Source: Thermus hydrothermalis (GTDB lineage: Bacteria > Deinococcota > Deinococci > Deinococcales > Thermaceae). Taken from it: a stretch of 64,000 bases of DNA. The position numbers and the translations under genes are program-made. Every line of letters starts with the position of its first letter. Position 1 is the stretch's first letter. Below are positions 1-64,000 of this stretch, piece by piece. Where the stretch lies: contig NZ_JAKTNT010000005.1 of NCBI RefSeq assembly GCF_022760925.1, positions 62,001 through 126,000 on the forward strand, written 5' to 3'. Under the pieces are notes generated by a model. It was not told where the DNA came from, did not search any database, and worked only from the letters and a program-made list of their open reading frames with translations.

Positions 1-1
1 G

Positions 2-385
2 TTTGTGGGCATAGCTGACAAGGCAAAGGAGCCCGCCTCCGTCCTCTCCCAAGGGGAGCTCAAACGCCTGGAAATCGCCCGGGCCTTAGCCACGGAGCCC
101 GAACTCCTCATCCTGGACGAGCCCTTTGCCGGCCTTACCCCGGTGGAAACGGAGCTTTTGGCCAAGTCCTTGGCCCGCCTGCGCAAGGGGGGGCGGTTTG
201 GCAGGCTCCATAGCGAGGGGTGCGCCATGGTCATCATTGAGCACAAGCTCTCCGAGCTCTTCAAAATCGCGGACCGAGTGGTGGTCCTAAACTTCGGCGA
301 GGTCCTGGCCGAGGGCACCCCAAGCCAGGTGGTCCAGGACCCCAGGGTCATTGAGGCCTACCTGGGGGAGGTGCCCCATGCTTGA
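2..385 (+). CDS. livG: Branched-chain-type ABC transporter ATPase LivG, C-terminal part
   Basis: This is the C-terminal 127 residues of an ABC ATPase; the frame is open at the window edge, so the start and Walker A lie upstream. Visible are an ABC signature variant (LSQGELKRLEIARAL), Walker B (LLILDEPFAGL) and the switch histidine (VIIEHKL). The ending, with its AEGTP and AYLGE motifs, is typical of the LivG branch of the hydrophobic amino-acid transporters. About ten extra residues (GGRFGRLHSEG) sit between Walker B and the switch histidine, where LivG proteins are usually shorter. The stop overlaps the livF start. The substrate cannot be read from the sequence; the neighbouring paa genes make an aromatic acid or amino acid possible. 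Confidence 0.85.
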   Translation, partial: FVGIADKAKEPASVLSQGELKRLEIARALATEPELLILDEPFAGLTPVETELLAKSLARLRKGGRFGRLHSEGCAMVIIEHKLSELFKIADRVVVLNFGEVLAEGTPSQVVQDPRVIEAYLGEVPHA

Positions 386-1121
386 GGTGCGGGGGCTTTC
401 CTTGCTCTACGGAAAGGCCCAGATCCTCTTCGGGGTGGATCTGGAGGTTCGGCAAGGGGAGCTGGTCTGCCTGGTGGGGCCCAACGGCGCAGGAAAGACC
501 AGCCTGCTCCGGGCCATCTCCGGGCTTGTGCGCCTCGAGGCCTGGCTCCACCGGGGCACCCGGGCCGGGGAGATCAAGCTCCAAGGCGAGGTCCGCTTCC
601 AGGGGCGGCGCATTGACGGCCTTTTCCCCCACGAGATTGCCCGGCTCGGCCTGGTCCTCTGCCCTGAGCGGCGGCGGCCTTTCCGAGAATTATCCGTGGA
701 GGAGAACCTCCTCGCGGGGGGGCTCCTCCTGCCCAAGGCGGAGGTGAGGGCGCGCCTGGAATACGTGTATACCCTTTTCCCCAGGCTTGCGGAGCGGAGG
801 CGGCAACGGGCGGGCGACCTTTCCGGTGGGGAACAGCAGATGCTCGCCCTGGGCCGGGCGCTCATGGGCAAGCCCAAACTGCTGGCCATTGACGAGCCTT
901 CCACCGGGCTTGCCCCCAAGGTGCGGGCCCTGGTCCTGGAGCAGGTGGCCCGGGTGCGCCAAGAGGGCGTCACGGTGCTCCTGGTGGAGCAGGAAGCGGC
1001 CCAAGCCCTCGCCTTAGCGGATCGGGCTTACGTGCTTTCCAACGGCCGCTTGGTCCGCCAGGGCGAGGCCAAGGCGTTATTGGAAGACCCTTCGTTCCAG
1101 AGGGCGTATCTGGGTCTTTGA
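378..1121 (+). CDS. livF: Branched-chain-type ABC transporter ATPase LivF
   Basis: A 247-residue cytoplasmic ATPase that pairs with LivG to energise a LivHM-type permease. Walker A is GPNGAGKTS near residue 37, the signature is LSGGEQQMLALGRAL, and Walker B is LLAIDEPSTGL. A polar insertion (RLEAWLHRGTRAGEIK) follows the first beta-sheet and lengthens the usual LivF arm. The ATG at 378 overlaps the livG stop, which implies translational coupling, and gives the canonical N-terminus MLEVRGLSLLYG; an in-frame ATG at 351 lies inside livG and is less likely. The stop is only 4 bp from the stop of the convergent ThDP enzyme gene. Confidence 0.9.
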   Translation: MLEVRGLSLLYGKAQILFGVDLEVRQGELVCLVGPNGAGKTSLLRAISGLVRLEAWLHRGTRAGEIKLQGEVRFQGRRIDGLFPHEIARLGLVLCPERRRPFRELSVEENLLAGGLLLPKAEVRARLEYVYTLFPRLAERRRQRAGDLSGGEQQMLALGRALMGKPKLLAIDEPSTGLAPKVRALVLEQVARVRQEGVTVLLVEQEAAQALALADRAYVLSNGRLVRQGEAKALLEDPSFQRAYLGL

Positions 1122-1125
1122 CCCT

Positions 1126-2691
1126 TTAGAAGGCGGGGTGGGGTGTGGGGTCCACCACCACCTCCAGGAGGAACGGCCCGGCGGGAAGCGTCGCCAGGGT
1201 CGCTTCTAGACTTTCTGGGTCCTCCACCCTGGCTGCGGGAACGCCGAAGGCTTGGGCCAGCTGGCAAAAATCCACTCCCGAAAGGGCAAGGCCCGGGACC
1301 CGCTCTGCCTGGCCGGAGTAGAGGCTTTGGGCGAAGCCCTTGAGAATACCGTATCCCCCGTTGTTGAGGACCACAAATAGCACGTCCGCCTTAAACTCCC
1401 TAGCTGTGTAAAGCACCTGGGGTGTGAAGAGGAAGCTTCCCTCCCCCACCACCGCCGCGGCCCTTTGTCCAGCCAAGGCGGCCCCTACGGCGGCGGCCGC
1501 GGCAAAACCCAATCCCCCGCTCGCCCCATGGAGGTAGCCTCCCCCTTCCTGGCGCAGGTGGCGCCGGAAAGCCCCGCTTAGGGAGATGGCCTCGTCCACG
1601 ACGAACCGCAAGGACAGGGCTTGGGCGAGGCGGGCCGCCGCGTAAGGGGGGTTCAGGCGGCCCGAAGGGCTATAGGGGGCGGGCAAAGGGGTGGGGGTAC
1701 CCTGGGGTACCGCCCTTGCCTGGGGCAGGACCAGCCGGGAGAGGCGCTCTAACCCCAAGGCCACATCGCCCAAGTAGACCTCCTGGGCTTCCGCCCGGGC
1801 CGCCTCCTCGGGGTCATCGGTAAGGAGGAAAAGCTGGGTGCCTGCGGGCACCGCGGGGCCTGGGGAGTAAGGGTAAAGGAGGAAGCAGGGCGCGCCAGCT
1901 ACCAGGACCGCATCAAAGGCCTCGAGGACCTCCCGGATCCGTTGGGCCACAGGAGGTAGCACCCCACGGTAGAGGGGGTGCTGCGTGGGAAAGGGGTGGC
2001 GCGGGCTTATGGGGTCCGAGAAAACAGGGGCGCCCAAGGCCTCGGCGAGGCGGAGGGCCGCCTGGCGAGCCAAAGGCGTGTCTGTCCCACCCCCCAGGAC
2101 CAGGGCAGGGTGGGTGGCCTGGGCCAGGGCCTCGGCCAAAGCCTCTAGGCCCTGGGCCGGGCCAGGGGCAAGGAGGACCTTAAGCCTAGGGGGTGGGGCC
2201 TCCTCCTCCCAGAGATCCATGGGGATGGCCACCACCACGGGCCCTCGAGGAGGAGTCATGGCCAGGTGGTAGGCCCGCTCCAGGGCCTCCGGAAGATCAG
2301 CTCCCCGCTCCACGGAAAAGGCAGCCTTGGTCACGGGGCGCGCCATCTCCACCAGGGGTCCGGAAAGGAGGGGATCGCGAAAGAGGTGCCGGCGATCTTG
2401 CTGGCCCACGGTGACAAGGAGCGGTGAGCGGTTCTTCCGAGCGGTGTAGAGCGCCCCTATGGCGTTCCCCAGGCCCGGCGCCGCGTGGAGGTTTACCAAG
2501 GCCACCCGACCGCTGGCCTGGGCGTACCCATCGGCCATGGCCACCGCCACGCCCTCGTGCAGGCCGAGGACGTAACGGGCTACCTCCTCTAGGCCCAGGA
2601 GGAAAGGGATCTCGGTGGAACCCGGATTGCCGAAGGCCCAGGAGATACCCCGCTCCCGAAGCCACCGGTGGGCGCTTTCCCGTGCGGTCAT
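1126..2691 (-). CDS. Thiamine-diphosphate-dependent benzoylformate-decarboxylase-like enzyme
   Basis: A 521-residue ThDP enzyme of the 2-keto-acid decarboxylase fold. It resembles Pseudomonas benzoylformate decarboxylase (BFD) throughout: GNPGSTEIPFL with the equivalent of Ser26 (residue 25), LHEG with the cofactor-activating Glu (residue 46), and NLHAAPGLGN with the equivalent of His70 (residue 69). Two positions differ. The second BFD histidine (His281, from memory) aligns with Tyr 273 (FLLYPYSPG), and the GDGS metal motif reads GEGS (Glu 417). It probably decarboxylates or carboligates a 2-keto acid, but the substrate is uncertain. The start at 2691 gives a 4-bp ATGA overlap with the upstream TRAP permease. 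A longer frame upstream is only the antisense of the permease. Confidence 0.8.
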   Translation of the reverse strand: MTARESAHRWLRERGISWAFGNPGSTEIPFLLGLEEVARYVLGLHEGVAVAMADGYAQASGRVALVNLHAAPGLGNAIGALYTARKNRSPLLVTVGQQDRRHLFRDPLLSGPLVEMARPVTKAAFSVERGADLPEALERAYHLAMTPPRGPVVVAIPMDLWEEEAPPPRLKVLLAPGPAQGLEALAEALAQATHPALVLGGGTDTPLARQAALRLAEALGAPVFSDPISPRHPFPTQHPLYRGVLPPVAQRIREVLEAFDAVLVAGAPCFLLYPYSPGPAVPAGTQLFLLTDDPEEAARAEAQEVYLGDVALGLERLSRLVLPQARAVPQGTPTPLPAPYSPSGRLNPPYAAARLAQALSLRFVVDEAISLSGAFRRHLRQEGGGYLHGASGGLGFAAAAAVGAALAGQRAAAVVGEGSFLFTPQVLYTAREFKADVLFVVLNNGGYGILKGFAQSLYSGQAERVPGLALSGVDFCQLAQAFGVPAARVEDPESLEATLATLPAGPFLLEVVVDPTPHPAF

Positions 2692-4577
2692 CCTTCCACG
2701 CTCCCTTTCCGCCCCACCCGCCGGCGCAGGCCTAGGGCCACGAGCAAAAGCCCCGGAAGGGCGAGGAAACTGGTTAGGCTTTCCGGGATGGCACAAAGGA
2801 CGCCACCAACCCCGAAGACGACCCTCGCCCAAAGGGGAAGAGGGCCTAAGCCCCAGAAATACCCTTCCAAAGCCCCCACCAAAAAGAGAAGCCCTAGCGC
2901 GGCCAAGGCCAGATGGTAGGCCACGGAGAGAGGGCTTCCCTGGAGGATTAAAGCAGGCTCAAAGAGGAAGAAGAAGGGGAGAAAGTAAATGGCAAGCCCC
3001 AGCTTGGCTGCGGTAAAGCTCGCCCCCATGGGCGAGGCCCCCGCTATGCGGGCGGCCAAAAAGGCGGCCACGGCCACAGGGGGGGTGATGGCGGAGAGCA
3101 TGGACCAGTAGGCGATGAAGAGGTGAACCGCTAGGGGGGAAAACTCCCCAACGCCCACAAGGGCGGGTGCCAGGGTTACGGCGAGGAGGATATAGGCGGC
3201 CACCATCACCCCTGCCATCCCCAAAACGAAGGCGATGGCCACCCCTACCAAGAGGACTATGTAGAGGTTTTCCGCGCCCATCCGCACCAAGGCCCCCGTG
3301 AGGGCCGGGGCCACCCCCGTTCCCACAAGCCCGGCAAGGATAAGCCCTACAGGGAGGATGAGGGCCAGGGTCTGGCCGATGAGGGAAGCGGCGCCCACCA
3401 GGGCACGGTCCAAGGCTTCCCATCGCAATCCCCTTCCCGAGGCGAGGAGCAGAAAGCCCAGGGCATATAGGGGAGCGAGGCGCTCCAGGCGAAGGTACAG
3501 GAGGGCGAAGACCAGAAAACCTAAGGCTAGCAGGAAAGGAAGCCCCCGGCGTAGGCTCGGTCCCAAGGAAGGAAGTTCGGCGCGGGGCAAGCCCCGAAAC
3601 CCGTGGTGGGCGGCGTAGAGGTCCACGTGGGCGAAGAGGGACAGGTAGTAAAGCAGGGAGGGCAGGAGGGCTGCAGCCACCACCTGGCCGTACGGCACAC
3701 CTAGGAGGTTGGCCATGACAAACGCCACGGCCCCCATCACCGGGGGCATGAGCACGCCCCCCGTGGAGGCACACGCCTCCACCGCCGCCGCGTAGGTCCG
3801 GGGAAACCCAGAGCGGATCATGGCGGGAATGGTGAGGCTTCCCGTACTGGCCACGTTGGAGAGGATGCTCCCGCTCAGGCTGCCGAAAAAGGCGCTCGCC
3901 ACCACGCTCATCTTGGCGGCCCCTCCTCGGGTCCAGCCGAAAAGGGCTGCAGCCACCTCCAAAAAGACCTGCCCGGCCCCCAGGGCCACCAGAAAGGCGG
4001 CAAGGAGGAGGAAACCCACCAAGAGCTCGCCCACAGTGCGCATGGGTAGGCCTAAAAGCCCCTGGGTGGAGTAAACGGCGTAGCCCAGGACCTCCTGCCA
4101 CGGAAGGGAAGGCCCCCAGAGAAGGCCTGGCAAGTAAGGGGCCAACAAGGGGTAGGCCGCCAGGACCAGGGTCACCAAGGCGAAGCCCATCCCGCCTACC
4201 CGCCTGGCCCCCTCCAGCACCACCCCCAAGAGGAAGAGGGCCAAGGCCACCTGCCAAAGGGCTTCCGGGTTGGTCCAGGGCCGAAGGACCATGCTGGGAC
4301 CATGCCAGGCGAGGAGAAGCCCCGTGGCCGAAACGCCCAAGGCGAGGGCATAATCGTACCACCGGGGCCGGGCGTCCTGGGGACGGGCGGGAAAGAGGAG
4401 AAAGACCACAGGCAAGTAGAGGGCCAAAAGCAACCAGTAATAGCTGAAGTCCAAGATGGCGAACCCAACGAAGGGGCTACCCAAGAGGTAGTACAGGATT
4501 AAGGCTACACCCAAGAAGGAGGTGCTCCGTATCCAAACCCGAACCCACGCGGGGAGCTTGTCCCAGCGCCCCTCCAT
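2688..4577 (-). CDS. TRAP transporter fused permease (DctQ-DctM type, TAXI class)
   Basis: A 629-residue, highly hydrophobic inner-membrane protein of the TRAP 4TM/12TM fusion class. The N-terminal third holds the DctQ-like helices and the rest the DctM-like transport core, with motifs such as GSLSGSILSNVASTGSLTIP and a Pro/Gly-rich region reading STGGVLMPPVMGAVAFVMA. These proteins use a sodium gradient together with a TAXI receptor, which is encoded one base upstream (stop TAA, one base, then ATG). The gene ends in a 4-bp overlap with the ThDP enzyme, so the three genes form one operon. The substrate is not evident; a 2-oxo acid handled by the ThDP enzyme is a reasonable inference. Confidence 0.9.
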   Translation of the reverse strand: MEGRWDKLPAWVRVWIRSTSFLGVALILYYLLGSPFVGFAILDFSYYWLLLALYLPVVFLLFPARPQDARPRWYDYALALGVSATGLLLAWHGPSMVLRPWTNPEALWQVALALFLLGVVLEGARRVGGMGFALVTLVLAAYPLLAPYLPGLLWGPSLPWQEVLGYAVYSTQGLLGLPMRTVGELLVGFLLLAAFLVALGAGQVFLEVAAALFGWTRGGAAKMSVVASAFFGSLSGSILSNVASTGSLTIPAMIRSGFPRTYAAAVEACASTGGVLMPPVMGAVAFVMANLLGVPYGQVVAAALLPSLLYYLSLFAHVDLYAAHHGFRGLPRAELPSLGPSLRRGLPFLLALGFLVFALLYLRLERLAPLYALGFLLLASGRGLRWEALDRALVGAASLIGQTLALILPVGLILAGLVGTGVAPALTGALVRMGAENLYIVLLVGVAIAFVLGMAGVMVAAYILLAVTLAPALVGVGEFSPLAVHLFIAYWSMLSAITPPVAVAAFLAARIAGASPMGASFTAAKLGLAIYFLPFFFLFEPALILQGSPLSVAYHLALAALGLLFLVGALEGYFWGLGPLPLWARVVFGVGGVLCAIPESLTSFLALPGLLLVALGLRRRVGRKGSVEG

Positions 4578-4578
4578 C

Positions 4579-5739
4579 TTAGGGCCTCCACACTTCGGAG
4601 AAGCGGGGCACGCGGTTTTGCGTCAGGAACTCCCGCCAGAACCGCTGCCAGGCCTCGCTTGCGGGATCGGTGCTGATCCGGCGGGAGCGGGCGAGGGCCA
4701 GGGCCCTTTCGTAGAGGGTGGTGTACTGGTCCGCTAGGCGGACGGAGGCTTGCTGCCTTGCCTCCAACTCCTGGTTCCACAGGCCCTTTTCCCTCAGGTA
4801 CCGCACGGTTCCGGGATGGAGGGGCACGGACAGGTTCTCCACCAGGAAGCGCAGGCTTTCCAGGGTTTGGTAACGGGCCATGGCGTGCTTGTCCTTATAA
4901 AGGGCGTGGTTCTCGTCCCACCACTTCACCAGCTGATAGGCCAAGGCTTCGTCCACATCGGCCCGGGTGTAGTAGACGCTTGGGATGACGAACATCCGCA
5001 CCCCTCGAGCCGAGGTAACCCCTATGTCCGCAGGCCGGGTGAGTTTGAGAAGGGGGTATGCCCACTGCCACCGGAGAAGGCAGGTACGGTCTTCCTGCGC
5101 GGTGGGCACGGGAAGCCAGCGTATCCCCCTGGGGTTGCCCTCCACCTCCACGTTGACATCGGAAACAGGCGAGGTGAAGGCTATGTCCGCCCCACCCCCC
5201 TCGGCAATCACCCGCGAGTTGGCGCTGTAGTTGGCAACCGGCACCAAGCGCACCTGTTCCCGGCTAATCCCCCGGCAAGCGAAGAGCCCATCCAAAATGC
5301 GGTGGAAGTAAGAGAAGGGGGGCCAAGCCACCCGCACCCCGGGTCCTATGTCCTGCACCCGTCGGTAAGGGGTATCCCCGCGGGTCATGAGGCCCCAGGG
5401 GGTCAGGATGGCGGGATAGACCACCCGCAGGGGCCCGGGACGGTAGCCTGCCTCCCCGTCTAAAGACTCCACCAACACCGTCAGTGGGGCGGAAATGAAG
5501 TCCACCCGGCGCTCCAACAGCCACCCCGTTATGGTGGGCGTGGCGCCGGGGGCAACCCGCACCTGGACCCCTGTGGCACTGGCAAACTCCCCCGACCAGG
5601 CCACCAGCAGGGAATAGCCCGCCGTGCCCACCTCCGTGGAGCCGAAGAGGAGCTGCCTCGGCCAGGAGGCGGTTCCCTGGGCCAAGCCCACCAGGGACGA
5701 GTAGAGGAAAACCCATACGCAGACCTTTTTCCACCCCAT
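4579..5739 (-). CDS. TAXI-family TRAP transporter solute-binding protein
   Basis: A 386-residue secreted receptor. The first roughly 23 residues are a signal peptide (MGWKKVCVWVFLYSSLVGLA), followed by the TAXI opening LLFGSTEVGTAGYSLLVAW and the motif VDFISAPL. The start chosen is the ATG at 5739 behind a strong Shine-Dalgarno (aaggagggcagg). Upstream in-frame ATGs are rejected because they would include the operator and promoter. It should deliver a substrate in the periplasm to the fused permease encoded next. Transcription probably starts near 5767 and is controlled by the TetR-type operator abutting the Shine-Dalgarno. Confidence 0.88.
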   Translation of the reverse strand: MGWKKVCVWVFLYSSLVGLAQGTASWPRQLLFGSTEVGTAGYSLLVAWSGEFASATGVQVRVAPGATPTITGWLLERRVDFISAPLTVLVESLDGEAGYRPGPLRVVYPAILTPWGLMTRGDTPYRRVQDIGPGVRVAWPPFSYFHRILDGLFACRGISREQVRLVPVANYSANSRVIAEGGGADIAFTSPVSDVNVEVEGNPRGIRWLPVPTAQEDRTCLLRWQWAYPLLKLTRPADIGVTSARGVRMFVIPSVYYTRADVDEALAYQLVKWWDENHALYKDKHAMARYQTLESLRFLVENLSVPLHPGTVRYLREKGLWNQELEARQQASVRLADQYTTLYERALALARSRRISTDPASEAWQRFWREFLTQNRVPRFSEVWRP

Positions 5740-5750
5740 CCTGCCCTCCT

Positions 5751-5766
5751 TACCGACCATTCGGTT
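5751..5766 (-). promoter_or_regulatory. TetR-type operator before the TRAP-TAXI operon
   Basis: The plus strand reads TACCGACCATTCGGTT, an imperfect palindrome. It differs at only two positions from the operator in front of the thiolase gene (26158-26173). In both places the palindrome runs directly into AGGAGG and the start codon follows a few bases later. From memory, the Thermus TetR regulator PfmR recognises a sequence of this form. Binding here would cover the predicted transcription start. Confidence 0.65.
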
Positions 5767-5773
5767 GGAATCC

Positions 5774-5802
5774 ATGCTACCCCACTTATCCCCAGCGGTC
5801 AA
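5774..5802 (-). promoter_or_regulatory. Promoter of the TRAP-TAXI / ThDP-enzyme operon
   Basis: On the minus strand a -35 TTGACC (5797-5802) and a -10 TAGCAT (5774-5779) are separated by exactly 17 bp. The predicted start lies at the edge of the operator at 5751-5766. The hexamers closely match those of the thiolase promoter at 26127-26155. Confidence 0.65.
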
Positions 5803-5861
5803 GCGGAGGAAGAAAGGTGAGCCAGGACACTTGTCCCTTCGCCCCGGGTATGCGAAACTAA

Positions 5862-5875
5862 CAAACGACCGTTAG
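5862..5875 (+). promoter_or_regulatory. PaaR-type operator palindrome
   Basis: The sequence CAAACGACCGTTAG fits CNAACGNNCGTTNG at every fixed position. From memory this is the consensus reported for Thermus thermophilus PaaR, a TetR repressor released by phenylacetyl-CoA. It ends two bases before the ATG of the TetR gene, so binding would block initiation of the whole paa operon, including its own regulator. No convincing -10/-35 pair could be assigned upstream. Confidence 0.75.
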
Positions 5876-5877
5876 CC

Positions 5878-6462
5878 ATGGAGCGCCGGGACGAGATCCT
5901 CCACGTGGCAGGCACCCTCTTCAGCCAGAGGGGCTACCACGCCACCAGCATGCGGGAGCTCGCCCGCCACCTGAACCTGCAGGGGGGAAGCCTCTACGCC
6001 CACATCCAGTCCAAGGAAGAGATCCTCCTGGAGGTGGTGCGGCAGGCGGCGGAGCGCTTCCTTGCCGTCTTGCAAAGCCTTCCGGAAGGCAACCCCGTGG
6101 AGCGGATGCGGGCCTTGGTGAAGGGGCACCTTAGGGTCATCGCCGAGGAGCTTCCCCGGGCCACGGTCTTCTTCCACGAGTGGAAGCACCTCTCCCCGCC
6201 CCTCCTCGAGGAGGCCAAGGCCCTGAGGCGCCGCTACGAGGAGGGGGTGCAGGGGGTGGTCCAGGAAGGGGTGGAAAAGGGGGTCTTCCGGGTGGGAAAT
6301 GTCCGCCTCGCCACCCTCTTCGTCCTCTCCGCCCTCAACTGGACCTACCAGTGGTACCGGCCCAATGGCCCCCTTTCCCTAGACGAGCTTTCGGAAGCCT
6401 ACGCCAGGCTCGTGCTCCGGGCCCTAGGCGTGGAGGAAGGAGGCGAGGATGGTCAAGCTTAG
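5878..6462 (+). CDS. paaR: TetR-family regulator of the phenylacetate operon (PaaR)
   Basis: A 194-residue TetR repressor. The N-terminal helix-turn-helix is typical ([20 protein letters not shown], then [20 protein letters not shown], residues about 3-50), followed by an all-helical ligand domain. Upstream the PaaR palindrome almost touches the ATG, and no Shine-Dalgarno is visible, so the message may be leaderless or nearly so. The end overlaps paaA by 14 bp in another frame, which places the regulator first in the operon it should control. Phenylacetyl-CoA as inducer is known for the Thermus homologue and is inferred here. Confidence 0.85.
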
Positions 6463-7420
6463 GATCGGCTACCCCGAAGACCCGGACTATCCGGAGAGGC
6501 TTGCGGAGTTTGAGGCCAGGATCGCCCGGGGAGAGAAGATTGAACCGGGAGACTGGATGCCAGCGGAGTACCGCCGTCAACTCGTCCGCATGATCTCCCA
6601 GCACGCCCATAGCGAGTGGGTGGGCATGCTCCCCGAAGGGGCCTGGATTACCCGGGCTCCCTCCCTAAGGCGCAAGCTCATCCTCCTGGCCAAGGTGCAG
6701 GACGAGGCGGGGCACGGCCAGTACCTCTACCACGCCGCCGAAACCCTGGGGGTGACGCGGGAGGAGATGGTGGAGGCGTTGCTCTCGGGCCGAGCCAAGT
6801 ACTCCAACATCTTCAACTACCCCACCCTCACCTGGGCGGACGTGGGCATCATCGGCTGGCTGGTGGACGGCATGGCCATCAAGAACCAGACCATGCTGGC
6901 CCAGTGCTCCTACGGGCCCTACTCCCGGGCCATGGTGCGCATCTGCGCCGAGGAAACCTTCCACCACAAGCAGGGGAAGGAGGCGGTCCTCCTCTACGCC
7001 AAGGGGTCTAGAAAGCAGCGGCAGATGGTCCAGGACGCCCTGAACCGCTGGTGGTGGCCCACCCTCATGATGGCGGGGCCCCACGACACGGACTCCCCCC
7101 ACACCCCCCTCCTCCTCCGCTGGGGCATCAAGACCAAGACCAACGACCAGATCCGCCAGGAGTTCCTGAACGAGCACGTGCCCGAGCTTTTGGAGGCGGG
7201 GCTTGTGCCCCCTGACCCCGACCTCCGCTACGACGAGAAGACGGGGAACTGGGTCCACGGGCCCATCCCCTGGGATGAGTTCTGGAAGGTCATCAACGGG
7301 GAAGGCCCCATGAACCGGCACCGCCTCCTGGCGAGGCGAAGGGCCCACGAGGAGGGGCGCTGGGTGCGGGAGGCCATGGAGGCCCACGCCAAAAGGCGGC
7401 TGGCCCAGGCGGCGGACTAG
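6449..7420 (+). CDS. paaA: Phenylacetyl-CoA 1,2-epoxidase catalytic subunit PaaA
   Basis: A 323-residue diiron subunit of the multicomponent oxygenase that converts phenylacetyl-CoA to ring-1,2-epoxyphenylacetyl-CoA with O2. Two ExxH-type iron-binding stretches are visible ([15 protein letters not shown] and [13 protein letters not shown]), embedded in a ferritin-like helical bundle. Length and order match PaaA of other bacteria. Its ATG overlaps the end of paaR, so translation is probably coupled. It is followed by paaB, paaC and paaD in the canonical order; the usual reductase PaaE is not in this operon and electrons must come from elsewhere. Confidence 0.95.
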
Positions 7421-7429
7421 GGGGAAGCC

Positions 7430-7954
7430 ATGTGGGGAACGGAGTGGTCCCGGTACGAGGTGATCAAGCAGGACACGCCCAAAAGCCCCCCCCAGATGGT
7501 GGGCTCGGTGCACGCCACGGACCCCGAGCACGCCCTGCTCCTCGCCCGGCACGTCTTCGTGCGCCGCCCCTCCGCCTACGCCCTCTTCGTGGCCCCGGCG
7601 GAGGCCTTCTTCCACGTGACCCAGGAAGGGCTAAAGGGGCCTTGGGCGGAAGGGACGGAGGAGGGCCCGGAGGAGGCCTACTGGGTCTTCGCCAAGCGGA
7701 GCCACCGCCGGAGCATGGTCTACGGGGACCTGGTGGGCCGCTTCCTCGCCCGGGGGCCCGCCTCCGCCATAAGGGAAGCCCTCCTCCACGCCCAGGGGGT
7801 GGCCTTCTGGGCGGTGCCGGAGGGGCTGGTGGTGGGCACGGAGCCCAAGGAGGAGGTCATAGAGAGCTGGTTCGCCCCCGCCAAGGAGAAGACCTACCGC
7901 CTGCAGAGCTACTACGGCCTCATCACCGCTCGGGAGGTGGAGGATGCCCCTTGA
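7430..7954 (+). CDS. paaB: Phenylacetyl-CoA epoxidase subunit PaaB
   Basis: A 174-residue small subunit that bridges PaaA and PaaC in the epoxidase complex. The conserved opening is present ([20 protein letters not shown]), as is the [16 protein letters not shown] segment. The protein is longer than the roughly 95-residue proteobacterial PaaB because it carries a second half containing [14 protein letters not shown]. It begins 9 bp after paaA behind a GGGGGAAG-type ribosome site and overlaps paaC by 11 bp. Confidence 0.92.
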
Positions 7955-8705
7955 CCCCTACCTCAAGGAAGCCCTCGTGGCCAAGCTCACCGCCTTGGCC
8001 GACGACGAGGTGGTCTTAGCCCAGCGCCTTTCCGAGTGGGTGGCCCATGCGCCCATCCTCGAGGAGGACATCGCCATCGCCAACCTGGCCCAGGACGAGC
8101 TGGGCCACGCCAAGCTGTACCTAGAACTCCGCCAGGAGCTGGACGGCTCCGACCCCGACCACCTGGTCTTCTTCCGCGACCCCCTGGCGTACCAGAACGC
8201 CATCCTGGTGGAGCTCCCCAAGGGGGACTGGGCCTTCACCATGGTGCGGCAGTACCTCTTTGACGCCTACGAGAACCTTTGGCTCAAGGAGGCGGAGAAA
8301 AGCGCCTACGAGCCCCTAAGGGAGGTGGCGGGCCGTATCCGGAAGGAGGAGCGCTTCCACCTAAAGCACAGCGCCCTCTGGGTGGAGCGCCTAGGCCAGG
8401 GCACCGAGGAAAGCCACCGCCGCGCCCAGGAGGCCCTTGAGCTCCTCTTCCCCTACGCCAAGCAGCTCTTCGTCCCCCTCCCCGAGGAGGAGGCCCTGGT
8501 GGAGGCGGGGGTGGTGCCGGACCTGAAGGCCCTCGAGGCCCCCTACCTGGAGGAGGTGACCCGGCACCTGGAGCGCTCGGGACTCAAGCCCCCCCAGGGG
8601 GGCTACGTCCCCAAAAGCCGCAAGGAGCACACGGAGTACCTATGGTCCCTGCTCGCCGAGATGCAGTCCGTGGCCCGCTGGGATCCGGAGGCCAAGGCGT
8701 GGTAG
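7944..8705 (+). CDS. paaC: Phenylacetyl-CoA epoxidase structural subunit PaaC
   Basis: A 253-residue ferritin-like partner of PaaA. It retains DELGHAK and KEERFHLKH helices reminiscent of diiron sites; in characterised systems PaaC is structural rather than catalytic. The ATG overlaps the end of paaB, and its stop overlaps the GTG start of paaD by 7 bp, so the genes are probably translationally coupled. Length agrees with family members of about 250 residues. Confidence 0.93.
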
Positions 8706-9154
8706 ACCGCTACTGGGAGGCCCTAAAGGGCGTCAAGGACCCGGAGATCCCTGTCCTGAACATTGTGGAGATGGGGATGGTCCTGGGGATTGAGGCGGAG
8801 GGGGGCCGGGTCAAGGTACGCTTCCGCCCCACCTTCTCGGGCTGCCCCGCCCTGAGGCTCATCCGCGAGGAGATCGTAAAGGCCCTGAAGGCGGCGGGGG
8901 CGGAGGCGGTGGAGGTGGAGGAGGCCCGCACCCCTTGGTCCACGGAGGCCATGACCGAGGAGGCCAAGGGGAAGCTTTCCGCCTACGGCATCGCCCCGCC
9001 CCTGCCCCTGCCCCTGGCCCACCAGGACCCCCCCTGCCCCCGGTGCGGCGGCCGGGAGGTGGTCCTCAAAAACGCCTTCGGGGCCACCCTCTGCAAGATG
9101 CTCTACCAGTGCGCCTCCTGCGGTGAGGTCTTTGAGGCGTTTAAGGCGGTGTAA
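8699..9154 (+). CDS. paaD: Phenylacetyl-CoA epoxidase maturation protein PaaD
   Basis: A 151-residue MIP18/DUF59-type protein thought to help iron or iron-sulfur maturation of the epoxidase. The DUF59 signature is [20 protein letters not shown], followed by [10 protein letters not shown]. The C-terminus carries a zinc-ribbon-like pair (CPRCGG and CASCG). The start chosen is GTG 8699, which gives the normal N-terminus and a short overlap with paaC; an ATG at 8642 would add 19 residues of out-of-frame paaC sequence and is rejected. paaZ follows after 2 bp. Confidence 0.9.
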
Positions 9155-9156
9155 GC

Positions 9157-11148
9157 ATGAAGCTAAAAAGCTACCTTCTAGGCCAATGGCGGGAAGGGGA
9201 GGGGGAAGGCGTCCCCATCCGGGACGCCACCACCCATGCGGAGCTCGCCCGGGCCACGGCGGAGGGCCTTCCCCTCAAGGAGGCCATCGCCTACGGGCGG
9301 GAGGTGGGAGGGAAGGCCCTTCTCGCCTTGGGCTTCCAGGAGCGGGGAAGGCGGCTTAGGGCCCTCGCCCAGTACCTCTCGGAGCGGAAGGAGGCGCTTT
9401 ACCGCCTCTACGCCACCACGGGGGGCACAAGGCGGGACGCCTGGTACGACGTGGACGGGGGGATTGGGGTCCTCTACGCCTACGCAAGCCTCGCCCGCAC
9501 TCTCCCCGAGGGGAACCTCCTCCCGGAGGAGGACTACCTCCCCCTTTCCAAGGACCTCTCCTTCCAGGGGCGGCACGTCCTCGGGCCCAAGGGAGGGATT
9601 ACCCTCCAGGTGAACGCCTTCAACTTCCCCGTCTGGGGCCTTTTGGAGAAGTTCGCCCCCGCCTTCCTCGCCGGGGTGCCCACCCTGGCCAAGCCCGCCA
9701 CCCCCACGGCCCACGTGGCCGAGGCCCTGGCCCGGATGATGCTGGAATCGGGCCTCCTCCCCGAGGGGAGCTTCCAGTTCGTGGCCGGGGGCCTTGGGGA
9801 TGCCCTGGACGCCTTGGACTACCGGGATAGCCTCTACTTCACGGGCTCCAAGGCCACGGCGGACCGCCTGAGGCGCCACCCCGCCTTCCTGGAACGGGGA
9901 GCCCACTTCAACGCCGAAACGGACTCCCTAAACGCCGCCATCCTGGGGGAGGAGGCCGGGGAAGAGGAGCTTCTCCGCCTCGCCGAGGAGATCGCCCGGG
10001 AGCTCGCCATCAAAAGCGGGCAGCGGTGCACCGCCATCCGCCGGGTCCTGGTGCCGGAGGAAAGGCTTCCGGCCCTCCTCGAGGCCACCCGGGCCCGCCT
10101 CGCTCCCTTGCGCCTGGGCGACCCCCGGGAAGAAGGGGTGGACCTAGGCCCCCTCGCCTCCCTGGCCCAGAAGGAGGAGGTGGAAGGGGCGGTGGCGGCC
10201 CTCCTAGAAGCGGGCGCCCAGGTCTACTGGCAGCACGAGGGCCGGAAGGACGGAGCCTTCTTCCCCCCCACCCTCCTCCTCGCCCAAGACCCCTGGCGGG
10301 AGGCCCTCCACCGGGTAGAACCCTTCGGCCCCGTGGCCACCTTCTTCCCCTACCGCACCCGGGAGGAGGCCCTGCGCCTCGCCCGCATGGGCGGCGGAAT
10401 GCTCGTGGCCACCCTGGCCACCCCCGACCCCGAGGAGGCCCGCTTCTACCTTCTGGGGCTTTCGGGAGAGGTGGGCAGGCTCCACCTCCTAAACCGCCGG
10501 GACGCCCAGGCCTCCACGGGCCACGGCTCCCCCCTCCCCCGCCTCCTCCACGGCGGTCCGGGCCGGGCGGGGGGTGGGGAGGAGCTTGGGGGGCTCCTCT
10601 CCGTGAAGCGGCACCTGGCCCGCCTGGCCCTCCAAGGGGACCCCCAAAGCCTCCAAGCCCTCCTCGCGGAGTACGCCAAGGGGGCGGAAACCGAGGCCCA
10701 GGTCCACCCCTTCCGCAAGGCCTACGAGGAGCTCGTGGTGGGGGAAACCCTCACCACCCACCGCCGCACGGTAACCGAGGCGGACATCGCCCTCTTCGCC
10801 CACCTCTCCTGGGACCACTTCTACGCCCACACGGACGAGCTTGCGGCCCAAAAGAGCCTCTTCGGCAAACGGGTGGCCCACGGGTACTTCGTCCTGGCCG
10901 CCGCCGCCGGGCTTTTCGTGGACCCGGCCCCGGGGCCGGTCCTCGCCAACTACGGCCTGGAAGGCCTCCGCTTCACCGAGCCCGTGGGGATCGGGGACAC
11001 CCTCCAGGCCCGCCTCACGGTGAAGGCCAAGCGCCCCCGGGACGAGAGGACCGGGGTGGTGGAGTGGGCGGTAGAGGTGGTGAACCAGGAGGGCAAGACC
11101 GTGGCCACTTACACCCTCCTCACCCTGGTGGCGCGGAAGCCTCAATAA
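9157..11148 (+). CDS. paaZ: Bifunctional oxepin-CoA hydrolase / semialdehyde dehydrogenase PaaZ
   Basis: A 663-residue fusion that hydrolyses the oxepin-CoA ring and oxidises the resulting aldehyde. Residues about 1-510 are an aldehyde dehydrogenase with catalytic Cys 291 (SGQRCTAIRR) and the FNAETDSLNAA glutamate segment. Residues about 520-663 are a MaoC-type hydratase with the Asp-x4-His pair in SWDHFYAHTD (Asp 553, His 558). Both active sites look intact. The product, 3-oxo-5,6-dehydrosuberyl-CoA, needs a thiolase; a PaaJ/PcaF-like thiolase lies at 26185. The 3' end overlaps the convergent dehydrogenase gene by 7 bp. Confidence 0.94.
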   Translation: MKLKSYLLGQWREGEGEGVPIRDATTHAELARATAEGLPLKEAIAYGREVGGKALLALGFQERGRRLRALAQYLSERKEALYRLYATTGGTRRDAWYDVDGGIGVLYAYASLARTLPEGNLLPEEDYLPLSKDLSFQGRHVLGPKGGITLQVNAFNFPVWGLLEKFAPAFLAGVPTLAKPATPTAHVAEALARMMLESGLLPEGSFQFVAGGLGDALDALDYRDSLYFTGSKATADRLRRHPAFLERGAHFNAETDSLNAAILGEEAGEEELLRLAEEIARELAIKSGQRCTAIRRVLVPEERLPALLEATRARLAPLRLGDPREEGVDLGPLASLAQKEEVEGAVAALLEAGAQVYWQHEGRKDGAFFPPTLLLAQDPWREALHRVEPFGPVATFFPYRTREEALRLARMGGGMLVATLATPDPEEARFYLLGLSGEVGRLHLLNRRDAQASTGHGSPLPRLLHGGPGRAGGGEELGGLLSVKRHLARLALQGDPQSLQALLAEYAKGAETEAQVHPFRKAYEELVVGETLTTHRRTVTEADIALFAHLSWDHFYAHTDELAAQKSLFGKRVAHGYFVLAAAAGLFVDPAPGPVLANYGLEGLRFTEPVGIGDTLQARLTVKAKRPRDERTGVVEWAVEVVNQEGKTVATYTLLTLVARKPQ

Positions 11149-11873
11149 GCGAGGAAGCCCCCGTCCACCACCACCGCCTGGCCCGTGAGGTACTCCGCCT
11201 CCTCCCCGCAGAGAACCGCGGCCACCTGGGCGATCTCCTCGGGCTTGGCCCAGCGGCCCAGGGGGATGCGGGCGGTGATGGGGCCATAGAGCTCAGGGTT
11301 TTGCCGTACGGGAAGGGTGAACTCCGTCTCCACGTACCCCGGGCAAAGGAGGTTGACCCGGATCCCCAAGGGGGCCCATTCCTTAGCCAGGGCGCGGGTG
11401 AGGCCCAAGAGGGCCGTCTTGGCCGTGGTGTAGGCGGGAATGGGCACCGGGCCGCCTCCCGTGAAGGTGGTCACGGAGCCGAGGAAGAGGATCCGGCCCC
11501 AGCCGGCCTCCGCCATGCGGGGCGCCGCCGCCTTGGCGAGGAGAAAGGCCACATCCAGATGGAGGTAAAGAACGCGCCGCCACTCCTCGTAGGCAAGCTC
11601 CAGGGCCGGCTTCCGCACGTTCACCGCCGCAGCGTGCACCAGCACGTGGAGCCCCCCTAGGGCCCGATGGGCGTCCTCCACAAGCCTTGCCGGATCCTCC
11701 GTTTCCAGGTCGCTTTTCAGGGCCAAAGCGGGCCACCCCTCCTTCTGTAAGGCGGCCACCGCCTCCTCCGGATTCCGGCTGGCAATAGCCACGCGAAAGC
11801 CCTTCCGCAAAAGGGCCTCGGCGATGGCCCGCCCAATGCCGCGGCTCCCTCCGGTCACCAGCGCCGTTCTCAT
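11142..11873 (-). CDS. SDR-family sugar-acid dehydrogenase (KduD / gluconate 5-dehydrogenase-like)
   Basis: A 243-residue classical short-chain dehydrogenase. The cofactor motif is TGGSRGIGRAIA near residue 8; the catalytic residues are Ser (LFLGSVTT) and Tyr-x3-Lys (YTTAK); the ending LTGQAVVVDGGF is typical. It is the last gene of the sugar-acid operon. The context (2-keto-3-deoxygluconate kinase next door, TRAP transporter upstream) favours reduction or oxidation of a keto-uronate, for example a KduD-like or DEH-reductase-like role. The exact substrate is not evident. Confidence 0.82.
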   Translation of the reverse strand: MRTALVTGGSRGIGRAIAEALLRKGFRVAIASRNPEEAVAALQKEGWPALALKSDLETEDPARLVEDAHRALGGLHVLVHAAAVNVRKPALELAYEEWRRVLYLHLDVAFLLAKAAAPRMAEAGWGRILFLGSVTTFTGGGPVPIPAYTTAKTALLGLTRALAKEWAPLGIRVNLLCPGYVETEFTLPVRQNPELYGPITARIPLGRWAKPEEIAQVAAVLCGEEAEYLTGQAVVVDGGFLAY

Positions 11874-11884
11874 GGTTGTCCTCC

Positions 11885-13837
<1,953 letters not shown>

Positions 13838-13841
<4 letters not shown>

Positions 13842-14542
13842 AGGCTCATTCCCCCATCCACCACGAAGGCGCTCCCCGTGGCGAAGGCCCCCTCGTCAGA
13901 AGCCAAGTAAACGGCCAGGGCGGCGATCTCTTCGGGCCGGCCCAGGCGCTTTAAGAGTTGCCGCTCGGCGAAGGCCCTAAGACCTTCTTCTCCCCCTGCC
14001 CGTTCCCGAAGGGAGGGCGTATCCACCGTACCCGGGCAGATGGCGTTGACGCGCACCCCATAAGGGGCAAACTCCAGGGCAGCCGCCTTGGTCATGGCCA
14101 CCACCGCCGCTTTGGTGGCCGCATACACGAAGCGCTTGGGCACCATCTTAAAAGCGGCCACAGAGGCGATGTTGATCACGCTCCCTCCCCCCTGGGCGGC
14201 CATCTTGGGGAGTGCAGCCTGCATGGACCAAAACATGCTCTTGGCGTTGAGGAGGAAGGCGTTGTCCCAGTCCTCATCCGTGGCCTCCAAAATCCCTCCC
14301 ACGGGTACGACGCCCTGGGCGTTAACGAGGACGTCCAACCGGTCTAGCCCCTGAATGAGGGAGAAGAGGGCTTGCTTGTCCCGCGCATCTAATCCCACGG
14401 CAGGGAGCACCCCCGCAAGCTTCTCGGGGTGGAGGGTGGCCGCCAGGACCTCGGCCCCCTCTCGCTGAAAGGCCTCGGCAATAGCCCGCCCAATGCCCTG
14501 CCCTGCCGCAATGACCAGCGCCTTCTTGCCTCTAAGCCGCAT
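13838..14542 (-). CDS. SDR-family oxidoreductase of the sugar-acid operon
   Basis: A 234-residue short-chain dehydrogenase with a slightly unusual cofactor loop (AAGQGIGRAIAEAF in place of TGG), catalytic Ser in NIASVAAF and YAATK, and the ending GSAFVVDGGMS. The NAAG-type structural motif reads VNAQG. It lies between the dctM permease gene and the Ldh2-family gene, with a 4-bp ATGA overlap with the latter. Similarity to DHRS6/KduD-like enzymes is by motif only. Together with the second SDR it could perform a paired oxidation and reduction (epimerisation) of a uronate. Confidence 0.8.
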
Positions 14543-14551
14543 ACCTCACCT

Positions 14552-15826
14552 CTAAAAGAGGAGCCGGGGCAGGAAGAGGACCACGCCAGGGAAGAAGTAG
14601 GCCAAGAGGAGGACCAAGAGGGTGGCCACCAGGAAAGGCCACCCTTCCCGCACGTACTCCCCGAGGCCGCAACCCATAACCGAGCAGACGGAGTACATGG
14701 AAAGCCCCACCGGGGGGGTCAAAAGCCCCACGGCGCAGGTGAGGACCATGAGCACTCCGAAATAGACCAGGTCTATCCCCATAGCCTTGGCAGCGGGCAC
14801 CAGGATAGGGGTGAGCAGGATGATCATGACCGTGGAGTCCAGGATGGTGCCGAGGAGGAGCAAGCATAACAGGATGAGGAGAAGGGCCACCTGAGGGTTC
14901 TGAATAGCTTCCAGGAGAAAGGCGGAGACCTTTTGGGGAAACATCTCCCACTTCATCCCATACCCCAACACCGCTGCCATGCTGATGAGGAGGGCCACCA
15001 TACCCACATCCCTCACGGAGTGTTCCAAGGCCCGCCCTATGCGCTCCCAGGAAAGCTCCCGGTAAACGAAACCCACGAAAAGGGCATAGACCACCGCAGC
15101 CGCCCCCACCTCGGAGGGGACGAACACGCCGAAGCGTAGCGCCGCGAGGAGAAGGAAGGGAAAGAGCACGGCGAAAAAGCTTTCCCTGAGTGCCTTAAGG
15201 AGCGCGGAACCGCTAGGCGGGGTAGGGCTTTCCGGAAGGTACCCTCTCCTTTGGGCAAGCACGGCCACGGTGAGCATGTACGCCAGGGCCATGAGCACCC
15301 CTACCCCGATCCCTCCAGCGAAAAGCTGGCCAATGGACACCTGCCCGATGCTGCCGTAAAGGATAAGGCCGATGCTCGGCGGGATCGCCACGGCCAGAAG
15401 GCCGGAAAACCCCTGGAGCGCCGCGATGAAACCCCTGGAGTACCCCCGACGCACCATCTCGGGCCCTAGGAGCCTGGCCTGCATGGTGGCGTCCGCGATG
15501 GCTGATCCCGAGACACCTCCCATAAGAAAGCCCAAGAGCACGCTCACCTGGGCCAGGCCACCCCGCAGGAAGCCCGTGAGGGTATGGGCGAAGAGGAGGA
15601 GCCTCCGGGTCACACCCAGCTCGTTCATCAGGTTGCTGGCCAGGATGAAGGTGGGGATGGCCAAGAGGGAAAAGTTTTGGGTCTCCGCCAGCGCCAGCTG
15701 GACCGGCATGACGAGCTGGAGCTCGGAATGGGTGAGGAAAAAGACCAACCCCCCGATCCCAATGGCGAAAACCACGGGCATTCCTAGCACAACGAGGCTC
15801 AGGAAGACGAGGAAGCTCAAGAGCAT
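14552..15826 (-). CDS. dctM: TRAP transporter large permease DctM
   Basis: A 424-residue inner-membrane protein with about 12 hydrophobic segments. It has typical DctM signatures: PTFILASNLMNELGVTRRL, GGVSGSAIADATMQARLLGP and a final TPPVGLSMYSVCSVMG. It forms the sodium-driven translocation pore with DctQ, whose gene ends 4 bp upstream. It is followed after 9 bp by a dehydrogenase gene, so uptake and catabolism are co-transcribed. Confidence 0.93.
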   Translation of the reverse strand: MLLSFLVFLSLVVLGMPVVFAIGIGGLVFFLTHSELQLVMPVQLALAETQNFSLLAIPTFILASNLMNELGVTRRLLLFAHTLTGFLRGGLAQVSVLLGFLMGGVSGSAIADATMQARLLGPEMVRRGYSRGFIAALQGFSGLLAVAIPPSIGLILYGSIGQVSIGQLFAGGIGVGVLMALAYMLTVAVLAQRRGYLPESPTPPSGSALLKALRESFFAVLFPFLLLAALRFGVFVPSEVGAAAVVYALFVGFVYRELSWERIGRALEHSVRDVGMVALLISMAAVLGYGMKWEMFPQKVSAFLLEAIQNPQVALLLILLCLLLLGTILDSTVMIILLTPILVPAAKAMGIDLVYFGVLMVLTCAVGLLTPPVGLSMYSVCSVMGCGLGEYVREGWPFLVATLLVLLLAYFFPGVVLFLPRLLF

Positions 15827-15830
15827 GTTT

Positions 15831-16283
15831 TTATCCCTTGAGGACCCGACGGAACCGCTCTAAAGCGGTGGTGAGCATGAGAAGGCTTCCCAAACTCACG
15901 CTTAGCATGACCCACCCGTAGCTGAAACCCGGTATCCCCTGGAAGCTGCGAAAGCGGGCCTGGTAAGCCGCCACCAGGCCATACACAAAGAGGGCCAACA
16001 GGAACACGGCCACGAGGGCCCAAGTCGCCGCCTGCACCCAGCGGCGCACCCTTGGGGGAAGGAGGCGCACCAAGTTATCCACCGCCACGTGCCGGTCCTC
16101 CCTTAAGGCCAGGTCCGCCCCCAGGAAAACCGCCCAAGCAAAACAGAAGGTAGCAAAGTCCATGGACCAGTCCAAGGGATGTCCCAGGAAGCGCCCCACA
16201 CCCCCCGCAAAGACGATAAGGGCGCAGGCAGCGAGGAAAGCTTGCGCTAGGGCTTGCTCTAGACGCAAGATCCGGTGCCGCAA
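15831..16283 (-). CDS. dctQ: TRAP transporter small permease DctQ
   Basis: A 150-residue four-helix membrane protein. The family hallmarks are visible: WSMDFATFCFAWAVFLGADLALREDRHVAVD joins helix 2 to the conserved RxxxH-like cytoplasmic loop, and a fourth helix (YGWVMLSVSLGSLLMLTTAL) ends the protein. It is 43 bp downstream of dctP and 4 bp upstream of dctM. Confidence 0.9.
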   Translation of the reverse strand: MRHRILRLEQALAQAFLAACALIVFAGGVGRFLGHPLDWSMDFATFCFAWAVFLGADLALREDRHVAVDNLVRLLPPRVRRWVQAATWALVAVFLLALFVYGLVAAYQARFRSFQGIPGFSYGWVMLSVSLGSLLMLTTALERFRRVLKG

Positions 16284-16326
16284 CCTTACCCCCCTTCCCT
16301 TGCCACCCTTGGCGCTGCTTTGCCTC

Positions 16327-17289
16327 CTACCGCCTTAGGGCCTGATACAAGGCATCCCGGATGCTCTTAAGCCCCAAGCGCTCGTAGGCCGTTTCCGCTG
16401 CCCGCCGGAAAGCAGCGAGGTCCACGTCGCTCACGATGGTCATGCCCCGTTGCTGGATAAGGGCCTTGATGCGCTCCTCTTCCGCTGCGATGCGTTGGGA
16501 GGTTTCCCGGCCAGCCCGCACGCACTCTTCCCGGAGGATCTGCCGGTAATTGGCAGGTAGGCGCCGATACCAAGCCTCCCCCACCACCTCAAAGTTGATA
16601 AGGAGGAAGTGCTTGGTCTCGTTCACATAGCGCAGAACTTCCCACAAGCTCATGTCGGGAATGTTGGCGTAAACGAGCTCGGCCCCGTCTATGGCCCGTT
16701 GCTGCAGGGCAGAGTAGATCTCCCCGAAGGGTAGGGCCACGGGCGTAGCCCCCAAGGCCCGCACGGACTCTTGCCAGACGGGTGCTGGCGGCGTGCGTAT
16801 GCGCAGGCCACGCAGGTCTTCGGGGCGGCGCACGGGCCGGTTGGTCATGAAGTGCCGGTAACCCTGAACCCAGTTAAAGCAGAGGACGCGGATTCCGTAC
16901 TGCTGGGCTAGGCGCTCAATCCAACCCTGCACCACGGGTAGGGTGGTTAGGCGCTCTACCGTGGCGTAGTCGTCCACAAAGTAAGGGCCGTTGAAAACGC
17001 CGAGCTCCCTGACGTAGTTGCCCAAGCGTGCCCCGTCGGTGTTCTGGCCCACGGGCACCCCTTGGCGCAGCTGCTCAATGATGTCCTCTTCCACCCCGAG
17101 CTGGGCGCTGTGGAAGACCAGGATGCGCAGGTCCCCGTTGGTCCGTTGCGCCACGCGTTCCGCCCAGGCCTGCAAGCCCGCGTGGTAGGGGTGGTTGGGC
17201 CCAAGCACGTGGTTAAAGCGGAGGGTATACGTCTGTGCCCAGGCTAGCCCCAGCGCCAGACCGACAACCAAAACCGCAATACGCCGCAT
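16327..17289 (-). CDS. dctP: TRAP transporter solute-binding protein DctP
   Basis: A 320-residue periplasmic receptor. A cleavable signal peptide ends near LAWAQ at residue 19. The conserved ligand segment holds the carboxylate-binding arginine (DLRGLRIRTPPAPVWQE), followed by FGEIYSALQQRAIDGAE. The family binds organic and sugar acids through a salt bridge to that arginine. It is the first gene of the sugar-acid operon, with a purine-rich ribosome site (aaaggaaaggcgg) and a promoter that shares its -35 region with the divergent iclR. Confidence 0.92.
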   Translation of the reverse strand: MRRIAVLVVGLALGLAWAQTYTLRFNHVLGPNHPYHAGLQAWAERVAQRTNGDLRILVFHSAQLGVEEDIIEQLRQGVPVGQNTDGARLGNYVRELGVFNGPYFVDDYATVERLTTLPVVQGWIERLAQQYGIRVLCFNWVQGYRHFMTNRPVRRPEDLRGLRIRTPPAPVWQESVRALGATPVALPFGEIYSALQQRAIDGAELVYANIPDMSLWEVLRYVNETKHFLLINFEVVGEAWYRRLPANYRQILREECVRAGRETSQRIAAEEERIKALIQQRGMTIVSDVDLAAFRRAAETAYERLGLKSIRDALYQALRR

Positions 17290-17320
17290 TGCTCTTCACC
17301 GCCTTTCCTTTTCGTCTCAC

Positions 17321-17350
17321 TATATACTACCTAATCCCACATATTGTCAA
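17321..17350 (-). promoter_or_regulatory. Promoter of the dctP operon
   Basis: On the minus strand a perfect -35 TTGACA (17345-17350) and a -10 TATATA (17321-17326) are 18 bp apart. This predicts a start near 17314 and a short leader of about 25 bases carrying a Shine-Dalgarno. The -35 overlaps the -35 of iclR on the other strand by five bases. Confidence 0.75.
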
Positions 17351-17373
17351 TAGGATACTTGTTCCCATATAAT
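17344..17373 (+). promoter_or_regulatory. Leaderless promoter of iclR
   Basis: A -35 TTGTCA (17344-17349) and a consensus -10 TATAAT (17368-17373) are 18 bp apart. Six bases separate the -10 from the ATG at 17380, so transcription should begin at or next to the start codon. The -10 lies within the centre of the inverted repeat at 17361-17379. Confidence 0.75.
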
Positions 17374-17379
17374 GGGAAC
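17361..17379 (+). promoter_or_regulatory. Perfect inverted repeat, probable IclR operator
   Basis: The arms GTTCCCAT and ATGGGAAC are exact reverse complements around the spacer ATA. The repeat encloses the iclR -10 and ends at the ATG, so a bound protein would shut off iclR. It lies about 10-35 bp upstream of the dctP -35, which allows control of both genes. Confidence 0.75.
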
Positions 17380-18141
17380 ATGCGTCGGTTAACGTTAGAA
17401 GACCCAGAAGGCGCCCAAACCCTCCTTCGCGGCCTGTGGCTCCTGGAGCAGGTAGCCGAGGGGGTGCATGAGCTCAAAGCCCTCGCCGATTCGTTAGGGC
17501 TCAGCCGGAGCACCGCCTACCGAATCCTCAGCGCACTGACCCGGGCGGGCTACCTACGCCACGAACCGCGAAGGGGGTACTTCCTGGGACCCAAGCTCAT
17601 CCGCCTAGGCTTTAAGGCCTACGGCCAGCTGCACCTTCCCACCCTCGCCCGTTCCCACCTCGAGGCCCTTCGGGACGCCACGAGGGAGACCGTGCACTTG
17701 GCCGTCCTGGAAGGAAAAGAGGTGGTCTACATTGACAAGGTCCCCGGCAAGCGGGAACTCGTACTGGCGAGCCAGATCGGAAGCCGTTTCCCTGCTCAAT
17801 CCACTGCCTTAGGCAAGGCCATCCTGGCCTTCCTCCCCGAAGAGCGGTGGCAGGAAGCCTTCACTCCAGGCCTGAAGCGCACCCCAAGAACCCTTGGCGA
17901 CTATCAAGCTTTTCGGGAAGAGCTGCGCGCCACTCGGATCCGGGGATATGCCCTAGACCTGGAGGAGAACGAACCCGGGGTGCGGTGCGTGGCTGCCCCG
18001 ATCCTGAACGGGCAAGGGGAGCCCGTGGCGGCGGTAAGCGTGTCCACCGCTGCCATCTACCTGGACGAGGACCGCATTCCCGAGGTAGCCGAGAAGGTAC
18101 GGGAAGCCGCTCGGCGCATCAGCCGCGAGCTTGGAGCCTAA
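17380..18141 (+). CDS. IclR-family regulator of the sugar-acid operon
   Basis: A 253-residue IclR/KdgR-type regulator. The N-terminal winged helix reads LKALADSLGLSRSTAYRILS (about residues 30-50), followed by the effector domain with TVHLAVLEGKEVVYIDKVPG and the conserved RCVAAPI strand. The start at 17380 is fixed by the leaderless promoter; an in-frame TTG at 17344 would lie inside the promoter. It is divergent from the dctP operon and convergent with KDPG aldolase, overlapping it by 23 bp. KDG or KDPG as effector would fit the family but is inferred. Confidence 0.88.
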   Translation: MRRLTLEDPEGAQTLLRGLWLLEQVAEGVHELKALADSLGLSRSTAYRILSALTRAGYLRHEPRRGYFLGPKLIRLGFKAYGQLHLPTLARSHLEALRDATRETVHLAVLEGKEVVYIDKVPGKRELVLASQIGSRFPAQSTALGKAILAFLPEERWQEAFTPGLKRTPRTLGDYQAFREELRATRIRGYALDLEENEPGVRCVAAPILNGQGEPVAAVSVSTAAIYLDEDRIPEVAEKVREAARRISRELGA

Positions 18142-18733
18142 GAAGGGCCCTGGCCGTACGAACCCGCGCGCGAATCTGCGCGGGATCCCCTGTTAGAAGC
18201 CAGCTTCCCCCCACAGCTAACAGGTTGGGCAAAGGGGCATAGAGGGGCAGGTGCTCCTCCTTGATGCCGCCCGTGGGCAGAAAACGCACCTCGGGAAAAA
18301 CCTCGGCGTAGGCCTTCAGTACCTGGGCCCCCTGGAAGGGTTCTGCGGGAAAGAACTTGAGAACGGAAAGGCCAAGCTCCAAAGCCCTTTCCACCTCCGT
18401 GGGCGTAAGGACGCCGGGGAAGTAGGGCACCCCTTCCTCCTGCGCCAGGCGGGCCACCCCTTCCCTTAGGCCCGGCGAAACCAAAAAGCGAGCCCCCGCA
18501 GCCAAGGCAGCTTTCGCCTCCTCGAGGCCCCGCACCGTGCCTGCCCCCAGGAGGAGGCCGCTACCCCTCAATGCCCCCAAGGCTTCCAAGCCTTGGGGGG
18601 TCCGGAGGGTGATCTCCAAAACCCCAACGCCTTCTTCCCGCAACGCCTGGGCCAAGGCCCAAAGGTCCTCCCCGCCCCGCACGGTGAGGAGGGGTAGGAG
18701 GCGGGCATTAGCCAAAGCCTCTAGGACCTCCAC
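18119..18733 (-). CDS. eda: KDPG aldolase (2-keto-3-deoxy-6-phosphogluconate aldolase)
   Basis: A 204-residue class I aldolase that splits KDPG into pyruvate and glyceraldehyde 3-phosphate. The catalytic Glu lies in GVLEITLRTPQ, the Schiff-base Lys in LSVLKFFPAE, and the phosphate loops in LPTGGI and AVGGSWL. The GTG start at 18733 is 9 bp after the stop of the FBP aldolase/phosphatase gene and has no clear ribosome site, which suggests translational coupling. An ATG 8 bases upstream of it is out of frame. Confidence 0.9.
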   Translation of the reverse strand: MEVLEALANARLLPLLTVRGGEDLWALAQALREEGVGVLEITLRTPQGLEALGALRGSGLLLGAGTVRGLEEAKAALAAGARFLVSPGLREGVARLAQEEGVPYFPGVLTPTEVERALELGLSVLKFFPAEPFQGAQVLKAYAEVFPEVRFLPTGGIKEEHLPLYAPLPNLLAVGGSWLLTGDPAQIRARVRTARALLRLQARG

Positions 18734-18742
18734 GGCTTCATG

Positions 18743-19834
18743 CTACGTGAACTCCCGGGCGAGCTCTTTGAGCCTTTCGGCGATCCCCGTGTACTCCAAT
18801 TCCTCCATGGGAAGCATGGCGGGGCCGTAGAAGCCCTGGCGGCGCATCTCCTGGGCCTTCTCCACCACCCTGGCCCGCACCGCATCCCACACGGGGTCAG
18901 CGAAGAGGTCCACGGGCTCGGAAAGCCGCCCCTCCCTTAGGGAAAAGGCGAGGCCACAGACCATGGGCACGCAGAAGAAGGTGGAGGCCGGGGTGTTGGC
19001 CTTTACGGGCATGAGGGGCAGGTGGTGGCTCCCCCGGGTGTCCCCGGCCACGAAGGGGGCGAGGGCGAAGGGGGGGCCGAGCTCCTCCGTGGCGGGGAAG
19101 ATCTTCTGGGTGCGGATGAGGGCCACGGGGTCGTCCTTGCCCACGTAGCGGCCGGCGATGTTCCTAAGCCGCGTGGTGCTCACCACGGCGGCGACCTCCC
19201 CGTACCTCCGGGACCAGATGGACTCTATGGCGAAGCGGTGGGAGTCGCGCAGGAGGGTGGCGATATCGTAAAGGCGCTCGGGGGCGTCCAGGGTGATGTA
19301 GCTGTCCCGCTCCGTCTGGGCCAGGTCCATGATGCGGAAGCGGAAGCCCGGCCGCAACTCCGGGGACAAGAGGAGGCCCGAGGAGTACATGGGGTCGGCG
19401 AAGGCCAGGTAAAGGGGCAGGTTGAAGGCCCCGGGCTCGGTCTTGTCCGCCGCCAGGACCACGAAAGGCTCGGAGGGGCGCTCCTTAAACCGCATCTCCG
19501 CCACCTGGGGGCCAAGGCCGTGGAGGTTGCCGGTGAAGGCGTCCTTCAGGAGGTCCTGCCCCGCCCCATAAAGCCCCTCTTCCTTGGCCACCTGGGTTCC
19601 CTCCTGGAAAGCCTTCCAGGCCAGACCGTGCACCTCGGGGTGGCGGGGGCCGTGGGTGTGGCTTAAGAGGAGGACGATATCGTCCCCAATGTGGAAGACG
19701 TAGGCGTCCAAAAGGAGCCGGCCCACCGCCTCCTGCACCACTTCCTTCACCCGGGAAAGGACCCTTGGGCTCGGCAGGGTATGCCCGCCCACGGAGCCGA
19801 TATCCGCTTTAAGCACGGAAAGCGTGACCTCCAT
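18743..19834 (-). CDS. fbp: Archaeal-type fructose-1,6-bisphosphate aldolase/phosphatase
   Basis: A 363-residue bifunctional gluconeogenic enzyme that condenses triose phosphates and then dephosphorylates the product to fructose 6-phosphate. Diagnostic parts are the N-terminal metal and substrate motif LKADIGSVGGHTLPS, HIGDDIVLLLSHTHG, and AADKTEPGAFN with ADPMYSSGL, the region of the Schiff-base Lys and its partner Tyr. The start at 19834 follows aaaggagggaggt; an ATG 30 bases upstream is less well placed. The gene leads a two-gene operon with eda. Confidence 0.93.
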   Translation of the reverse strand: MEVTLSVLKADIGSVGGHTLPSPRVLSRVKEVVQEAVGRLLLDAYVFHIGDDIVLLLSHTHGPRHPEVHGLAWKAFQEGTQVAKEEGLYGAGQDLLKDAFTGNLHGLGPQVAEMRFKERPSEPFVVLAADKTEPGAFNLPLYLAFADPMYSSGLLLSPELRPGFRFRIMDLAQTERDSYITLDAPERLYDIATLLRDSHRFAIESIWSRRYGEVAAVVSTTRLRNIAGRYVGKDDPVALIRTQKIFPATEELGPPFALAPFVAGDTRGSHHLPLMPVKANTPASTFFCVPMVCGLAFSLREGRLSEPVDLFADPVWDAVRARVVEKAQEMRRQGFYGPAMLPMEELEYTGIAERLKELAREFT

Positions 19835-19950
19835 ACCTCCCTCCTTTCTCTTCCATATTTCCACATAGAGAACGGGAAAAGCAAGGGTGGATGGCCCGGG
19901 TTTCGCTTTGGGCGTGGAAGCGCGGAAAATGCCCCAGAGGGTCCCCGTGG

Positions 19951-19956
19951 TACAAT
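19951..19956 (+). promoter_or_regulatory. -10 element of the HxlR regulator gene (leaderless)
   Basis: TACAAT lies six bases before the ATG at 19963, the same geometry as iclR, nadC and polX. No clear -35 is seen, and there is no Shine-Dalgarno, so the transcript is predicted to be leaderless. Confidence 0.55.
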
Positions 19957-19962
19957 AGGCCC

Positions 19963-20289
19963 ATGGCCGAGCACGAGGCGGCCTACTGCCCGGTTTACGC
20001 GGCCCTCAACCTCCTCCAGGAGAAGTGGACCCTGCACATCATCCGGGCTCTCCTGGAGGGCCCTAAGGGCTTCAACGAGCTCTCCCGGGCCATCGGGGGC
20101 GTGAACCCCGCTACCCTTTCCCAGCGCCTCGAGCACCTGGTGAGCCTAGGCCTCGTGGAGAAACGGGTGGAGTCCCACATGCCCCCCAGGACCCGGTACA
20201 GCCTCACGGAGGCGGGCCGGGAGCTGGAGGCGGTCATCGCCGCCATTGACCGCTGGGCCCGCAAGAACCTGAAGGCCCCCGTGGCCTAG
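19963..20289 (+). CDS. HxlR-family winged-helix regulator
   Basis: A 108-residue MarR-like regulator of the HxlR family. The start MAEHEAAYCPVYAALN is followed by the DNA-binding core (KGFNELSRAIGGVNPATLSQ) and the wing MPPRTRYSLTEAGREL. Cys 9, just before the core, is the position that senses disulfide or aldehyde stress in HypR-type family members. The ATG at 19963 is fixed by the -10 six bases upstream. The stop overlaps that of convergent bacterioferritin in a CTAG. Confidence 0.85.
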   Translation: MAEHEAAYCPVYAALNLLQEKWTLHIIRALLEGPKGFNELSRAIGGVNPATLSQRLEHLVSLGLVEKRVESHMPPRTRYSLTEAGRELEAVIAAIDRWARKNLKAPVA

Positions 20290-20762
20290 TCCGCCTCCCC
20301 CGCCAGGTACTGCAGGTAGTTGGCGAGGCCCATCTGCTCCTTCAACTCCCGCTGCGCCTCCAGCCAGTCCACGTGGGCTTCCTCGTCCTTGAGGATCTCC
20401 GCCACCATGTCCCGGGTGCCGTTGTCCCCTAAGGACTGGGCCAGGTTCATGGTTTCGTTGTAGCCCTTGACCGCCATCAGTTCCCCTTCGTAATCCCGGA
20501 AGAGGATCTCCTCCACGTTCTTGCCGATGCGGATCTCCCCGATGCGGCTTACCTCGGGGAAGCCTTCCAGGAAGAGGATGCGCTCAATGTGCTTTTCCGC
20601 ATGGCGCATCTCCGTGATGGCGTGGGCCTTGAGGTGGCGGGCGAGGGCTTTGAAGCCCCAGTTCTCCGCCATCTCCGCATGGACCATGTACTGCAAGATG
20701 GCGGCGAGCTCCTCGGAAAGCCTTTCCTGCAGGCTTTGGATGACCTCGGGGTGGCCTTTCAT
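20286..20762 (-). CDS. bfr: Bacterioferritin
   Basis: A 158-residue iron-storage protein, the usual bacterioferritin length. Ferroxidase ligands are visible in EELAAILQYMVHAEMAENWG and ITEMRHAEKHIERILFLEG; the Met in EMRH matches the haem-ligand Met52 of the family. It assembles as a 24-mer cage that oxidises and stores Fe(II). The start 20762 is preceded by GGAGG. A longer frame upstream is antisense to nadB and is rejected. Confidence 0.92.
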   Translation of the reverse strand: MKGHPEVIQSLQERLSEELAAILQYMVHAEMAENWGFKALARHLKAHAITEMRHAEKHIERILFLEGFPEVSRIGEIRIGKNVEEILFRDYEGELMAVKGYNETMNLAQSLGDNGTRDMVAEILKDEEAHVDWLEAQRELKEQMGLANYLQYLAGEAD

Positions 20763-20778
20763 AGGAACCTCCGCCCCC

Positions 20779-20784
20779 ATTCTA
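20779..20784 (-). promoter_or_regulatory. -10 element of bfr
   Basis: On the minus strand TAGAAT lies 16 bases before the bfr ATG and overlaps the nadB stop codon. The short leader contains the GGAGG ribosome site. It suggests that bfr is transcribed separately from the nad genes. Confidence 0.45.
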
Positions 20785-22266
20785 ACCCACGGGCACCCGG
20801 CGTACCGCCCCGCCTTGGGCCTCGAGGTGGTAAGGCGCTTCCGCCTCCTGGGGAAAGTCCTCCCGGAAGTGGGCCCCGCGGCTTTCCTCCCGGAGGAGGG
20901 CCATGCGGAGGAGGCATTTCCCAAGTAGGGCGAGGTTCCCCGCCTCCAGGGAAGGCCGGGTGGCCTCCCTGGGGGGTACTTGCCGCAGGGGTAAGGCCTC
21001 GGCAAAGGCCAGGGCCTCCCGCAGGCCCTCCCCGGAGCGCACCACCCCCGCCTTCCCCATCTGGGCCCTTAGGGCGGGGAGGTAGGCGGGGTCCAGGGTC
21101 CAGGCGGGAAGGGCCTCGGCCCCGTGCGGAAAGGCCAGGTCCTCCAGGGCGGCAAGGGCTGCCCGCTCCCCCATGACCAGGCCCTCCAGAAGGCTATTGG
21201 AGGCCAAGCGGTTCGCCCCGTGGAACCCCGTGGAGGCCACCTCCCCGGCGGCGTAAAGCCCGGGGATGCCGGTGTGGCCAAAGAGGTCCGTCTTCACCCC
21301 GCCCATGGCGTAGTGGGCCGCCGGGGCCACAGGGAGGGGCTCCCTCAGGGGGTCAAACCCCAGGGCGCGGGCCTGGGCCACCACCGTGGGGAAGCGGGCT
21401 TCCAGGCGGGGGATGGGCCTGAGGTCCAGGAAGACCCCTCCCGTGGCCTCCCGTTCCCGGTGGACCGCCCGGGCCACCACGTCCCGGGGCGCGAGCTCCC
21501 GGAGGGGGTCGTACCGCTCCATGAAGCGCTCCCCGCAGGCGTTCAGGAGGAGGGCCCCTTCCCCCCGGCAGGCCTCGGAAACCAGGGCCCCGTTGGGGAG
21601 GGCGGTGGGGTGGAACTGGACGAACTCCAGGTCCCTGAGGACCGCCCCCGCCCAGAAGGCCAAGGCCATCCCGTCCCCCGTGGCCCCTTCCGGGTTGGTG
21701 GTCACGGGGAAAAGCCGCCCCAGTCCCCCGGTGGCGAGGAGGACGGCCCCGGCCCGGATTTCCAGGGGGCCTTCCGGGGAAAGGGCCCAAACGCCCGCCA
21801 CCCGGCCCTGGGCGAGGAGGAGGCTTGCCGCCATGTAGCCCTGGAGGACGGGGCTTTTAAGCCGGGCGAGGAGCCCCTGGAGGAGGAGGAGGCCGCTTTG
21901 GTCCCCCCCCAGGTGGCGCACCCGGGGCCGGGAGTGCCCCCCTTCCCGGGTGGGCTGGGGGTGGAAGGGAAGCCCCAGGGCCTGAAGCCGCGCCAGGTGG
22001 CGGGGGGCTTCCTCCAGAAGGCTCCGGGCCACCCGTTCCTCCACCAGGCCCCGCCCGGCCCGCAGGGTGTCCTGGAGGTGGGCCTCCAGGTCCTCCTCGT
22101 CCAAGGGGAAGGCGATCCCTCCCTGGGCCCAAGGGGTGGAGCCCGAGGGCAGGGGGTCCTTGCTCAGGAGGAGGACCTTGGCGCCCCGAGCCTCCGCGGC
22201 CAAGGCGGCGTACACCCCCGCCACCCCGGCCCCGAGAACAAGGAGGTCCGCCGAGAGGCGCTCCAT
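20782..22266 (-). CDS. nadB: L-aspartate oxidase NadB
   Basis: A 494-residue flavoenzyme that oxidises L-aspartate to iminoaspartate, the first step of quinolinate synthesis. The FAD fold is ADLLVLGAGVAGVYAALAAE; active-site stretches are GSTPWAQGGIA, EFVQFHPTAL and GGVKTDLFGHTGIPGLYAAGE, as in the succinate dehydrogenase/fumarate reductase flavoprotein family. The start ATG at 22266 overlaps the nadA stop (ATGA). An upstream extension of the frame is antisense to nothing real and lies within nadA, so it is rejected. Confidence 0.93.
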   Translation of the reverse strand: MERLSADLLVLGAGVAGVYAALAAEARGAKVLLLSKDPLPSGSTPWAQGGIAFPLDEEDLEAHLQDTLRAGRGLVEERVARSLLEEAPRHLARLQALGLPFHPQPTREGGHSRPRVRHLGGDQSGLLLLQGLLARLKSPVLQGYMAASLLLAQGRVAGVWALSPEGPLEIRAGAVLLATGGLGRLFPVTTNPEGATGDGMALAFWAGAVLRDLEFVQFHPTALPNGALVSEACRGEGALLLNACGERFMERYDPLRELAPRDVVARAVHREREATGGVFLDLRPIPRLEARFPTVVAQARALGFDPLREPLPVAPAAHYAMGGVKTDLFGHTGIPGLYAAGEVASTGFHGANRLASNSLLEGLVMGERAALAALEDLAFPHGAEALPAWTLDPAYLPALRAQMGKAGVVRSGEGLREALAFAEALPLRQVPPREATRPSLEAGNLALLGKCLLRMALLREESRGAHFREDFPQEAEAPYHLEAQGGAVRRVPVG

Positions 22267-23189
22267 CACCCCACGGCCACCATGGCCTCCAGGGCCCGCC
22301 GGGCCTTCCTGGCCACCTCCTCGGGCACCCGCACCACGTGGCGCATCTCCTTCAGGGAGAGGTAGACCTTTTCCAGGGTAATCCGCTTCATGTACTCGCA
22401 GATGGCGTCCGGCTTCACCGGAAAGAAGGCCTTGCCCGGGGCCTCCTTCTCCAGGCGGTGGAGGATGCCCACCTCCGTGGCCACCACGAAGGTTCTGCCC
22501 TCGGAGGCCTTGGCGTAGCGCACCATGCCCTCCGTGGAGAGCATCTTGGCGTCGGGCTTGAGGTAGAGGCAGCCCGTGCCGCACCCGCACTCGGGGTGGA
22601 TCAGAAACTCCGCCCCGGGATGGGCCTCCAAGAGGGCTTTCAGGTGCTCCTCGCGGATGCCGGCGTGCACGTGGCACTCCCCGGGGAAGAGGTCTAGCTT
22701 CCGCCCGGTCATGCGGGCCACGTAGGCCCCTAGGAACATGTCCGGGACGAAGTAGATGGGCCGGTCCTGGGGCAAGCGGGAGACCACCTCGAGGGCGTTG
22801 GCGCTGGTGACGCACACGTCGGCTAGGGCCTTCACCTCGGCCTTGGTGTTCACGTAGGCCACCACGATGCCGTCCGGGTGCTTCGCCTTCCAGGCGAGGA
22901 CGTCCTCCGGGCGGATGCTGTCCGCCAGGGAGCAGCCGGCCTCGAGGTCCGGCAGGAGCACGGTCTTCCCCGGGTTCAGGATGGCGGCGGTTTCCGCCAT
23001 GAAGTGGACCCCGCAGAAGACGATCACCTTCGCCTTTGTGCGTTGGGCCTCCCGGGCCAGGCCCAAGGAGTCCCCCACAAAGTCCGCCACCTCCTGCACC
23101 TCGGGGCGTTGGTAGGAGTGGGCGAGGATCACCGCCTCGCGCTCGGCTTTGAGCTTCTGGATCTCCTGGATGAGGACTTCTTTTTCCAT
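22266..23189 (-). CDS. nadA: Quinolinate synthase NadA
   Basis: A 307-residue [4Fe-4S] enzyme that condenses iminoaspartate with dihydroxyacetone phosphate. The three conserved cluster regions are IVFCGVHFMAETA, HPECGCGTGCLYLKP and a C-terminal cysteine in KPDAICEYMKRI; the opening LAHSYQRPEVQEVADFVGDS is typical. It overlaps nadB by 4 bp and follows nadC after 53 bp. The spacer has a GC-rich hairpin (23204-23218) without a T-run in the direction of transcription. Confidence 0.94.
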   Translation of the reverse strand: MEKEVLIQEIQKLKAEREAVILAHSYQRPEVQEVADFVGDSLGLAREAQRTKAKVIVFCGVHFMAETAAILNPGKTVLLPDLEAGCSLADSIRPEDVLAWKAKHPDGIVVAYVNTKAEVKALADVCVTSANALEVVSRLPQDRPIYFVPDMFLGAYVARMTGRKLDLFPGECHVHAGIREEHLKALLEAHPGAEFLIHPECGCGTGCLYLKPDAKMLSTEGMVRYAKASEGRTFVVATEVGILHRLEKEAPGKAFFPVKPDAICEYMKRITLEKVYLSLKEMRHVVRVPEEVARKARRALEAMVAVG

Positions 23190-23242
23190 GGTCCTTCGGG
23201 CGCGGGGGCGTGGCCCCCTTCTTTGGCCCTATGGTAGCCCAT

Positions 23243-24085
23243 CTACGGCCGCACCACGAGGAGGGAGAGGTCCAAGGCCTTGGCCGAGTGGGTGAGGGCC
23301 CCCACGCTCACGTAGTCCACCCCCGCCTCCGCCGCCATGCGGGCCCGCTCCAGGGTCATGTTGCCGCTCGCCTCCAGGGGTACCCGGCCCGCCACCCGGC
23401 GCACCGCCTCGCGGATCGCCTCCGGGGAAAAGTTGTCCAGGAGGATGAGGTCGGCCCCTGCGGCCAAGGCCTCCTCCAGTTCCTCCAGGCTTGTCACCTC
23501 CACCTCCACCTTGAGGTAGTGGGGCGCCCCCTCCTTGGCCCGCCGCACCGCTTCCCGCACGCCACCTGCGGCCCGGATGTGGTTCTCCTTGAGGAGGATG
23601 CCGTCAAATAGGCCAAAGCGGTGGTTCCGCCCCCCGCCCACCCGCACGGCGTACTTTTCCAGGTCCCGGAGGCCCGGGGTGGTCTTGCGCGTGTCCAGGA
23701 CCTGGGCCTTGGTGCCCCGCAGGGCCTCCACGTAGGCCCGGGTGAGGGTGGCGATCCCGGAAAGCCGCTGCAGGAGGTTGAGGGCCAGGCGCTCCCCCGC
23801 CAAAATCCCCCGCAAGGGGCCCTCGAGGCGGGCCACCTCTGCCCCAGGCACCACGGGGCTTCCCTCCGCCACCTTAGCCGTAAAGCGCACCCCGGGGTCT
23901 GCCAGGTGGAAGACCCGCCCCGCCACGGGCAGGCCGGCGATGACCCCTTCCGCCTTGCTCACGATGACCGCCTCCCCCCAAAGGCGTTCCTCCACCACCA
24001 GGGCGCTCGTGAGGTCCCCCTGCCCTAGGTCCTCGGCGAGCCATGCCGAAAGGCGCGCGTCCAAATCCCGGCCCAAGAGCCACAC
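23243..24085 (-). CDS. nadC: Nicotinate-nucleotide pyrophosphorylase NadC
   Basis: A 280-residue quinolinate phosphoribosyltransferase that makes nicotinate mononucleotide. Motifs are [46 protein letters not shown] and [20 protein letters not shown]. The GTG start at 24085 is supported by TACAAT six bases upstream (leaderless). A much longer upstream frame is only the antisense of the YyaL gene. It is first of the nadC-nadA-nadB set. Confidence 0.92.
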
Positions 24086-24091
24086 GCCCCC

Positions 24092-24097
24092 ATTGTA
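24092..24097 (-). promoter_or_regulatory. -10 element of nadC (leaderless GTG start)
   Basis: On the minus strand TACAAT is followed by six bases (GGGGGC) and then the GTG of nadC. No -35 hexamer is obvious. The spacing predicts initiation at the start codon itself. Confidence 0.6.
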
Positions 24098-24142
24098 AGA
24101 AAGGCCGGGGACGGCCTCCTTCCGGGAGCTAGGCTTAGGGGG

Positions 24143-26080
24143 ATGGCGAACCGGCTCAAGGATGCCCGAAGCCCCTACCTCCTCGCCCACGCCCAGGACC
24201 CCGTGGACTGGTACCCCTTCGGGGAGGAGGCCTTCCGGAAAGCCCAGGCCGAGGACAAGCCCATCTTCCTCTCCGTGGGCTATGCCGCCTGCCACTGGTG
24301 CCACGTGATGCACCGGGAGTCCTTCCAGGACGAGGAGGTGGCGGCCCTCCTCAACGCCCACTTCGTTCCGGTCAAGGTGGACCGGGAGGAGCGGCCCGAC
24401 GTGGACGCCGCCTACATGCGGGCCCTGGTGAGCCTCACGGGGCAAGGAGGGTGGCCCATGAGCCTCTTCCTCACCCCCGAGGGGAAGCCCTTCTTCGGGG
24501 GGACCTACTACCCCAAGGAGGACCGGATGGGCCTTCCTGGCTTCAAGCGGGTGCTTTCGGCCGTGGCCAGGGCCTGGCGGGAGGAGCGGGAGGGCCTTTT
24601 GCGGGAAGCGGAAAGCCTGGCCCAGGCCCTTTGGCGAAGCCTCACCCCACCCCCGGGCCCCGTGCCGGAAGGGGCGGAGCGGGAGGCCCTCGAGGCCCTC
24701 TCCCAGGCCTTTGACCCGGAATGGGGCGGCTTCCTCCCCGCCCCCAAGTTTCCCCAGGGCACCCTCCTCCTCTACCTCCTGGCCCGGGCCTGGGAGGGGG
24801 AGGAGGAGGCCAAGGCCCTCCTCCCCAAAACCCTCCGGGCCATGGCCCTCGGGGGCCTTTACGACCAGGTGGGCGGGGGGTTCCACCGCTACAGCGTGGA
24901 CCGCTTCTGGCGGGTGCCCCACTTTGAGAAGATGCTTTACGATAACGCCCTCCTGGCCCGGGTCTACCTGGGGGCCTACAAGGTGTTCGGCGACCCCCTT
25001 TTCCTGCGGGTGGCCCGGGAAACCCTGGACTGGCTCCTCGCCATGCAGGGAAAAGAGGGGGGGTTCTACACCGCCCTGGACGCGGAAAGCGAAGGGGAAG
25101 AGGGTCGGTACTACACTTGGACGGAGGCCGAGCTCGCCGAGGCCCTGGGGGAGGACTTTCCCTTGGCCCAGCGCTACTTTGCCCTGGGAGAGGACCTCGG
25201 AGGGCGCTCCGTCCTCACCGCCTGGGGGGAGGAAAAGGTGGCGGAAGAGCTCGGCGAGGCCTTTGGGCCTTGGCGGGAGAGGGTGCGCCAGAAGCTCCTC
25301 AGCGCGCGGAGAAAACGCCTGCCCCCCGCTTTGGACGACAAGGTCCTGGCCGACTGGTCGGCCCTGGCGGTGCGGGCCTTGGCCGAAGGGGGTAGGGTCT
25401 TAGGGGAGCGCCGCTACCTGGAAGCGGCCCGCAAAGGGGCCCATTTCCTCCTCGGCGCCATGCGCCAAGGTCCGCTTCTCCACCACGCCTGGCGGGCTGG
25501 AGCGCTGGGGGAGGAAGCCTTCTTGACGGACCAAAGCTTTACCGCCTTGGCCCTCCTGGAGCTCTACACCGCCACGGGGGAGTGGCCCTACCTGGCCCAG
25601 GCGCAGGCGGTGGCCGAGGCTGCTTGGGAGGCCTTTGTGAAGGGCAAGGCTTCCTCCAAGCTGCCCCTCCCCGCGGAGGAGGTAGAGGAGGCCACCTTGC
25701 CCTCGGGGGAAAGCGCCCTGGCGGAGGCCTTCTTCCGGCTTGGGGCCATCTTTTACGGCGACTACTGGGAGCGGGCGGAAAGCCTCCTAGCGGCGAAGGC
25801 CCACTGGCTCCGCAGGTACCCCCAGGCCTTGCCCGGGGCGCTCTTGGTAAAAGCCCTCTTGGAACGGGGCTCGGAGCTTGCCCTACCCCTACCCTCCCCC
25901 ATGGCCGAGATGGCGAAGGGGGCGTTTCTGCCCCTAACCCAGTTGGTCTTGGGGCCCGCCGGGGCCTTGCCGGCGCTGGAGGGGCGGGAACCGGGAAAGG
26001 CTTACCTTTGCCGGCGGGGTGTGTGCGCGCGGCCGGCAGGGACGTGGGAGGAGCTAGAGCGGAGGTTTGGCGATATGTGA
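24143..26080 (+). CDS. YyaL/DUF255 protein with thioredoxin-like N-terminus
   Basis: A 645-residue protein of the YyaL/SSP411 family. The opening [21 protein letters not shown] and the CxxC in [14 protein letters not shown] are diagnostic of the thioredoxin-like DUF255 domain (about residues 1-170). The remainder is an alpha/alpha barrel like glycan epimerases ([36 protein letters not shown]). The biochemical role is unknown. The gene is divergent from nadC, with 57 bp between the starts. Its stop codon lies inside a CRP-like palindrome upstream of the thiolase gene. Confidence 0.88.
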
Positions 26081-26091
26081 CACTTTTCACG
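26076..26091 (+). promoter_or_regulatory. CRP-like palindrome upstream of the thiolase promoter
   Basis: TGTGACACTTTTCACG matches the TGTGA-N6-TCACA pattern of CRP/FNR-type sites with one mismatch at the last base. Its centre is about 78 bp upstream of the predicted thiolase transcription start. It overlaps the preceding stop codon. A functional role is not shown by the sequence. Confidence 0.3.
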
Positions 26092-26126
26092 ATTAGCACG
26101 GCTTGTTCCGTTAGTCTCTCCCTCGC

Positions 26127-26155
26127 TTGACCCACAAGCCCCCATCCGCTAAGCT
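26127..26155 (+). promoter_or_regulatory. Promoter of the thiolase gene
   Basis: A -35 TTGACC (26127-26132) and a -10 TAAGCT (26150-26155) are 17 bp apart, so transcription should begin near 26162, inside the operator that follows. The TRAP-TAXI promoter has the same -35 and spacing. Confidence 0.65.
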
Positions 26156-26157
26156 AC

Positions 26158-26173
26158 TACCGACCGTTCGGTA
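26158..26173 (+). promoter_or_regulatory. TetR-type operator before the thiolase gene
   Basis: TACCGACCGTTCGGTA is a palindrome with six-base arms (TACCGA/TCGGTA). It runs directly into the AGGAGG ribosome site of the thiolase gene. It fits, from memory, the reported Thermus PfmR operator TACCGACCGNTNGGTN at every fixed base, and closely resembles the site at 5751-5766. Confidence 0.7.
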
Positions 26174-26184
26174 AGGAGGCCCAC

Positions 26185-27387
26185 ATGCCCGAAGCCTGGA
26201 TCGTGGAAGCGGTGCGAAGCCCCATCGGCAAGCACGGAGGCGCCCTGGCCTCCGTGCGCCCCGACGACCTTTTGGCCCACGTCCTCTCGGCCCTCATGGA
26301 GCGCTCCGGCGTCCCCAAAGAGGCGGTGGAGGACGTCTACGCCGGCTGCGCCAACCAAGCGGGGGAGGACAACCGCAACGTGGCCCGCATGGCCCTCCTT
26401 CTCGCCGGCTTCCCCGTGGAGGTGGCGGGCTGCACGGTGAACCGCCTCTGCGGCTCCGGCCTGGAGGCCGTGGCCCAGGCGGCCCGGGCCATCTGGGCCG
26501 GGGAGGGCCGGGTCTACGTGGGAAGCGGGGTGGAGTCCATGTCCCGCGCCCCCTTCGTGGTGCCCAAAAGCGATAGGCCCTTCCCCACCGGCAACCAGGT
26601 GATGTACGACACCACCCTGGGCTGGCGCCTCGTCAACCCCAGGATGCAGGCCCTCTACGGCACCGAGAGCATGGGGGAGACGGCGGAGAACCTGGCGGAG
26701 ATGTACCAAATCCCCCGGGAGGAGCAGGACCGCTTCGCCTTCCTCTCCCACCAGAAGGCGGTGAGGGCCTGGGACGAGGGGCGCTTCCAAGAGGAGGTGG
26801 TCCCCATCCCCGTGCGGCGGGGGAAGGAGGAAGGGGTGGTGGCGGTGGACGAGGGGCCCCGGCGGGACACCTCCTTGGAGAAGCTCGCAAGCCTCAAGCC
26901 GGTCTTCCGCGAGGGAGGCACGGTGACGGCGGGGAACAGCAGCCCCCTCAATGACGGGGCGGCGGCGGTCCTCCTTGTCTCCGACGACTACGCCAAGGCC
27001 CATGGGCTTAAACCCCTCGCCCGCATCCGGAGCGTGGCCGTGGCGGGGGTGCCCCCCAGGATCATGGGCATCGGCCCCGTGCCCGCCACGCGGAAGGCCC
27101 TGGAGCGGGCGGGGCTTACCCTTGCCGATATCGGCCTCATTGAGCTGAACGAGGCCTTCGCCGCCCAGAGCCTGGCGGTCCTGCGGGAATGGGGCCTGGA
27201 CATGGAGGACCCCAGGCTCAACCCCAACGGGGGGGCCATCGCCCTGGGCCACCCCTTGGGGGCCTCGGGGGCCCGCATCCTCACCACCCTGGTCCACGAG
27301 ATGCGGAGGCGAAGGGTCCAGTTCGGCCTCGCCACCATGTGCATCGGGGTGGGCCAGGGGATCGCCATGGTGGTGGAGGCGGTGTAG
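26185..27387 (+). CDS. Acetyl-CoA acyltransferase (thiolase), PaaJ/PcaF-like
   Basis: A 400-residue degradative thiolase. The nucleophile is Cys 89 ([14 protein letters not shown]), the catalytic His is in [16 protein letters not shown] and the second Cys in [10 protein letters not shown]. The length and motifs fit beta-ketoadipyl-CoA or 3-oxoadipyl-CoA thiolases as well as acetyl-CoA acetyltransferases. The upstream TetR-type operator and the paa operon in the same window make the last steps of phenylacetate degradation a likely role. General fatty-acid oxidation is the alternative. Confidence 0.9.
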
Positions 27388-27398
27388 GCTTTCCCGCT

Positions 27399-28922
27399 TC
27401 AGGGAGGCCAGGGGAGCTTCATGCGATAAGTTTCACGATTTTGCCAGTACGTGAACCTAATCTCCGCTCCTGGCCAAACCTGCCCCAAAAGCCACAGGTC
27501 CTCCGGCGCCACCCGCACGGGGATGGCGTAGCCCCCTAAGCTCCCCTTGTCCGCCAGAAGGATAAGGGGCCGCCCCGAAGGGGGCACCTGGACCCCGCCC
27601 AAGGGCGTGGCCTTGGAAAGCCCCTCCCCGCCCGGGACCTCGAGGCCCAAAACCTCCACCCCCATGCGGTCCGCCCGGGCCACGCGAAAAGGCCCAGAGA
27701 GGAAGGCCCGGAGGGCCTCCCCGCTCACGTCTGGGCCCGGCCTAAGGCGGAGGCGAAAGGGCTCCGGCAGGGGCCTCTGGGGGAAAGCGCGCCCCGGGCG
27801 AACGGGCCGCACCTCCTTTAGGCCGAGCACGTCCCCCGCCCGCAAGGGGCGGCCCACCCGCCCCCTAAGGTCCGGGGAAACCGAGCCCAGGAAGGGGCGG
27901 GCCTGAAGGCCCCCCGCCACCGCCAGATAGGCCCGCACCCCTTTCCCCTTGGGCACGAAACGGAGCGCCTTGCCCTTCCGCCACAGGAAGCTCTGCCCCG
28001 GCGGGATCTCCTCCCCCTCGAGGAGGCCAACGAAGCCATAGCCGGCAAGGGCGGCCACCAGGTCCCGTAGGGCGGTGAGCACCGGCCCCTTGTAGGCGAA
28101 CTCCAAAAGGGGCGCCCCCTCCCCGTTGCCCACGAGCCGGTTGGCAAGCCTGGCGGAATAGGGGTCCAAAGGCCCCGAGCGGGCGAGGCCCAGGTGCCCC
28201 GCAAGGAACCGGCCCCGGTCCACCAAGAGGTCCAAAAGGCCGGGCTCCTCCACCCGGATGGCGGGTAGGAGGGGCGTCTCGGGCAGGAGCTCCAGGGGCG
28301 CGGGCTCCGGGGGAGGGGTACCCTCCCCTTCCACGAACCGCACCCGGTCGCCAGGGCGGAGGAGGAAGGGCGTTTCCCGCTGGGGATCGTAAACCGCCAC
28401 CAGGGCGGTGCCCAGGAGGTGCCATCCCCCAGGGGAGGGCAAGGGGTAGATGCCCGTCTGGACCCCGGCCATGGCCACGCTGTGGGCCGGCACCCGGGGT
28501 CTAGGGTGCGGGCGGCGGGGAAGGCGCAGGGCCTCGTCCACCGGGGCCAGGAAGGGAAAGCCCGGGGTAAAGCCCAGGGCGTAAACCCGGTAGAGGGGGG
28601 CCTGGTGGCGCCTTTTCACCTCCTCCCGGGAAAGCCCCGTGCGGCTTGCCACCTCCAGGAGGTCCTCCCCGTCGTAGCGCACGGGGATCTCCACCACCCT
28701 CCCCTCCCCTTCCCCCACCGGGGGCAAGGCCTTGAGAAGCCGGAGGAGCTCCCTCCCTAGAAGCCGCTTCGGGTCGTACTCCAGGTAGAGGGTGGCGTAG
28801 GCGGGGACCGCCTCCAAAAGCCCGGGCGGGGCGTTTTCCAGAAGGGCCCGGGCCAGGCCCTGGGCCAGGCGGTTGGCCTCCTCGGAAAGCCCCTCGCCCA
28901 AAACCAGGTAAAGCCCCTCCAC
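27399..28922 (-). CDS. Fused 5-oxoprolinase subunits PxpB-PxpC (KipI-KipA fusion)
   Basis: A 507-residue fusion. Residues about 1-210 are KipI/PxpB (YALGFTPGFPFLAPVDEALR, VAMAGVQTGIYPLPSPGGWH), and about 220-507 are KipA/PxpC (RFLAGHLGLARSGPLDPYSA, YLAVAGGLQARPFLGS). The subunits cooperate with PxpA (YcsF) to open 5-oxoproline with ATP. No PxpA is encoded in the window. A fused form is known from Thermus (recalled). It is followed upstream, after 4 bp, by the MFS exporter gene on the same strand and may be co-transcribed with it. Confidence 0.88.
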   Translation of the reverse strand: MEGLYLVLGEGLSEEANRLAQGLARALLENAPPGLLEAVPAYATLYLEYDPKRLLGRELLRLLKALPPVGEGEGRVVEIPVRYDGEDLLEVASRTGLSREEVKRRHQAPLYRVYALGFTPGFPFLAPVDEALRLPRRPHPRPRVPAHSVAMAGVQTGIYPLPSPGGWHLLGTALVAVYDPQRETPFLLRPGDRVRFVEGEGTPPPEPAPLELLPETPLLPAIRVEEPGLLDLLVDRGRFLAGHLGLARSGPLDPYSARLANRLVGNGEGAPLLEFAYKGPVLTALRDLVAALAGYGFVGLLEGEEIPPGQSFLWRKGKALRFVPKGKGVRAYLAVAGGLQARPFLGSVSPDLRGRVGRPLRAGDVLGLKEVRPVRPGRAFPQRPLPEPFRLRLRPGPDVSGEALRAFLSGPFRVARADRMGVEVLGLEVPGGEGLSKATPLGGVQVPPSGRPLILLADKGSLGGYAIPVRVAPEDLWLLGQVWPGAEIRFTYWQNRETYRMKLPWPP

Positions 28923-28926
28923 CCCT

Positions 28927-30966
28927 CTACTCTAGCGAGGCCTGGGGGATGCGGCCCGCAAGCTCCCGGTTGGGCAGGAAGAGGACCGCCACGAAGGCCA
29001 AGGCCACGAAGCCCGCGCCAAAGAGGAAGATGCGCTTTAGGGCCGCCACGATGCCCTCCATAAGGGCTCCTTTCACCTTGCCCTCCACGGCGGTGAGTTC
29101 CGCCAAAACCTTCTGGGTGGCCTGCCTAAGGGCCTCCTCCTCCGCCCGCTTAAGCCCCTCCAAGACCTGGGCCTTAAGGCGGGCCTCCTCGCCCCTAAGC
29201 CCGGCCTCCACCTGGGCCAGGACCTGGGGCCGCAGGGCGGGGGGTGGCGGGGCGGCGAGAAGCCCCTTAAGGGCCGGGGCCAAGGAGCCCGTCTCCAAAG
29301 CCTTTCGGGCCGCCTCATCCCCCTCCCACGCCCGGGCCAGGAGGTCCAGGGTACCCTTCACGAGGCCCCCCGGGAGGAGAAGCCCCTTGAGCTCGGCGGG
29401 AAGCCTGGAGTCGCGGAGGAGGCTTTCCCGAGCGGCCTCGTCCCCCTCTAGCGCCCTTTCCACCTCCGCCCTAAGCCGGGCAAACCGGGCGGGAAGCCCC
29501 CCAGGCTCCAGGTTCTTCTTGAACGCCTCGGGGAGGAAGGGGTCTTGGGAAAGGGCCTGGTAGGCGGCGGCATCGCCGGCAAGGGCCCGGGGGAGGAGTT
29601 CCTTTAGGCGGGCGAACTCCCGGTCCAGGTCCAAGGCCATCCCCTCCCCCGCCCGGGCCATGGCGGGGGTGCTCCCCCCGGGAAAGGCGGCCTTGAGGTG
29701 GTCCGAAAGGCTTCCCGCCAGGATGGTGCCCAGAAGGGCGATGCCCATGGTGGACCCGATCTGCCGGGTGAACTGCACCATGCTGGTCCCGCTTCCCAGG
29801 CGCTCCCTGGGTAGGTCGCTTTGCGCCACGATGTTTAAGACGCTCTGGGCCGGACCCAACCCCAGGCCCAGAAGGAAGAAGAGGGCGATCACCAGGTAGA
29901 GGGGCGTGCCCACCTCCAAGGCGAAGTGGAGGGTGAGGAAAAGGGCGAAAAGGAAGAGGGCGCTTCCCAAGAGGATGGCCTTGTACCGCCCCAGGCGGGC
30001 CACGAGCTGCCCCCCGCCGATGCTCCCCACCATGACCCCAAGGGTTAGGGGCAGGACCGTGACCCCGCTTTGGCTGGCGGAAACCCCCTTCACCACCTGC
30101 AGGTAGAGGGGCAGGAAGGCCACGGCCCCAAGGAAGGCGGGGCCGTAGAAAAAGGCCGCCAGGGCGGAAAGGGAAAAGGTGGGGATGCGGAAGACGGAGA
30201 GGTCAAAGAGGGGGTAAGGCACGCGAAGCTCGGCGTAGACCCAGGCGAAAAGGCCCAAAAGGGCGCCCGCCAAAAGCCCTAGGATCACCGGGCTCGCCCA
30301 AGGGTACGTGCTCCCGCCCCAGGAGAAGGCGAGCATGAGGGGCACGGTCCAGAGGGCGAGGAGGAAAGCCCCCAGGAGATCAAAGGGCTCCCGGTGAAGG
30401 GGCCTCAGGCGGGGCATATAACGGAGGATGAACCAAAGGGCCACCGCCCCCACGGGCATGTTGATGTAGAAGACCCACCGCCAGGAAAGGTGGTCCGTGA
30501 GAAACCCGCCAAGCCAAGGCCCCACCGCCGAGGAAAGGCCGAAGATGGCCCCAAAGGCCCCCGCAAGCCTTCCCCGCTCCCGAGGCGGGAAGAAGACGGC
30601 GATGGTGGTGAGGGCCAGGGCGAAAAGCGCCCCACCCCCCACCCCCTGGAGGCCGCGGAAGAGGATGAGCTCGGCCATGTTCTGGGAGAGGCCGGAAAGG
30701 GCCGAGCCCAGGAGGAAAAGCCCCACCGCCCAAAGCAGGATGGCCTTGCGGGAGAAAAGCTCCGTGAGGCGGCCAAAGATGGGGGCGGAGACCGTGGAGG
30801 TGAGGAGGTAGCTGGTGGTGACCCAGGCGTAGTACTCCGCCCCTTTTAGCTCGCCCACGATGCGGGGCATGGCCGTGGAAACGATGGTCTGGTCCAAGGC
30901 GGCCAGGAACATCCCAAGAAAGATGCCCAACATGGTGTACCGAACTTCTTGTGGCGTGGGGTTCAT
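28927..30966 (-). CDS. DHA2-family MFS exporter with a large repeated soluble insert
   Basis: A 679-residue drug:proton antiporter of the EmrB/QacA type. The family motif LAALDQTIVSTAMPRI lies in the first helix, then GRLTELFSRK, with motif C-like FGLSSAVGPWLGGFL. About 13 hydrophobic helices precede residue 422. A polar, helical stretch of about 210 residues follows, then a last helix (IFLFGAGFVALAFVAVLFL) and a short tail. The insert contains three tandem units with the pattern RAL-GD-AA...LP--LK--L-PGG. The start overlaps the marR stop (ATGA), so the exporter is probably under MarR control. The exported compound is unknown. Confidence 0.87.
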   Translation of the reverse strand: MNPTPQEVRYTMLGIFLGMFLAALDQTIVSTAMPRIVGELKGAEYYAWVTTSYLLTSTVSAPIFGRLTELFSRKAILLWAVGLFLLGSALSGLSQNMAELILFRGLQGVGGGALFALALTTIAVFFPPRERGRLAGAFGAIFGLSSAVGPWLGGFLTDHLSWRWVFYINMPVGAVALWFILRYMPRLRPLHREPFDLLGAFLLALWTVPLMLAFSWGGSTYPWASPVILGLLAGALLGLFAWVYAELRVPYPLFDLSVFRIPTFSLSALAAFFYGPAFLGAVAFLPLYLQVVKGVSASQSGVTVLPLTLGVMVGSIGGGQLVARLGRYKAILLGSALFLFALFLTLHFALEVGTPLYLVIALFFLLGLGLGPAQSVLNIVAQSDLPRERLGSGTSMVQFTRQIGSTMGIALLGTILAGSLSDHLKAAFPGGSTPAMARAGEGMALDLDREFARLKELLPRALAGDAAAYQALSQDPFLPEAFKKNLEPGGLPARFARLRAEVERALEGDEAARESLLRDSRLPAELKGLLLPGGLVKGTLDLLARAWEGDEAARKALETGSLAPALKGLLAAPPPPALRPQVLAQVEAGLRGEEARLKAQVLEGLKRAEEEALRQATQKVLAELTAVEGKVKGALMEGIVAALKRIFLFGAGFVALAFVAVLFLPNRELAGRIPQASLE

Positions 30967-31358
30967 GCTTCCTCCAGTTTCGCTAAGAGCCTCAAAAGTT
31001 CCTGGACTTCCTCTGGGGAAAGCCGGGAAAGGCGCTTCCGCAGGGCCTCTTCCATGAGGGCCTCCGCTTGGGCCAAGGCCTCTTCCCCCTTGGGGGTTAG
31101 GCGGAAGGCGAAGCGGCGCAGGTCCTTTTCGTCCAGGGCCCGGGCCACGAAGCCTGCGCCCTCCAAGCGGCGGAGCATGTGGCTCACCGTGGGCAGGGGT
31201 AGCCCCATGCGCCGGGCGGCCTCCGTGGGGTGGGGGTGGTGCTTGAGGACGCGCAAGAGCCAGGCCTCGAGGCCCCCAAGCCCCTTAAGACCCCGTTCCG
31301 CCTCCTCGCGGAGGGCCCGCTGCAACCGCCAGATTCGGCCCAGGACCTCAAAGACCAT
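30963..31358 (-). CDS. MarR-family regulator
   Basis: A 131-residue winged-helix regulator. The recognition region is PTEAARRMGLPLPTVSHMLR and the wing DEKDLRRFAFRLTPKGEEAL, with a C-terminal dimerisation helix. It is encoded immediately upstream of the MFS exporter with a 4-bp overlap, the usual arrangement for repressors of an efflux pump. The -10 TAATCT six bases before the ATG suggests a leaderless message, so the regulator probably represses its own operon. Confidence 0.87.
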   Translation of the reverse strand: MVFEVLGRIWRLQRALREEAERGLKGLGGLEAWLLRVLKHHPHPTEAARRMGLPLPTVSHMLRRLEGAGFVARALDEKDLRRFAFRLTPKGEEALAQAEALMEEALRKRLSRLSPEEVQELLRLLAKLEEA

Positions 31359-31364
31359 GGGATG

Positions 31365-31370
31365 AGATTA
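31365..31370 (-). promoter_or_regulatory. -10 element of marR (leaderless)
   Basis: On the minus strand TAATCT is followed by six bases and the ATG of marR. The surrounding AT-rich segment (31367-31392) contrasts with the GC-rich neighbourhood and could hold the MarR operator, but no convincing palindrome was found. Confidence 0.45.
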
Positions 31371-31407
31371 TTTCATAACAAACTATTTGAATGTGAACCA
31401 GGCCACC

Positions 31408-31436
31408 TTGACCCCCAAGAAGGCCAAGGGTAGCTT
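31408..31436 (+). promoter_or_regulatory. Promoter of the AidB-like acyl-CoA dehydrogenase gene
   Basis: A -35 TTGACC (31408-31413) and a -10 TAGCTT (31431-31436) are 17 bp apart. The predicted start near 31443 leaves a leader of about ten bases with a GGAGGA ribosome site, which rules out the upstream in-frame start codons. Confidence 0.65.
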
Positions 31437-31452
31437 GGTGACGGAGGAAACC

Positions 31453-32994
31453 ATGAAAGGCCTCTTCTATAGTCAGGGCGAGGACCATTACGCTTTGGAC
31501 CCGGACCTAAAGGCGATTTTAGACGCCTTCTCTCCGGGCCTGCCCCAGGAAGCGCTTTCCGCCTTCGGCCGGCTCGTGGGGGAGGAGGTTTTGGAGGTGG
31601 CCCACCACGTGGACCAGGACGCCTCCCCTCGCCTTCTCATGCACGACCTGGACGGGAACCGCCTGGACCGGGCCCTCCTCTCCCCGGCGCAAAGGGCGCT
31701 TTTGGAAAAGCTCCGCCCCATGGTCCGCCCCGCCTACGAGGGCAAGGGCTGGCCCCTCCACTACGCCTATGGCTACCTCCTGGCGGACGGGGGGCTTTAC
31801 TGCATCCTCACCATCACCCACCAGGTGGCCTACGCCCTCCATAAATACGCCCCGGAGCACGAGGGGGTGAAGCGGGAACTCCTCTATGGCCAGGCCTACG
31901 GGGCCACCTGGATGACGGAGATCCAGGGAGGAAGCGACCTGGGGGCGAACCGCACCCTGGCCCGGCGGGAAGGAGGCGCCTTCCGCCTCTACCAGGGGGA
32001 CAAGTACTTCGCCTCCGGGGCGGGCCTGGCGGACTACGCCCTGGTCACGGCGAGGCCCGAGGGAGCCCCGGAGGGCCCCAAAGGGCTTGGCCTTTTCCTC
32101 CTGCCCCGGGAGGTGGAAGGGAGGCTCAACTTCCGCGTGCGCCGCTTTAAGGAAAAGCTCGCCACCCGGGCCGTGCCCTCGGGGGAGGTGGAGCTGGAGG
32201 GAAGCCTGGCCTACCCCATCGGCAGGCTGGAGGAGGGCATCTACTACACCCTGGAAAACCTCACGGTGAGCCGCCTGGCCAACGCCGTGGCCGCCATGGG
32301 CATCGCCAAGAAGGCCCACCTGGAGGTCCTCTTCCGCGTGGGGCGCCGAAGCGCCTTTGGCCGGAAGCTGGTGGAGCACGCCTTGGTGCAACGCGACCTC
32401 CTGGAGATGCGCCTGAGGCAGGTGGGGGGCACGGCCCTGGCCTTCTTCGCCGTGGCCGCCTTTGACCGGGCCTGGGAGGAGCGCCCTCCCTACTCGCCCT
32501 CCTACCACTACGCCCGCCTCCTCTCCCACCTGGCCAAGGGGCGCACGGCGGAGCACGGCACCGCCCTCACCGCCCTCGCCATGGAGCTTTTTGGCGGCAT
32601 CGGCTTCCTGGAAGACTACGGGCTTGCCCGTTGGCACCGGGAGGCCCTCATCACCCCCATCTGGGAAGGCCCCGCCAACATCCAGGCCCTGGACATGGCG
32701 GAGGCCATCGCCAAAAAGAAAGCCCACGAGCCCCTCCTGGAGGCGCTAAAGGAAACCCCTGTGGCCCTGGCCCATGCGGAAAAGGCCCTAAAGCGCCTGG
32801 CCGAGGAGGGCCCCTGGTACGCCAAGGAGGCCCTCAGGCGCCTGGCGGACGCCGTGGCCGTCCACGCCCTCTCCCAGGTGGCCAAGGCCCCCTTTCCCGA
32901 GCTCGCCCGGCTCTACGCCCAAGCCTTCCTGGAAGGGGAAGGGATTCCGGCGGGCGCCAGAAGGCCCGCCCTCTACCACCCCTGGGAGGGTTAG
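31453..32994 (+). CDS. Acyl-CoA dehydrogenase, AidB-like
   Basis: A 513-residue flavoprotein, longer than the roughly 380-residue canonical acyl-CoA dehydrogenases. Its pattern (GATWMTEIQGGSDLGANRT, SRLANAVAAMGIAKKAHLEV, LARWHREALITPIWEGPANI) is that of the AidB/isovaleryl-like subgroup. It should oxidise an acyl-CoA with electron transfer to ETF, though AidB members can lack normal dehydrogenase activity. The ATG at 31453 has a GGAGGA ribosome site and a matching promoter. The stop overlaps that of the convergent ATPase gene (TTAG). Confidence 0.85.
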   Translation: MKGLFYSQGEDHYALDPDLKAILDAFSPGLPQEALSAFGRLVGEEVLEVAHHVDQDASPRLLMHDLDGNRLDRALLSPAQRALLEKLRPMVRPAYEGKGWPLHYAYGYLLADGGLYCILTITHQVAYALHKYAPEHEGVKRELLYGQAYGATWMTEIQGGSDLGANRTLARREGGAFRLYQGDKYFASGAGLADYALVTARPEGAPEGPKGLGLFLLPREVEGRLNFRVRRFKEKLATRAVPSGEVELEGSLAYPIGRLEEGIYYTLENLTVSRLANAVAAMGIAKKAHLEVLFRVGRRSAFGRKLVEHALVQRDLLEMRLRQVGGTALAFFAVAAFDRAWEERPPYSPSYHYARLLSHLAKGRTAEHGTALTALAMELFGGIGFLEDYGLARWHREALITPIWEGPANIQALDMAEAIAKKKAHEPLLEALKETPVALAHAEKALKRLAEEGPWYAKEALRRLADAVAVHALSQVAKAPFPELARLYAQAFLEGEGIPAGARRPALYHPWEG

Positions 32995-34646
32995 CGCACC
33001 TCCAGGGCCCGGAGCCGGTTCACCGCCCCGCCGAGCTCCAGGGGGCGGAGCGTGGCGAGCTCCGGGGCCTCCTCCAGGGAGAAGAGGTCCTCCACCTGCA
33101 AAGCCCGCTCCACCAGGACCTTCAGGGGGGTCTTGCCGTCCGCCAGGCGCATGAGGCGCTGGAAGAAGGCGCCGATGGCCCGCACCTGGGCGTTCTCAAA
33201 GAGGTCCAAAGCGGAGAGGTCCACCACCCCCTCCCCGTACACCAGCTCCCGGAGGCCCCGCCCCTTCACCCGGGCCTTCCGCCCCCGCCTCGGGTCAAAG
33301 CTTTCGGGCAAGGGGATCCTGGGGCGCACGGCCAAGGGGTAGCGGGGCTCGCCGAAGGTGCGGCCCGTGGGGTGGGCCTCCGCCACGGCCCGGGCCTCCT
33401 CCGTGGCCTCCCGCGCCCGGTACTCCTCCATGAGGATCACGGTGTCCGCAAGCTCCAGATAGTCCCCCACGCCCCCCACCACCAGGACCAGGCTCACCCC
33501 GAGGGCCTTGAGGTCCGCCACCCGGTCCAGTAGGGGCGTCAGGGTTTCCCGCCGCACCAAGGCCTGCATGCGGGCGTCCCGCACCAGGAGGTTGGTGGCG
33601 CAGGTGTCCTCGTCTAAGAGGAGGAGGCGGGCGCCGAGCTCCAGGGCCTCGAGGATGGCCGCCGCCAGGCTCGTGGAGCCCGAGGCGTCCTCGGTGGAGA
33701 AGAAGGCCGTGTCCTGGCCCAAGGGGAGGTCGTGGACGAAGGGCCTTAGGTCCACGCCCCTCACACTCCTTCCGTCCTCCGACTGGACCCGCGCGGCCGA
33801 AGCCTCCGTCACCACCCACTCCCGCCCGTCCCCGGGCACATGGGGGTAGACCCCGTGGACCAAGGCCTCGAGGAGGGTGGTCTTCCCGTGAAACCCCCCG
33901 CCGGTGATGAGGGTGAGGCCCCGGGGAAGCCCCATGCCCAAGACCTCCCCAGCGTGGGGTACCCGGAAGGCCACCTTGAGGCTTGGCGGGCTTTGGAAGG
34001 GGATGGCCCCCTTGAGGGGCCTCTGGCTCACCCCGCTTTCCCGGGGAAGCACGCTCCCCTCCCCCACGAAGGCCACGAGGCCCCGCTCGGGAAGCCTCTC
34101 CTGGATATGGGCGAAGTCCTCCGCCTGGTGCACGTGGCGGAGAAGCCCCCTTTCGTCCAACTCCAGGAGAAAGCCCCGGAGGTGCTCGGCAAGAGCCCTA
34201 AAAAGCCTCGCCGCCTCCTTGCCCAGGATGCGCCGCCCCTGGGCGGGAAGGCCTAAGCGGAAGCGGAGGAAAAGCCCCTCTTCCCCCAAATGGGCCCCGG
34301 CCCGCTTTAGGACCTTGGGGCTTTCCACCTCCACCCGCACCTCCCCCGAGTGGCCCATGCCGCCAATAGGGGGAAGGGCCCGAAGCCGCTCCTTGAGGCT
34401 TCTCAGGAGAAAATCCTCCACCGCCACCCGCCCCGCCGCCACGCCATAGACCCGGAGGCGGTCCAGGGCCTCTTTGGGGTAGCGCACCTCCAGGACCGAG
34501 GGGCTTGCGAAGGGGTCCCCTTGCACGTGCACGAAGCGCAAGGCGAAGCCTTCCCCTTGCCAGAGGCCCTTCAGGTCCTTGTAAAAGGGGTAGGGCTTAC
34601 CCTCCAGGGAGGCCAGAAGGGAATAGAGGTCCGCAAGCCGCCGCAC
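32991..34646 (-). CDS. ABC-class ATPase domain protein (DUF/PF09818 type)
   Basis: A 551-residue protein of the predicted ABC-class ATPase family. Walker A is GGGFHGKTTLLEAL, the signature-like segment is TEDASGSTSLAAAILEALE, and Walker B is RLLLLDEDTCATNLLVRD. The family spans bacteria, archaea and protists and has one nucleotide-binding domain between an N-terminal and a C-terminal domain. A trypanosome homologue works in RNA editing (recalled), but the bacterial role is unknown. It is 9 bp downstream of the aminotransferase gene on the same strand, so co-transcription is likely. Confidence 0.83.
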   Translation of the reverse strand: MRRLADLYSLLASLEGKPYPFYKDLKGLWQGEGFALRFVHVQGDPFASPSVLEVRYPKEALDRLRVYGVAAGRVAVEDFLLRSLKERLRALPPIGGMGHSGEVRVEVESPKVLKRAGAHLGEEGLFLRFRLGLPAQGRRILGKEAARLFRALAEHLRGFLLELDERGLLRHVHQAEDFAHIQERLPERGLVAFVGEGSVLPRESGVSQRPLKGAIPFQSPPSLKVAFRVPHAGEVLGMGLPRGLTLITGGGFHGKTTLLEALVHGVYPHVPGDGREWVVTEASAARVQSEDGRSVRGVDLRPFVHDLPLGQDTAFFSTEDASGSTSLAAAILEALELGARLLLLDEDTCATNLLVRDARMQALVRRETLTPLLDRVADLKALGVSLVLVVGGVGDYLELADTVILMEEYRAREATEEARAVAEAHPTGRTFGEPRYPLAVRPRIPLPESFDPRRGRKARVKGRGLRELVYGEGVVDLSALDLFENAQVRAIGAFFQRLMRLADGKTPLKVLVERALQVEDLFSLEEAPELATLRPLELGGAVNRLRALEVR

Positions 34647-34655
34647 CCCTAAAGC

Positions 34656-35978
34656 CTACCCCAAGGCCTCCACCTCCACCCGCCTCAGGGCGCGGGAAAG
34701 CCGCTCTACGCCTTCCAAGAACTCCTCCTCCCGGATGGTGAGGGGCGGGGCCACGAGGAGGATGTTGTGCTTGGCAAGAAGGTAGACGCCCTCCTGGAAG
34801 AGGGCCTGGAGGAGCCGTTGCATGGGCGGGCTAAAAGGGGCGTGCCAGGGGGAAAGGGGCGTCTTGGTTTCCCGGTCCCTCACCAGTTCCAGGCCGAAGA
34901 AGGCCCCAAGCCCCCGCACCTCCCCCACCACGGGGTGCCTTTCCTTTAGAGCCAAAAGGGCCTCCCGGAAAAAGCCCTCCAGGGCCAGGGCCCGCTCAAA
35001 GAGGCCCTCCTCCCGGTAGGCCTCCACCGCCGCAAGCCCCGCCGCCACCGCCAGGGGGTGGCCGGCGTAGGTGTGCCCCGTGGGGAGAGGGGTTTCGTCA
35101 AAGCGCTCCGCCAGGCGCTCCCGCACCAGGACGCCGCCTAAAGGCACGTAGGCGGAGGTCACCCCCTTGGCGAAGGTGATGAGGTCGGGGACCACCCCAA
35201 AGCGCTCCGCGGCGAAGGCCGCCCCCACCCGGCCGAAGCCCGTCATCACCTCGTCAAAGACCAGGAGGATGCCGTAGCGGTCGCATAGGGCCCGCACCCC
35301 CTCCAGGTACCCCTCGGGGTAGACGATGACCCCGTTGGAGCCCACCACGGGCTCCAGGAAGAGGGCGGCTACCCGGTAAGGGTCCTCGTGGAGGAGGACC
35401 CTTTCCAGGTGGTCCAAGGCCCTTTGCACCTCCTCCTTGGGGTCATCCGTGTAAAAAGGGCTCCGGTAGGGGTACGGGGCGAAGAAGTGCACCACCCCCG
35501 GGATGCCCGGTTCCGCGGGAAAGCGGCGGTTCTCCCCCGTGAGGCTCGCCGCCCCATGGGTGGCCCCGTGGAAGGAGCGGTAGGCGGCGAGGACCTTAAA
35601 CCGCCCCGTGAGGTGGCGGACGAACTTGAGGGCGTCCTCGTTGGCCTCCGCCCCCGAGGGGGTGAAGAAGACCCTGGCCCCTTCCGGCCACGGGGCGAGG
35701 TCGGAAAGCGCCTTGGCGAGAAGGGCCCGCTTGTCGTGGAAGAGGCTTGGAGCGGCGTAGGCCAGGGTGGCCGCCTGCTCGGCGATGGCCTTCACCACCT
35801 TGGGGTGGCCGTGCCCCAGGTTCACCGCCACGAGCCCGGCGGAGAGGTCCAGGTAGCGGTGGCCCTCCGCATCCCAAAGCCAGACCCCCTCGCCCCGCAC
35901 CACCAAGGGCGGGTTCAGGGAACCCTGGGCCACCCAGGGGGTGAGGACATGCCGTTTGTGAAGGGCCTTAAGGTCCAT
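34656..35978 (-). CDS. Class III (omega) aminotransferase
   Basis: A 440-residue PLP enzyme of fold type I, class III. The family pattern is clear: FTPSGAEANEDALKFVRH, YRSFHGATHGAASLTG, LVFDEVMTGFGRVGAAF and the PLP lysine in ITFAKGVTSAYVPLGG. Close family members include beta-alanine, taurine, putrescine and 4-aminobutyrate transaminases, and the substrate cannot be chosen from sequence alone. The ATG at 35978 follows a TATAAT by eight bases. Confidence 0.87.
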   Translation of the reverse strand: MDLKALHKRHVLTPWVAQGSLNPPLVVRGEGVWLWDAEGHRYLDLSAGLVAVNLGHGHPKVVKAIAEQAATLAYAAPSLFHDKRALLAKALSDLAPWPEGARVFFTPSGAEANEDALKFVRHLTGRFKVLAAYRSFHGATHGAASLTGENRRFPAEPGIPGVVHFFAPYPYRSPFYTDDPKEEVQRALDHLERVLLHEDPYRVAALFLEPVVGSNGVIVYPEGYLEGVRALCDRYGILLVFDEVMTGFGRVGAAFAAERFGVVPDLITFAKGVTSAYVPLGGVLVRERLAERFDETPLPTGHTYAGHPLAVAAGLAAVEAYREEGLFERALALEGFFREALLALKERHPVVGEVRGLGAFFGLELVRDRETKTPLSPWHAPFSPPMQRLLQALFQEGVYLLAKHNILLVAPPLTIREEEFLEGVERLSRALRRVEVEALG

Positions 35979-35986
35979 GTGTGCGG

Positions 35987-35992
35987 ATTATA
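35987..35992 (-). promoter_or_regulatory. -10 element of the aminotransferase gene
   Basis: A consensus TATAAT on the minus strand lies eight bases before the ATG at 35978, which predicts a leader of at most two bases. No -35 is evident. It is divergent from the promoter of the binding-protein gene at 36016-36044. Confidence 0.55.
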
Positions 35993-36015
35993 CCTTAGCG
36001 CCCACGGCAGGGGCG

Positions 36016-36044
36016 TTGCGCTTCTAGTGAGATTGCGTTATCAT
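36016..36044 (+). promoter_or_regulatory. Leaderless promoter of the metal-binding-protein gene
   Basis: A -35 TTGCGC (36016-36021) and a -10 TATCAT (36039-36044) are 17 bp apart; the ATG is seven bases after the -10. The same stretch on the minus strand has a weak TGA...TCA dyad (TGATAACGCAATCTCA), a possible Fur/Zur-type site, but the match is poor. Confidence 0.6.
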
Positions 36045-36051
36045 TCTTGGC

Positions 36052-36894
36052 ATGTGGCGCCTATGGGCCTTTTTCCTTCTGGCTCCCGCCCTGGCCCAGG
36101 TGCGGGTGGCGGCCACCACCCCCATCCTGGCGGACCTGGTGGGGCAGGTGGGGAGCAAGCGGGTGGAGGTGGTGGCGGTGGTGCCCCCCGGGGCCGACCC
36201 CCACACCTTTGAGCCCACCCCGGCGGTGGCCAAAGCCCTATCCCGAAGCCGGATCCTTTTCGCCAACGGCCTCGGCCTCGAGCCCTTCCTGCCCAAGCTC
36301 CAAAACCTCCTCCCCAAGGGGGCGCGGGTGGTGCGCCTCGGGGAAGGGATGCCCGGGCTCATCTGCGAGGAAGCGCCCCACGCCGACGAACACGCCCACG
36401 GCCCCTGCGACCCGCACCTCTGGCTAGACCCCACCTACGCCCTGCGCTACGCCGAGCGCATCGCAGAGGAGCTTATCCGCCTGGACCCGGGAGGGAAGGC
36501 CCTCTACGAGGCCAACCTCCGCCGCTTCCAAAAGGAGGTGGAAAGGCGGGACCAGGCCTTTCGGGCCTGCGGCCTTAATGGGGTCAAGGTGGTGGCCCAG
36601 CACGACGCCTTCCGCTACTTCGCCCGCCGCTACGGCCTCGTCGTGGTGGGCACCCTAAGCGGGAGCGGGACCCAGGAGGTGGGGAGCAGGCGCTTCCTCG
36701 CCCTCCTAGAGAAGGCCAAGCGGGAAGGGGTAAAGCTCCTCCTCGCCGAGCCCCAGTTCGGGGGCACCGCCCTAAAAGCCCTGGCGGAGGCCCTAGGGGC
36801 CCGGATCGCCCTCCTCTACACGGACACCCTGGACGCCAGGGTACCCACCTACCTGGCCCTCCTGGACCACAACCTGAAGGCCCTTTGCCCATAA
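36052..36894 (+). CDS. Zinc/manganese-type ABC solute-binding protein (ZnuA-like)
   Basis: A 280-residue cluster A-I metal receptor. A short signal peptide ends at APALA (residue 15). The metal-binding family motifs are PPGADPHTFEPTP, a His-rich loop (HADEHAHGPCDPHLWLDP, about residues 110-127) and VAQHDAFRYFARRYGL. It should capture Zn(II) or Mn(II) in the periplasm. No ABC permease or ATPase gene is adjacent; the next gene is galactokinase. A cysteine beside the His-rich loop is an unusual addition. Confidence 0.87.
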   Translation: MWRLWAFFLLAPALAQVRVAATTPILADLVGQVGSKRVEVVAVVPPGADPHTFEPTPAVAKALSRSRILFANGLGLEPFLPKLQNLLPKGARVVRLGEGMPGLICEEAPHADEHAHGPCDPHLWLDPTYALRYAERIAEELIRLDPGGKALYEANLRRFQKEVERRDQAFRACGLNGVKVVAQHDAFRYFARRYGLVVVGTLSGSGTQEVGSRRFLALLEKAKREGVKLLLAEPQFGGTALKALAEALGARIALLYTDTLDARVPTYLALLDHNLKALCP

Positions 36895-36895
36895 T
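36890..36895 (+). promoter_or_regulatory. -10 element of galK (leaderless)
   Basis: CATAAT covers the stop codon of the preceding gene and lies six bases before the galK ATG. No -35 was found. The geometry matches other leaderless starts in the window, but co-transcription with the upstream gene is possible too. Confidence 0.4.
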
Positions 36896-36901
36896 AGGGG
36901 C

Positions 36902-37945
36902 ATGGGCTATCAAGAAGTCTTCGGCGTCCTGCCCGAGGCCAGCGCCAAGGCCCCGGGCCGGGTGAACCTTCTCGGCGAGCACACGGACTACCAGGAGGGC
37001 TACGTCCTGCCCACGCCTCTCCCCTACGTCACCCAGGTGGAGGCGGGGCGGGCCGAGGGCAGGGTGGAGGCCTACAGCGAAAACCTCAAGGAGCTCCGCG
37101 CCAGACCCCTCCAAAGCGGCCCCCAGGGGGACTTCCTGGACTACCTTTTGGGGGTGGTCTGGGCCCTGAGGGAGGCGGGGCACCCCGTGCCCGGGGCCCG
37201 GTTCTACGTGAAAAGCCAGGTGCCCATGGGGGCCGGGCTTTCCAGTTCGGCGGCCCTCGAGGTGGCGGCCCTAAAAGCCCTTAGGGCCCTTTACCGCCTG
37301 CCCCTGAGCGACCTGGAGGTGGCCCTCCTTTCGCAAAAGGCGGAGGTGGAATACGTGGGGGTCCGGTGCGGCCTCATGGACCAGATGGCGGCGAGCCTGG
37401 GCGAGGTGGGCAAGGCGCTTTTCCTGGACACCAAGACCCTGGCCCACGAGAACCTGCCCCTGCCCCCAGGGAGCCGGGTGGTGGTCCTGGACCTGGGGCT
37501 CAAGCGGCGCCTGGCCGAGGCCGGGTACAACGAGAGGCGCCTGGAGGCGGAGGAGGCGGCCAGGCGGCTTGGGGTGCCCTCCTTGCGCCAGGTGCAGGAC
37601 CTTTGCCTGGTGGAAAGCCTCCCCGCCCCCTTGGACAAGCGGGCCCGGCACATCGTGAGCGAGAACCTGCGGGTGCTTCGGGGGGTAGAGGCCCTAAGGC
37701 GGGGGGACGCCCGGGGCTTTGGCGAGCTCATGACGCAAAGCCACCGCTCCCTCTCCCGGGACTACGAGGTGAGCCTTCCCGAGCTGGACGCCCTGGTGGA
37801 GGCGGCCCTACAGGCGGGCGCCTACGGGGCCAAGCTCACGGGGGCAGGCTTTGGCGGGGCGGTGGTGGCCCTGGTGCCCGAAACGGGCCTGGAAAGCTTC
37901 CGCCAGGCCCTCCTCCAACGCTTTCCCGGGCTTCGCCTCCTGTAG
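36902..37945 (+). CDS. galK: Galactokinase
   Basis: A 347-residue GHMP kinase that phosphorylates galactose at C1. The galactokinase signature is GRVNLLGEHTDYQEGYVLPT, the GHMP phosphate loop VPMGAGLSSSAALEVAAL, the catalytic Asp region CGLMDQMAAS, and the third motif TGAGFGGAVVAL. Length is near the 345-390 norm. No other Leloir-pathway gene is in the window. A downstream three-gene formate dehydrogenase set starts 15 bp later. Confidence 0.93.
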   Translation: MGYQEVFGVLPEASAKAPGRVNLLGEHTDYQEGYVLPTPLPYVTQVEAGRAEGRVEAYSENLKELRARPLQSGPQGDFLDYLLGVVWALREAGHPVPGARFYVKSQVPMGAGLSSSAALEVAALKALRALYRLPLSDLEVALLSQKAEVEYVGVRCGLMDQMAASLGEVGKALFLDTKTLAHENLPLPPGSRVVVLDLGLKRRLAEAGYNERRLEAEEAARRLGVPSLRQVQDLCLVESLPAPLDKRARHIVSENLRVLRGVEALRRGDARGFGELMTQSHRSLSRDYEVSLPELDALVEAALQAGAYGAKLTGAGFGGAVVALVPETGLESFRQALLQRFPGLRLL

Positions 37946-37960
37946 GGGTAAGCTTGAACC

Positions 37961-39433
37961 ATGGAAAACCCAAGCCTCCTCCCCCTCCTGGACGCCCGGC
38001 TACCCCTCACGGAGGAGAAGGTGGCCGAGGCGGCGCGGCTTGCCAGGGTACCCCTGGCCCAGGCCTGGGGGGTGGTGCGCTACTACCCCCGCTACCGCGG
38101 CCTACCCCAAGGCCGCCTCCTGGTGGACGACCCCGTGGCCCGGGCCCGGGGCTTCGCCCGGCTACGGGAAGCGGCGGACGGAAGCTACCCCCCCTTGGGC
38201 CTCGAGGCCCTCTCCCCCATCTACCTGCGCTTCAACCCCGAGGGCCGCTTCGTGGAGTGGCAGGGAAGCCTGGTGCCTTTTAGGGACTTCCGCCTTCCTT
38301 TCTCCCTAGGCCACGGGAAGCGCCTCATCCCCCCGGAGCCCATCCTGTCCCTGGCCCAGTACCGGGCCTTGGGAGGGCTTCAGGCCCTCTTGGCCCTCCT
38401 TCAGGGAAGGGCCAGCCCGGAAGGGGTCTTGCGGGCCGTGGAGGAGGCGGGGCTCTTGGGCCGGGGCGGGGCCGCCTTCCCCGCCCACGTGAAGATGCGG
38501 ACCGTGGCCCAGGGGGCCTCCCCCAAGTACCTGGTGGTGAACGCCGACGAGTCCGAGCCCGGCAACTTCAAGGACCGCTTCCTCCTGGAGCACCACCCCT
38601 TCTTGGTGCTAGAAGGGGCCCTCCTCGCCGCCTTGGCCGTGGGGGCGGATAAGGTCTTCCTCTACGTGCGGGAAGAGTTTGAAGCGGCCCAGGAAGGCCT
38701 GCAAAGGGCCCTAAGCGAACTGGAAGAAGCCGGCCTCCTCCCCGTGCCCACGGAGGTGTTCCGAAGCGGTGGGCTCTACATCTGCGGCGAGGAAACCGCC
38801 CTCCTGGAGTCCATGGAGGGCAAGCGGGCCGAGCCAAGGCTCAAGCCGCCCTTCCCCGGGGAGAAGGGGCTTTGGGGGAGGCCCACCCTGGTGCAGAACG
38901 TGGAAACCCTGGCCAACCTCCCCCTCATCCTGCGGGAGGGTCCTGACGCCTGGCGGGCCCTCGAGCCCAAGCTCTTCTCCATAAGCGGCGACGTGGCCCA
39001 CCCGGGGCTTTACGAGCTCCCCTTGGGCACCCCCCTGGGGGAGGCCTTGCGCCGGGCCGGGGGGGAGCTTGGCGAAGTCCAGGCGGTGCTCCTGGGCGGG
39101 GCGGCGGGGGTCTTCACCCGGGACCTCGCCTTCCCCTTGCGCTTCAAGGAAAGGCTTCCCCTGGGGGCGGGGGCCCTGGTGGCCTTTGGGCGGGACGTGG
39201 ACCTTTGGGAAGTCCTCCTCGGCCTCGTCCACTTCCTCAAGGAGGAGTCCTGCGGCAAGTGCTTCCCCTGCCCCCTGGGCACGGCGGTGCAGGTGGAGAT
39301 GGTAAAGCGGCGCGAGCGGAACCGGGCCCTGGTGCAGGACCTGGCGGAAACCCTAAAAGGAAGCCTCTGTGGCTTAGGCCAGTCCGCTTACTGGGCCTAC
39401 CAGAGCCTTTTGGAGGTGGAAGGTGCGGCTTAG
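37961..39433 (+). CDS. NuoF-like NADH-binding diaphorase subunit with cysteine-less NuoE-like N-terminus
   Basis: A 490-residue beta subunit of an NAD-dependent formate dehydrogenase. Residues about 150-490 are NuoF-like: FMN/NADH region GLLGRGGAAFPAHVKMR and NADESEPGNFKDR, then YICGEETALLESMEGKRAEPR, and a [4Fe-4S] motif with Cys 431, 434, 437 and 470. The first 110 residues resemble the helical part of NuoE (VAEAARLARVPLAQAWGVV) but contain no cysteine, so the [2Fe-2S] centre is missing. The stop overlaps the next gene by 11 bp. Confidence 0.88.
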   Translation: MENPSLLPLLDARLPLTEEKVAEAARLARVPLAQAWGVVRYYPRYRGLPQGRLLVDDPVARARGFARLREAADGSYPPLGLEALSPIYLRFNPEGRFVEWQGSLVPFRDFRLPFSLGHGKRLIPPEPILSLAQYRALGGLQALLALLQGRASPEGVLRAVEEAGLLGRGGAAFPAHVKMRTVAQGASPKYLVVNADESEPGNFKDRFLLEHHPFLVLEGALLAALAVGADKVFLYVREEFEAAQEGLQRALSELEEAGLLPVPTEVFRSGGLYICGEETALLESMEGKRAEPRLKPPFPGEKGLWGRPTLVQNVETLANLPLILREGPDAWRALEPKLFSISGDVAHPGLYELPLGTPLGEALRRAGGELGEVQAVLLGGAAGVFTRDLAFPLRFKERLPLGAGALVAFGRDVDLWEVLLGLVHFLKEESCGKCFPCPLGTAVQVEMVKRRERNRALVQDLAETLKGSLCGLGQSAYWAYQSLLEVEGAA

Positions 39434-40025
39434 GGTAGACGGGAAGGAAGTGGAGGTCCAGGAGGGGGCCCTCTTGCTCCAGGTGGCCCCGGTGCCCACC
39501 CTCTGCCACCATCCCCACACGGAAACCAAGGGCCTTTGCCGGCTTTGCCTGGTGGAGGTAAACGGGCGCCTGCACCCCGCTTGCGCCACCTTGGCCCAGG
39601 AGGGGATGGAGGTGAAGACGGAAACCGAAGCCCTCCGGCGCCTAAGGAAGACCCTTTTGGAGTGGCTTGCCCTCACCACCGACCTCTCCCAAGCGCCGGA
39701 GCTCCTTTCCCTCATGGAGCGCTACGGGGCCGAGCCCGCCCGCTGGCCGGAGGTGGCGGGGCGGAAGGAGCGGGAAGCCTTGAAGGACAACCCCTTCTTC
39801 CTAAGGGACTACGCCAAGTGCGTCAACTGCCGCCGCTGCGTGGACGCCTGCGGGGACGGGATTATGGGGGTGTACGCCCTGACCCTCGAGGACCGGGGCC
39901 TCCTCGCCCACCCCACCACCCCCCTGGGCCGCCCCCTGCCGGAAACCCCTTGCGTCTTCTGCGGCAACTGCGTGCAGGTATGCCCCACGGGGGCCCTACG
40001 GCCCCTGACCTTGGAGGTGGCGTGA
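39423..40025 (+). CDS. NuoG-N-terminus-like iron-sulfur protein of formate dehydrogenase
   Basis: A 200-residue electron-transfer subunit. It has a plant-type [2Fe-2S] domain with Cys 28, 39, 42 and 54, then two [4Fe-4S] motifs, CVNCRRCVDACG and CVFCGNCVQVCP. The usual Cys-rich His-ligated cluster of NuoG is absent. In most FdhA proteins this module is fused to the molybdopterin domain; here it is a separate gene. The GTG start lies inside the preceding gene, and its TGA overlaps the next ATG by one base (TGATG). Confidence 0.85.
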   Translation: MRLRVDGKEVEVQEGALLLQVAPVPTLCHHPHTETKGLCRLCLVEVNGRLHPACATLAQEGMEVKTETEALRRLRKTLLEWLALTTDLSQAPELLSLMERYGAEPARWPEVAGRKEREALKDNPFFLRDYAKCVNCRRCVDACGDGIMGVYALTLEDRGLLAHPTTPLGRPLPETPCVFCGNCVQVCPTGALRPLTLEVA

Positions 40026-42064
40026 TGCGCACCACGTGCCCCTACTGCGGCGTGGGTTGCCAGGTGGAGCCCGAGGTCCAAGGGGGCCGGGTGGTCCGGG
40101 TCCTGGCCCCGGACATCCCCCCCAACCACGGGGCCCTTTGCGTGAAGGGGCGCTTTGGCCTGGACTTTCCCTTTTCCGGGAAGCGCCTCCTCTACCCCAT
40201 GGTGCGGGAAAGCCGGGATGCGCCCTTCCGCAGGGCCACTTGGGAAGAGGCATTGGACTTCGCCGCGGAAAAGCTCCTGGAGGTGCTAAGGCGAAAGGGC
40301 CCTGAGGCCATCGCCGTCTTCCCCTCGGCCAAAACCACCAACGAAGAGGTCTACCTGGCCCAGAAGCTCGCCCGGGCCCTTCTTGGCACCCACAACGTGG
40401 ACCACTGCTCCCGGCTTTGCCATTCCTCCTCCACCGCCGCCCTTTCCCGCTCCTTGGGCGGAGCCAGCATGACGAACCCCATAGAGGACATCTGGAAAAC
40501 GGACCTCTTCCTGGTGGTGGGCTCCAACACCACGGAAACCCACCCGGTGATCGCCGCCATGATCAAGAAGCGGGTGCGCCAAGGGGCGAGGATGATCGTG
40601 GTGGACCCCCGGTACACGGGCATGGCCGAGGCGGCCACCTTGTGGCTTCGGGTGCGCCCCGGCACCGACCTTTTCCTCCTGAACGCCATGGCCCGGTATG
40701 TCCTCGAGGCGGGCCTTTGGGACCGGGCCTACGTGGAGGCCCGCACGGAAGGGTTCGCCGAGTGGCGGGCTTCCTTGGAGGAATACACCCTGGAAAGGGC
40801 GGAGGCCGTCACCGGGGTGGAACGGGAGAAGATCGCCCTGGCCGCCCGGCTTTACGCCACCACGGAGCGGGCCGGGGCCTACTGGGCCATGGGGGTCACC
40901 CAGCACACCAAGGGCACGGCCACGGCCCAGGCCCTGGTGAACCTGGCCCTTCTCACGGGCAAGGTGGGCAAGGAGGGGGCGGGCCTGAACCCGCTAAGGG
41001 GCCAGAACAACGTCCAGGGGGCCGGGGACATGGGGGCCTTGCCCGACGTCTACCCCGGCTACCTGAAGGTGGCGGACGAAGCCGCCAGAAAACGGTTTGA
41101 GGCCCTTTGGGGCGTGCCCCTTAACCCCAAGCCCGGCCTGCGCATGACCGAGGTCTTTGCGGCCATCCCCGAGGTGGAGGCCATCTACCTCATCGGGGAG
41201 GACCCGGTGACCAGCGAGCCCTACCAGGACCACCTCAAGGCCAAGCTCTCCGCCCTCCCCTTCCTCCTCGTCCAGGACATCCTGGAAAACGAAACCACCC
41301 CTTTCGCCCACGTAATCCTCCCCGCCGCCAGCTTTTTGGAGAAGGAGGGCACCTTCACCAACACCGACCGCCGGGTGCAGCGGGTACGGAAGCTCCTGGA
41401 CCCGCCCGGGGAGGCCCGGCCCGACTGGTGGATTACCCAGGAACTGGGCAAGCGCTTAGCCCGGGCCCTGGACCGGCCCTGGCGGGAATACCCGGGACCG
41501 GAGGCCATCTGGGAGGAGGTGCGCCAGGCCATCCCCGAGCTCATGGGGGGCATCTCCTACGCCCGCCTGGAGGCGGAAGGGGTGCGCTGGCCCTGTCCTT
41601 TTGAGGACCACCCCGGGGAAGCGGTGCTCTTCCGCGAGCGCTTCAACACCCCCTCGGGCCGGGCCCGCTTCTTCCCCGCCCCCTATACCCCCCCGGCGGA
41701 ACCCCCCTCGGAGGAGTACCCCTTCACCCTCTCCACGGGCCGGGTGCTCTTTCACTGGCACGGGGGGACCCTTAGCCGCAATAGCCGCCTAAAGGAGGCG
41801 TACCCCGAGCTCAAGGTGGAGGTGAACCCCAAGGACGCCGAAAGGCTCGGGCTCCAAGATGGCGAGCCCATCTACGTGGTGAGCCGCCGGGGCCGGATCC
41901 GCGCCCGGGCCTGGGTGACGGAGCGCACCCCCGAAGGGGTGGTCTACGCCCCCTTCCACTTCGCCGAGGTCCCCGCCAACCGCCTCACCCTGGACGCCCT
42001 GGACCCCGTGAGCCGCATCCCCGAGTACAAGGTGAGCGCCGTGCGGCTAGAAAAGGTGGACTAG
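40025..42064 (+). CDS. fdhA: Molybdopterin formate dehydrogenase catalytic subunit
   Basis: A 679-residue Mo/W-bis-MGD oxidoreductase. The N-terminal [4Fe-4S] motif is TCPYCGVGCQVEPEV with a fourth Cys in GALCVKGRFGLD. Cys 132 followed by His (SRLCHSSST) occupies the position of selenocysteine in E. coli FdhF. Cofactor-binding regions are NPIEDIWKTDLFLVVGSNTTETHP and GAYWAMGVTQHTKGTATAQA. It should oxidise formate to CO2 and pass electrons to the Fe-S protein and diaphorase. No signal peptide is present, so the complex is cytoplasmic. The frame extends farther upstream, but ATG 40025 matches the family start. Confidence 0.9.
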   Translation: MRTTCPYCGVGCQVEPEVQGGRVVRVLAPDIPPNHGALCVKGRFGLDFPFSGKRLLYPMVRESRDAPFRRATWEEALDFAAEKLLEVLRRKGPEAIAVFPSAKTTNEEVYLAQKLARALLGTHNVDHCSRLCHSSSTAALSRSLGGASMTNPIEDIWKTDLFLVVGSNTTETHPVIAAMIKKRVRQGARMIVVDPRYTGMAEAATLWLRVRPGTDLFLLNAMARYVLEAGLWDRAYVEARTEGFAEWRASLEEYTLERAEAVTGVEREKIALAARLYATTERAGAYWAMGVTQHTKGTATAQALVNLALLTGKVGKEGAGLNPLRGQNNVQGAGDMGALPDVYPGYLKVADEAARKRFEALWGVPLNPKPGLRMTEVFAAIPEVEAIYLIGEDPVTSEPYQDHLKAKLSALPFLLVQDILENETTPFAHVILPAASFLEKEGTFTNTDRRVQRVRKLLDPPGEARPDWWITQELGKRLARALDRPWREYPGPEAIWEEVRQAIPELMGGISYARLEAEGVRWPCPFEDHPGEAVLFRERFNTPSGRARFFPAPYTPPAEPPSEEYPFTLSTGRVLFHWHGGTLSRNSRLKEAYPELKVEVNPKDAERLGLQDGEPIYVVSRRGRIRARAWVTERTPEGVVYAPFHFAEVPANRLTLDALDPVSRIPEYKVSAVRLEKVD

Positions 42065-43137
42065 AGGGTGGGGAAGGCGAAGGTTTCGTAGGCCAGCTCC
42101 GCCACGGCGAACCAGCGGTACTCCTCCTCCCGGAAAGCCCAGTAGGCGGTGTACACCTTCTTGTAGGTGGCGTCCTTGGCCGCCTGCTCCTCGTAAAGCG
42201 CCCTCGCCTCCTCCAAGGCCTTCCGCATCACCTCCGTGGGCCACCGCCTCAGGCGCACCCCGGCAGCGAGGAGGCGGCGGAGGGCCTTGGGGTTTTGCGC
42301 ATCGTACTTGGCCATCATGGTGAGGTTGACCTCCTGGGCCGCCACCTGGAAGGCCTCCTGGAACTCCCGGGGCAGGCGGGCCCATTCCCTTTGGGAAACC
42401 AGGAAGGAAAGCTGCGCCGAGGGTTCCCAAAAGGAGGGGTAGTAGTAATAGCGGGCCACCTTGTAAAAGCCCAGCTTCTCGTCGTCGTAGGGGCCGGAAA
42501 ACTCCGTGGCGTCAATGGTACCCCGTTCCAGGGCGGGGTAGATGTCCCCGGCGGCCAGGGTCTGGGGCACCACCCCAAGCCGGCCCATGACCAGGCCGCC
42601 GAGGCCAGGGATGCGCATCCTGAGGCCCTTCAGGTCCGCCAGGGTGCGGATCTCCTTGCGGAACCACCCCCCCATCTGCGCCCCCGTGTTCCCCCCGGGG
42701 AACTGGAGGACGCCGAAGTCGGCGTACACCTCCCGCAAGAGCTCAAGCCCCCCGCCAAAGAGCATCCAGGCGTTGTGCTGGCGGTAGGTCATGCCGAAGG
42801 GCACCCCCCCGTCAAAGGCCAGGGCGGGGTTCTTGCCCACGTAGAAGGGCCCATAAGTGTGCCCTGCCTCCACCGTGCCCTGCTGCACGGCGTCCAACAC
42901 CTGCCCCCCAGGGACGATCTCCCCCGCCTGGTAGACCCGGATCTGGAAACGCCCCCCCGTGAGGTCGGAAACCCGCTTGGCCAGGTCCTCCGCCCCGCCG
43001 TAGAGGGTGTCCAGGCTCTTGGGGTAGCTGGAAACGAGCCGCCAGCGCACCTGGGGCTGGGCCTGGGCGTGGGCTCTGTAGCTGAGGCTTGCCGCTAGGC
43101 CTACCCCCAACCCTTTGAGAAAGCTCCGCCGCCGCAT
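42061..43137 (-). CDS. Tat-exported TRAP-type solute-binding protein, orphan
   Basis: A 358-residue receptor with a twin-arginine signal (MRRRSFLKGLGVGLAASLSYRAHA). The fold-diagnostic segments are WRLVSSYPKSLDTLYGGAEDLA, AGEIVPGGQVLDAVQQGTVEAGH and LKGLRMRIPGLGGLVMGRLG, with FSGPYDDEKLGFYKVARYYY. It resembles the calcium-lactate-binding TRAP receptor of Thermus (recalled). No dctQ or dctM gene lies beside it, so its permease must be encoded elsewhere. The stop overlaps the formate dehydrogenase stop in a CTAG. A ribosome site aaaggaggagaggt precedes the ATG. Confidence 0.87.
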   Translation of the reverse strand: MRRRSFLKGLGVGLAASLSYRAHAQAQPQVRWRLVSSYPKSLDTLYGGAEDLAKRVSDLTGGRFQIRVYQAGEIVPGGQVLDAVQQGTVEAGHTYGPFYVGKNPALAFDGGVPFGMTYRQHNAWMLFGGGLELLREVYADFGVLQFPGGNTGAQMGGWFRKEIRTLADLKGLRMRIPGLGGLVMGRLGVVPQTLAAGDIYPALERGTIDATEFSGPYDDEKLGFYKVARYYYYPSFWEPSAQLSFLVSQREWARLPREFQEAFQVAAQEVNLTMMAKYDAQNPKALRRLLAAGVRLRRWPTEVMRKALEEARALYEEQAAKDATYKKVYTAYWAFREEEYRWFAVAELAYETFAFPTL

Positions 43138-43159
43138 ACCTCTCCTCCTTTGGCTTTTT

Positions 43160-43165
43160 AGTGTA
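43160..43165 (-). promoter_or_regulatory. -10 element of the orphan TRAP receptor gene
   Basis: On the minus strand TACACT sits in TGATACACTAA, about 22 bases before the ATG. The same 11-mer occurs at the predicted -10 of the small membrane-protein gene (49859-49869). No good -35 is visible. Confidence 0.4.
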
Positions 43166-43531
43166 TCAGGCCCCGTCCTGACCTAGCAGCTTCCCCACCA
43201 AGGAAAGGAGCGTCTGGGCGTCAAAGGGCTTGCCCAAAAAGGCCCTGGCCCCGGCCTTCAGGGCCTCCTCTTGGCTTTTAGCGGAAACGCTGGCGGAAAG
43301 GGCGAGGACGGGTGGGCCGCCAAGGCGCTTGACCTCCTGGATGACCTCGAGGCCCGAAACCCCGGGCATCACCAGATCGCAGAGCACCAGGTCGTAGGCC
43401 ATGGCGCTAAGGCGCGCCAGCGCCGCCTGGCCCGAGGCCGCCCACTCCACCTGGTGCCCGGCCCTCTCCAGGATGCGGCGCACCGTGTGGGCCACCAGGG
43501 GCTCATCCTCCACCAGCAGGATGCGGGCCAT
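43166..43531 (-). CDS. Single-domain response regulator
   Basis: A 121-residue receiver domain without an output domain. The acidic pocket is in LLVEDEPLVAHTV, the phosphoryl Asp about residue 52 in LVLCDLVMPGVSGLEV, and the conserved Lys in GKPFDAQTLLS. It overlaps the 3' end of the histidine kinase gene by 29 bp, so it is the likely partner. It has no DNA-binding domain and may act on another protein or serve in a phosphorelay. Confidence 0.88.
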   Translation of the reverse strand: MARILLVEDEPLVAHTVRRILERAGHQVEWAASGQAALARLSAMAYDLVLCDLVMPGVSGLEVIQEVKRLGGPPVLALSASVSAKSQEEALKAGARAFLGKPFDAQTLLSLVGKLLGQDGA

Positions 43532-46394
43532 ATAGGGGTAGGATAACCCGGAAAAGGCTCCCCTTGCCCTCCTCCGTCTCCACCTCTATCCGCCCCCCGT
43601 GGGCTTCCACGATGGCCTTGGAGATGTAAAGGCCAAGCCCGGTGCCCGAAACCCCGCGGGCGCCAGCGTTCTTGGCCCGGGCGTAGCGCTGGAAGAGCTT
43701 GGGAAGCTCCTCCTTGGGGATGCCGGGCCCGGTATCCTCCACCTCCAAAACGAGGGTATCCCCCTCCCCCCGGGCCCCAAGCCGGATGCGCCCCCCCTGG
43801 GGGGTGAACTTGAAGGCGTTGGAGAGGAGGTTCCCCACCACCTGAACCAGGCGCTCGGGGTCCGCCTCCACCACGGGGAGCTCCTCCACCTCCACCCGGA
43901 AATCCACCCCGGAAAGCCTCGCCACCCCTTGGAAGCTCTTGGCCAGCTCCAGGAGGTGGGGCCTCAGGTTCACGGGCCGCCGGTTCACCTCAAAGCGGCC
44001 CGCCTCGAGGCGGCTCGTGTCCAGGAGGTTGTCCACCATGGTCTTGAGGCGGAAGGCGCTTTCCAGGATGAGCTCCACGGACTCCTCGGCGCTCGGGGAA
44101 AGCCCCTCCTCCCGCAGAAGCTCCGCCAGGCCCATGATGACGGCGAGGGGGGTGCGGAGCTCGTGGGACACGGCGGCGATGAACTCGCCCTTGAGGCGCT
44201 CGGCCTCGAGGCGGGGCCTTAGGTCCCGCAGGTTCACCACCACGCCCGCTACCCGGGGCTCGTGGAGGAGGTTCCGGCCCCAGGCCTCCATGGGAATGGG
44301 GGTGCCGTCGGCGTGGAGGACGCGGAACTCCCCCGTGCGCACCTCCCCGGGGTGGGCGAGAAGCTCCCGGAAAAGGGCTTCGGCCAGGGAGCGGTCCTCG
44401 GGGTGGACGAAGTCCAGGCCGTTCACGGGCGCCCGCCTGTACCCCTCGGGGTCGTACCCCAAGACCCCCCGCACGCTGGCGCTCACAAAGCGGATATTCC
44501 CCTCCCCATCCAGGACGTAGACCACGTCCTGGGAGTGCTCCATAAGGGCCTTGAGCCGCTCCTCCTCCGCTTCCAAGAGCTCCAGAAAACGGGCCTTCTC
44601 CAGGACCAAGGCCAAAAGGGTCCCCACCTGGGCAAGCCGGGCCAAGAGGCGCTCGCCGAAGCGCCGCCCCTTGCGGTAGCCCAAAAGGAGCCCCCCCCGG
44701 AACGCCCCAGCACGGAAGGGCACCACCAAGGCGCTTTGCAGGCCCAAGGAGGCGGCAAGGGCGCAGTCCCTCGGATGAAGCTCTTCCACCCCCAAAGGGC
44801 TTTCCTCCTCCAGGGCCCGATCCAGCAGGTTGGGTTGGGGCAGGGAAGCGGGCAAGGAGCAGGTGGCGAAGAGCACCCCTTCCCCTTCCGCCAGAAGCAC
44901 CCCCTCGTCCGCGGCGAAAAGGACCAAGAGGCGGCGCACGATGGCCTCCCCCAAGGCCTTTATCCCCTTCTCCCGCAACGCCGCCTGGGCCAGGTCCACC
45001 AGGGCCTGGGTGAAGACCACCTGCTCCCTCAGGGCCCTTTCCATGCGCACCCGCTCGCTGATGTCGTGGAGGACCAGGATGCGCATCTCCCCCACAACCC
45101 GGCCCCGGACGCTGTAGCTCCGCCCCCCCAAGGCAAGCTCTAGCCTCCCCCCTTCCAGGGCTGGGCCTAAGGCGGCGGGGAGGTCCTCCAGGGCCACCTC
45201 GGGTCCCAAGCCCAAGGCCTCCCGCGCCCGGGGGTTGGCGAAACCCCTATCCCCAAAAAGGACCACCACCCCATCGGGAAGGTCTTCCAGCACCTGGGAT
45301 AGCCGCTTTCGCTCCGCCGCCAGGGCCAGGGAAAGCTGGGTCTTTTCCCGGTAGAGCTTGGCGTTCTTCAGGGCTACCCCGGCCACTCCGGCCAAAAGCT
45401 CCACGTAGCCCACCTCCTCCTGTCCCACCGGGGGGCCACCCGGGCCGTGGTCCACCGCCACCACCCCTAAGGGTTCCTCCTCGGCCAGGATAGGCACGTA
45501 GGCCACCGTGGGCCCCGTGTCCTGGCCCACGCCTGGAGGAAGCTTCTCCCGCTCCAAAACCAGGGTCTTCCGCTCCCGAACCGCCCGGGCCAAGGGGTCA
45601 GGGGAGGCCTCTAGAAGGAGGTGGATACGGCTCCTGCCCTCCGTCCAATACACTTCCCGACCCCGGACGGTGAGGTGCCCCTCCAAGCGGCCTTCCTTGG
45701 CCAAGGCCACGGTAACCCGGAAAAAGCCAAACCGCTCGGATAGCGCCCGGGCCAAGGTTTCCAGCACGGCGCTGGGCTCTAGCGAGCGGGCCACCTCCCG
45801 GGCCAAGGCGCTCACGTGGGAGAGGGCCTCCACGTGCCGGGAAAGCTTCTCCAAGGCGGCGTTTCGGCTCGCCAGGAGCTCTCCGTTTTTCAGGGCCAAG
45901 GCGGTGAGTTGGGCGAGGAGGGGCAGGGTGGGCTCTAGGGCCTGGGGGACGCCCTCGAGGCTAAGCACCCCCTTGGCGCCGAAGCGGGGACAGGAGGGGC
46001 AGACCATGGCCCGGGTTTCCCGGGTGGCCCGAGGGCGCTCTTGGCAACGGGCCTCGGGATCGCTCCAGCAAAAGAGGGCCTCCTCCCCCACCACGGGTAA
46101 AAGCCACTCCTCGCCCCGCTTCACCGGTCCTTCGGCGAAAAAGGCTTCCTGCACCGGCCCCTTGCGGTAAAGGGGCAGGGCGATGGCGGAAACCGTGTAG
46201 TGCCGCCCCCGCCCCGAGGCCACCTCGCCCACCAGTTCCCGGGTGGAAGGGTGGTAGAGAAAAAGGGCCGCCCGCTCCACCCCTTCCTCCGTGGCCACCT
46301 CGAGGAGGTTGCGAAGAATCTGCACCGGCTCCAAATCCTTAAGAAGGGCCCTTTGGAAGCGGGCCAGCACCGCAAGTTGCCCGGCCAATCTCAT
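43503..46394 (-). CDS. Soluble multi-sensor histidine kinase (GAF-GAF-PAS-GAF-PAS-HisKA-HATPase)
   Basis: A 963-residue kinase with no membrane segment. By pattern: GAF about 10-165, GAF about 200-345, a PAS-like segment about 360-450, GAF about 460-615, PAS about 625-735, then the HisKA box with His 744 (AAVSHELRTPLAVIMG) and the HATPase domain (NLLSNAFKF, EDTGPGIP, GTGLGLYISKA). The first GAF domain contains a cluster Cys 109, 117, 132 and 135 that could bind metal or an Fe-S centre. It ends with a 29-bp overlap with the response regulator gene. The signal is unknown. Confidence 0.87.
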   Translation of the reverse strand: MRLAGQLAVLARFQRALLKDLEPVQILRNLLEVATEEGVERAALFLYHPSTRELVGEVASGRGRHYTVSAIALPLYRKGPVQEAFFAEGPVKRGEEWLLPVVGEEALFCWSDPEARCQERPRATRETRAMVCPSCPRFGAKGVLSLEGVPQALEPTLPLLAQLTALALKNGELLASRNAALEKLSRHVEALSHVSALAREVARSLEPSAVLETLARALSERFGFFRVTVALAKEGRLEGHLTVRGREVYWTEGRSRIHLLLEASPDPLARAVRERKTLVLEREKLPPGVGQDTGPTVAYVPILAEEEPLGVVAVDHGPGGPPVGQEEVGYVELLAGVAGVALKNAKLYREKTQLSLALAAERKRLSQVLEDLPDGVVVLFGDRGFANPRAREALGLGPEVALEDLPAALGPALEGGRLELALGGRSYSVRGRVVGEMRILVLHDISERVRMERALREQVVFTQALVDLAQAALREKGIKALGEAIVRRLLVLFAADEGVLLAEGEGVLFATCSLPASLPQPNLLDRALEEESPLGVEELHPRDCALAASLGLQSALVVPFRAGAFRGGLLLGYRKGRRFGERLLARLAQVGTLLALVLEKARFLELLEAEEERLKALMEHSQDVVYVLDGEGNIRFVSASVRGVLGYDPEGYRRAPVNGLDFVHPEDRSLAEALFRELLAHPGEVRTGEFRVLHADGTPIPMEAWGRNLLHEPRVAGVVVNLRDLRPRLEAERLKGEFIAAVSHELRTPLAVIMGLAELLREEGLSPSAEESVELILESAFRLKTMVDNLLDTSRLEAGRFEVNRRPVNLRPHLLELAKSFQGVARLSGVDFRVEVEELPVVEADPERLVQVVGNLLSNAFKFTPQGGRIRLGARGEGDTLVLEVEDTGPGIPKEELPKLFQRYARAKNAGARGVSGTGLGLYISKAIVEAHGGRIEVETEEGKGSLFRVILPLYGPHPAGGG

Positions 46395-46423
46395 CTGCCT
46401 CCAATGGTAGCATGGGGCCTGGG

Positions 46424-46452
46424 TTGCAAGGGGAAGGGCAAAATCTTAGACT
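46424..46452 (+). promoter_or_regulatory. Promoter of the acd-etfBA operon
   Basis: A -35 TTGCAA (46424-46429) and a -10 TAGACT (46447-46452) are 17 bp apart. The start near 46459 gives a 33-base leader ending in a GGGGAGG ribosome site before the ATG at 46492. Confidence 0.6.
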
Positions 46453-46491
46453 TGGTCAAAGAGTGGACCCCTTGCCCAGGGGAGGTCGGGT

Positions 46492-47637
<1,146 letters not shown>

Positions 47638-47648
47638 AAGGAGGCAGG

Positions 47649-48392
47649 ATGAAGTTCGTGGCGGTCATCAGGCAGGTCCCCGACGGGGAGAGCAGGCTCA
47701 AGATCCAAGGCGGCCGGGTGGACCTTTCCGGGGCCACCCTGATCCTGGACCAGATGGACGAGTACGCCGTGGAAGAAGCCCTCCGCCTCAAGGAGAAGCA
47801 CGGCGGCGAGGCCATCGTGGTGGGCTTCGGCCCCGAGCGGACGGAAGAGGCCATCCGCACCGCCTTGGCCATGGGGTGCGACCGGGGGGTGCACGTGGTT
47901 TACGAGGGCTACGCCGACCCCGTGACCGTGGCCGAAGCCCTGGCGGACGTGGTGCGGGAGGAGGCCCCCACCCTGGTCCTCACCGGGGGGCAGCAAGCGG
48001 ACTGGGATAGCCAGGCCCTGGGGGCCGCCCTGGCGGAGGCCCTGGGGGTGCCGGTGGTGTCCTGGACCACGGCCTTGGAGCTAGAAGGGGAAACGGCCAA
48101 GGCCAAGCACGACCTAGACGAGGGGGCGGAGTGGGTCCGGGTAAGGCTTCCCGCCGTCTTCACCACGCAGCAGGGCCTGAACGAGCCCCGCTACCCCACC
48201 CTTCCCGGCATCATGAAGGCCAAGAAGAAGGAGATAAGGAAGGTGGCCTTCACTGGAACGCCTAAGGTGGAAATCCTCGAGGAGAGCATCCAGGAAAAGG
48301 CCCGCCTGCAGAGGATCCTGGACGGGAAGGACCCCGTGGCGGCGGCGGAGGAGCTGGTGCGGCTTCTCCACGAAGAGGCCAAGGTGCTTTAG
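47649..48392 (+). CDS. etfB: Electron transfer flavoprotein beta subunit
   Basis: A 247-residue subunit that binds AMP and the partner dehydrogenase. The start MKFVAVIRQVPDGESRLKIQ, LDQMDEYAVEEALRLKE, TGGQQADWDSQALGAALAEA and LPAVFTTQQGLNEPRYPTLP are typical. The ATG at 47649 follows gaggcagg-type ribosome sequence; an in-frame ATG at 47634 is less well placed. It belongs to the acd-etfB-etfA operon. Confidence 0.92.
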   Translation: MKFVAVIRQVPDGESRLKIQGGRVDLSGATLILDQMDEYAVEEALRLKEKHGGEAIVVGFGPERTEEAIRTALAMGCDRGVHVVYEGYADPVTVAEALADVVREEAPTLVLTGGQQADWDSQALGAALAEALGVPVVSWTTALELEGETAKAKHDLDEGAEWVRVRLPAVFTTQQGLNEPRYPTLPGIMKAKKKEIRKVAFTGTPKVEILEESIQEKARLQRILDGKDPVAAAEELVRLLHEEAKVL

Positions 48393-48401
48393 GAGGTGGC
48401 T

Positions 48402-49346
48402 ATGGTTCTTGTGGTTCTGGACCACGATGGGAACAAGCTAAGGAAGGGGAGCCTCGAGGCCCTCACCCGGGCCCGGGCCCTGGCGGAGGCCTTGGGCACC
48501 CGGGTGGCTGGGGTCCTCCTGGCGGAGGACAAGGCCCCGGTGGAGGAGGCCCGAAGCTACGTGGAGACCCTCTACACCGCCACGCTAGGCCCCTATACGG
48601 CCGAACGGTGGGCGGCTGGGGTCTTGGCGGCGGCCCAGGAGGCGGGCGCCCAGGCGGTGGTGGCCCCCTCCTCCCGGCAAAGCCGCACCTACCTGGGCCG
48701 GGTGGCCTACGCCCTGAAGGCGGGACTCTTGGAGGACACCTTGGAAAGCGGGGTGGAGGGCGGGGCGGTGGTGGCCACCCGCTACGCCTACCTGAACCGG
48801 GTGACGCAGAGGGTGCGCGCCCCCCTCCCCGTGGTCCTCACGGTGAAGCCCAACACCACCCCCCTGGCGGAGCCCCTTGCGGCCCAGGGGGAGGTGCGGC
48901 CCCTGGAGGTGCCGGCTGTGCCCACCGTGGAGGTGCTGGAGCGCCTCCAGGAGGAGAAGAAGGGGGTTTCCCTCACCGAGGCGGACATCGTGGTCACGGG
49001 AGGGCGGGGCATGGGGAGCCCCGAGGCCTTCCGCCTGGTGGAGGAGCTCGCCGCCCTCTTGGGCGGGGCCGTGGGCGCCACCCGGGCGGTGGTGGACGCC
49101 GGCTGGCGGCCCTACAGCGAGCAGGTGGGCCAGACGGGCAAGACGGTGCAACCTTCCCTCTACATCGCCCTAGGGGTGTCGGGGGCCGTGCAGCACCTGG
49201 CGGGGATGAACAAGAGCAAGTACATCGTGGCGGTGAACAAGGACCCCGAGGCCCCCATCTTCAAGCACGCCGACTATGGCATCGTGGGGGACGTGCACCA
49301 GGTGGTCCCCGCCCTGATTGAAGCGGTGAAGAAGCTAAAGGACTAG
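48402..49346 (+). CDS. etfA: Electron transfer flavoprotein alpha subunit
   Basis: A 314-residue FAD-binding subunit. The FAD region is clear ([60 protein letters not shown] and [21 protein letters not shown]). The ATG at 48402 is well spaced after AGGAGG; a GTG two codons earlier is less likely. Electrons from acyl-CoA dehydrogenases would go to ETF-quinone oxidoreductase, which is not in this window. A strong bidirectional terminator follows. Confidence 0.93.
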
Positions 49347-49388
49347 AAAAAAAAGGCCCGCCGGGGCTTCCCCCGGCGGGCTTTCCCT
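49347..49388. terminator. Bidirectional Rho-independent terminator
   Basis: A perfect 11-bp stem, GCCCGCCGGGG (49356-49366) with CCCCGGCGGGC (49371-49381), closes a CTTC loop. The plus-strand transcript of etfA meets a T-rich tail (tttccctt), and the minus-strand transcript of the small membrane-protein gene meets eight U residues from the A8 at 49347-49354. Confidence 0.88.
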
Positions 49389-49810
49389 TAGCCCCGCTCC
49401 CCAGGGGGCGGGGGTGCGCCTTCTTCGGTCATGCGGGAGGCCTCGAGGTCGGGAGAAGCTTGGGTTGGCGCCTCGGCCTTAGGCTCCTGCCCCCGGAGGA
49501 GGCGGAGGAGAAGGTAGAGAAGCACCGCCGCCACCACCACGCCCACGGCGTAGGGCCAGACAGGGGCGCCGCCCGCCTCGGGTACCTCGGGCAGGGAGAG
49601 GGGCGGTGTAGGCGCCTGGAAGACCTCTTCCTCCAGCTTCCCCACCCGCTCGGCAAGCCCCTTGATGGCCTCTTCCTGGGCGGTTACCCGGGCCTCCAGG
49701 GCCGCCACCTTGGCCCTCAGGCCTTGGTAGCTGGCGTAGGCCGCATAGCCTCCCCAGGCCAAAAGCCCCAGCAAAATAAGCGCCAAGAGATACCAAAGCC
49801 ACCTTCGCAC
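49388..49810 (-). CDS. Small coiled-coil protein with two membrane helices
   Basis: A 140-residue protein of unknown function. An N-terminal hydrophobic helix (WLWYLLALILLGLLAWGGYA) is followed by a heptad stretch (about residues 30-64, RAKVAALEARVTAQEEAIKG and on), a Pro-rich linker, a second helix (YAVGVVVAAVLLYLLLRLL) and a polar, Pro/Glu-rich tail. The GTG start follows a near-ideal aaggaggtgaag ribosome site. It is transcribed alone and ends at the bidirectional terminator. Confidence 0.8.
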   Translation of the reverse strand: MRRWLWYLLALILLGLLAWGGYAAYASYQGLRAKVAALEARVTAQEEAIKGLAERVGKLEEEVFQAPTPPLSLPEVPEAGGAPVWPYAVGVVVAAVLLYLLLRLLRGQEPKAEAPTQASPDLEASRMTEEGAPPPPGERG

Positions 49811-49860
49811 GCTTCACCTCCTTCCCAGGCGGCCTTTCCTGGAAGCCTGCCTGGTTTCTT

Positions 49861-49866
49861 AGTGTA
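49861..49866 (-). promoter_or_regulatory. -10 element of the small membrane-protein gene
   Basis: On the minus strand TACACT, in TGATACACTAA, lies about 50 bases before the GTG. It overlaps the promoter region of the divergent carboxylase gene, whose own -10 candidate TATCAT is at 49865-49870. Confidence 0.4.
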
Positions 49867-49880
49867 TCATGACGGCCAGT

Positions 49881-51446
49881 ATGGCGGATAATGCCCGGCT
49901 CATCCTGGATGAGCTCTTGGCGGAGCTTGAAGAAAGGCGCAAAAAGGTGCTTTTGGGCGGGGGGAAAGAGCGCATAGAAAAGCAGCACCAGCAGGGCAAG
50001 CTCACCGCTCGGGAGCGGATCGATTACCTCCTGGACCCCGGGAGTTTCGTGGAGCTCATGCCCTTTGCCGAGCACCTGGAAACCGGGCTCATGGAGGGCC
50101 TCGAGGCGCCCGCGGACGGGGTGGTGACGGGCTACGGCACCATCGGCGGCCGCCTCGTCTTCGTCTTCAGCCAGGACTTCACCGTCCTGGGCGGCTCCTT
50201 GGGCAAGATGCACGGGCGCAAGATCGCAAGCCTCATGGACCTGGCCGCCAAGGTGGGAGCCCCCATCATCGGCCTCAACGACTCCGCCGGGGCCCGCATC
50301 CAAGAAGGGGTGGATAGCCTCTCCGGCTACGGGGAGGTCTTCTACCGCAACGCCATCTACTCCGGGGTGGTGCCCCAGATCTCCGCCATCCTGGGCCCTT
50401 GCGCCGGGGGAGCCGTCTACAGCCCCGCCATGACCGACTTCATCCTCATGAGCCGGGGCACCAGCTACATGTTCATCACCGGCCCCGAGGTTATTAAAAG
50501 CGTCACCCGCGAGGAGGTGACCTTTGAGGAGCTGGGCGGGGCCGACGTGCACATGGAGAAAAGCGGCGTGGCCCACCTGGAAGGAGAAAGCGACCAGGAG
50601 GTCTTGGACCTCATCAAGAAGCTCCTCGCCTACCTGCCGCAAAACTCCCGGGAAAAGCCCCCGGTGCTAGACCCCAAGGACGACCCCTTCCGGCCCACCC
50701 CGGAGCTCCTGGACCTCGTCCACCCCGACGCCCGCAGGCCCTACAACATGCACCAGGTAATCCGCACCCTGTTGGACGAGGGGGAGTTTTTGGAAATCCA
50801 GCCCGGCTTCGCCAAAAACATCATCGTGGGCCTGGGGCGGCTTGGCGGCTACCCCGTGGGGGTCATCGCCAACAACCCCCGGTTCATGGCCGGGGCCCTG
50901 GACATCAACGCCTCGGACAAGGCCGCCCGCTTCATCCGCACCATGGACGCCTTCAACATCCCCCTCCTCACCCTGGTGGACGTGACGGGCTTCCTTCCCG
51001 GAGTGGCCCAGGAGCACGGGGGCATCATCCGCCACGGGGCCAAGATGCTCTTCGCCTACGCCGAGGCCACGGTGCCCAAGATCACCCTCATCGTCCGCAA
51101 GGCCTACGGCGGGGCCTACCTGGCCATGAACTCCAAGGACATGGGGGCGGACGTGGTCCTGGCCTGGCCCACCGCCTCCGTGGCGGTGATGGGGGCGGAA
51201 GGGGCGGCCAACATCATCTACCGCAAGGAGATCCAGGCCTCCCCCAACCCCGAGGAAACCCGCCGCAAGAAGATTGAGGAGTACCGCCAGGCCTTTGACA
51301 ACCCCTGGGTGGCGGCGGCCCGGGGCTACATTGACGACGTCATAGACCCCAAGGACACCCGCCGCCTCCTCTACCTGCACCTCAGGATGCTTTGGGACAA
51401 GAAGGAGGAGAGGCCACCCAAGAAGCACGACAATATCCCCCTCTAA
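49881..51446 (+). CDS. Acyl-CoA carboxylase carboxyltransferase (beta) subunit
   Basis: A 521-residue crotonase-fold carboxyltransferase of the PccB/MccB type. It has two halves: residues about 20-260 (LTARERIDYLLDPGSFVEL, LNDSAGARIQEGVDSLSGYG, GPCAGGAVYSPAMTDF) and about 280-510 (NNPRFMAGALDINASDKAAR, DVTGFLPGVAQEHGGIIRHG, RKAYGGAYLAMNSKDMGAD). It transfers the biotin carboxyl group to propionyl-CoA or a related acyl-CoA. No biotin carboxylase gene is adjacent. ATG 49881 is four codons after an ATG at 49869 that lies within the -10 region, so 49881 is preferred. Confidence 0.9.
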   Translation: MADNARLILDELLAELEERRKKVLLGGGKERIEKQHQQGKLTARERIDYLLDPGSFVELMPFAEHLETGLMEGLEAPADGVVTGYGTIGGRLVFVFSQDFTVLGGSLGKMHGRKIASLMDLAAKVGAPIIGLNDSAGARIQEGVDSLSGYGEVFYRNAIYSGVVPQISAILGPCAGGAVYSPAMTDFILMSRGTSYMFITGPEVIKSVTREEVTFEELGGADVHMEKSGVAHLEGESDQEVLDLIKKLLAYLPQNSREKPPVLDPKDDPFRPTPELLDLVHPDARRPYNMHQVIRTLLDEGEFLEIQPGFAKNIIVGLGRLGGYPVGVIANNPRFMAGALDINASDKAARFIRTMDAFNIPLLTLVDVTGFLPGVAQEHGGIIRHGAKMLFAYAEATVPKITLIVRKAYGGAYLAMNSKDMGADVVLAWPTASVAVMGAEGAANIIYRKEIQASPNPEETRRKKIEEYRQAFDNPWVAAARGYIDDVIDPKDTRRLLYLHLRMLWDKKEERPPKKHDNIPL

Positions 51447-51509
51447 ACCCCTCCTCCCCAACCCCGCCGGTACCTGCTCTTCCGAGTCCATCCACGAGGC
51501 GTGCCTGGG

Positions 51510-51515
51510 TAAACT
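51510..51515 (+). promoter_or_regulatory. -10 element of the LuxR-type regulator gene
   Basis: TAAACT lies eight bases before the ATG at 51524, which suggests a leader of one or two bases. No clear -35 is present. Confidence 0.4.
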
Positions 51516-51523
51516 GGAAGCAG

Positions 51524-52039
51524 ATGCTGAAGGTTTGGCTCCAGGTACCCCTACGCGCCTATCAAGAGGCGTTGGAAGCCCAGCTTGGGGCTTGGGGCCT
51601 CGAGGTGGTGACCCACCCCTTCCAGGCCCAGGTGGGGCTGGTGGAGGCGGGCCGCGAGGTCCCCGCCCCACCCCCTGTGCCCGCGGTGATCCTGCTTCGG
51701 GACAAGGAGCAAGCGCCCCAGGCCCTCAAAAAGGGGTACCGGGGCTACCTCTACCCCGAGCAGGGCCTCGAGGTCCTGGCCAAGGCCCTGGAGGCGGTGG
51801 CCCGGGGCGAGGTCTGGGCCGAGCGCAAGGTGGTGGCCACCTTGGTGGGGGAACCCCTCCCCCACCTCACGCCCAGGGAAAAGGAGGTGGCGGCCTTGGC
51901 GGCTTTGGGCCTTTCCAACGAGGAGATTGCCAAGGAGCTCGGCATCTCGGTGAAGACGGTGAAGGCCCACCTTTCCCTGGTTTTCCAAAAGCTCGGGGTC
52001 AAGAAGCGAAGCGAGCTGGCCCACGTGAGGTTTCTCTAA
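51524..52039 (+). CDS. LuxR/NarL-type regulator with degenerate receiver-like N-terminus
   Basis: A 171-residue regulator. The C-terminal GerE-type helix-turn-helix is LTPREKEVAALAALGLS followed by NEEIAKELGISVKTVKAHL. Residues 1-105 are about the size of a receiver domain and have similar strands (VGLVEAG, AVILLRDKEQ, GYLYPEQGLEVLAKALEAV) but lack the phosphoryl Asp and the conserved Lys. It may be an atypical response regulator that works without phosphorylation. It starts 78 bp after the carboxylase gene and ends 6 bp before the UDG gene. Confidence 0.78.
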   Translation: MLKVWLQVPLRAYQEALEAQLGAWGLEVVTHPFQAQVGLVEAGREVPAPPPVPAVILLRDKEQAPQALKKGYRGYLYPEQGLEVLAKALEAVARGEVWAERKVVATLVGEPLPHLTPREKEVAALAALGLSNEEIAKELGISVKTVKAHLSLVFQKLGVKKRSELAHVRFL

Positions 52040-52045
52040 AAGCCC

Positions 52046-52705
52046 ATGGACCTGGAAAGCTTTCGCCAAGAGCTCACCGCCTGCCGCCTCTGCCCCCGGC
52101 TCGTGGCCTGGCGGGAAGGGGTGGCGGGAAGGAAAAGGGCCTTCCGCCACGAGCCCTACTGGGCTAGGCCCGTGCCCGGCTTCGGGGACCCCGAGGCGCG
52201 CCTCGTCCTCTTCGGCCTCGCCCCCGGGGCCCACGGCTCCAACCGCACGGGCCGGCCCTTCACCGGGGACGCCTCGGGAGCCTTCCTCTACCCCCTCCTC
52301 CACGAGGCGGGGCTTTCCAACAAGCCCGAAAGCCACCCTGGGGATGACCTAAGGCTCTATGGCGTCTACCTCACGGCGGCGGTGCGGTGCGCCCCGCCTG
52401 GGAACAAGCCCACGCCGGAGGAGCTCAGGGCGTGCGCCCGCTGGACGGCGGTGGAGCTCGGCCTCCTTCGGAAAGCCCAGGTTTACCTGGCCCTGGGGCG
52501 GATCGCCCACGAGGCCCTCCTGGACCACTTGGGCCTGAGAAGGAGCGCCTACCCCTTCCGCCACGGGGCCCACTACCCCTTGCCCGAGGGGAGGCACCTC
52601 CTCTGTAGCTACCACGTTTCCCGCCAGAACACGCAAACGGGCAAGCTCACCCGGGAGATGTTCCTGGAGGTCCTCCTAAGGGCTAAAGCCCTCGCCGGGC
52701 TTTGA
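52046..52705 (+). CDS. udgB: Family 5 uracil-DNA glycosylase (UDGb)
   Basis: A 219-residue DNA-repair glycosylase. The family 5 motif GLAPGAHGSNRTGRPFTGD lacks the catalytic Asp/Asn of other UDG families, and the second motif is SYHVSRQNTQTGKL. Cysteines 13 and 16 (CRLC) with two later ones (VRCAPPGNK, ACARW) should bind [4Fe-4S]. It removes uracil and some deaminated bases, useful at high temperature. It overlaps the convergent polX by 23 bp; this pair is known together in Thermus (recalled). Confidence 0.9.
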   Translation: MDLESFRQELTACRLCPRLVAWREGVAGRKRAFRHEPYWARPVPGFGDPEARLVLFGLAPGAHGSNRTGRPFTGDASGAFLYPLLHEAGLSNKPESHPGDDLRLYGVYLTAAVRCAPPGNKPTPEELRACARWTAVELGLLRKAQVYLALGRIAHEALLDHLGLRRSAYPFRHGAHYPLPEGRHLLCSYHVSRQNTQTGKLTREMFLEVLLRAKALAGL

Positions 52706-54410
52706 GCCACCGGGTTAGCTCCTCGTAGGAAAGGGCGTTGAGCACCCTTTCCGGGCCAATCCAGGCCCTCTGGGCGGTGCCCACGGCGAGCTCCATGAAG
52801 CGGAGGTGCTCGGTCTGGTGGGCGTCCGTGGAAAGGCTTATCCAAAGCCCCATCCCGTAGGCCAGGCGGGCGAGGTCATCGGGCAGGTCCATGCGGTCGT
52901 AGTAGCCGTCTATCTCCACGGCCACGCCCCGCTCCTTGGCCTTTTGGAAAATGGCCTCCCAGTCGGCCTCAATAGGGGGGCGGCGGCCGAGGAGGCGGGC
53001 CGTGGGGTGGGCCAGGACGTGGACGAAAGGGTTCTCCAGGGCCCTCAGGATGCGCCTCGTCTGCTCCGCTTTGGAGAGCTTGAACTGGGAGTGGATGGAG
53101 ATCAGGACCAGGTCCAACTCGCGCAGGACCCAGTCCGGGTAGTCCAGGCTGCCATCGGGCCGAATGTCCACCTCGGCCCCCGCCAGGAGGTAAGGGGGGC
53201 CGTGGGTTTCGTTGAAGCGGCGGATGGCCTCAATGCGCCTTAGGGCCTCCTCCGGGGACGGCCCCCCCGCCACCCGCACCGCCGGGGAGTGGTCCGTGAC
53301 CCCCAGGTACTGGTACCCCAGGGCCTTGGCCGCCTCCCAAAGCTCTTCCAGGGAGTTTTTGCCGTCGGAGTAGGTGGAGTGGACCTGGAGGTCCCCCTTG
53401 ACGTGGGAAAGCTCTAGGAGCTTGGGAAGCTTTCCCCTTTGCGCCGCCTCAATCTCCCCGTGGTCCTCCCGGAGGGGCGGGGGGATGAAGGGCAGGCCCA
53501 AGGCGGCGTACACCCCTTCCTCCGTCTCCCCCGCCAGGCGCTCCTCCCCCCGGAAGACCCCGTACTCGGAAAGCTTTAGGCCCATATCCTGGGCCAGGGC
53601 GCGAAGCTTGATGGAATGGGCCTTGCTCCCCGTGAGGTACTGGAGGCCTGCGCCATAGCTTTCGGGAGGCACCACGCGCAGGTCCACCTGGAGGCCATTC
53701 TTTAGAAACACCGTGGCCCTTTCCGGGCCCTTGGCGTAAACCTCCTTCACCTGGGGGAGGGCCACGAAGCCCGCCACCACCCGAGGGGCCTCGAGGCTCG
53801 CCACCAGGTAGTCCAGGTCCCCCACGGTGTCCTTGTAGCGCCGGGCCGAACCGCAAAGCTCCGCCCGCTCCACCCCGGGCAGGGCGCGGATCTCCTCCAG
53901 GAGGCTCCGGGCCAAGGAGAGCACCGCCCCCAAAGGCCGCCTCTTCCCCGCCGCCTGGGCCAGGGCAAGCCCCTCCCGGATGCGCTCCGCCTTCTTGGGC
54001 CCGAAGCCCCTAAGCCTTAGGAGGTCTCCCCTATCCAAGGCTTCCTTGAGCTTTTCCAGGGAGTCCACGCCCAGGGCCTCGTAGAGGAGGCGGGCGGTCT
54101 TGGGCCCCACCCCGGGCACCTCCATGACCTCGAGGACCCCCCTGGGCACCTTCCTCGCCAACTCTTGGTGCTTGGCGATTTTCCCCGTGTTCAGAAACTC
54201 CAACACCTTCTCCGCCAGGTCGGGCCCGATGCCCGGGAGGGCGAGGAGGGCCTCCTTGCCCCTTTTCGCCACCTCCTCAATGGGGGTGTCCAGGTCGTAG
54301 AGGGTACGGGCCGCCTGGTAGTAGGCCCGGACCCGGAAGGGGTTGTCCCCCAAGAACTCGCTCATGAGCCCGATCTCCTCAAAGAGGCGGGCAAGCTCCT
54401 GGTTTCGCAT
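52683..54410 (-). CDS. polX: DNA polymerase/3'-5' exonuclease PolX
   Basis: A 575-residue bacterial family X polymerase with a C-terminal PHP domain. Order: 8-kDa-like and helix-hairpin-helix region (LPGIGPDLAEKV, VPGVGPKTARLLYE), nucleotidyl-transferase motif with catalytic Asp residues (CGSARRYKDTVGDLDYLVAS), then PHP metal motifs (VHSTYSDGKNSLEE, GVTDHS, AHPTARL, STDAHQ). It fills gaps in base-excision repair and degrades 3' ends. TATAGT six bases before the ATG indicates a leaderless start. Confidence 0.94.
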   Translation of the reverse strand: MRNQELARLFEEIGLMSEFLGDNPFRVRAYYQAARTLYDLDTPIEEVAKRGKEALLALPGIGPDLAEKVLEFLNTGKIAKHQELARKVPRGVLEVMEVPGVGPKTARLLYEALGVDSLEKLKEALDRGDLLRLRGFGPKKAERIREGLALAQAAGKRRPLGAVLSLARSLLEEIRALPGVERAELCGSARRYKDTVGDLDYLVASLEAPRVVAGFVALPQVKEVYAKGPERATVFLKNGLQVDLRVVPPESYGAGLQYLTGSKAHSIKLRALAQDMGLKLSEYGVFRGEERLAGETEEGVYAALGLPFIPPPLREDHGEIEAAQRGKLPKLLELSHVKGDLQVHSTYSDGKNSLEELWEAAKALGYQYLGVTDHSPAVRVAGGPSPEEALRRIEAIRRFNETHGPPYLLAGAEVDIRPDGSLDYPDWVLRELDLVLISIHSQFKLSKAEQTRRILRALENPFVHVLAHPTARLLGRRPPIEADWEAIFQKAKERGVAVEIDGYYDRMDLPDDLARLAYGMGLWISLSTDAHQTEHLRFMELAVGTAQRAWIGPERVLNALSYEELTRWLKARRGL

Positions 54411-54416
54411 GCCCTC

Positions 54417-54432
54417 ACTATACGGGTATACT
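54417..54432. promoter_or_regulatory. Facing -10 elements of polX and the HARE-HTH gene
   Basis: On the minus strand TATAGT (54417-54422) lies six bases before the polX ATG. On the plus strand TATACT (54427-54432) lies eight bases before the ATG at 54441, with a TTCGCA -35 candidate 17 bp upstream (54404-54409) within polX. The two -10s are only 4 bp apart in a TATACGGGTATA dyad, so the two promoters overlap and should compete. Confidence 0.65.
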
Positions 54433-54440
54433 GAAACCCC

Positions 54441-54689
54441 ATGCCCAGGCCGGACCGGTTCCGTAAAAGGGTGGTGGCCCTACTAAGGGAGGCGGGGCGC
54501 CCCCTCCACTACACCGAGGTGGGCCGCCTCCTCAAGGAGGAGGGGTTTTGGGCCAGGGTAAAGGAGCCCGAAAAGATCGCCAAGGTGCGGCTTTCCGCCC
54601 TCGCCAGGTGGGAGCGAAGCCCCGTGGTGGCCTTAGGGAACGGGCTTTACGCCCTTAGGGAAGAAGCCGGTACGAGCCCAGAACCTTGA
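54441..54689 (+). CDS. HARE-HTH / winged-helix small protein
   Basis: An 82-residue protein whose core matches the HARE-HTH domain seen at the N-terminus of RNA polymerase delta and of chromatin proteins: FRKRVVALLREAGRPLHYTE followed by VGRLLKEEGFW and ALARWERSPVVALGNGLYAL. It is a free-standing domain that may bind nucleic acid or polymerase. It is divergent from polX and overlaps the 3' end of the convergent dihydroorotate-dehydrogenase-like gene by 35 bp. Confidence 0.75.
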   Translation: MPRPDRFRKRVVALLREAGRPLHYTEVGRLLKEEGFWARVKEPEKIAKVRLSALARWERSPVVALGNGLYALREEAGTSPEP

Positions 54690-55653
54690 GGTAGTTGGCC
54701 CTTTCCAAAGCGGCGGGCTCCGCCACCTTCTGGTAGCTCATGACCCCCCGCATCTCCGCCACGCTGGCGTATTCCTTTTCCTCCATGAAGGCCTTTAGCT
54801 CGGCCAATACCGTGCGGAAGTGGCCTGGCCCCCTCTCCAGGATGGCCGAGGTCATCATCACCACCTGGGCCCCGGCCAAGAGGCCCTTGGCCGCCTCCTT
54901 GCCCGTGTGCACCCCCCCGGTGAGGGCCAGCTCCAGGTCCACCCGCCCGTGGAGGAGGGCGATCCAGTGCAGGCGCAAAAGGGCCTCGTAGGGGCGGGAA
55001 AGGGAGAGGGTGGGCACCACGGAAAGGGTTTCCAGGTCAAAGTCCGGCTGGTAGAAACGGTTGAAAAGCACCAGGGCCTTGGCCCCCGTACCCTCCACCC
55101 GCTTGGCAAAGTGGGCGAAGGCGGTAAAGGCGTGCCCCACCTTCACCGCCACGGGCACCCGCACCGCCTCCACCACGGCCCGGATGGTGGAAAGGTACAT
55201 CGCCTCCACCTCCTCCCCGGAGAGGGCGGGGTCCGTGGGGATGTAGTAGAGGTTGAGCTCAATGGCGTCCGCCCCCGCTTCCTCCAAAAGCCGGGCGTAC
55301 TCCACCCAACCCCCGGGGCTAATCCCGTTGAGGCTTGCGATGATGGGCACGGAAACCCGCTCCTTGGCCCGGGAAAGGAGGTCCAGGTGGCGTTCCGGGG
55401 TGAGGCGGTACTCGTGGGCGCGGGGAAAGTAGCTCAGGGCCTCGGCGTAGCTTTCGTGGCCATAGTGGAGGTAGTGGTCCAGCATCTCCTCCTCGAGGGT
55501 CACCTGCTCCTCAAAGAGGGAGTGCATGACGATGGCCGCCGCCCCGCCGTCCTCCAACCGCAAAAACCCATCCAGCTTCTCCGTGAGGGGAGAAGCGGAG
55601 GCCACCAAAGGGTGGTCCAGCTCCAAGCCTAAATAGGTGGTCCTTAGGTCCAT
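54655..55653 (-). CDS. Dihydroorotate-dehydrogenase-like protein
   Basis: A 332-residue FMN-binding TIM-barrel protein of the DHOD/PreA family (LGLELDHPLVASASPLTEKL, VPIIASLNGISPGGWVEYAR, GADAIELNLYYIP, VAVKVGHAFTAFAHFAKRVE, ALTGGVHTGKEAAKGLLAGA). The catalytic Cys/Ser region of true PyrD is not obvious, so pyrimidine synthesis is doubtful. It lies 9 bp downstream of pyruvate:ferredoxin oxidoreductase on the same strand, an arrangement found in other bacteria, which suggests a redox partner role. The natural substrate is unknown. Confidence 0.83.
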   Translation of the reverse strand: MDLRTTYLGLELDHPLVASASPLTEKLDGFLRLEDGGAAAIVMHSLFEEQVTLEEEMLDHYLHYGHESYAEALSYFPRAHEYRLTPERHLDLLSRAKERVSVPIIASLNGISPGGWVEYARLLEEAGADAIELNLYYIPTDPALSGEEVEAMYLSTIRAVVEAVRVPVAVKVGHAFTAFAHFAKRVEGTGAKALVLFNRFYQPDFDLETLSVVPTLSLSRPYEALLRLHWIALLHGRVDLELALTGGVHTGKEAAKGLLAGAQVVMMTSAILERGPGHFRTVLAELKAFMEEKEYASVAEMRGVMSYQKVAEPAALERANYLKVLGSYRLLP

Positions 55654-55662
55654 GGCGCCCCC

Positions 55663-58600
55663 CTAGCTCGCCGGGATGGCCTTCTCGCCCGCAAGCCGCT
55701 TTAGCCTTTCCCACCTGGCCCGCACCGCCTCCTCCGCCGCCTTCAAGAAGGCCTCGGCCTCCTCGGGGTGGGTCTGCAGGAGAAGGCGGTAGCGGTTCTC
55801 CGCATAGAGGTACTCCCGGAGGGGGAGGGTAGGGGGCTTGGAGTCCAGGATAAGCCCCTCCCCAGGCACATAGCGGAAAAGGGGCCAGTACCCCGAGCGC
55901 TCCGCCAGCTTCTGGTGGTCCATGCCCTTGGCCATGTCAATCCCGTGGGCGATGCAGTGGCTGTAGGCGATGAGAAGGGCGGGGCCCTTGTGGGCCTCGG
56001 CCTCGAGGAAGGCCCGCACCGTATGGGCATCGTTCGCCCCCATGGCGATCTGGGCCACGTACACGTGGCCGTAGCTCATGGCCATGAAGGCCAGGTCCTT
56101 CTTGGGGGTGGGCTTGCCCGCCATGGCGAACTTGGCCACCGCTCCAAGCCCCGTGGCCTTGGAGGCCTGCCCTCCGGTGTTGGAGTAGACCTCCGTGTCC
56201 AGGACCAGAACCTTCACGTTGGCCCCCGAGGCCAGCACGTGGTCCAGCCCCCCGTAGCCGATGTCGTAGGCCCAGCCATCCCCGCCCACGATCCAGACGG
56301 TGTGAGGGATGAGGGCATCCGCCACCGCCAGGAGGTCCCTGGCCTTGGGGTCTTCTAGCCCTTCAAGCCGCTCCCTGAGGAGGGCCACGTCCTTTCGCCT
56401 CTCCTCCACCCCTTCCGGCCCCACCTCGGCGAGAAGCCGCGCCACAAGCTCCTCCCCAAGCACGTGGCGGAACTCGGGCAAAAGCCTCCTGGCGTGCTCC
56501 GCCTTCTTGTCCAGAGCCAAACGCATGCCCAGGCCGAACTCGGCGTTGTCCTCAAAGAGGGAGTTGGCCCAGGCGGGGCCCCGGCCCTCCCGGTTCTTGC
56601 TCCAGGGCGTGGTGGGGAGGTTGCCGCCGTAGATGGAGCTACACCCCGTGGCGTTGGCCACGATGAGCCGGTCACCGAAGAGCTGGGAAAGAAGCCTCAG
56701 GTAAGGGGTTTCCCCGCACCCGGCGCAGGCACCGGGAAACTCAAAAAGGGGCGTGAGGAGCTGCACGTCCTTGACCGTGTGGAGCTTGAGGCCCTGGCGG
56801 GGGGGTTCGGGGAGGGAGAGGAAGAAGTCCCAGTGCTCGTTCATGGCCTCCCGCACCTGGAGGCGGGGAGCCATGTTCAAGGCCTTGCGGCTCGGGTTTC
56901 GCTTGTCCTTGGCCGGGCAGACCTCCACGCACAAGGAGCACCCGGTGCAGTCGTCCGCGCTAATGGCGAGGACGAACTCCCCGGAAAGCTCCTTCCACAT
57001 GGCCTTGCGGTGGGGAAAGCCCTGAGGGGCCCCCGCCAAGGCCTCCTCCGGCACCACCTTGGCCCGAACCACGGCGTGGGGGCAGACCAGGACGCACTTG
57101 CCGCACTGGACGCAGACCTCTGGGTCCCAGGTGGGGACGAACTCGGCGATCCCCCTCTTCTCGTAGCGGGCGGTGCCCGTGGGGTAGGTGCCGTCCAAGG
57201 GGAAGGCGGACACGGGCAAGGCATCTCCCAAGCCCAAGGCGATGGGGCCCAGGACCTCCTTCACAAAGGGAGGCGGGTCCCCCACCATGGGCGGCACCAG
57301 GCCCTTTTCCGAGGTGATGCGCCCGGGGATGGGGAGGGGTTCCACCGCCTGGAAGCCCAGCTCCACCGCCTGGAAGTTCTTCTCCAAAACGCTCCTTCCC
57401 CGCTTCCCGTAGCTCTTCTCTATGGCCTTCTTGATGCGGGCCTTGGCCTCCTCCTCGGGCAGGACCCCCGAGAGCTTGAAGAAGGCCGCCTGCATGAGGA
57501 CGTTGATGCGGCCCGGAAGCCCCACCTTGCGGGCGAGCTCGTAGGCGTTCACCACGTAGACCTTGAGGTTTTTGCGAAGGATCTCCTCCTGCACCGGCTT
57601 GGGCAGGCGGTCCCAAACCTCCTCCTTGGGGTAGGGGCTGTTGAGGAGCACGGTGGCGCCTTCCTCCGCTATCCCGAGCATGGGGAAGCGTTCCAAAAAG
57701 CCCCACTGGTGGATGCCCACGAAGTTGGCCCTCTGGATGAGGTAGGGCTTGTTCAAGGGGTTGGGGCCGAAGCGCAGGTGGCTGATGGTGCGAGAGCCGG
57801 ACTTCTTGGAATCGTAAACAAAATACCCTTGGGCGTAAAGCGGGGTTTCCTCCCCGATGATCTTGATGGTGTTCTTGTTGGCGGAAACGGTGCCGTCCGC
57901 TCCCAGGGCGAAGAACACGGCCCGTACGGAAGCGGGGTCCTCAAAATCCACCTCCGGGTACGGGAGGCTCGTGTGGGACACGTCGTCCTGGATGCCCAGA
58001 GTAAAGCCGTGGCGGGGCCTTTCCTCCTTTAGCGCCTCGTAGAGGCCCAGGGCCATGGCCGGGGTGAACTCCTTGGAGGAGAGGCCGTAGCGCCCGCCCA
58101 CCAGGAGGGGTACCTCTCCCCCCTTGAGGGCGAAGGCTGCCGCCACCTCCTGAAAGAGGGGCTCCCCCACCGCCCCTGGCTCCTTGCCCCGGTCCAAGAC
58201 GGCCACCCGCTTGGCGCTTGGGGGAATAGCCGCCAAGAAGCCCTGGGCGTGGAAGGGGCGGTAGAGGCGGACCCGCACCATCCCCACCCTTTCCCCCCGC
58301 TTGAGGAGGTACGCCACCGCCTCCTCCACCGCCAAGGAAGCGGAGCCCATGACCACCACCACCCGCTCCGCCTCGGGGTGGCCGAAGTACTCGTAGGGCG
58401 CATAGCGCCGCCCCGTAATCTCGGCGAACCGGGCCATGGTGCTCTCCACCACCTCCGGGAAGCGGAGGTAGAGGGGGTTGATGGCCTCGCGGTTTTGGAA
58501 GTAGTGGTCCGGGTTTTGCGCCGTGCCCCTTATGACCGGGGCCTCCGGGGTCAGGGCCCGTTTGCGGAAGGCCTCGAGGGCGGAGAAGGGAAAGAGCGCC

Positions 58601-59169
58601 TTGAGTTCTTTGTCGGAGAGGGGCAGGATCTTCTGCACCTCGTGGGAGGTGCGGAAGCCGTCCATGGCGTGCAGGACGGGGAGGCTGGCCTGAAGGGCCA
58701 CGGCATGGGCCATGGCCGCCAGGTCCTGGGCCGCCTGGACCGACTCGGACACCAAAATCCCCCATCCCGTGGGGCGCACGGCGTAAAGGTCCTGGTGGTC
58801 CCCGAAGATGGAAAGGGCGTGGGTGGCGAGGGCCCGAGCGGCCACGTGGATGACCCCAGGCAAGGCCTGCCCGGCGATCTTGTACATGTCGGGGATCATG
58901 AGGAGAAGGCCCTGGCTTGCGGTGAAGGTGGTGGCCAGAGTGCCCTCCTGCAAGGCCCCGTGCAAGGCCCCCGCCGCACCCCCTTCGGACTGCATCTCCA
59001 CCACCCTCGGCACCAGGCCGAAGAGGTTGGGCTCCCCCTTGGCCGCCCACTCGTCCGCGAGCTCGGCCATGGGGCTTGAGGGGGTGATGGGGTAGATGGC
59101 GATGACCTCGGAAAGGCGGTAGGCTACCCGGGCCACCGCCTCGTTCCCGTCCACGGTGATGGGACGCAT
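55663..59169 (-). CDS. nifJ: Pyruvate:ferredoxin (flavodoxin) oxidoreductase, single-chain
   Basis: A 1168-residue single-polypeptide enzyme with all domains fused: N-terminal substrate and ThDP half (VDGNEAVARVAYRLSEVIAIYP), gamma domain about 420-630, ferredoxin domain with CVQCGKCVLVCPHAV and CTGCSLCVEVCPAKD (about 690-760), and the C-terminal ThDP domain (GDGWAYDIGYGGLDHVLASG, SNTGGQASKATGLG). It interconverts pyruvate and acetyl-CoA with reduced ferredoxin. The enzyme contains several oxygen-sensitive clusters. ATG 59169 is preferred to a GTG three codons upstream because the AGGTG ribosome site is better spaced. The gene is followed by the DHOD-like gene. Confidence 0.92.
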   Translation of the reverse strand: MRPITVDGNEAVARVAYRLSEVIAIYPITPSSPMAELADEWAAKGEPNLFGLVPRVVEMQSEGGAAGALHGALQEGTLATTFTASQGLLLMIPDMYKIAGQALPGVIHVAARALATHALSIFGDHQDLYAVRPTGWGILVSESVQAAQDLAAMAHAVALQASLPVLHAMDGFRTSHEVQKILPLSDKELKALFPFSALEAFRKRALTPEAPVIRGTAQNPDHYFQNREAINPLYLRFPEVVESTMARFAEITGRRYAPYEYFGHPEAERVVVVMGSASLAVEEAVAYLLKRGERVGMVRVRLYRPFHAQGFLAAIPPSAKRVAVLDRGKEPGAVGEPLFQEVAAAFALKGGEVPLLVGGRYGLSSKEFTPAMALGLYEALKEERPRHGFTLGIQDDVSHTSLPYPEVDFEDPASVRAVFFALGADGTVSANKNTIKIIGEETPLYAQGYFVYDSKKSGSRTISHLRFGPNPLNKPYLIQRANFVGIHQWGFLERFPMLGIAEEGATVLLNSPYPKEEVWDRLPKPVQEEILRKNLKVYVVNAYELARKVGLPGRINVLMQAAFFKLSGVLPEEEAKARIKKAIEKSYGKRGRSVLEKNFQAVELGFQAVEPLPIPGRITSEKGLVPPMVGDPPPFVKEVLGPIALGLGDALPVSAFPLDGTYPTGTARYEKRGIAEFVPTWDPEVCVQCGKCVLVCPHAVVRAKVVPEEALAGAPQGFPHRKAMWKELSGEFVLAISADDCTGCSLCVEVCPAKDKRNPSRKALNMAPRLQVREAMNEHWDFFLSLPEPPRQGLKLHTVKDVQLLTPLFEFPGACAGCGETPYLRLLSQLFGDRLIVANATGCSSIYGGNLPTTPWSKNREGRGPAWANSLFEDNAEFGLGMRLALDKKAEHARRLLPEFRHVLGEELVARLLAEVGPEGVEERRKDVALLRERLEGLEDPKARDLLAVADALIPHTVWIVGGDGWAYDIGYGGLDHVLASGANVKVLVLDTEVYSNTGGQASKATGLGAVAKFAMAGKPTPKKDLAFMAMSYGHVYVAQIAMGANDAHTVRAFLEAEAHKGPALLIAYSHCIAHGIDMAKGMDHQKLAERSGYWPLFRYVPGEGLILDSKPPTLPLREYLYAENRYRLLLQTHPEEAEAFLKAAEEAVRARWERLKRLAGEKAIPAS

Positions 59170-59233
59170 AGGCTTCACCTCGCCCTTACCTTAGCCCTGG
59201 AAGGGGGTGAGGAATGTCCCGCCCCCCTTCCCT

Positions 59234-59239
59234 TAGAAT
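59234..59239 (+). promoter_or_regulatory. -10 element of the 46-residue membrane peptide (leaderless)
   Basis: TAGAAT lies six bases before the ATG at 59246, the same spacing as other leaderless starts in this window. No -35 is visible, and no Shine-Dalgarno precedes the ATG. Confidence 0.5.
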
Positions 59240-59245
59240 GGGGCC

Positions 59246-59386
59246 ATGCCGCCTCTCTTGCGCTACGCTTTGGCCCTCTTGTGGGTGGGCTTTGCGGTCT
59301 TCCTCGAGGCCTACCGCCCACCCCTCCTCCTCCTCGCCGGCCTCACCCTCCTCCTCGGCCGCCCCCGGTCCTGCCCCCGGGCTTGA
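59246..59386 (+). CDS. Predicted 46-residue hydrophobic membrane peptide
   Basis: A short open frame that begins MPPLLRYALALLWVGFAVFL and ends in a charged, Cys-containing tail (GRPRSCPRA). It has two hydrophobic helices joined by EAYRPP. A TAGAAT hexamer six bases upstream supports a leaderless start. It ends 31 bp before aminopeptidase T on the same strand, so the two are probably one operon. No family is recognised; function unknown. Confidence 0.6.
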   Translation: MPPLLRYALALLWVGFAVFLEAYRPPLLLLAGLTLLLGRPRSCPRA

Positions 59387-59417
59387 CGGGAAGGCCAAAG
59401 GGGAAAAGACTTGGGGC

Positions 59418-60644
59418 GTGGACGCCTTTCAGAAGAACCTAGAAAAGCTCGCCGAACTGGCCATCCGGGTGGGGCTAAACCTGGAAAGGGGGCAGGAAAT
59501 CATCGCCACGGCCCCCATTGAGGCCCTGGACTTCGTGCGCCTCCTAGCGGAAAAGGCCTACCGGGAGGGGGCGAGCCTCTTCACCGTGATCTATGGGGAC
59601 AACGCCCTCTCCCGCAAGCGCCTCTCCCTCGCCCCCGAGGAGGGCTTAGAGAAGGCCCCCGCCTGGCTCTACGAGGGCATGGCCAAGGCCTTCCGGGAAG
59701 GGGCGGCGCGGCTTGCCGTTTCCGGCAACGACCCCAAGGCCCTGGAAGGCCTTCCCCCCGAGCGCATCGGGAAGGCGCAACAGGCCAACGCCCGGGCCTA
59801 CAAGCCGGCCCTGGAGGCCATCACGGAGTTCGTCACCAACTGGACCATCGTGCCCTACGCCCACCCGGGCTGGGCCAAGGCGGTCTTCCCCCACCTTCCC
59901 GAGGAGGAGGCGGTGGGAAAGCTCTGGGAGGCCATCTTCCAGGCCACCCGGGTGGACCGGGAAGACCCCGTGGCCGCCTGGGAGGCCCACAACCGCTTCC
60001 TGCACGAGAAGGTGGCCTACCTAAACGCAAAGCGCTTCCACGCCCTCCACTTCCGGGGACCGGGCACGGACCTGGTGGTGGGCCTGGCCGAGGGGCACCT
60101 TTGGCAAGGAGGCGCCACGCCCACGAAGAAAGGGCGGCTTTGCAACCCCAACCTGCCCACGGAGGAGGTCTTCACCGCCCCCCACCGGGAGCGGGTGGAA
60201 GGGGTGGTGCGGGCCTCGAGGCCCCTCGCCCTGGGGGGCACCCTGGTGGAGGGCATCTGGGCCCGGTTTGAAAGGGGCGTGGCCGTGGAGGTGGGGGCGG
60301 CGAAGGGGGAGGAGGTGTTGAAAAGGGTCCTGGACACGGACGAGGGGGCAAGGCGCCTCGGGGAGGTGGCCCTGGTGGCGGCCGACAACCCCATCGCCAA
60401 GACGGGCCTGGTCTTCTTTGACACCCTCTTTGACGAGAACGCCGCAAGCCACATCGCCTTCGGCCAAGCCTATGCGGAGAACCTCGAGGGCCGTCCCTCC
60501 GGGGAGGAATTCCGGAAACGGGGCGGCAACGAGAGCCTGGTGCACATTGACTGGATGATCGGCTCGGAGGAGGTGGACGTGGACGGCCTCCTGGAGGACG
60601 GCACCCGCATACCCCTCATGCGGCGGGGGGTCTGGGTGGTTTAG
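59418..60644 (+). CDS. Aminopeptidase T (M29 family)
   Basis: A 408-residue metallopeptidase of family M29, the length of Thermus aminopeptidase T (recalled). Visible are the N-terminal domain (VDAFQKNLEKLAELAIRVGL), NLPTEEVFTAPHRERVEGVV, and the metal-ligand region with GNESLVHIDWMIGSEEVDVD near the end. It removes N-terminal residues from peptides with a binuclear metal centre. The GTG at 59418 is chosen to match the family start; a longer frame beginning at 59214 reads through the small upstream ORF in another frame. Confidence 0.9.
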   Translation: MDAFQKNLEKLAELAIRVGLNLERGQEIIATAPIEALDFVRLLAEKAYREGASLFTVIYGDNALSRKRLSLAPEEGLEKAPAWLYEGMAKAFREGAARLAVSGNDPKALEGLPPERIGKAQQANARAYKPALEAITEFVTNWTIVPYAHPGWAKAVFPHLPEEEAVGKLWEAIFQATRVDREDPVAAWEAHNRFLHEKVAYLNAKRFHALHFRGPGTDLVVGLAEGHLWQGGATPTKKGRLCNPNLPTEEVFTAPHRERVEGVVRASRPLALGGTLVEGIWARFERGVAVEVGAAKGEEVLKRVLDTDEGARRLGEVALVAADNPIAKTGLVFFDTLFDENAASHIAFGQAYAENLEGRPSGEEFRKRGGNESLVHIDWMIGSEEVDVDGLLEDGTRIPLMRRGVWVV

Positions 60645-60658
60645 GCGGCCAAGCGTTT

Positions 60659-60695
60659 CCCTGCCCCCCAAGGGGGGCAGGGTTTGTTCTTTTTA
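60659..60695 (+). terminator. Rho-independent terminator after aminopeptidase T
   Basis: The stem CCCTGCCCCCC (60659-60669) pairs exactly with GGGGGGCAGGG (60672-60682) around AA, followed by a T-rich run (tttgttcttttta). It terminates the plus-strand transcript. The convergent metY transcript has no comparable U-run here. Confidence 0.85.
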
Positions 60696-60730
60696 TCACG
60701 ATACTTTGCGCTTGTGCTTTTGCTCTCCCC

Positions 60731-61978
<1,248 letters not shown>

Positions 61979-62392
61979 CTAGCGCACCAGGAGCACGGGG
62001 CAAGGAGCCTCGGCCACCACCTTCTGGCTCTGGCTTCCCAGGAAGAGGCTCCCCAAGGCCCCAAGCCCCCGGGTGCCCATGACGATAAGGTCCGCCTTCT
62101 CCCCTATGGCCGCTTGGAGGATGGCGCTGGCAGGCTCCCCTTCCAGGAGGAGGCCTTCCTCCCTGGAAACCCCGGCCAGGCTCACCCCCTCCGCCAGGAC
62201 CTTCTCCGCCCGCTCCAGGCGGCGCTTCAGGGCCTCCTCAAAAAAGGGCTCGCCCAGGTAGTCAGGCACGGGCTCGTAGGCGTGAACCACCAAAAGCCGG
62301 GCCCCGTGGGCCTTGGCCTCGGCCTTGGCCACCTCCGCCGCCCGCTTGGCGTGCTCCGAGCCGTCGTAGGCGAGAAGGATGGTCTTGAACAT
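61979..62392 (-). CDS. Universal stress protein (UspA family)
   Basis: A 137-residue Rossmann-like protein. The opening ILLAYDGSEHAKRAAEVA and the nucleotide motif GTRGLGALGSLFLGSQSQKV (G-x2-G-x9-G-S/T) indicate the ATP-binding UspA subclass, probably a dimer. TAAGCT six bases before the ATG suggests a leaderless promoter of its own. It lies between hslO (17 bp upstream) and metY (9 bp downstream). Confidence 0.9.
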   Translation of the reverse strand: MFKTILLAYDGSEHAKRAAEVAKAEAKAHGARLLVVHAYEPVPDYLGEPFFEEALKRRLERAEKVLAEGVSLAGVSREEGLLLEGEPASAILQAAIGEKADLIVMGTRGLGALGSLFLGSQSQKVVAEAPCPVLLVR

Positions 62393-62398
62393 GCCTAA

Positions 62399-62404
62399 AG
62401 CTTA
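62399..62404 (-). promoter_or_regulatory. -10 element of the universal stress protein gene (leaderless)
   Basis: On the minus strand TAAGCT is followed by six bases (TTAGGC) and the ATG at 62392. It is the same -10 sequence as the thiolase promoter. No -35 is obvious. Confidence 0.5.
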
Positions 62405-62409
62405 CCCCA

Positions 62410-63435
62410 CTAGGCCTGGGGGCGGCGCTCGGCGGGAAGCTCCACCTTGCGGCCGCAACGGCAGGTTTCCCCCTCCATGCGGAAGACGGTGCCGTCCGCC
62501 TTGGGGTAAAGCCAGAGCGCCCCGCAGTCGGGGCAACGCACCTCGGCCACCAGGGTGCGGATCTCCTCGGGGGAGAAGCGGTAGACCTCCCCGCACCAGT
62601 GGCAGACCACCTCCGCACCCCCCTCCTTGACGATCATGTCCTCCCTTTCCTCAGGGGTGAAGAAGACCAGGGCCTCCAGGGCCTTTTCCCGGTTGCAACG
62701 GCACCGGAAGCGGGCAGGGATCTCGTCCGCCAGGAAGCCCAAGGCCCTAAGGTCCGTGCGGGCGAAGCCAAGCCCGGCGAGGAGCACCTCCAAGGTGCCC
62801 TCCAGGCCCTTCTCCCGAAGCAGAGGGGTGAGGCCCGGGATGCCCGCAAGGTTGGCCTCGAGGCGGCCTATCGCCTCCTCCGAAGCCCCCGGCATCACCT
62901 GCACCGCCACGCCCCCCGCCACCTCCACCTCCCCTTCCCCCTTCACCCGCACACCCAGGAGCACCGCGGAGGGGATCTGCTCCGACTGCCAGAGGTAGTG
63001 GGCCAGGTCCTCGGCGATCTCCCCGGAAACCAGGGGCACGGTGCTGGTGTAGACCTCCCCATTGGGGAGGCTCCGGTCCACCCGCAAAACCCCGGCCCCC
63101 AGAAGCTCGCCCACGTTGAGCTTGCCGTCCTGCCGCAAGGGAACCTCCGCCCTGGGGTTCTGCACGTACCCCCGCACGTTTCCCAGGGCATCCGCCTCCA
63201 CCACAAGCCCCCCCAAGGGCCCCGTCCCCTCCATGCGCAAGGTGATGCGCTCCTTAGGGGTTTTAAGGAGGAGCTGGGCCAGGAGGAGGGCCCCGGTCAT
63301 GGCCCGGCCCAAGGCGGCAGTGGCCGTGGGGGAAAGGCCGTGGCGGCGCCGCGCTTCCTCCACGATGTCCGTGGTCTCCGCCGCCACCACCCGCAGGTTC
63401 CCCTCGCCGGCCAAACCCCGAAGAATCCTTCCCAT
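62410..63435 (-). CDS. hslO: Redox-regulated chaperone Hsp33 with C-terminal zinc-ribbon extension
   Basis: A 341-residue chaperone, about 50 residues longer than typical Hsp33. The N-terminal domain is recognised by [20 protein letters not shown] and [20 protein letters not shown]. The redox switch is Cys 245, 247, 278 and 281 (CRC and CHWC), which in family members binds zinc and is oxidised to activate the holdase. Past it lies a second set, Cys 301, 304, 325 and 327 (CPDC and CRC), a zinc-ribbon-like tail absent from E. coli Hsp33. It is divergent from cysS. Confidence 0.9.
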
Positions 63436-63443
63436 ACCCCGCC

Positions 63444-63449
63444 ATTATG
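63444..63449 (-). promoter_or_regulatory. -10 element of hslO
   Basis: On the minus strand CATAAT lies eight bases before the hslO ATG. No -35 is evident; the element is 11 bp from the divergent -10 of cysS at 63460-63465. Confidence 0.4.
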
Positions 63450-63459
63450 CCACGGGACC

Positions 63460-63465
63460 TATAAT
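63460..63465 (+). promoter_or_regulatory. -10 element of cysS (leaderless)
   Basis: A consensus TATAAT lies seven bases before the ATG at 63473. The CCTCC stretch between them is not a Shine-Dalgarno, so a leaderless message is predicted. Confidence 0.6.
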
Positions 63466-63472
63466 CCTCCTT

Positions 63473-64000
63473 ATGGGCCTTGTCCTCTACGATACGTTAA
63501 GGCGGCAAAAGGTGCCCTTTGAACCCGCCACCCCCGGGCACGTGGGCATCTACGTCTGCGGTCCCACGGTCTACTCCGACCCCCACCTGGGCCACGCCCG
63601 GGGACCGGTGGTCTACGATGTTCTCCGCCGCTACTTCCTCCACAAGGGCTACAAGGTGCGCTTTGTATCCAACATCACCGACGTGGGCCACCTCACGGAC
63701 GACGCCGACCAGGGGGAGGACAAGATTGAGAAGAGGGCCAAGCTGGAAAGGCTAGAGCCCATGGAGGTGGCGGAGAAGTACATGTGGAGCTATTTTGACG
63801 CCATCCAGGCCCTAAACGTCCTCCGCCCCTCCATCGCCCCTCGGGCAAGCGGCCACATCCCCGAACAGATTGAGCTCACCGAGCGGCTTCTTAGGCTTGG
63901 CTACGCCTACGAGCGGAACGGAAGCGTCTACTTCCGCGTGCGGGCCTTCCCCGAGTACGGGAAGCTTTCCGGTAAGCGCCTGGAGGAGCTCAGGGCCGGC
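63473..64000 (+). CDS. cysS: Cysteinyl-tRNA synthetase, N-terminal part
   Basis: The first 176 residues of a class I tRNA synthetase that charges tRNA-Cys; the gene runs off the window. The zinc-ligand Cys and HIGH motif are in [20 protein letters not shown], followed by [20 protein letters not shown], and [20 protein letters not shown]. The start [18 protein letters not shown] is typical and fits the leaderless -10 upstream. Confidence 0.94.

Follow-up and report, generated by a model that had tools for sequence, protein, structure and literature searches.

In the formate dehydrogenase (FDH) of Rhodobacter capsulatus (RcFDH), the electron relay to FMN is described as passing through clusters A1, A2, A3, A5 and B6, with the His-Cys cluster A4 and the FdsG cluster G7 lying off the path (PMC7171172). 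The same five-cluster relay is given for Methylobacterium extorquens FDH1 (MeFDH1), in whose description cluster B2 of the beta subunit is off the path and the His-Cys cluster is reported as absent (PMC10869683). For Ralstonia eutropha, HoxF is reported to be a NuoE–NuoF fusion without N1a, and HoxU a free-standing, truncated NuoG (PMC3189943); in bifurcating HydABC, the NuoE-type cluster C1 and HydB clusters B2–B4 are said to be used, and FDH is listed among the non-bifurcating relatives without B2–B5 (PMC8880783). Within Thermus, FDH genes of T. oshimai and T. scotoductus receive passing mention in genome papers, and an NAD-dependent FDH is named in T. brevis PS18 over a range of three locus tags, KQ693_09550-09560, in an account that credits growth on formate and nitrate to a second, membrane-bound FDH (PMC13019369, 2026). 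The passages on FDH in that account describe no domains, clusters or split, and among open-licence papers we found no literature on a missing cluster or a split in Thermus FDH. The T. brevis genes are probably the same locus as that described below.

The window analysed here, a 64,000-nucleotide stretch of Thermus hydrothermalis DNA (genome G000, contig C5), carries a three-gene FDH in which the five relay clusters, and no others, have their ligands; those of the two off-path clusters of Rhodobacter FDH are missing. The absence of the His-Cys cluster is shared with MeFDH1, so that only the loss of the NuoE cluster is particular to the lineage; the novelty lies in this loss together with the separate NuoG module. 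Judged from its sequence, the locus most likely encodes a formate:NAD+ oxidoreductase that is soluble and cytoplasmic, a Deinococcota relative of the MeFDH1 type in which a cluster-less NuoE domain is kept as a structural part. With the MeFDH1-type enzymes (M. extorquens FDH1; L085, L112, L113, L114) it shares the NuoE–NuoF fusion and an alpha subunit with three [4Fe-4S] and one [2Fe-2S] cluster, no His-Cys cluster and Cys at the metal. In contrast, the MeFDH1-type alpha is one chain and the Thermus alpha is encoded by two genes, and the MeFDH1-type NuoE domain has four Cys (cluster B2, off the relay; at least four Cys in five such rows), whereas the Thermus domain has none. The on-path relay and a NuoF-type diaphorase are also common to FdsABGD of R. 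capsulatus and Cupriavidus necator, but the separate FdsG with its [2Fe-2S] cluster, FdsD, the His-Cys cluster A4, the extra FdsB domain and the fused alpha of those enzymes are missing in Thermus. Both departures of the Thermus FDH are found in HoxFU of the NAD-reducing [NiFe] hydrogenase, whose partner is the hydrogenase HoxYH, whereas the third Thermus gene encodes an FDH alpha and its locus has galactokinase and DctP as neighbors.

Gene layout and the separate NuoG-like module

The initial annotation had proposed a three-gene FDH with a NuoG-like module in a gene of its own, joined to the catalytic gene by a TGATG overlap, and the three plus-strand open reading frames and their junction are found as proposed (Table 1). 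Genes 1 and 2 overlap by 11 nt and genes 2 and 3 by 1 nt. The locus is flanked by galK and dctP; the GC3 of the three genes (0.87-0.89) is similar to that of the upstream galactokinase gene, and a search of the locus for structured RNA found none.

Table 1. Positions of the FDH genes and their cluster ligands in the window.
Feature	Position	Strand	Basis
Diaphorase gene, 490 aa	37961..39433	+	NuoE-like domain fused to NuoF core; Pfam Complex1_51K, SLBB, NADH_4Fe-4S
NuoE/FdsG-like N-terminal domain, residues 1-125, zero Cys	37961..38335	+	Profiles, ortholog Cys counts
Flavin-side [4Fe-4S] ligands C431, C434, C437, C470 of diaphorase	39251..39370	+	
NuoG/HoxU-like iron-sulfur gene, free-standing, 200 aa, GTG start	39423..40025	+	Fer2_4, two Fer4; HoxU and FeFe-A6 N-terminus models
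[2Fe-2S] ligands C28, C39, C42, C54 of NuoG-like protein	39504..39584	+	
Two [4Fe-4S] ligand sets of NuoG-like protein: C133, C136, C139, C143, C177, C180, C183, C187	39819..39983	+	
TGATG stop/start overlap, iron-sulfur gene to catalytic gene	40023..40027	+	Sequence
FDH catalytic gene, 679 aa, bis-MGD type, proximal [4Fe-4S] C5, C8, C12, C39	40025..42064	+	TIGR01591; Pfam Molybdop_Fe4S4, Molybdopterin, Molydop_binding
Catalytic Cys132, codon TGC	40418..40420	+	Sequence

The NuoG-like module is a separate gene in 19/19 Thermaceae and 6/6 family-f4 genomes, and the junction takes different forms among these relatives: TGATG, TGAGATG, TAGCGTG, TAGGATG, TAAGATG, or gaps of >100 nt. The separation in all 25 genomes with differing junctions shows that the split is not a sequencing error, and a programmed frameshift across TGATG is ruled out because the junction is not constant. 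According to the domain assignments, the ferredoxin and catalytic modules of the alpha subunit are encoded apart, and the split falls on a domain boundary, since the third protein starts directly at the Fe4S4 motif. The NuoG-like protein has the ligands for one [2Fe-2S] and two [4Fe-4S] clusters, and those for all five relay clusters are present in 17/17 loci examined. The His-Cys [4Fe-4S] motif is absent from the module, a point that had been overlooked in the initial annotation; among the alphas tested, the four of Fds type and the two haloarchaeal ones have it, and all four MeFDH1-type alphas and one Cupriavidus two-gene FDH do not. The catalytic subunit scores 768.8 bits with TIGR01591 against an NCBIfam cut-off of 666.25, and its catalytic residue is cysteine rather than selenocysteine, as had been noted. 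Cys132 stands where E. coli FDH-H has selenocysteine; in RcFDH, Cys386 is the metal ligand.

In a tree of catalytic subunits (24 rows, built without the frame-broken alpha of L111 and without that of L104), the Deinococcota clade is sister to the four MeFDH1-type alphas, with support 96/94. All 15 other rows come from chains with a fused NuoG-like module, so gene fission would be the simpler reading of the split alpha. In the NuoF tree (27 rows, taking in 9/17 diaphorase loci), the diaphorases fall into a separate clade (99/97) without firm placement, which is not joined to the MeFDH1 diaphorases. The short NuoG-like module of Thermus is without firm placement in its own tree (18 rows).

A NuoE-like domain without cysteines

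The first Cys of the diaphorase occurs at residue 275 or later, and the whole protein contains five. Its NuoE-like domain has no Cys in any of the 19 Thermaceae or six family-f4 genomes. Because Pfam gave no match over the N-terminal domain at E ≤ 1 when run on the whole protein, the domain was tested by profiles, four near-duplicates among the 19 Thermaceae rows being excluded from alignments A1 and A2. Of the 11 PDB sequences that a 15-row Thermaceae profile reached at E ≤ 10, 10 are NuoE-class, and an 11-row profile to which family-f4 orthologues had been added (A4) matched 28 at E ≤ 1, 27 of them NuoE-class; the best match of the latter was FdsG of an NAD-dependent FDH (6vw7_A, E 9.8e-6), over nearly the full domain. 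In profile–profile comparison, a set of six NuoE/FdsG sequences gave a score of 37.6 (E 4.8e-7), reversed NuoE 0.7 and the best of 100 column shuffles 10.1. The Pfam model 2Fe-2S_thioredx matches 10/11 domain rows at E ≤ 1 (best 2.2e-6); the window's own domain is weak by itself (12.8 bits against a cut-off of 24.8), and the family-f4 orthologue of G059 lies above the cut-off (27.7 bits). The cysteine-free, NuoE-like N-terminus of the initial annotation is borne out by these matches, and the domain is NuoE-class rather than unrelated to NuoE.

Other residues stand at all four ligand positions in the alignments, and CLGxC reads PLGLE in Thermus; in family f4 it reads SQGLE or SYGLE. Nevertheless, the domain is not decaying, given a dN/dS of 0.21-0.31 in seven pairs for which the NuoF core gives 0.11-0.24 (eight pairs were tried, and that of L081 was left out for its unequal length); by these estimates it is under purifying selection. 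AlphaFold predictions on eight Thermus sequences were poor (mean pLDDT 46), so the fold and interface are assigned by sequence profile only.

The genome's own NuoE matches are nqo2 of complex I and a single weak hit within a larger protein that looks unrelated and that we take to resemble a CbiX-type fusion. Each of 10/10 relatives checked has exactly one strong NuoE match, and no second NuoE/FdsG gene beyond complex I was found in the own genome or in these 10 relatives; a NuoE gene elsewhere that completes the complex, a possibility raised earlier, was therefore not encountered. FdsD was found in 0/111 Deinococcota genomes, with a model that recovered 4/4 Fds-type records (fds operons) and 0/3 others.

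Proposed electron path, likely acceptor and rival readings

Residues 160-485 of the diaphorase form the NuoF core, with Complex1_51K, SLBB and NADH_4Fe-4S all above their Pfam cut-offs, and residues 129-480 share 42% identity with the NuoF of this genome's complex I. The spacing of motifs matches E278 and K295 to E259 and K276 of R. capsulatus FdsB, in which removal of the negative charge of E259 is reported to admit NADP+ (PMC10671435). This correspondence suggests that NAD+ is the likely acceptor. In the proposed mechanism, the three proteins would form one complex, and formate would be oxidized at a Cys-ligated Mo or W bis-MGD center in the third protein. Electrons would pass from the [4Fe-4S] cluster of the catalytic subunit to the two [4Fe-4S] and one [2Fe-2S] clusters of the NuoG-like protein, and onward via the diaphorase [4Fe-4S] cluster and FMN to NAD+. 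The fused NuoE domain would have lost its off-path N1a-type [2Fe-2S] cluster and been kept, packing beside the flavin site. A simplified, NAD-linked complex, as suggested at the outset, is thus the best reading, with NAD reduction as its predicted activity, and a cluster-less NuoE–NuoF fusion has a precedent in HoxF.

The initial annotation had also tied the missing [2Fe-2S] center to bifurcation or a second electron path. The absence of the center holds, with no ligands in 25/25 genomes; the role does not, as in this enzyme class the center lies off the formate-to-NAD path and the HydB clusters are likewise absent. HydABC-type bifurcation is excluded by the presence of only five Cys in the diaphorase and none in the NuoE domain, and most likely the enzyme is non-bifurcating and the domain purely structural.

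Three other readings were weighed against a cluster-less formate:NAD+ oxidoreductase. The N-terminal domain could instead be the cysteine-free, ferredoxin-like domain of FdsB, with FdsG supplied by another gene in an otherwise normal FdsABGD enzyme; Rhodobacter FdsB does have an N-terminal thioredoxin-like domain unable to bind a cluster, and the N-termini of the FdsB-type proteins L105, L110 and L116 are without the four-Cys set. However, the profiles favor NuoE (with the score given above) and yielded no match to the N-termini of four FdsB-type proteins (probability 0.1), although both comparison sets were small (four FdsB and six NuoE sequences). The PDB matches are likewise to FdsG and NuoE, not FdsB, and free NuoE/FdsG beyond complex I, FdsD and the His-Cys cluster are all wanting. 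The profile comparison thus largely refutes the FdsB identity of the domain, and we regard an FdsABGD-type enzyme as very unlikely. Still harder to credit is a shared complex I NuoE (Nqo2) that docks on the diaphorase and restores the [2Fe-2S] cluster: each genome has one intact nqo2, but this gene adjoins the complex I nuoF gene, and the NuoE position on the diaphorase is already occupied by the fused domain, conserved in 25/25 genomes. An acceptor other than NAD+, or operation mainly as a CO2 reductase, seems unlikely; some metal-dependent FDHs do act as CO2 reductases, but the NuoF core here is complete with its FMN and NAD motifs, and the acidic residue that keeps NADP+ out is present.

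The role of N1a itself is disputed, as one study is reported to assign it to assembly or stability, with no effect on reactive oxygen, whereas another describes a redox-gated switch limiting reactive oxygen in Aquifex. In Aquifex complex I, the E95-S96 peptide is reported to flip under the control of N1a reduction, and NuoE G129 to shape the cavity (PMC6560083). E197-S198 and G80 occupy the places of Aquifex E95-S96 and G129, and P78 that of ligand C127, in alignments read by eye that do not include the Aquifex sequences. On this comparison, N1a gating in its Aquifex form cannot operate here, and the NuoE-like domain probably serves packing and stability. We lean towards viewing the locus as a natural minimal formate:NAD+ machine, from which both off-path clusters have been removed and in which purifying selection maintains the NuoE fold next to a flavin site that is intact (E197-S198, G80). 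If so, it would offer a clean natural experiment on the need for N1a in activity, stability or control of reactive oxygen, and the pairing of a ligand-less FDH with a ligand-keeping sister group would bring the N1a question into a soluble, probably thermostable enzyme. A modular scaffold for formate/CO2 enzymes is another possible use, for which the split alpha may be convenient.

Distribution and FdhD

In the Thermaceae family search, the full-length diaphorase occurs in 19/50 genomes, and distant orthologues with the three-gene order kept occur in six family-f4 genomes (G059-G064); G068, with a short fragment at the end of a contig, was excluded from these counts. In a sample of one further phylum, Pseudomonadota (398 genomes, other phyla being covered via plasmid records only), seven genomes matched the domain profile, and the best open reading frame in all seven has at least four Cys, such that no cysteine-free relative was found among them. 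A Burkholderiales match (L071) was not an FDH gene and proved spurious, and a scan of viral contigs gave no matches. The nearest named record in the scan was T. brockianus, at 95% over the query domain.

Only remnants of the locus, between intact galK and dctP, are left in G027 and G039; FdhD is absent in the former and a fragment in the latter. FdhD is present in 19/19 Thermaceae holders of the full diaphorase and in 5/6 family-f4 holders, the sixth genome being 78% complete. The co-occurrence is not exclusive, since FdhD is also found in genomes without this FDH. In one genome (G049), FdhD lies closely downstream of the catalytic gene.

Two-gene and fusion-like relatives

The diaphorase of the two-gene Cupriavidus formate dehydrogenase (FDH) carries a short N-terminal thioredoxin-like stretch that retains four cysteines, and all four NuoE-type cysteines are retained in the fusion-like ORF of genome G307. 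The alpha subunit of the Cupriavidus enzyme lacks the His-Cys cluster motif. This motif is found in both haloarchaeal FDHs, the diaphorases of which are FdsB-like, with no FdsG gene adjoining either locus.

Features compared (unprefixed coordinates refer to the window)
Feature	Coordinates	Context
Galactokinase gene	36902-37945	FDH genes start 15 nt after
DctP gene, TRAP-type solute-binding	42061-43137	convergent with FDH genes, overlap 4 nt
Two-gene FDH	L106 3517-7643	Cupriavidus sp. USMAHM13 plasmid
Two-gene FDHs, haloarchaeal	L108 2377-7088, L109 2164-7286	Natronococcus, Halorussus plasmids
ORF reading as FdsG-FdsB fusion	L138 1360-3423	genome G307
Protein with C-terminal thioredoxin-like ferredoxin stretch	L002 1429-2898	contig C1 of the genome that holds the window

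A weak NuoE-family match in the same genome

Elsewhere in the genome, the NuoE family was matched weakly by the C-terminal stretch of the L002 protein; the protein itself looks CbiX-like.

Flanks of the FDH genes

Between the galactokinase and DctP genes, relatives G027 and G039 hold only remnants of the FDH block. Beside the DctP gene in the window lies a large GAF/PAS histidine kinase gene with an adjoining response-regulator gene (43166-46394, minus strand).
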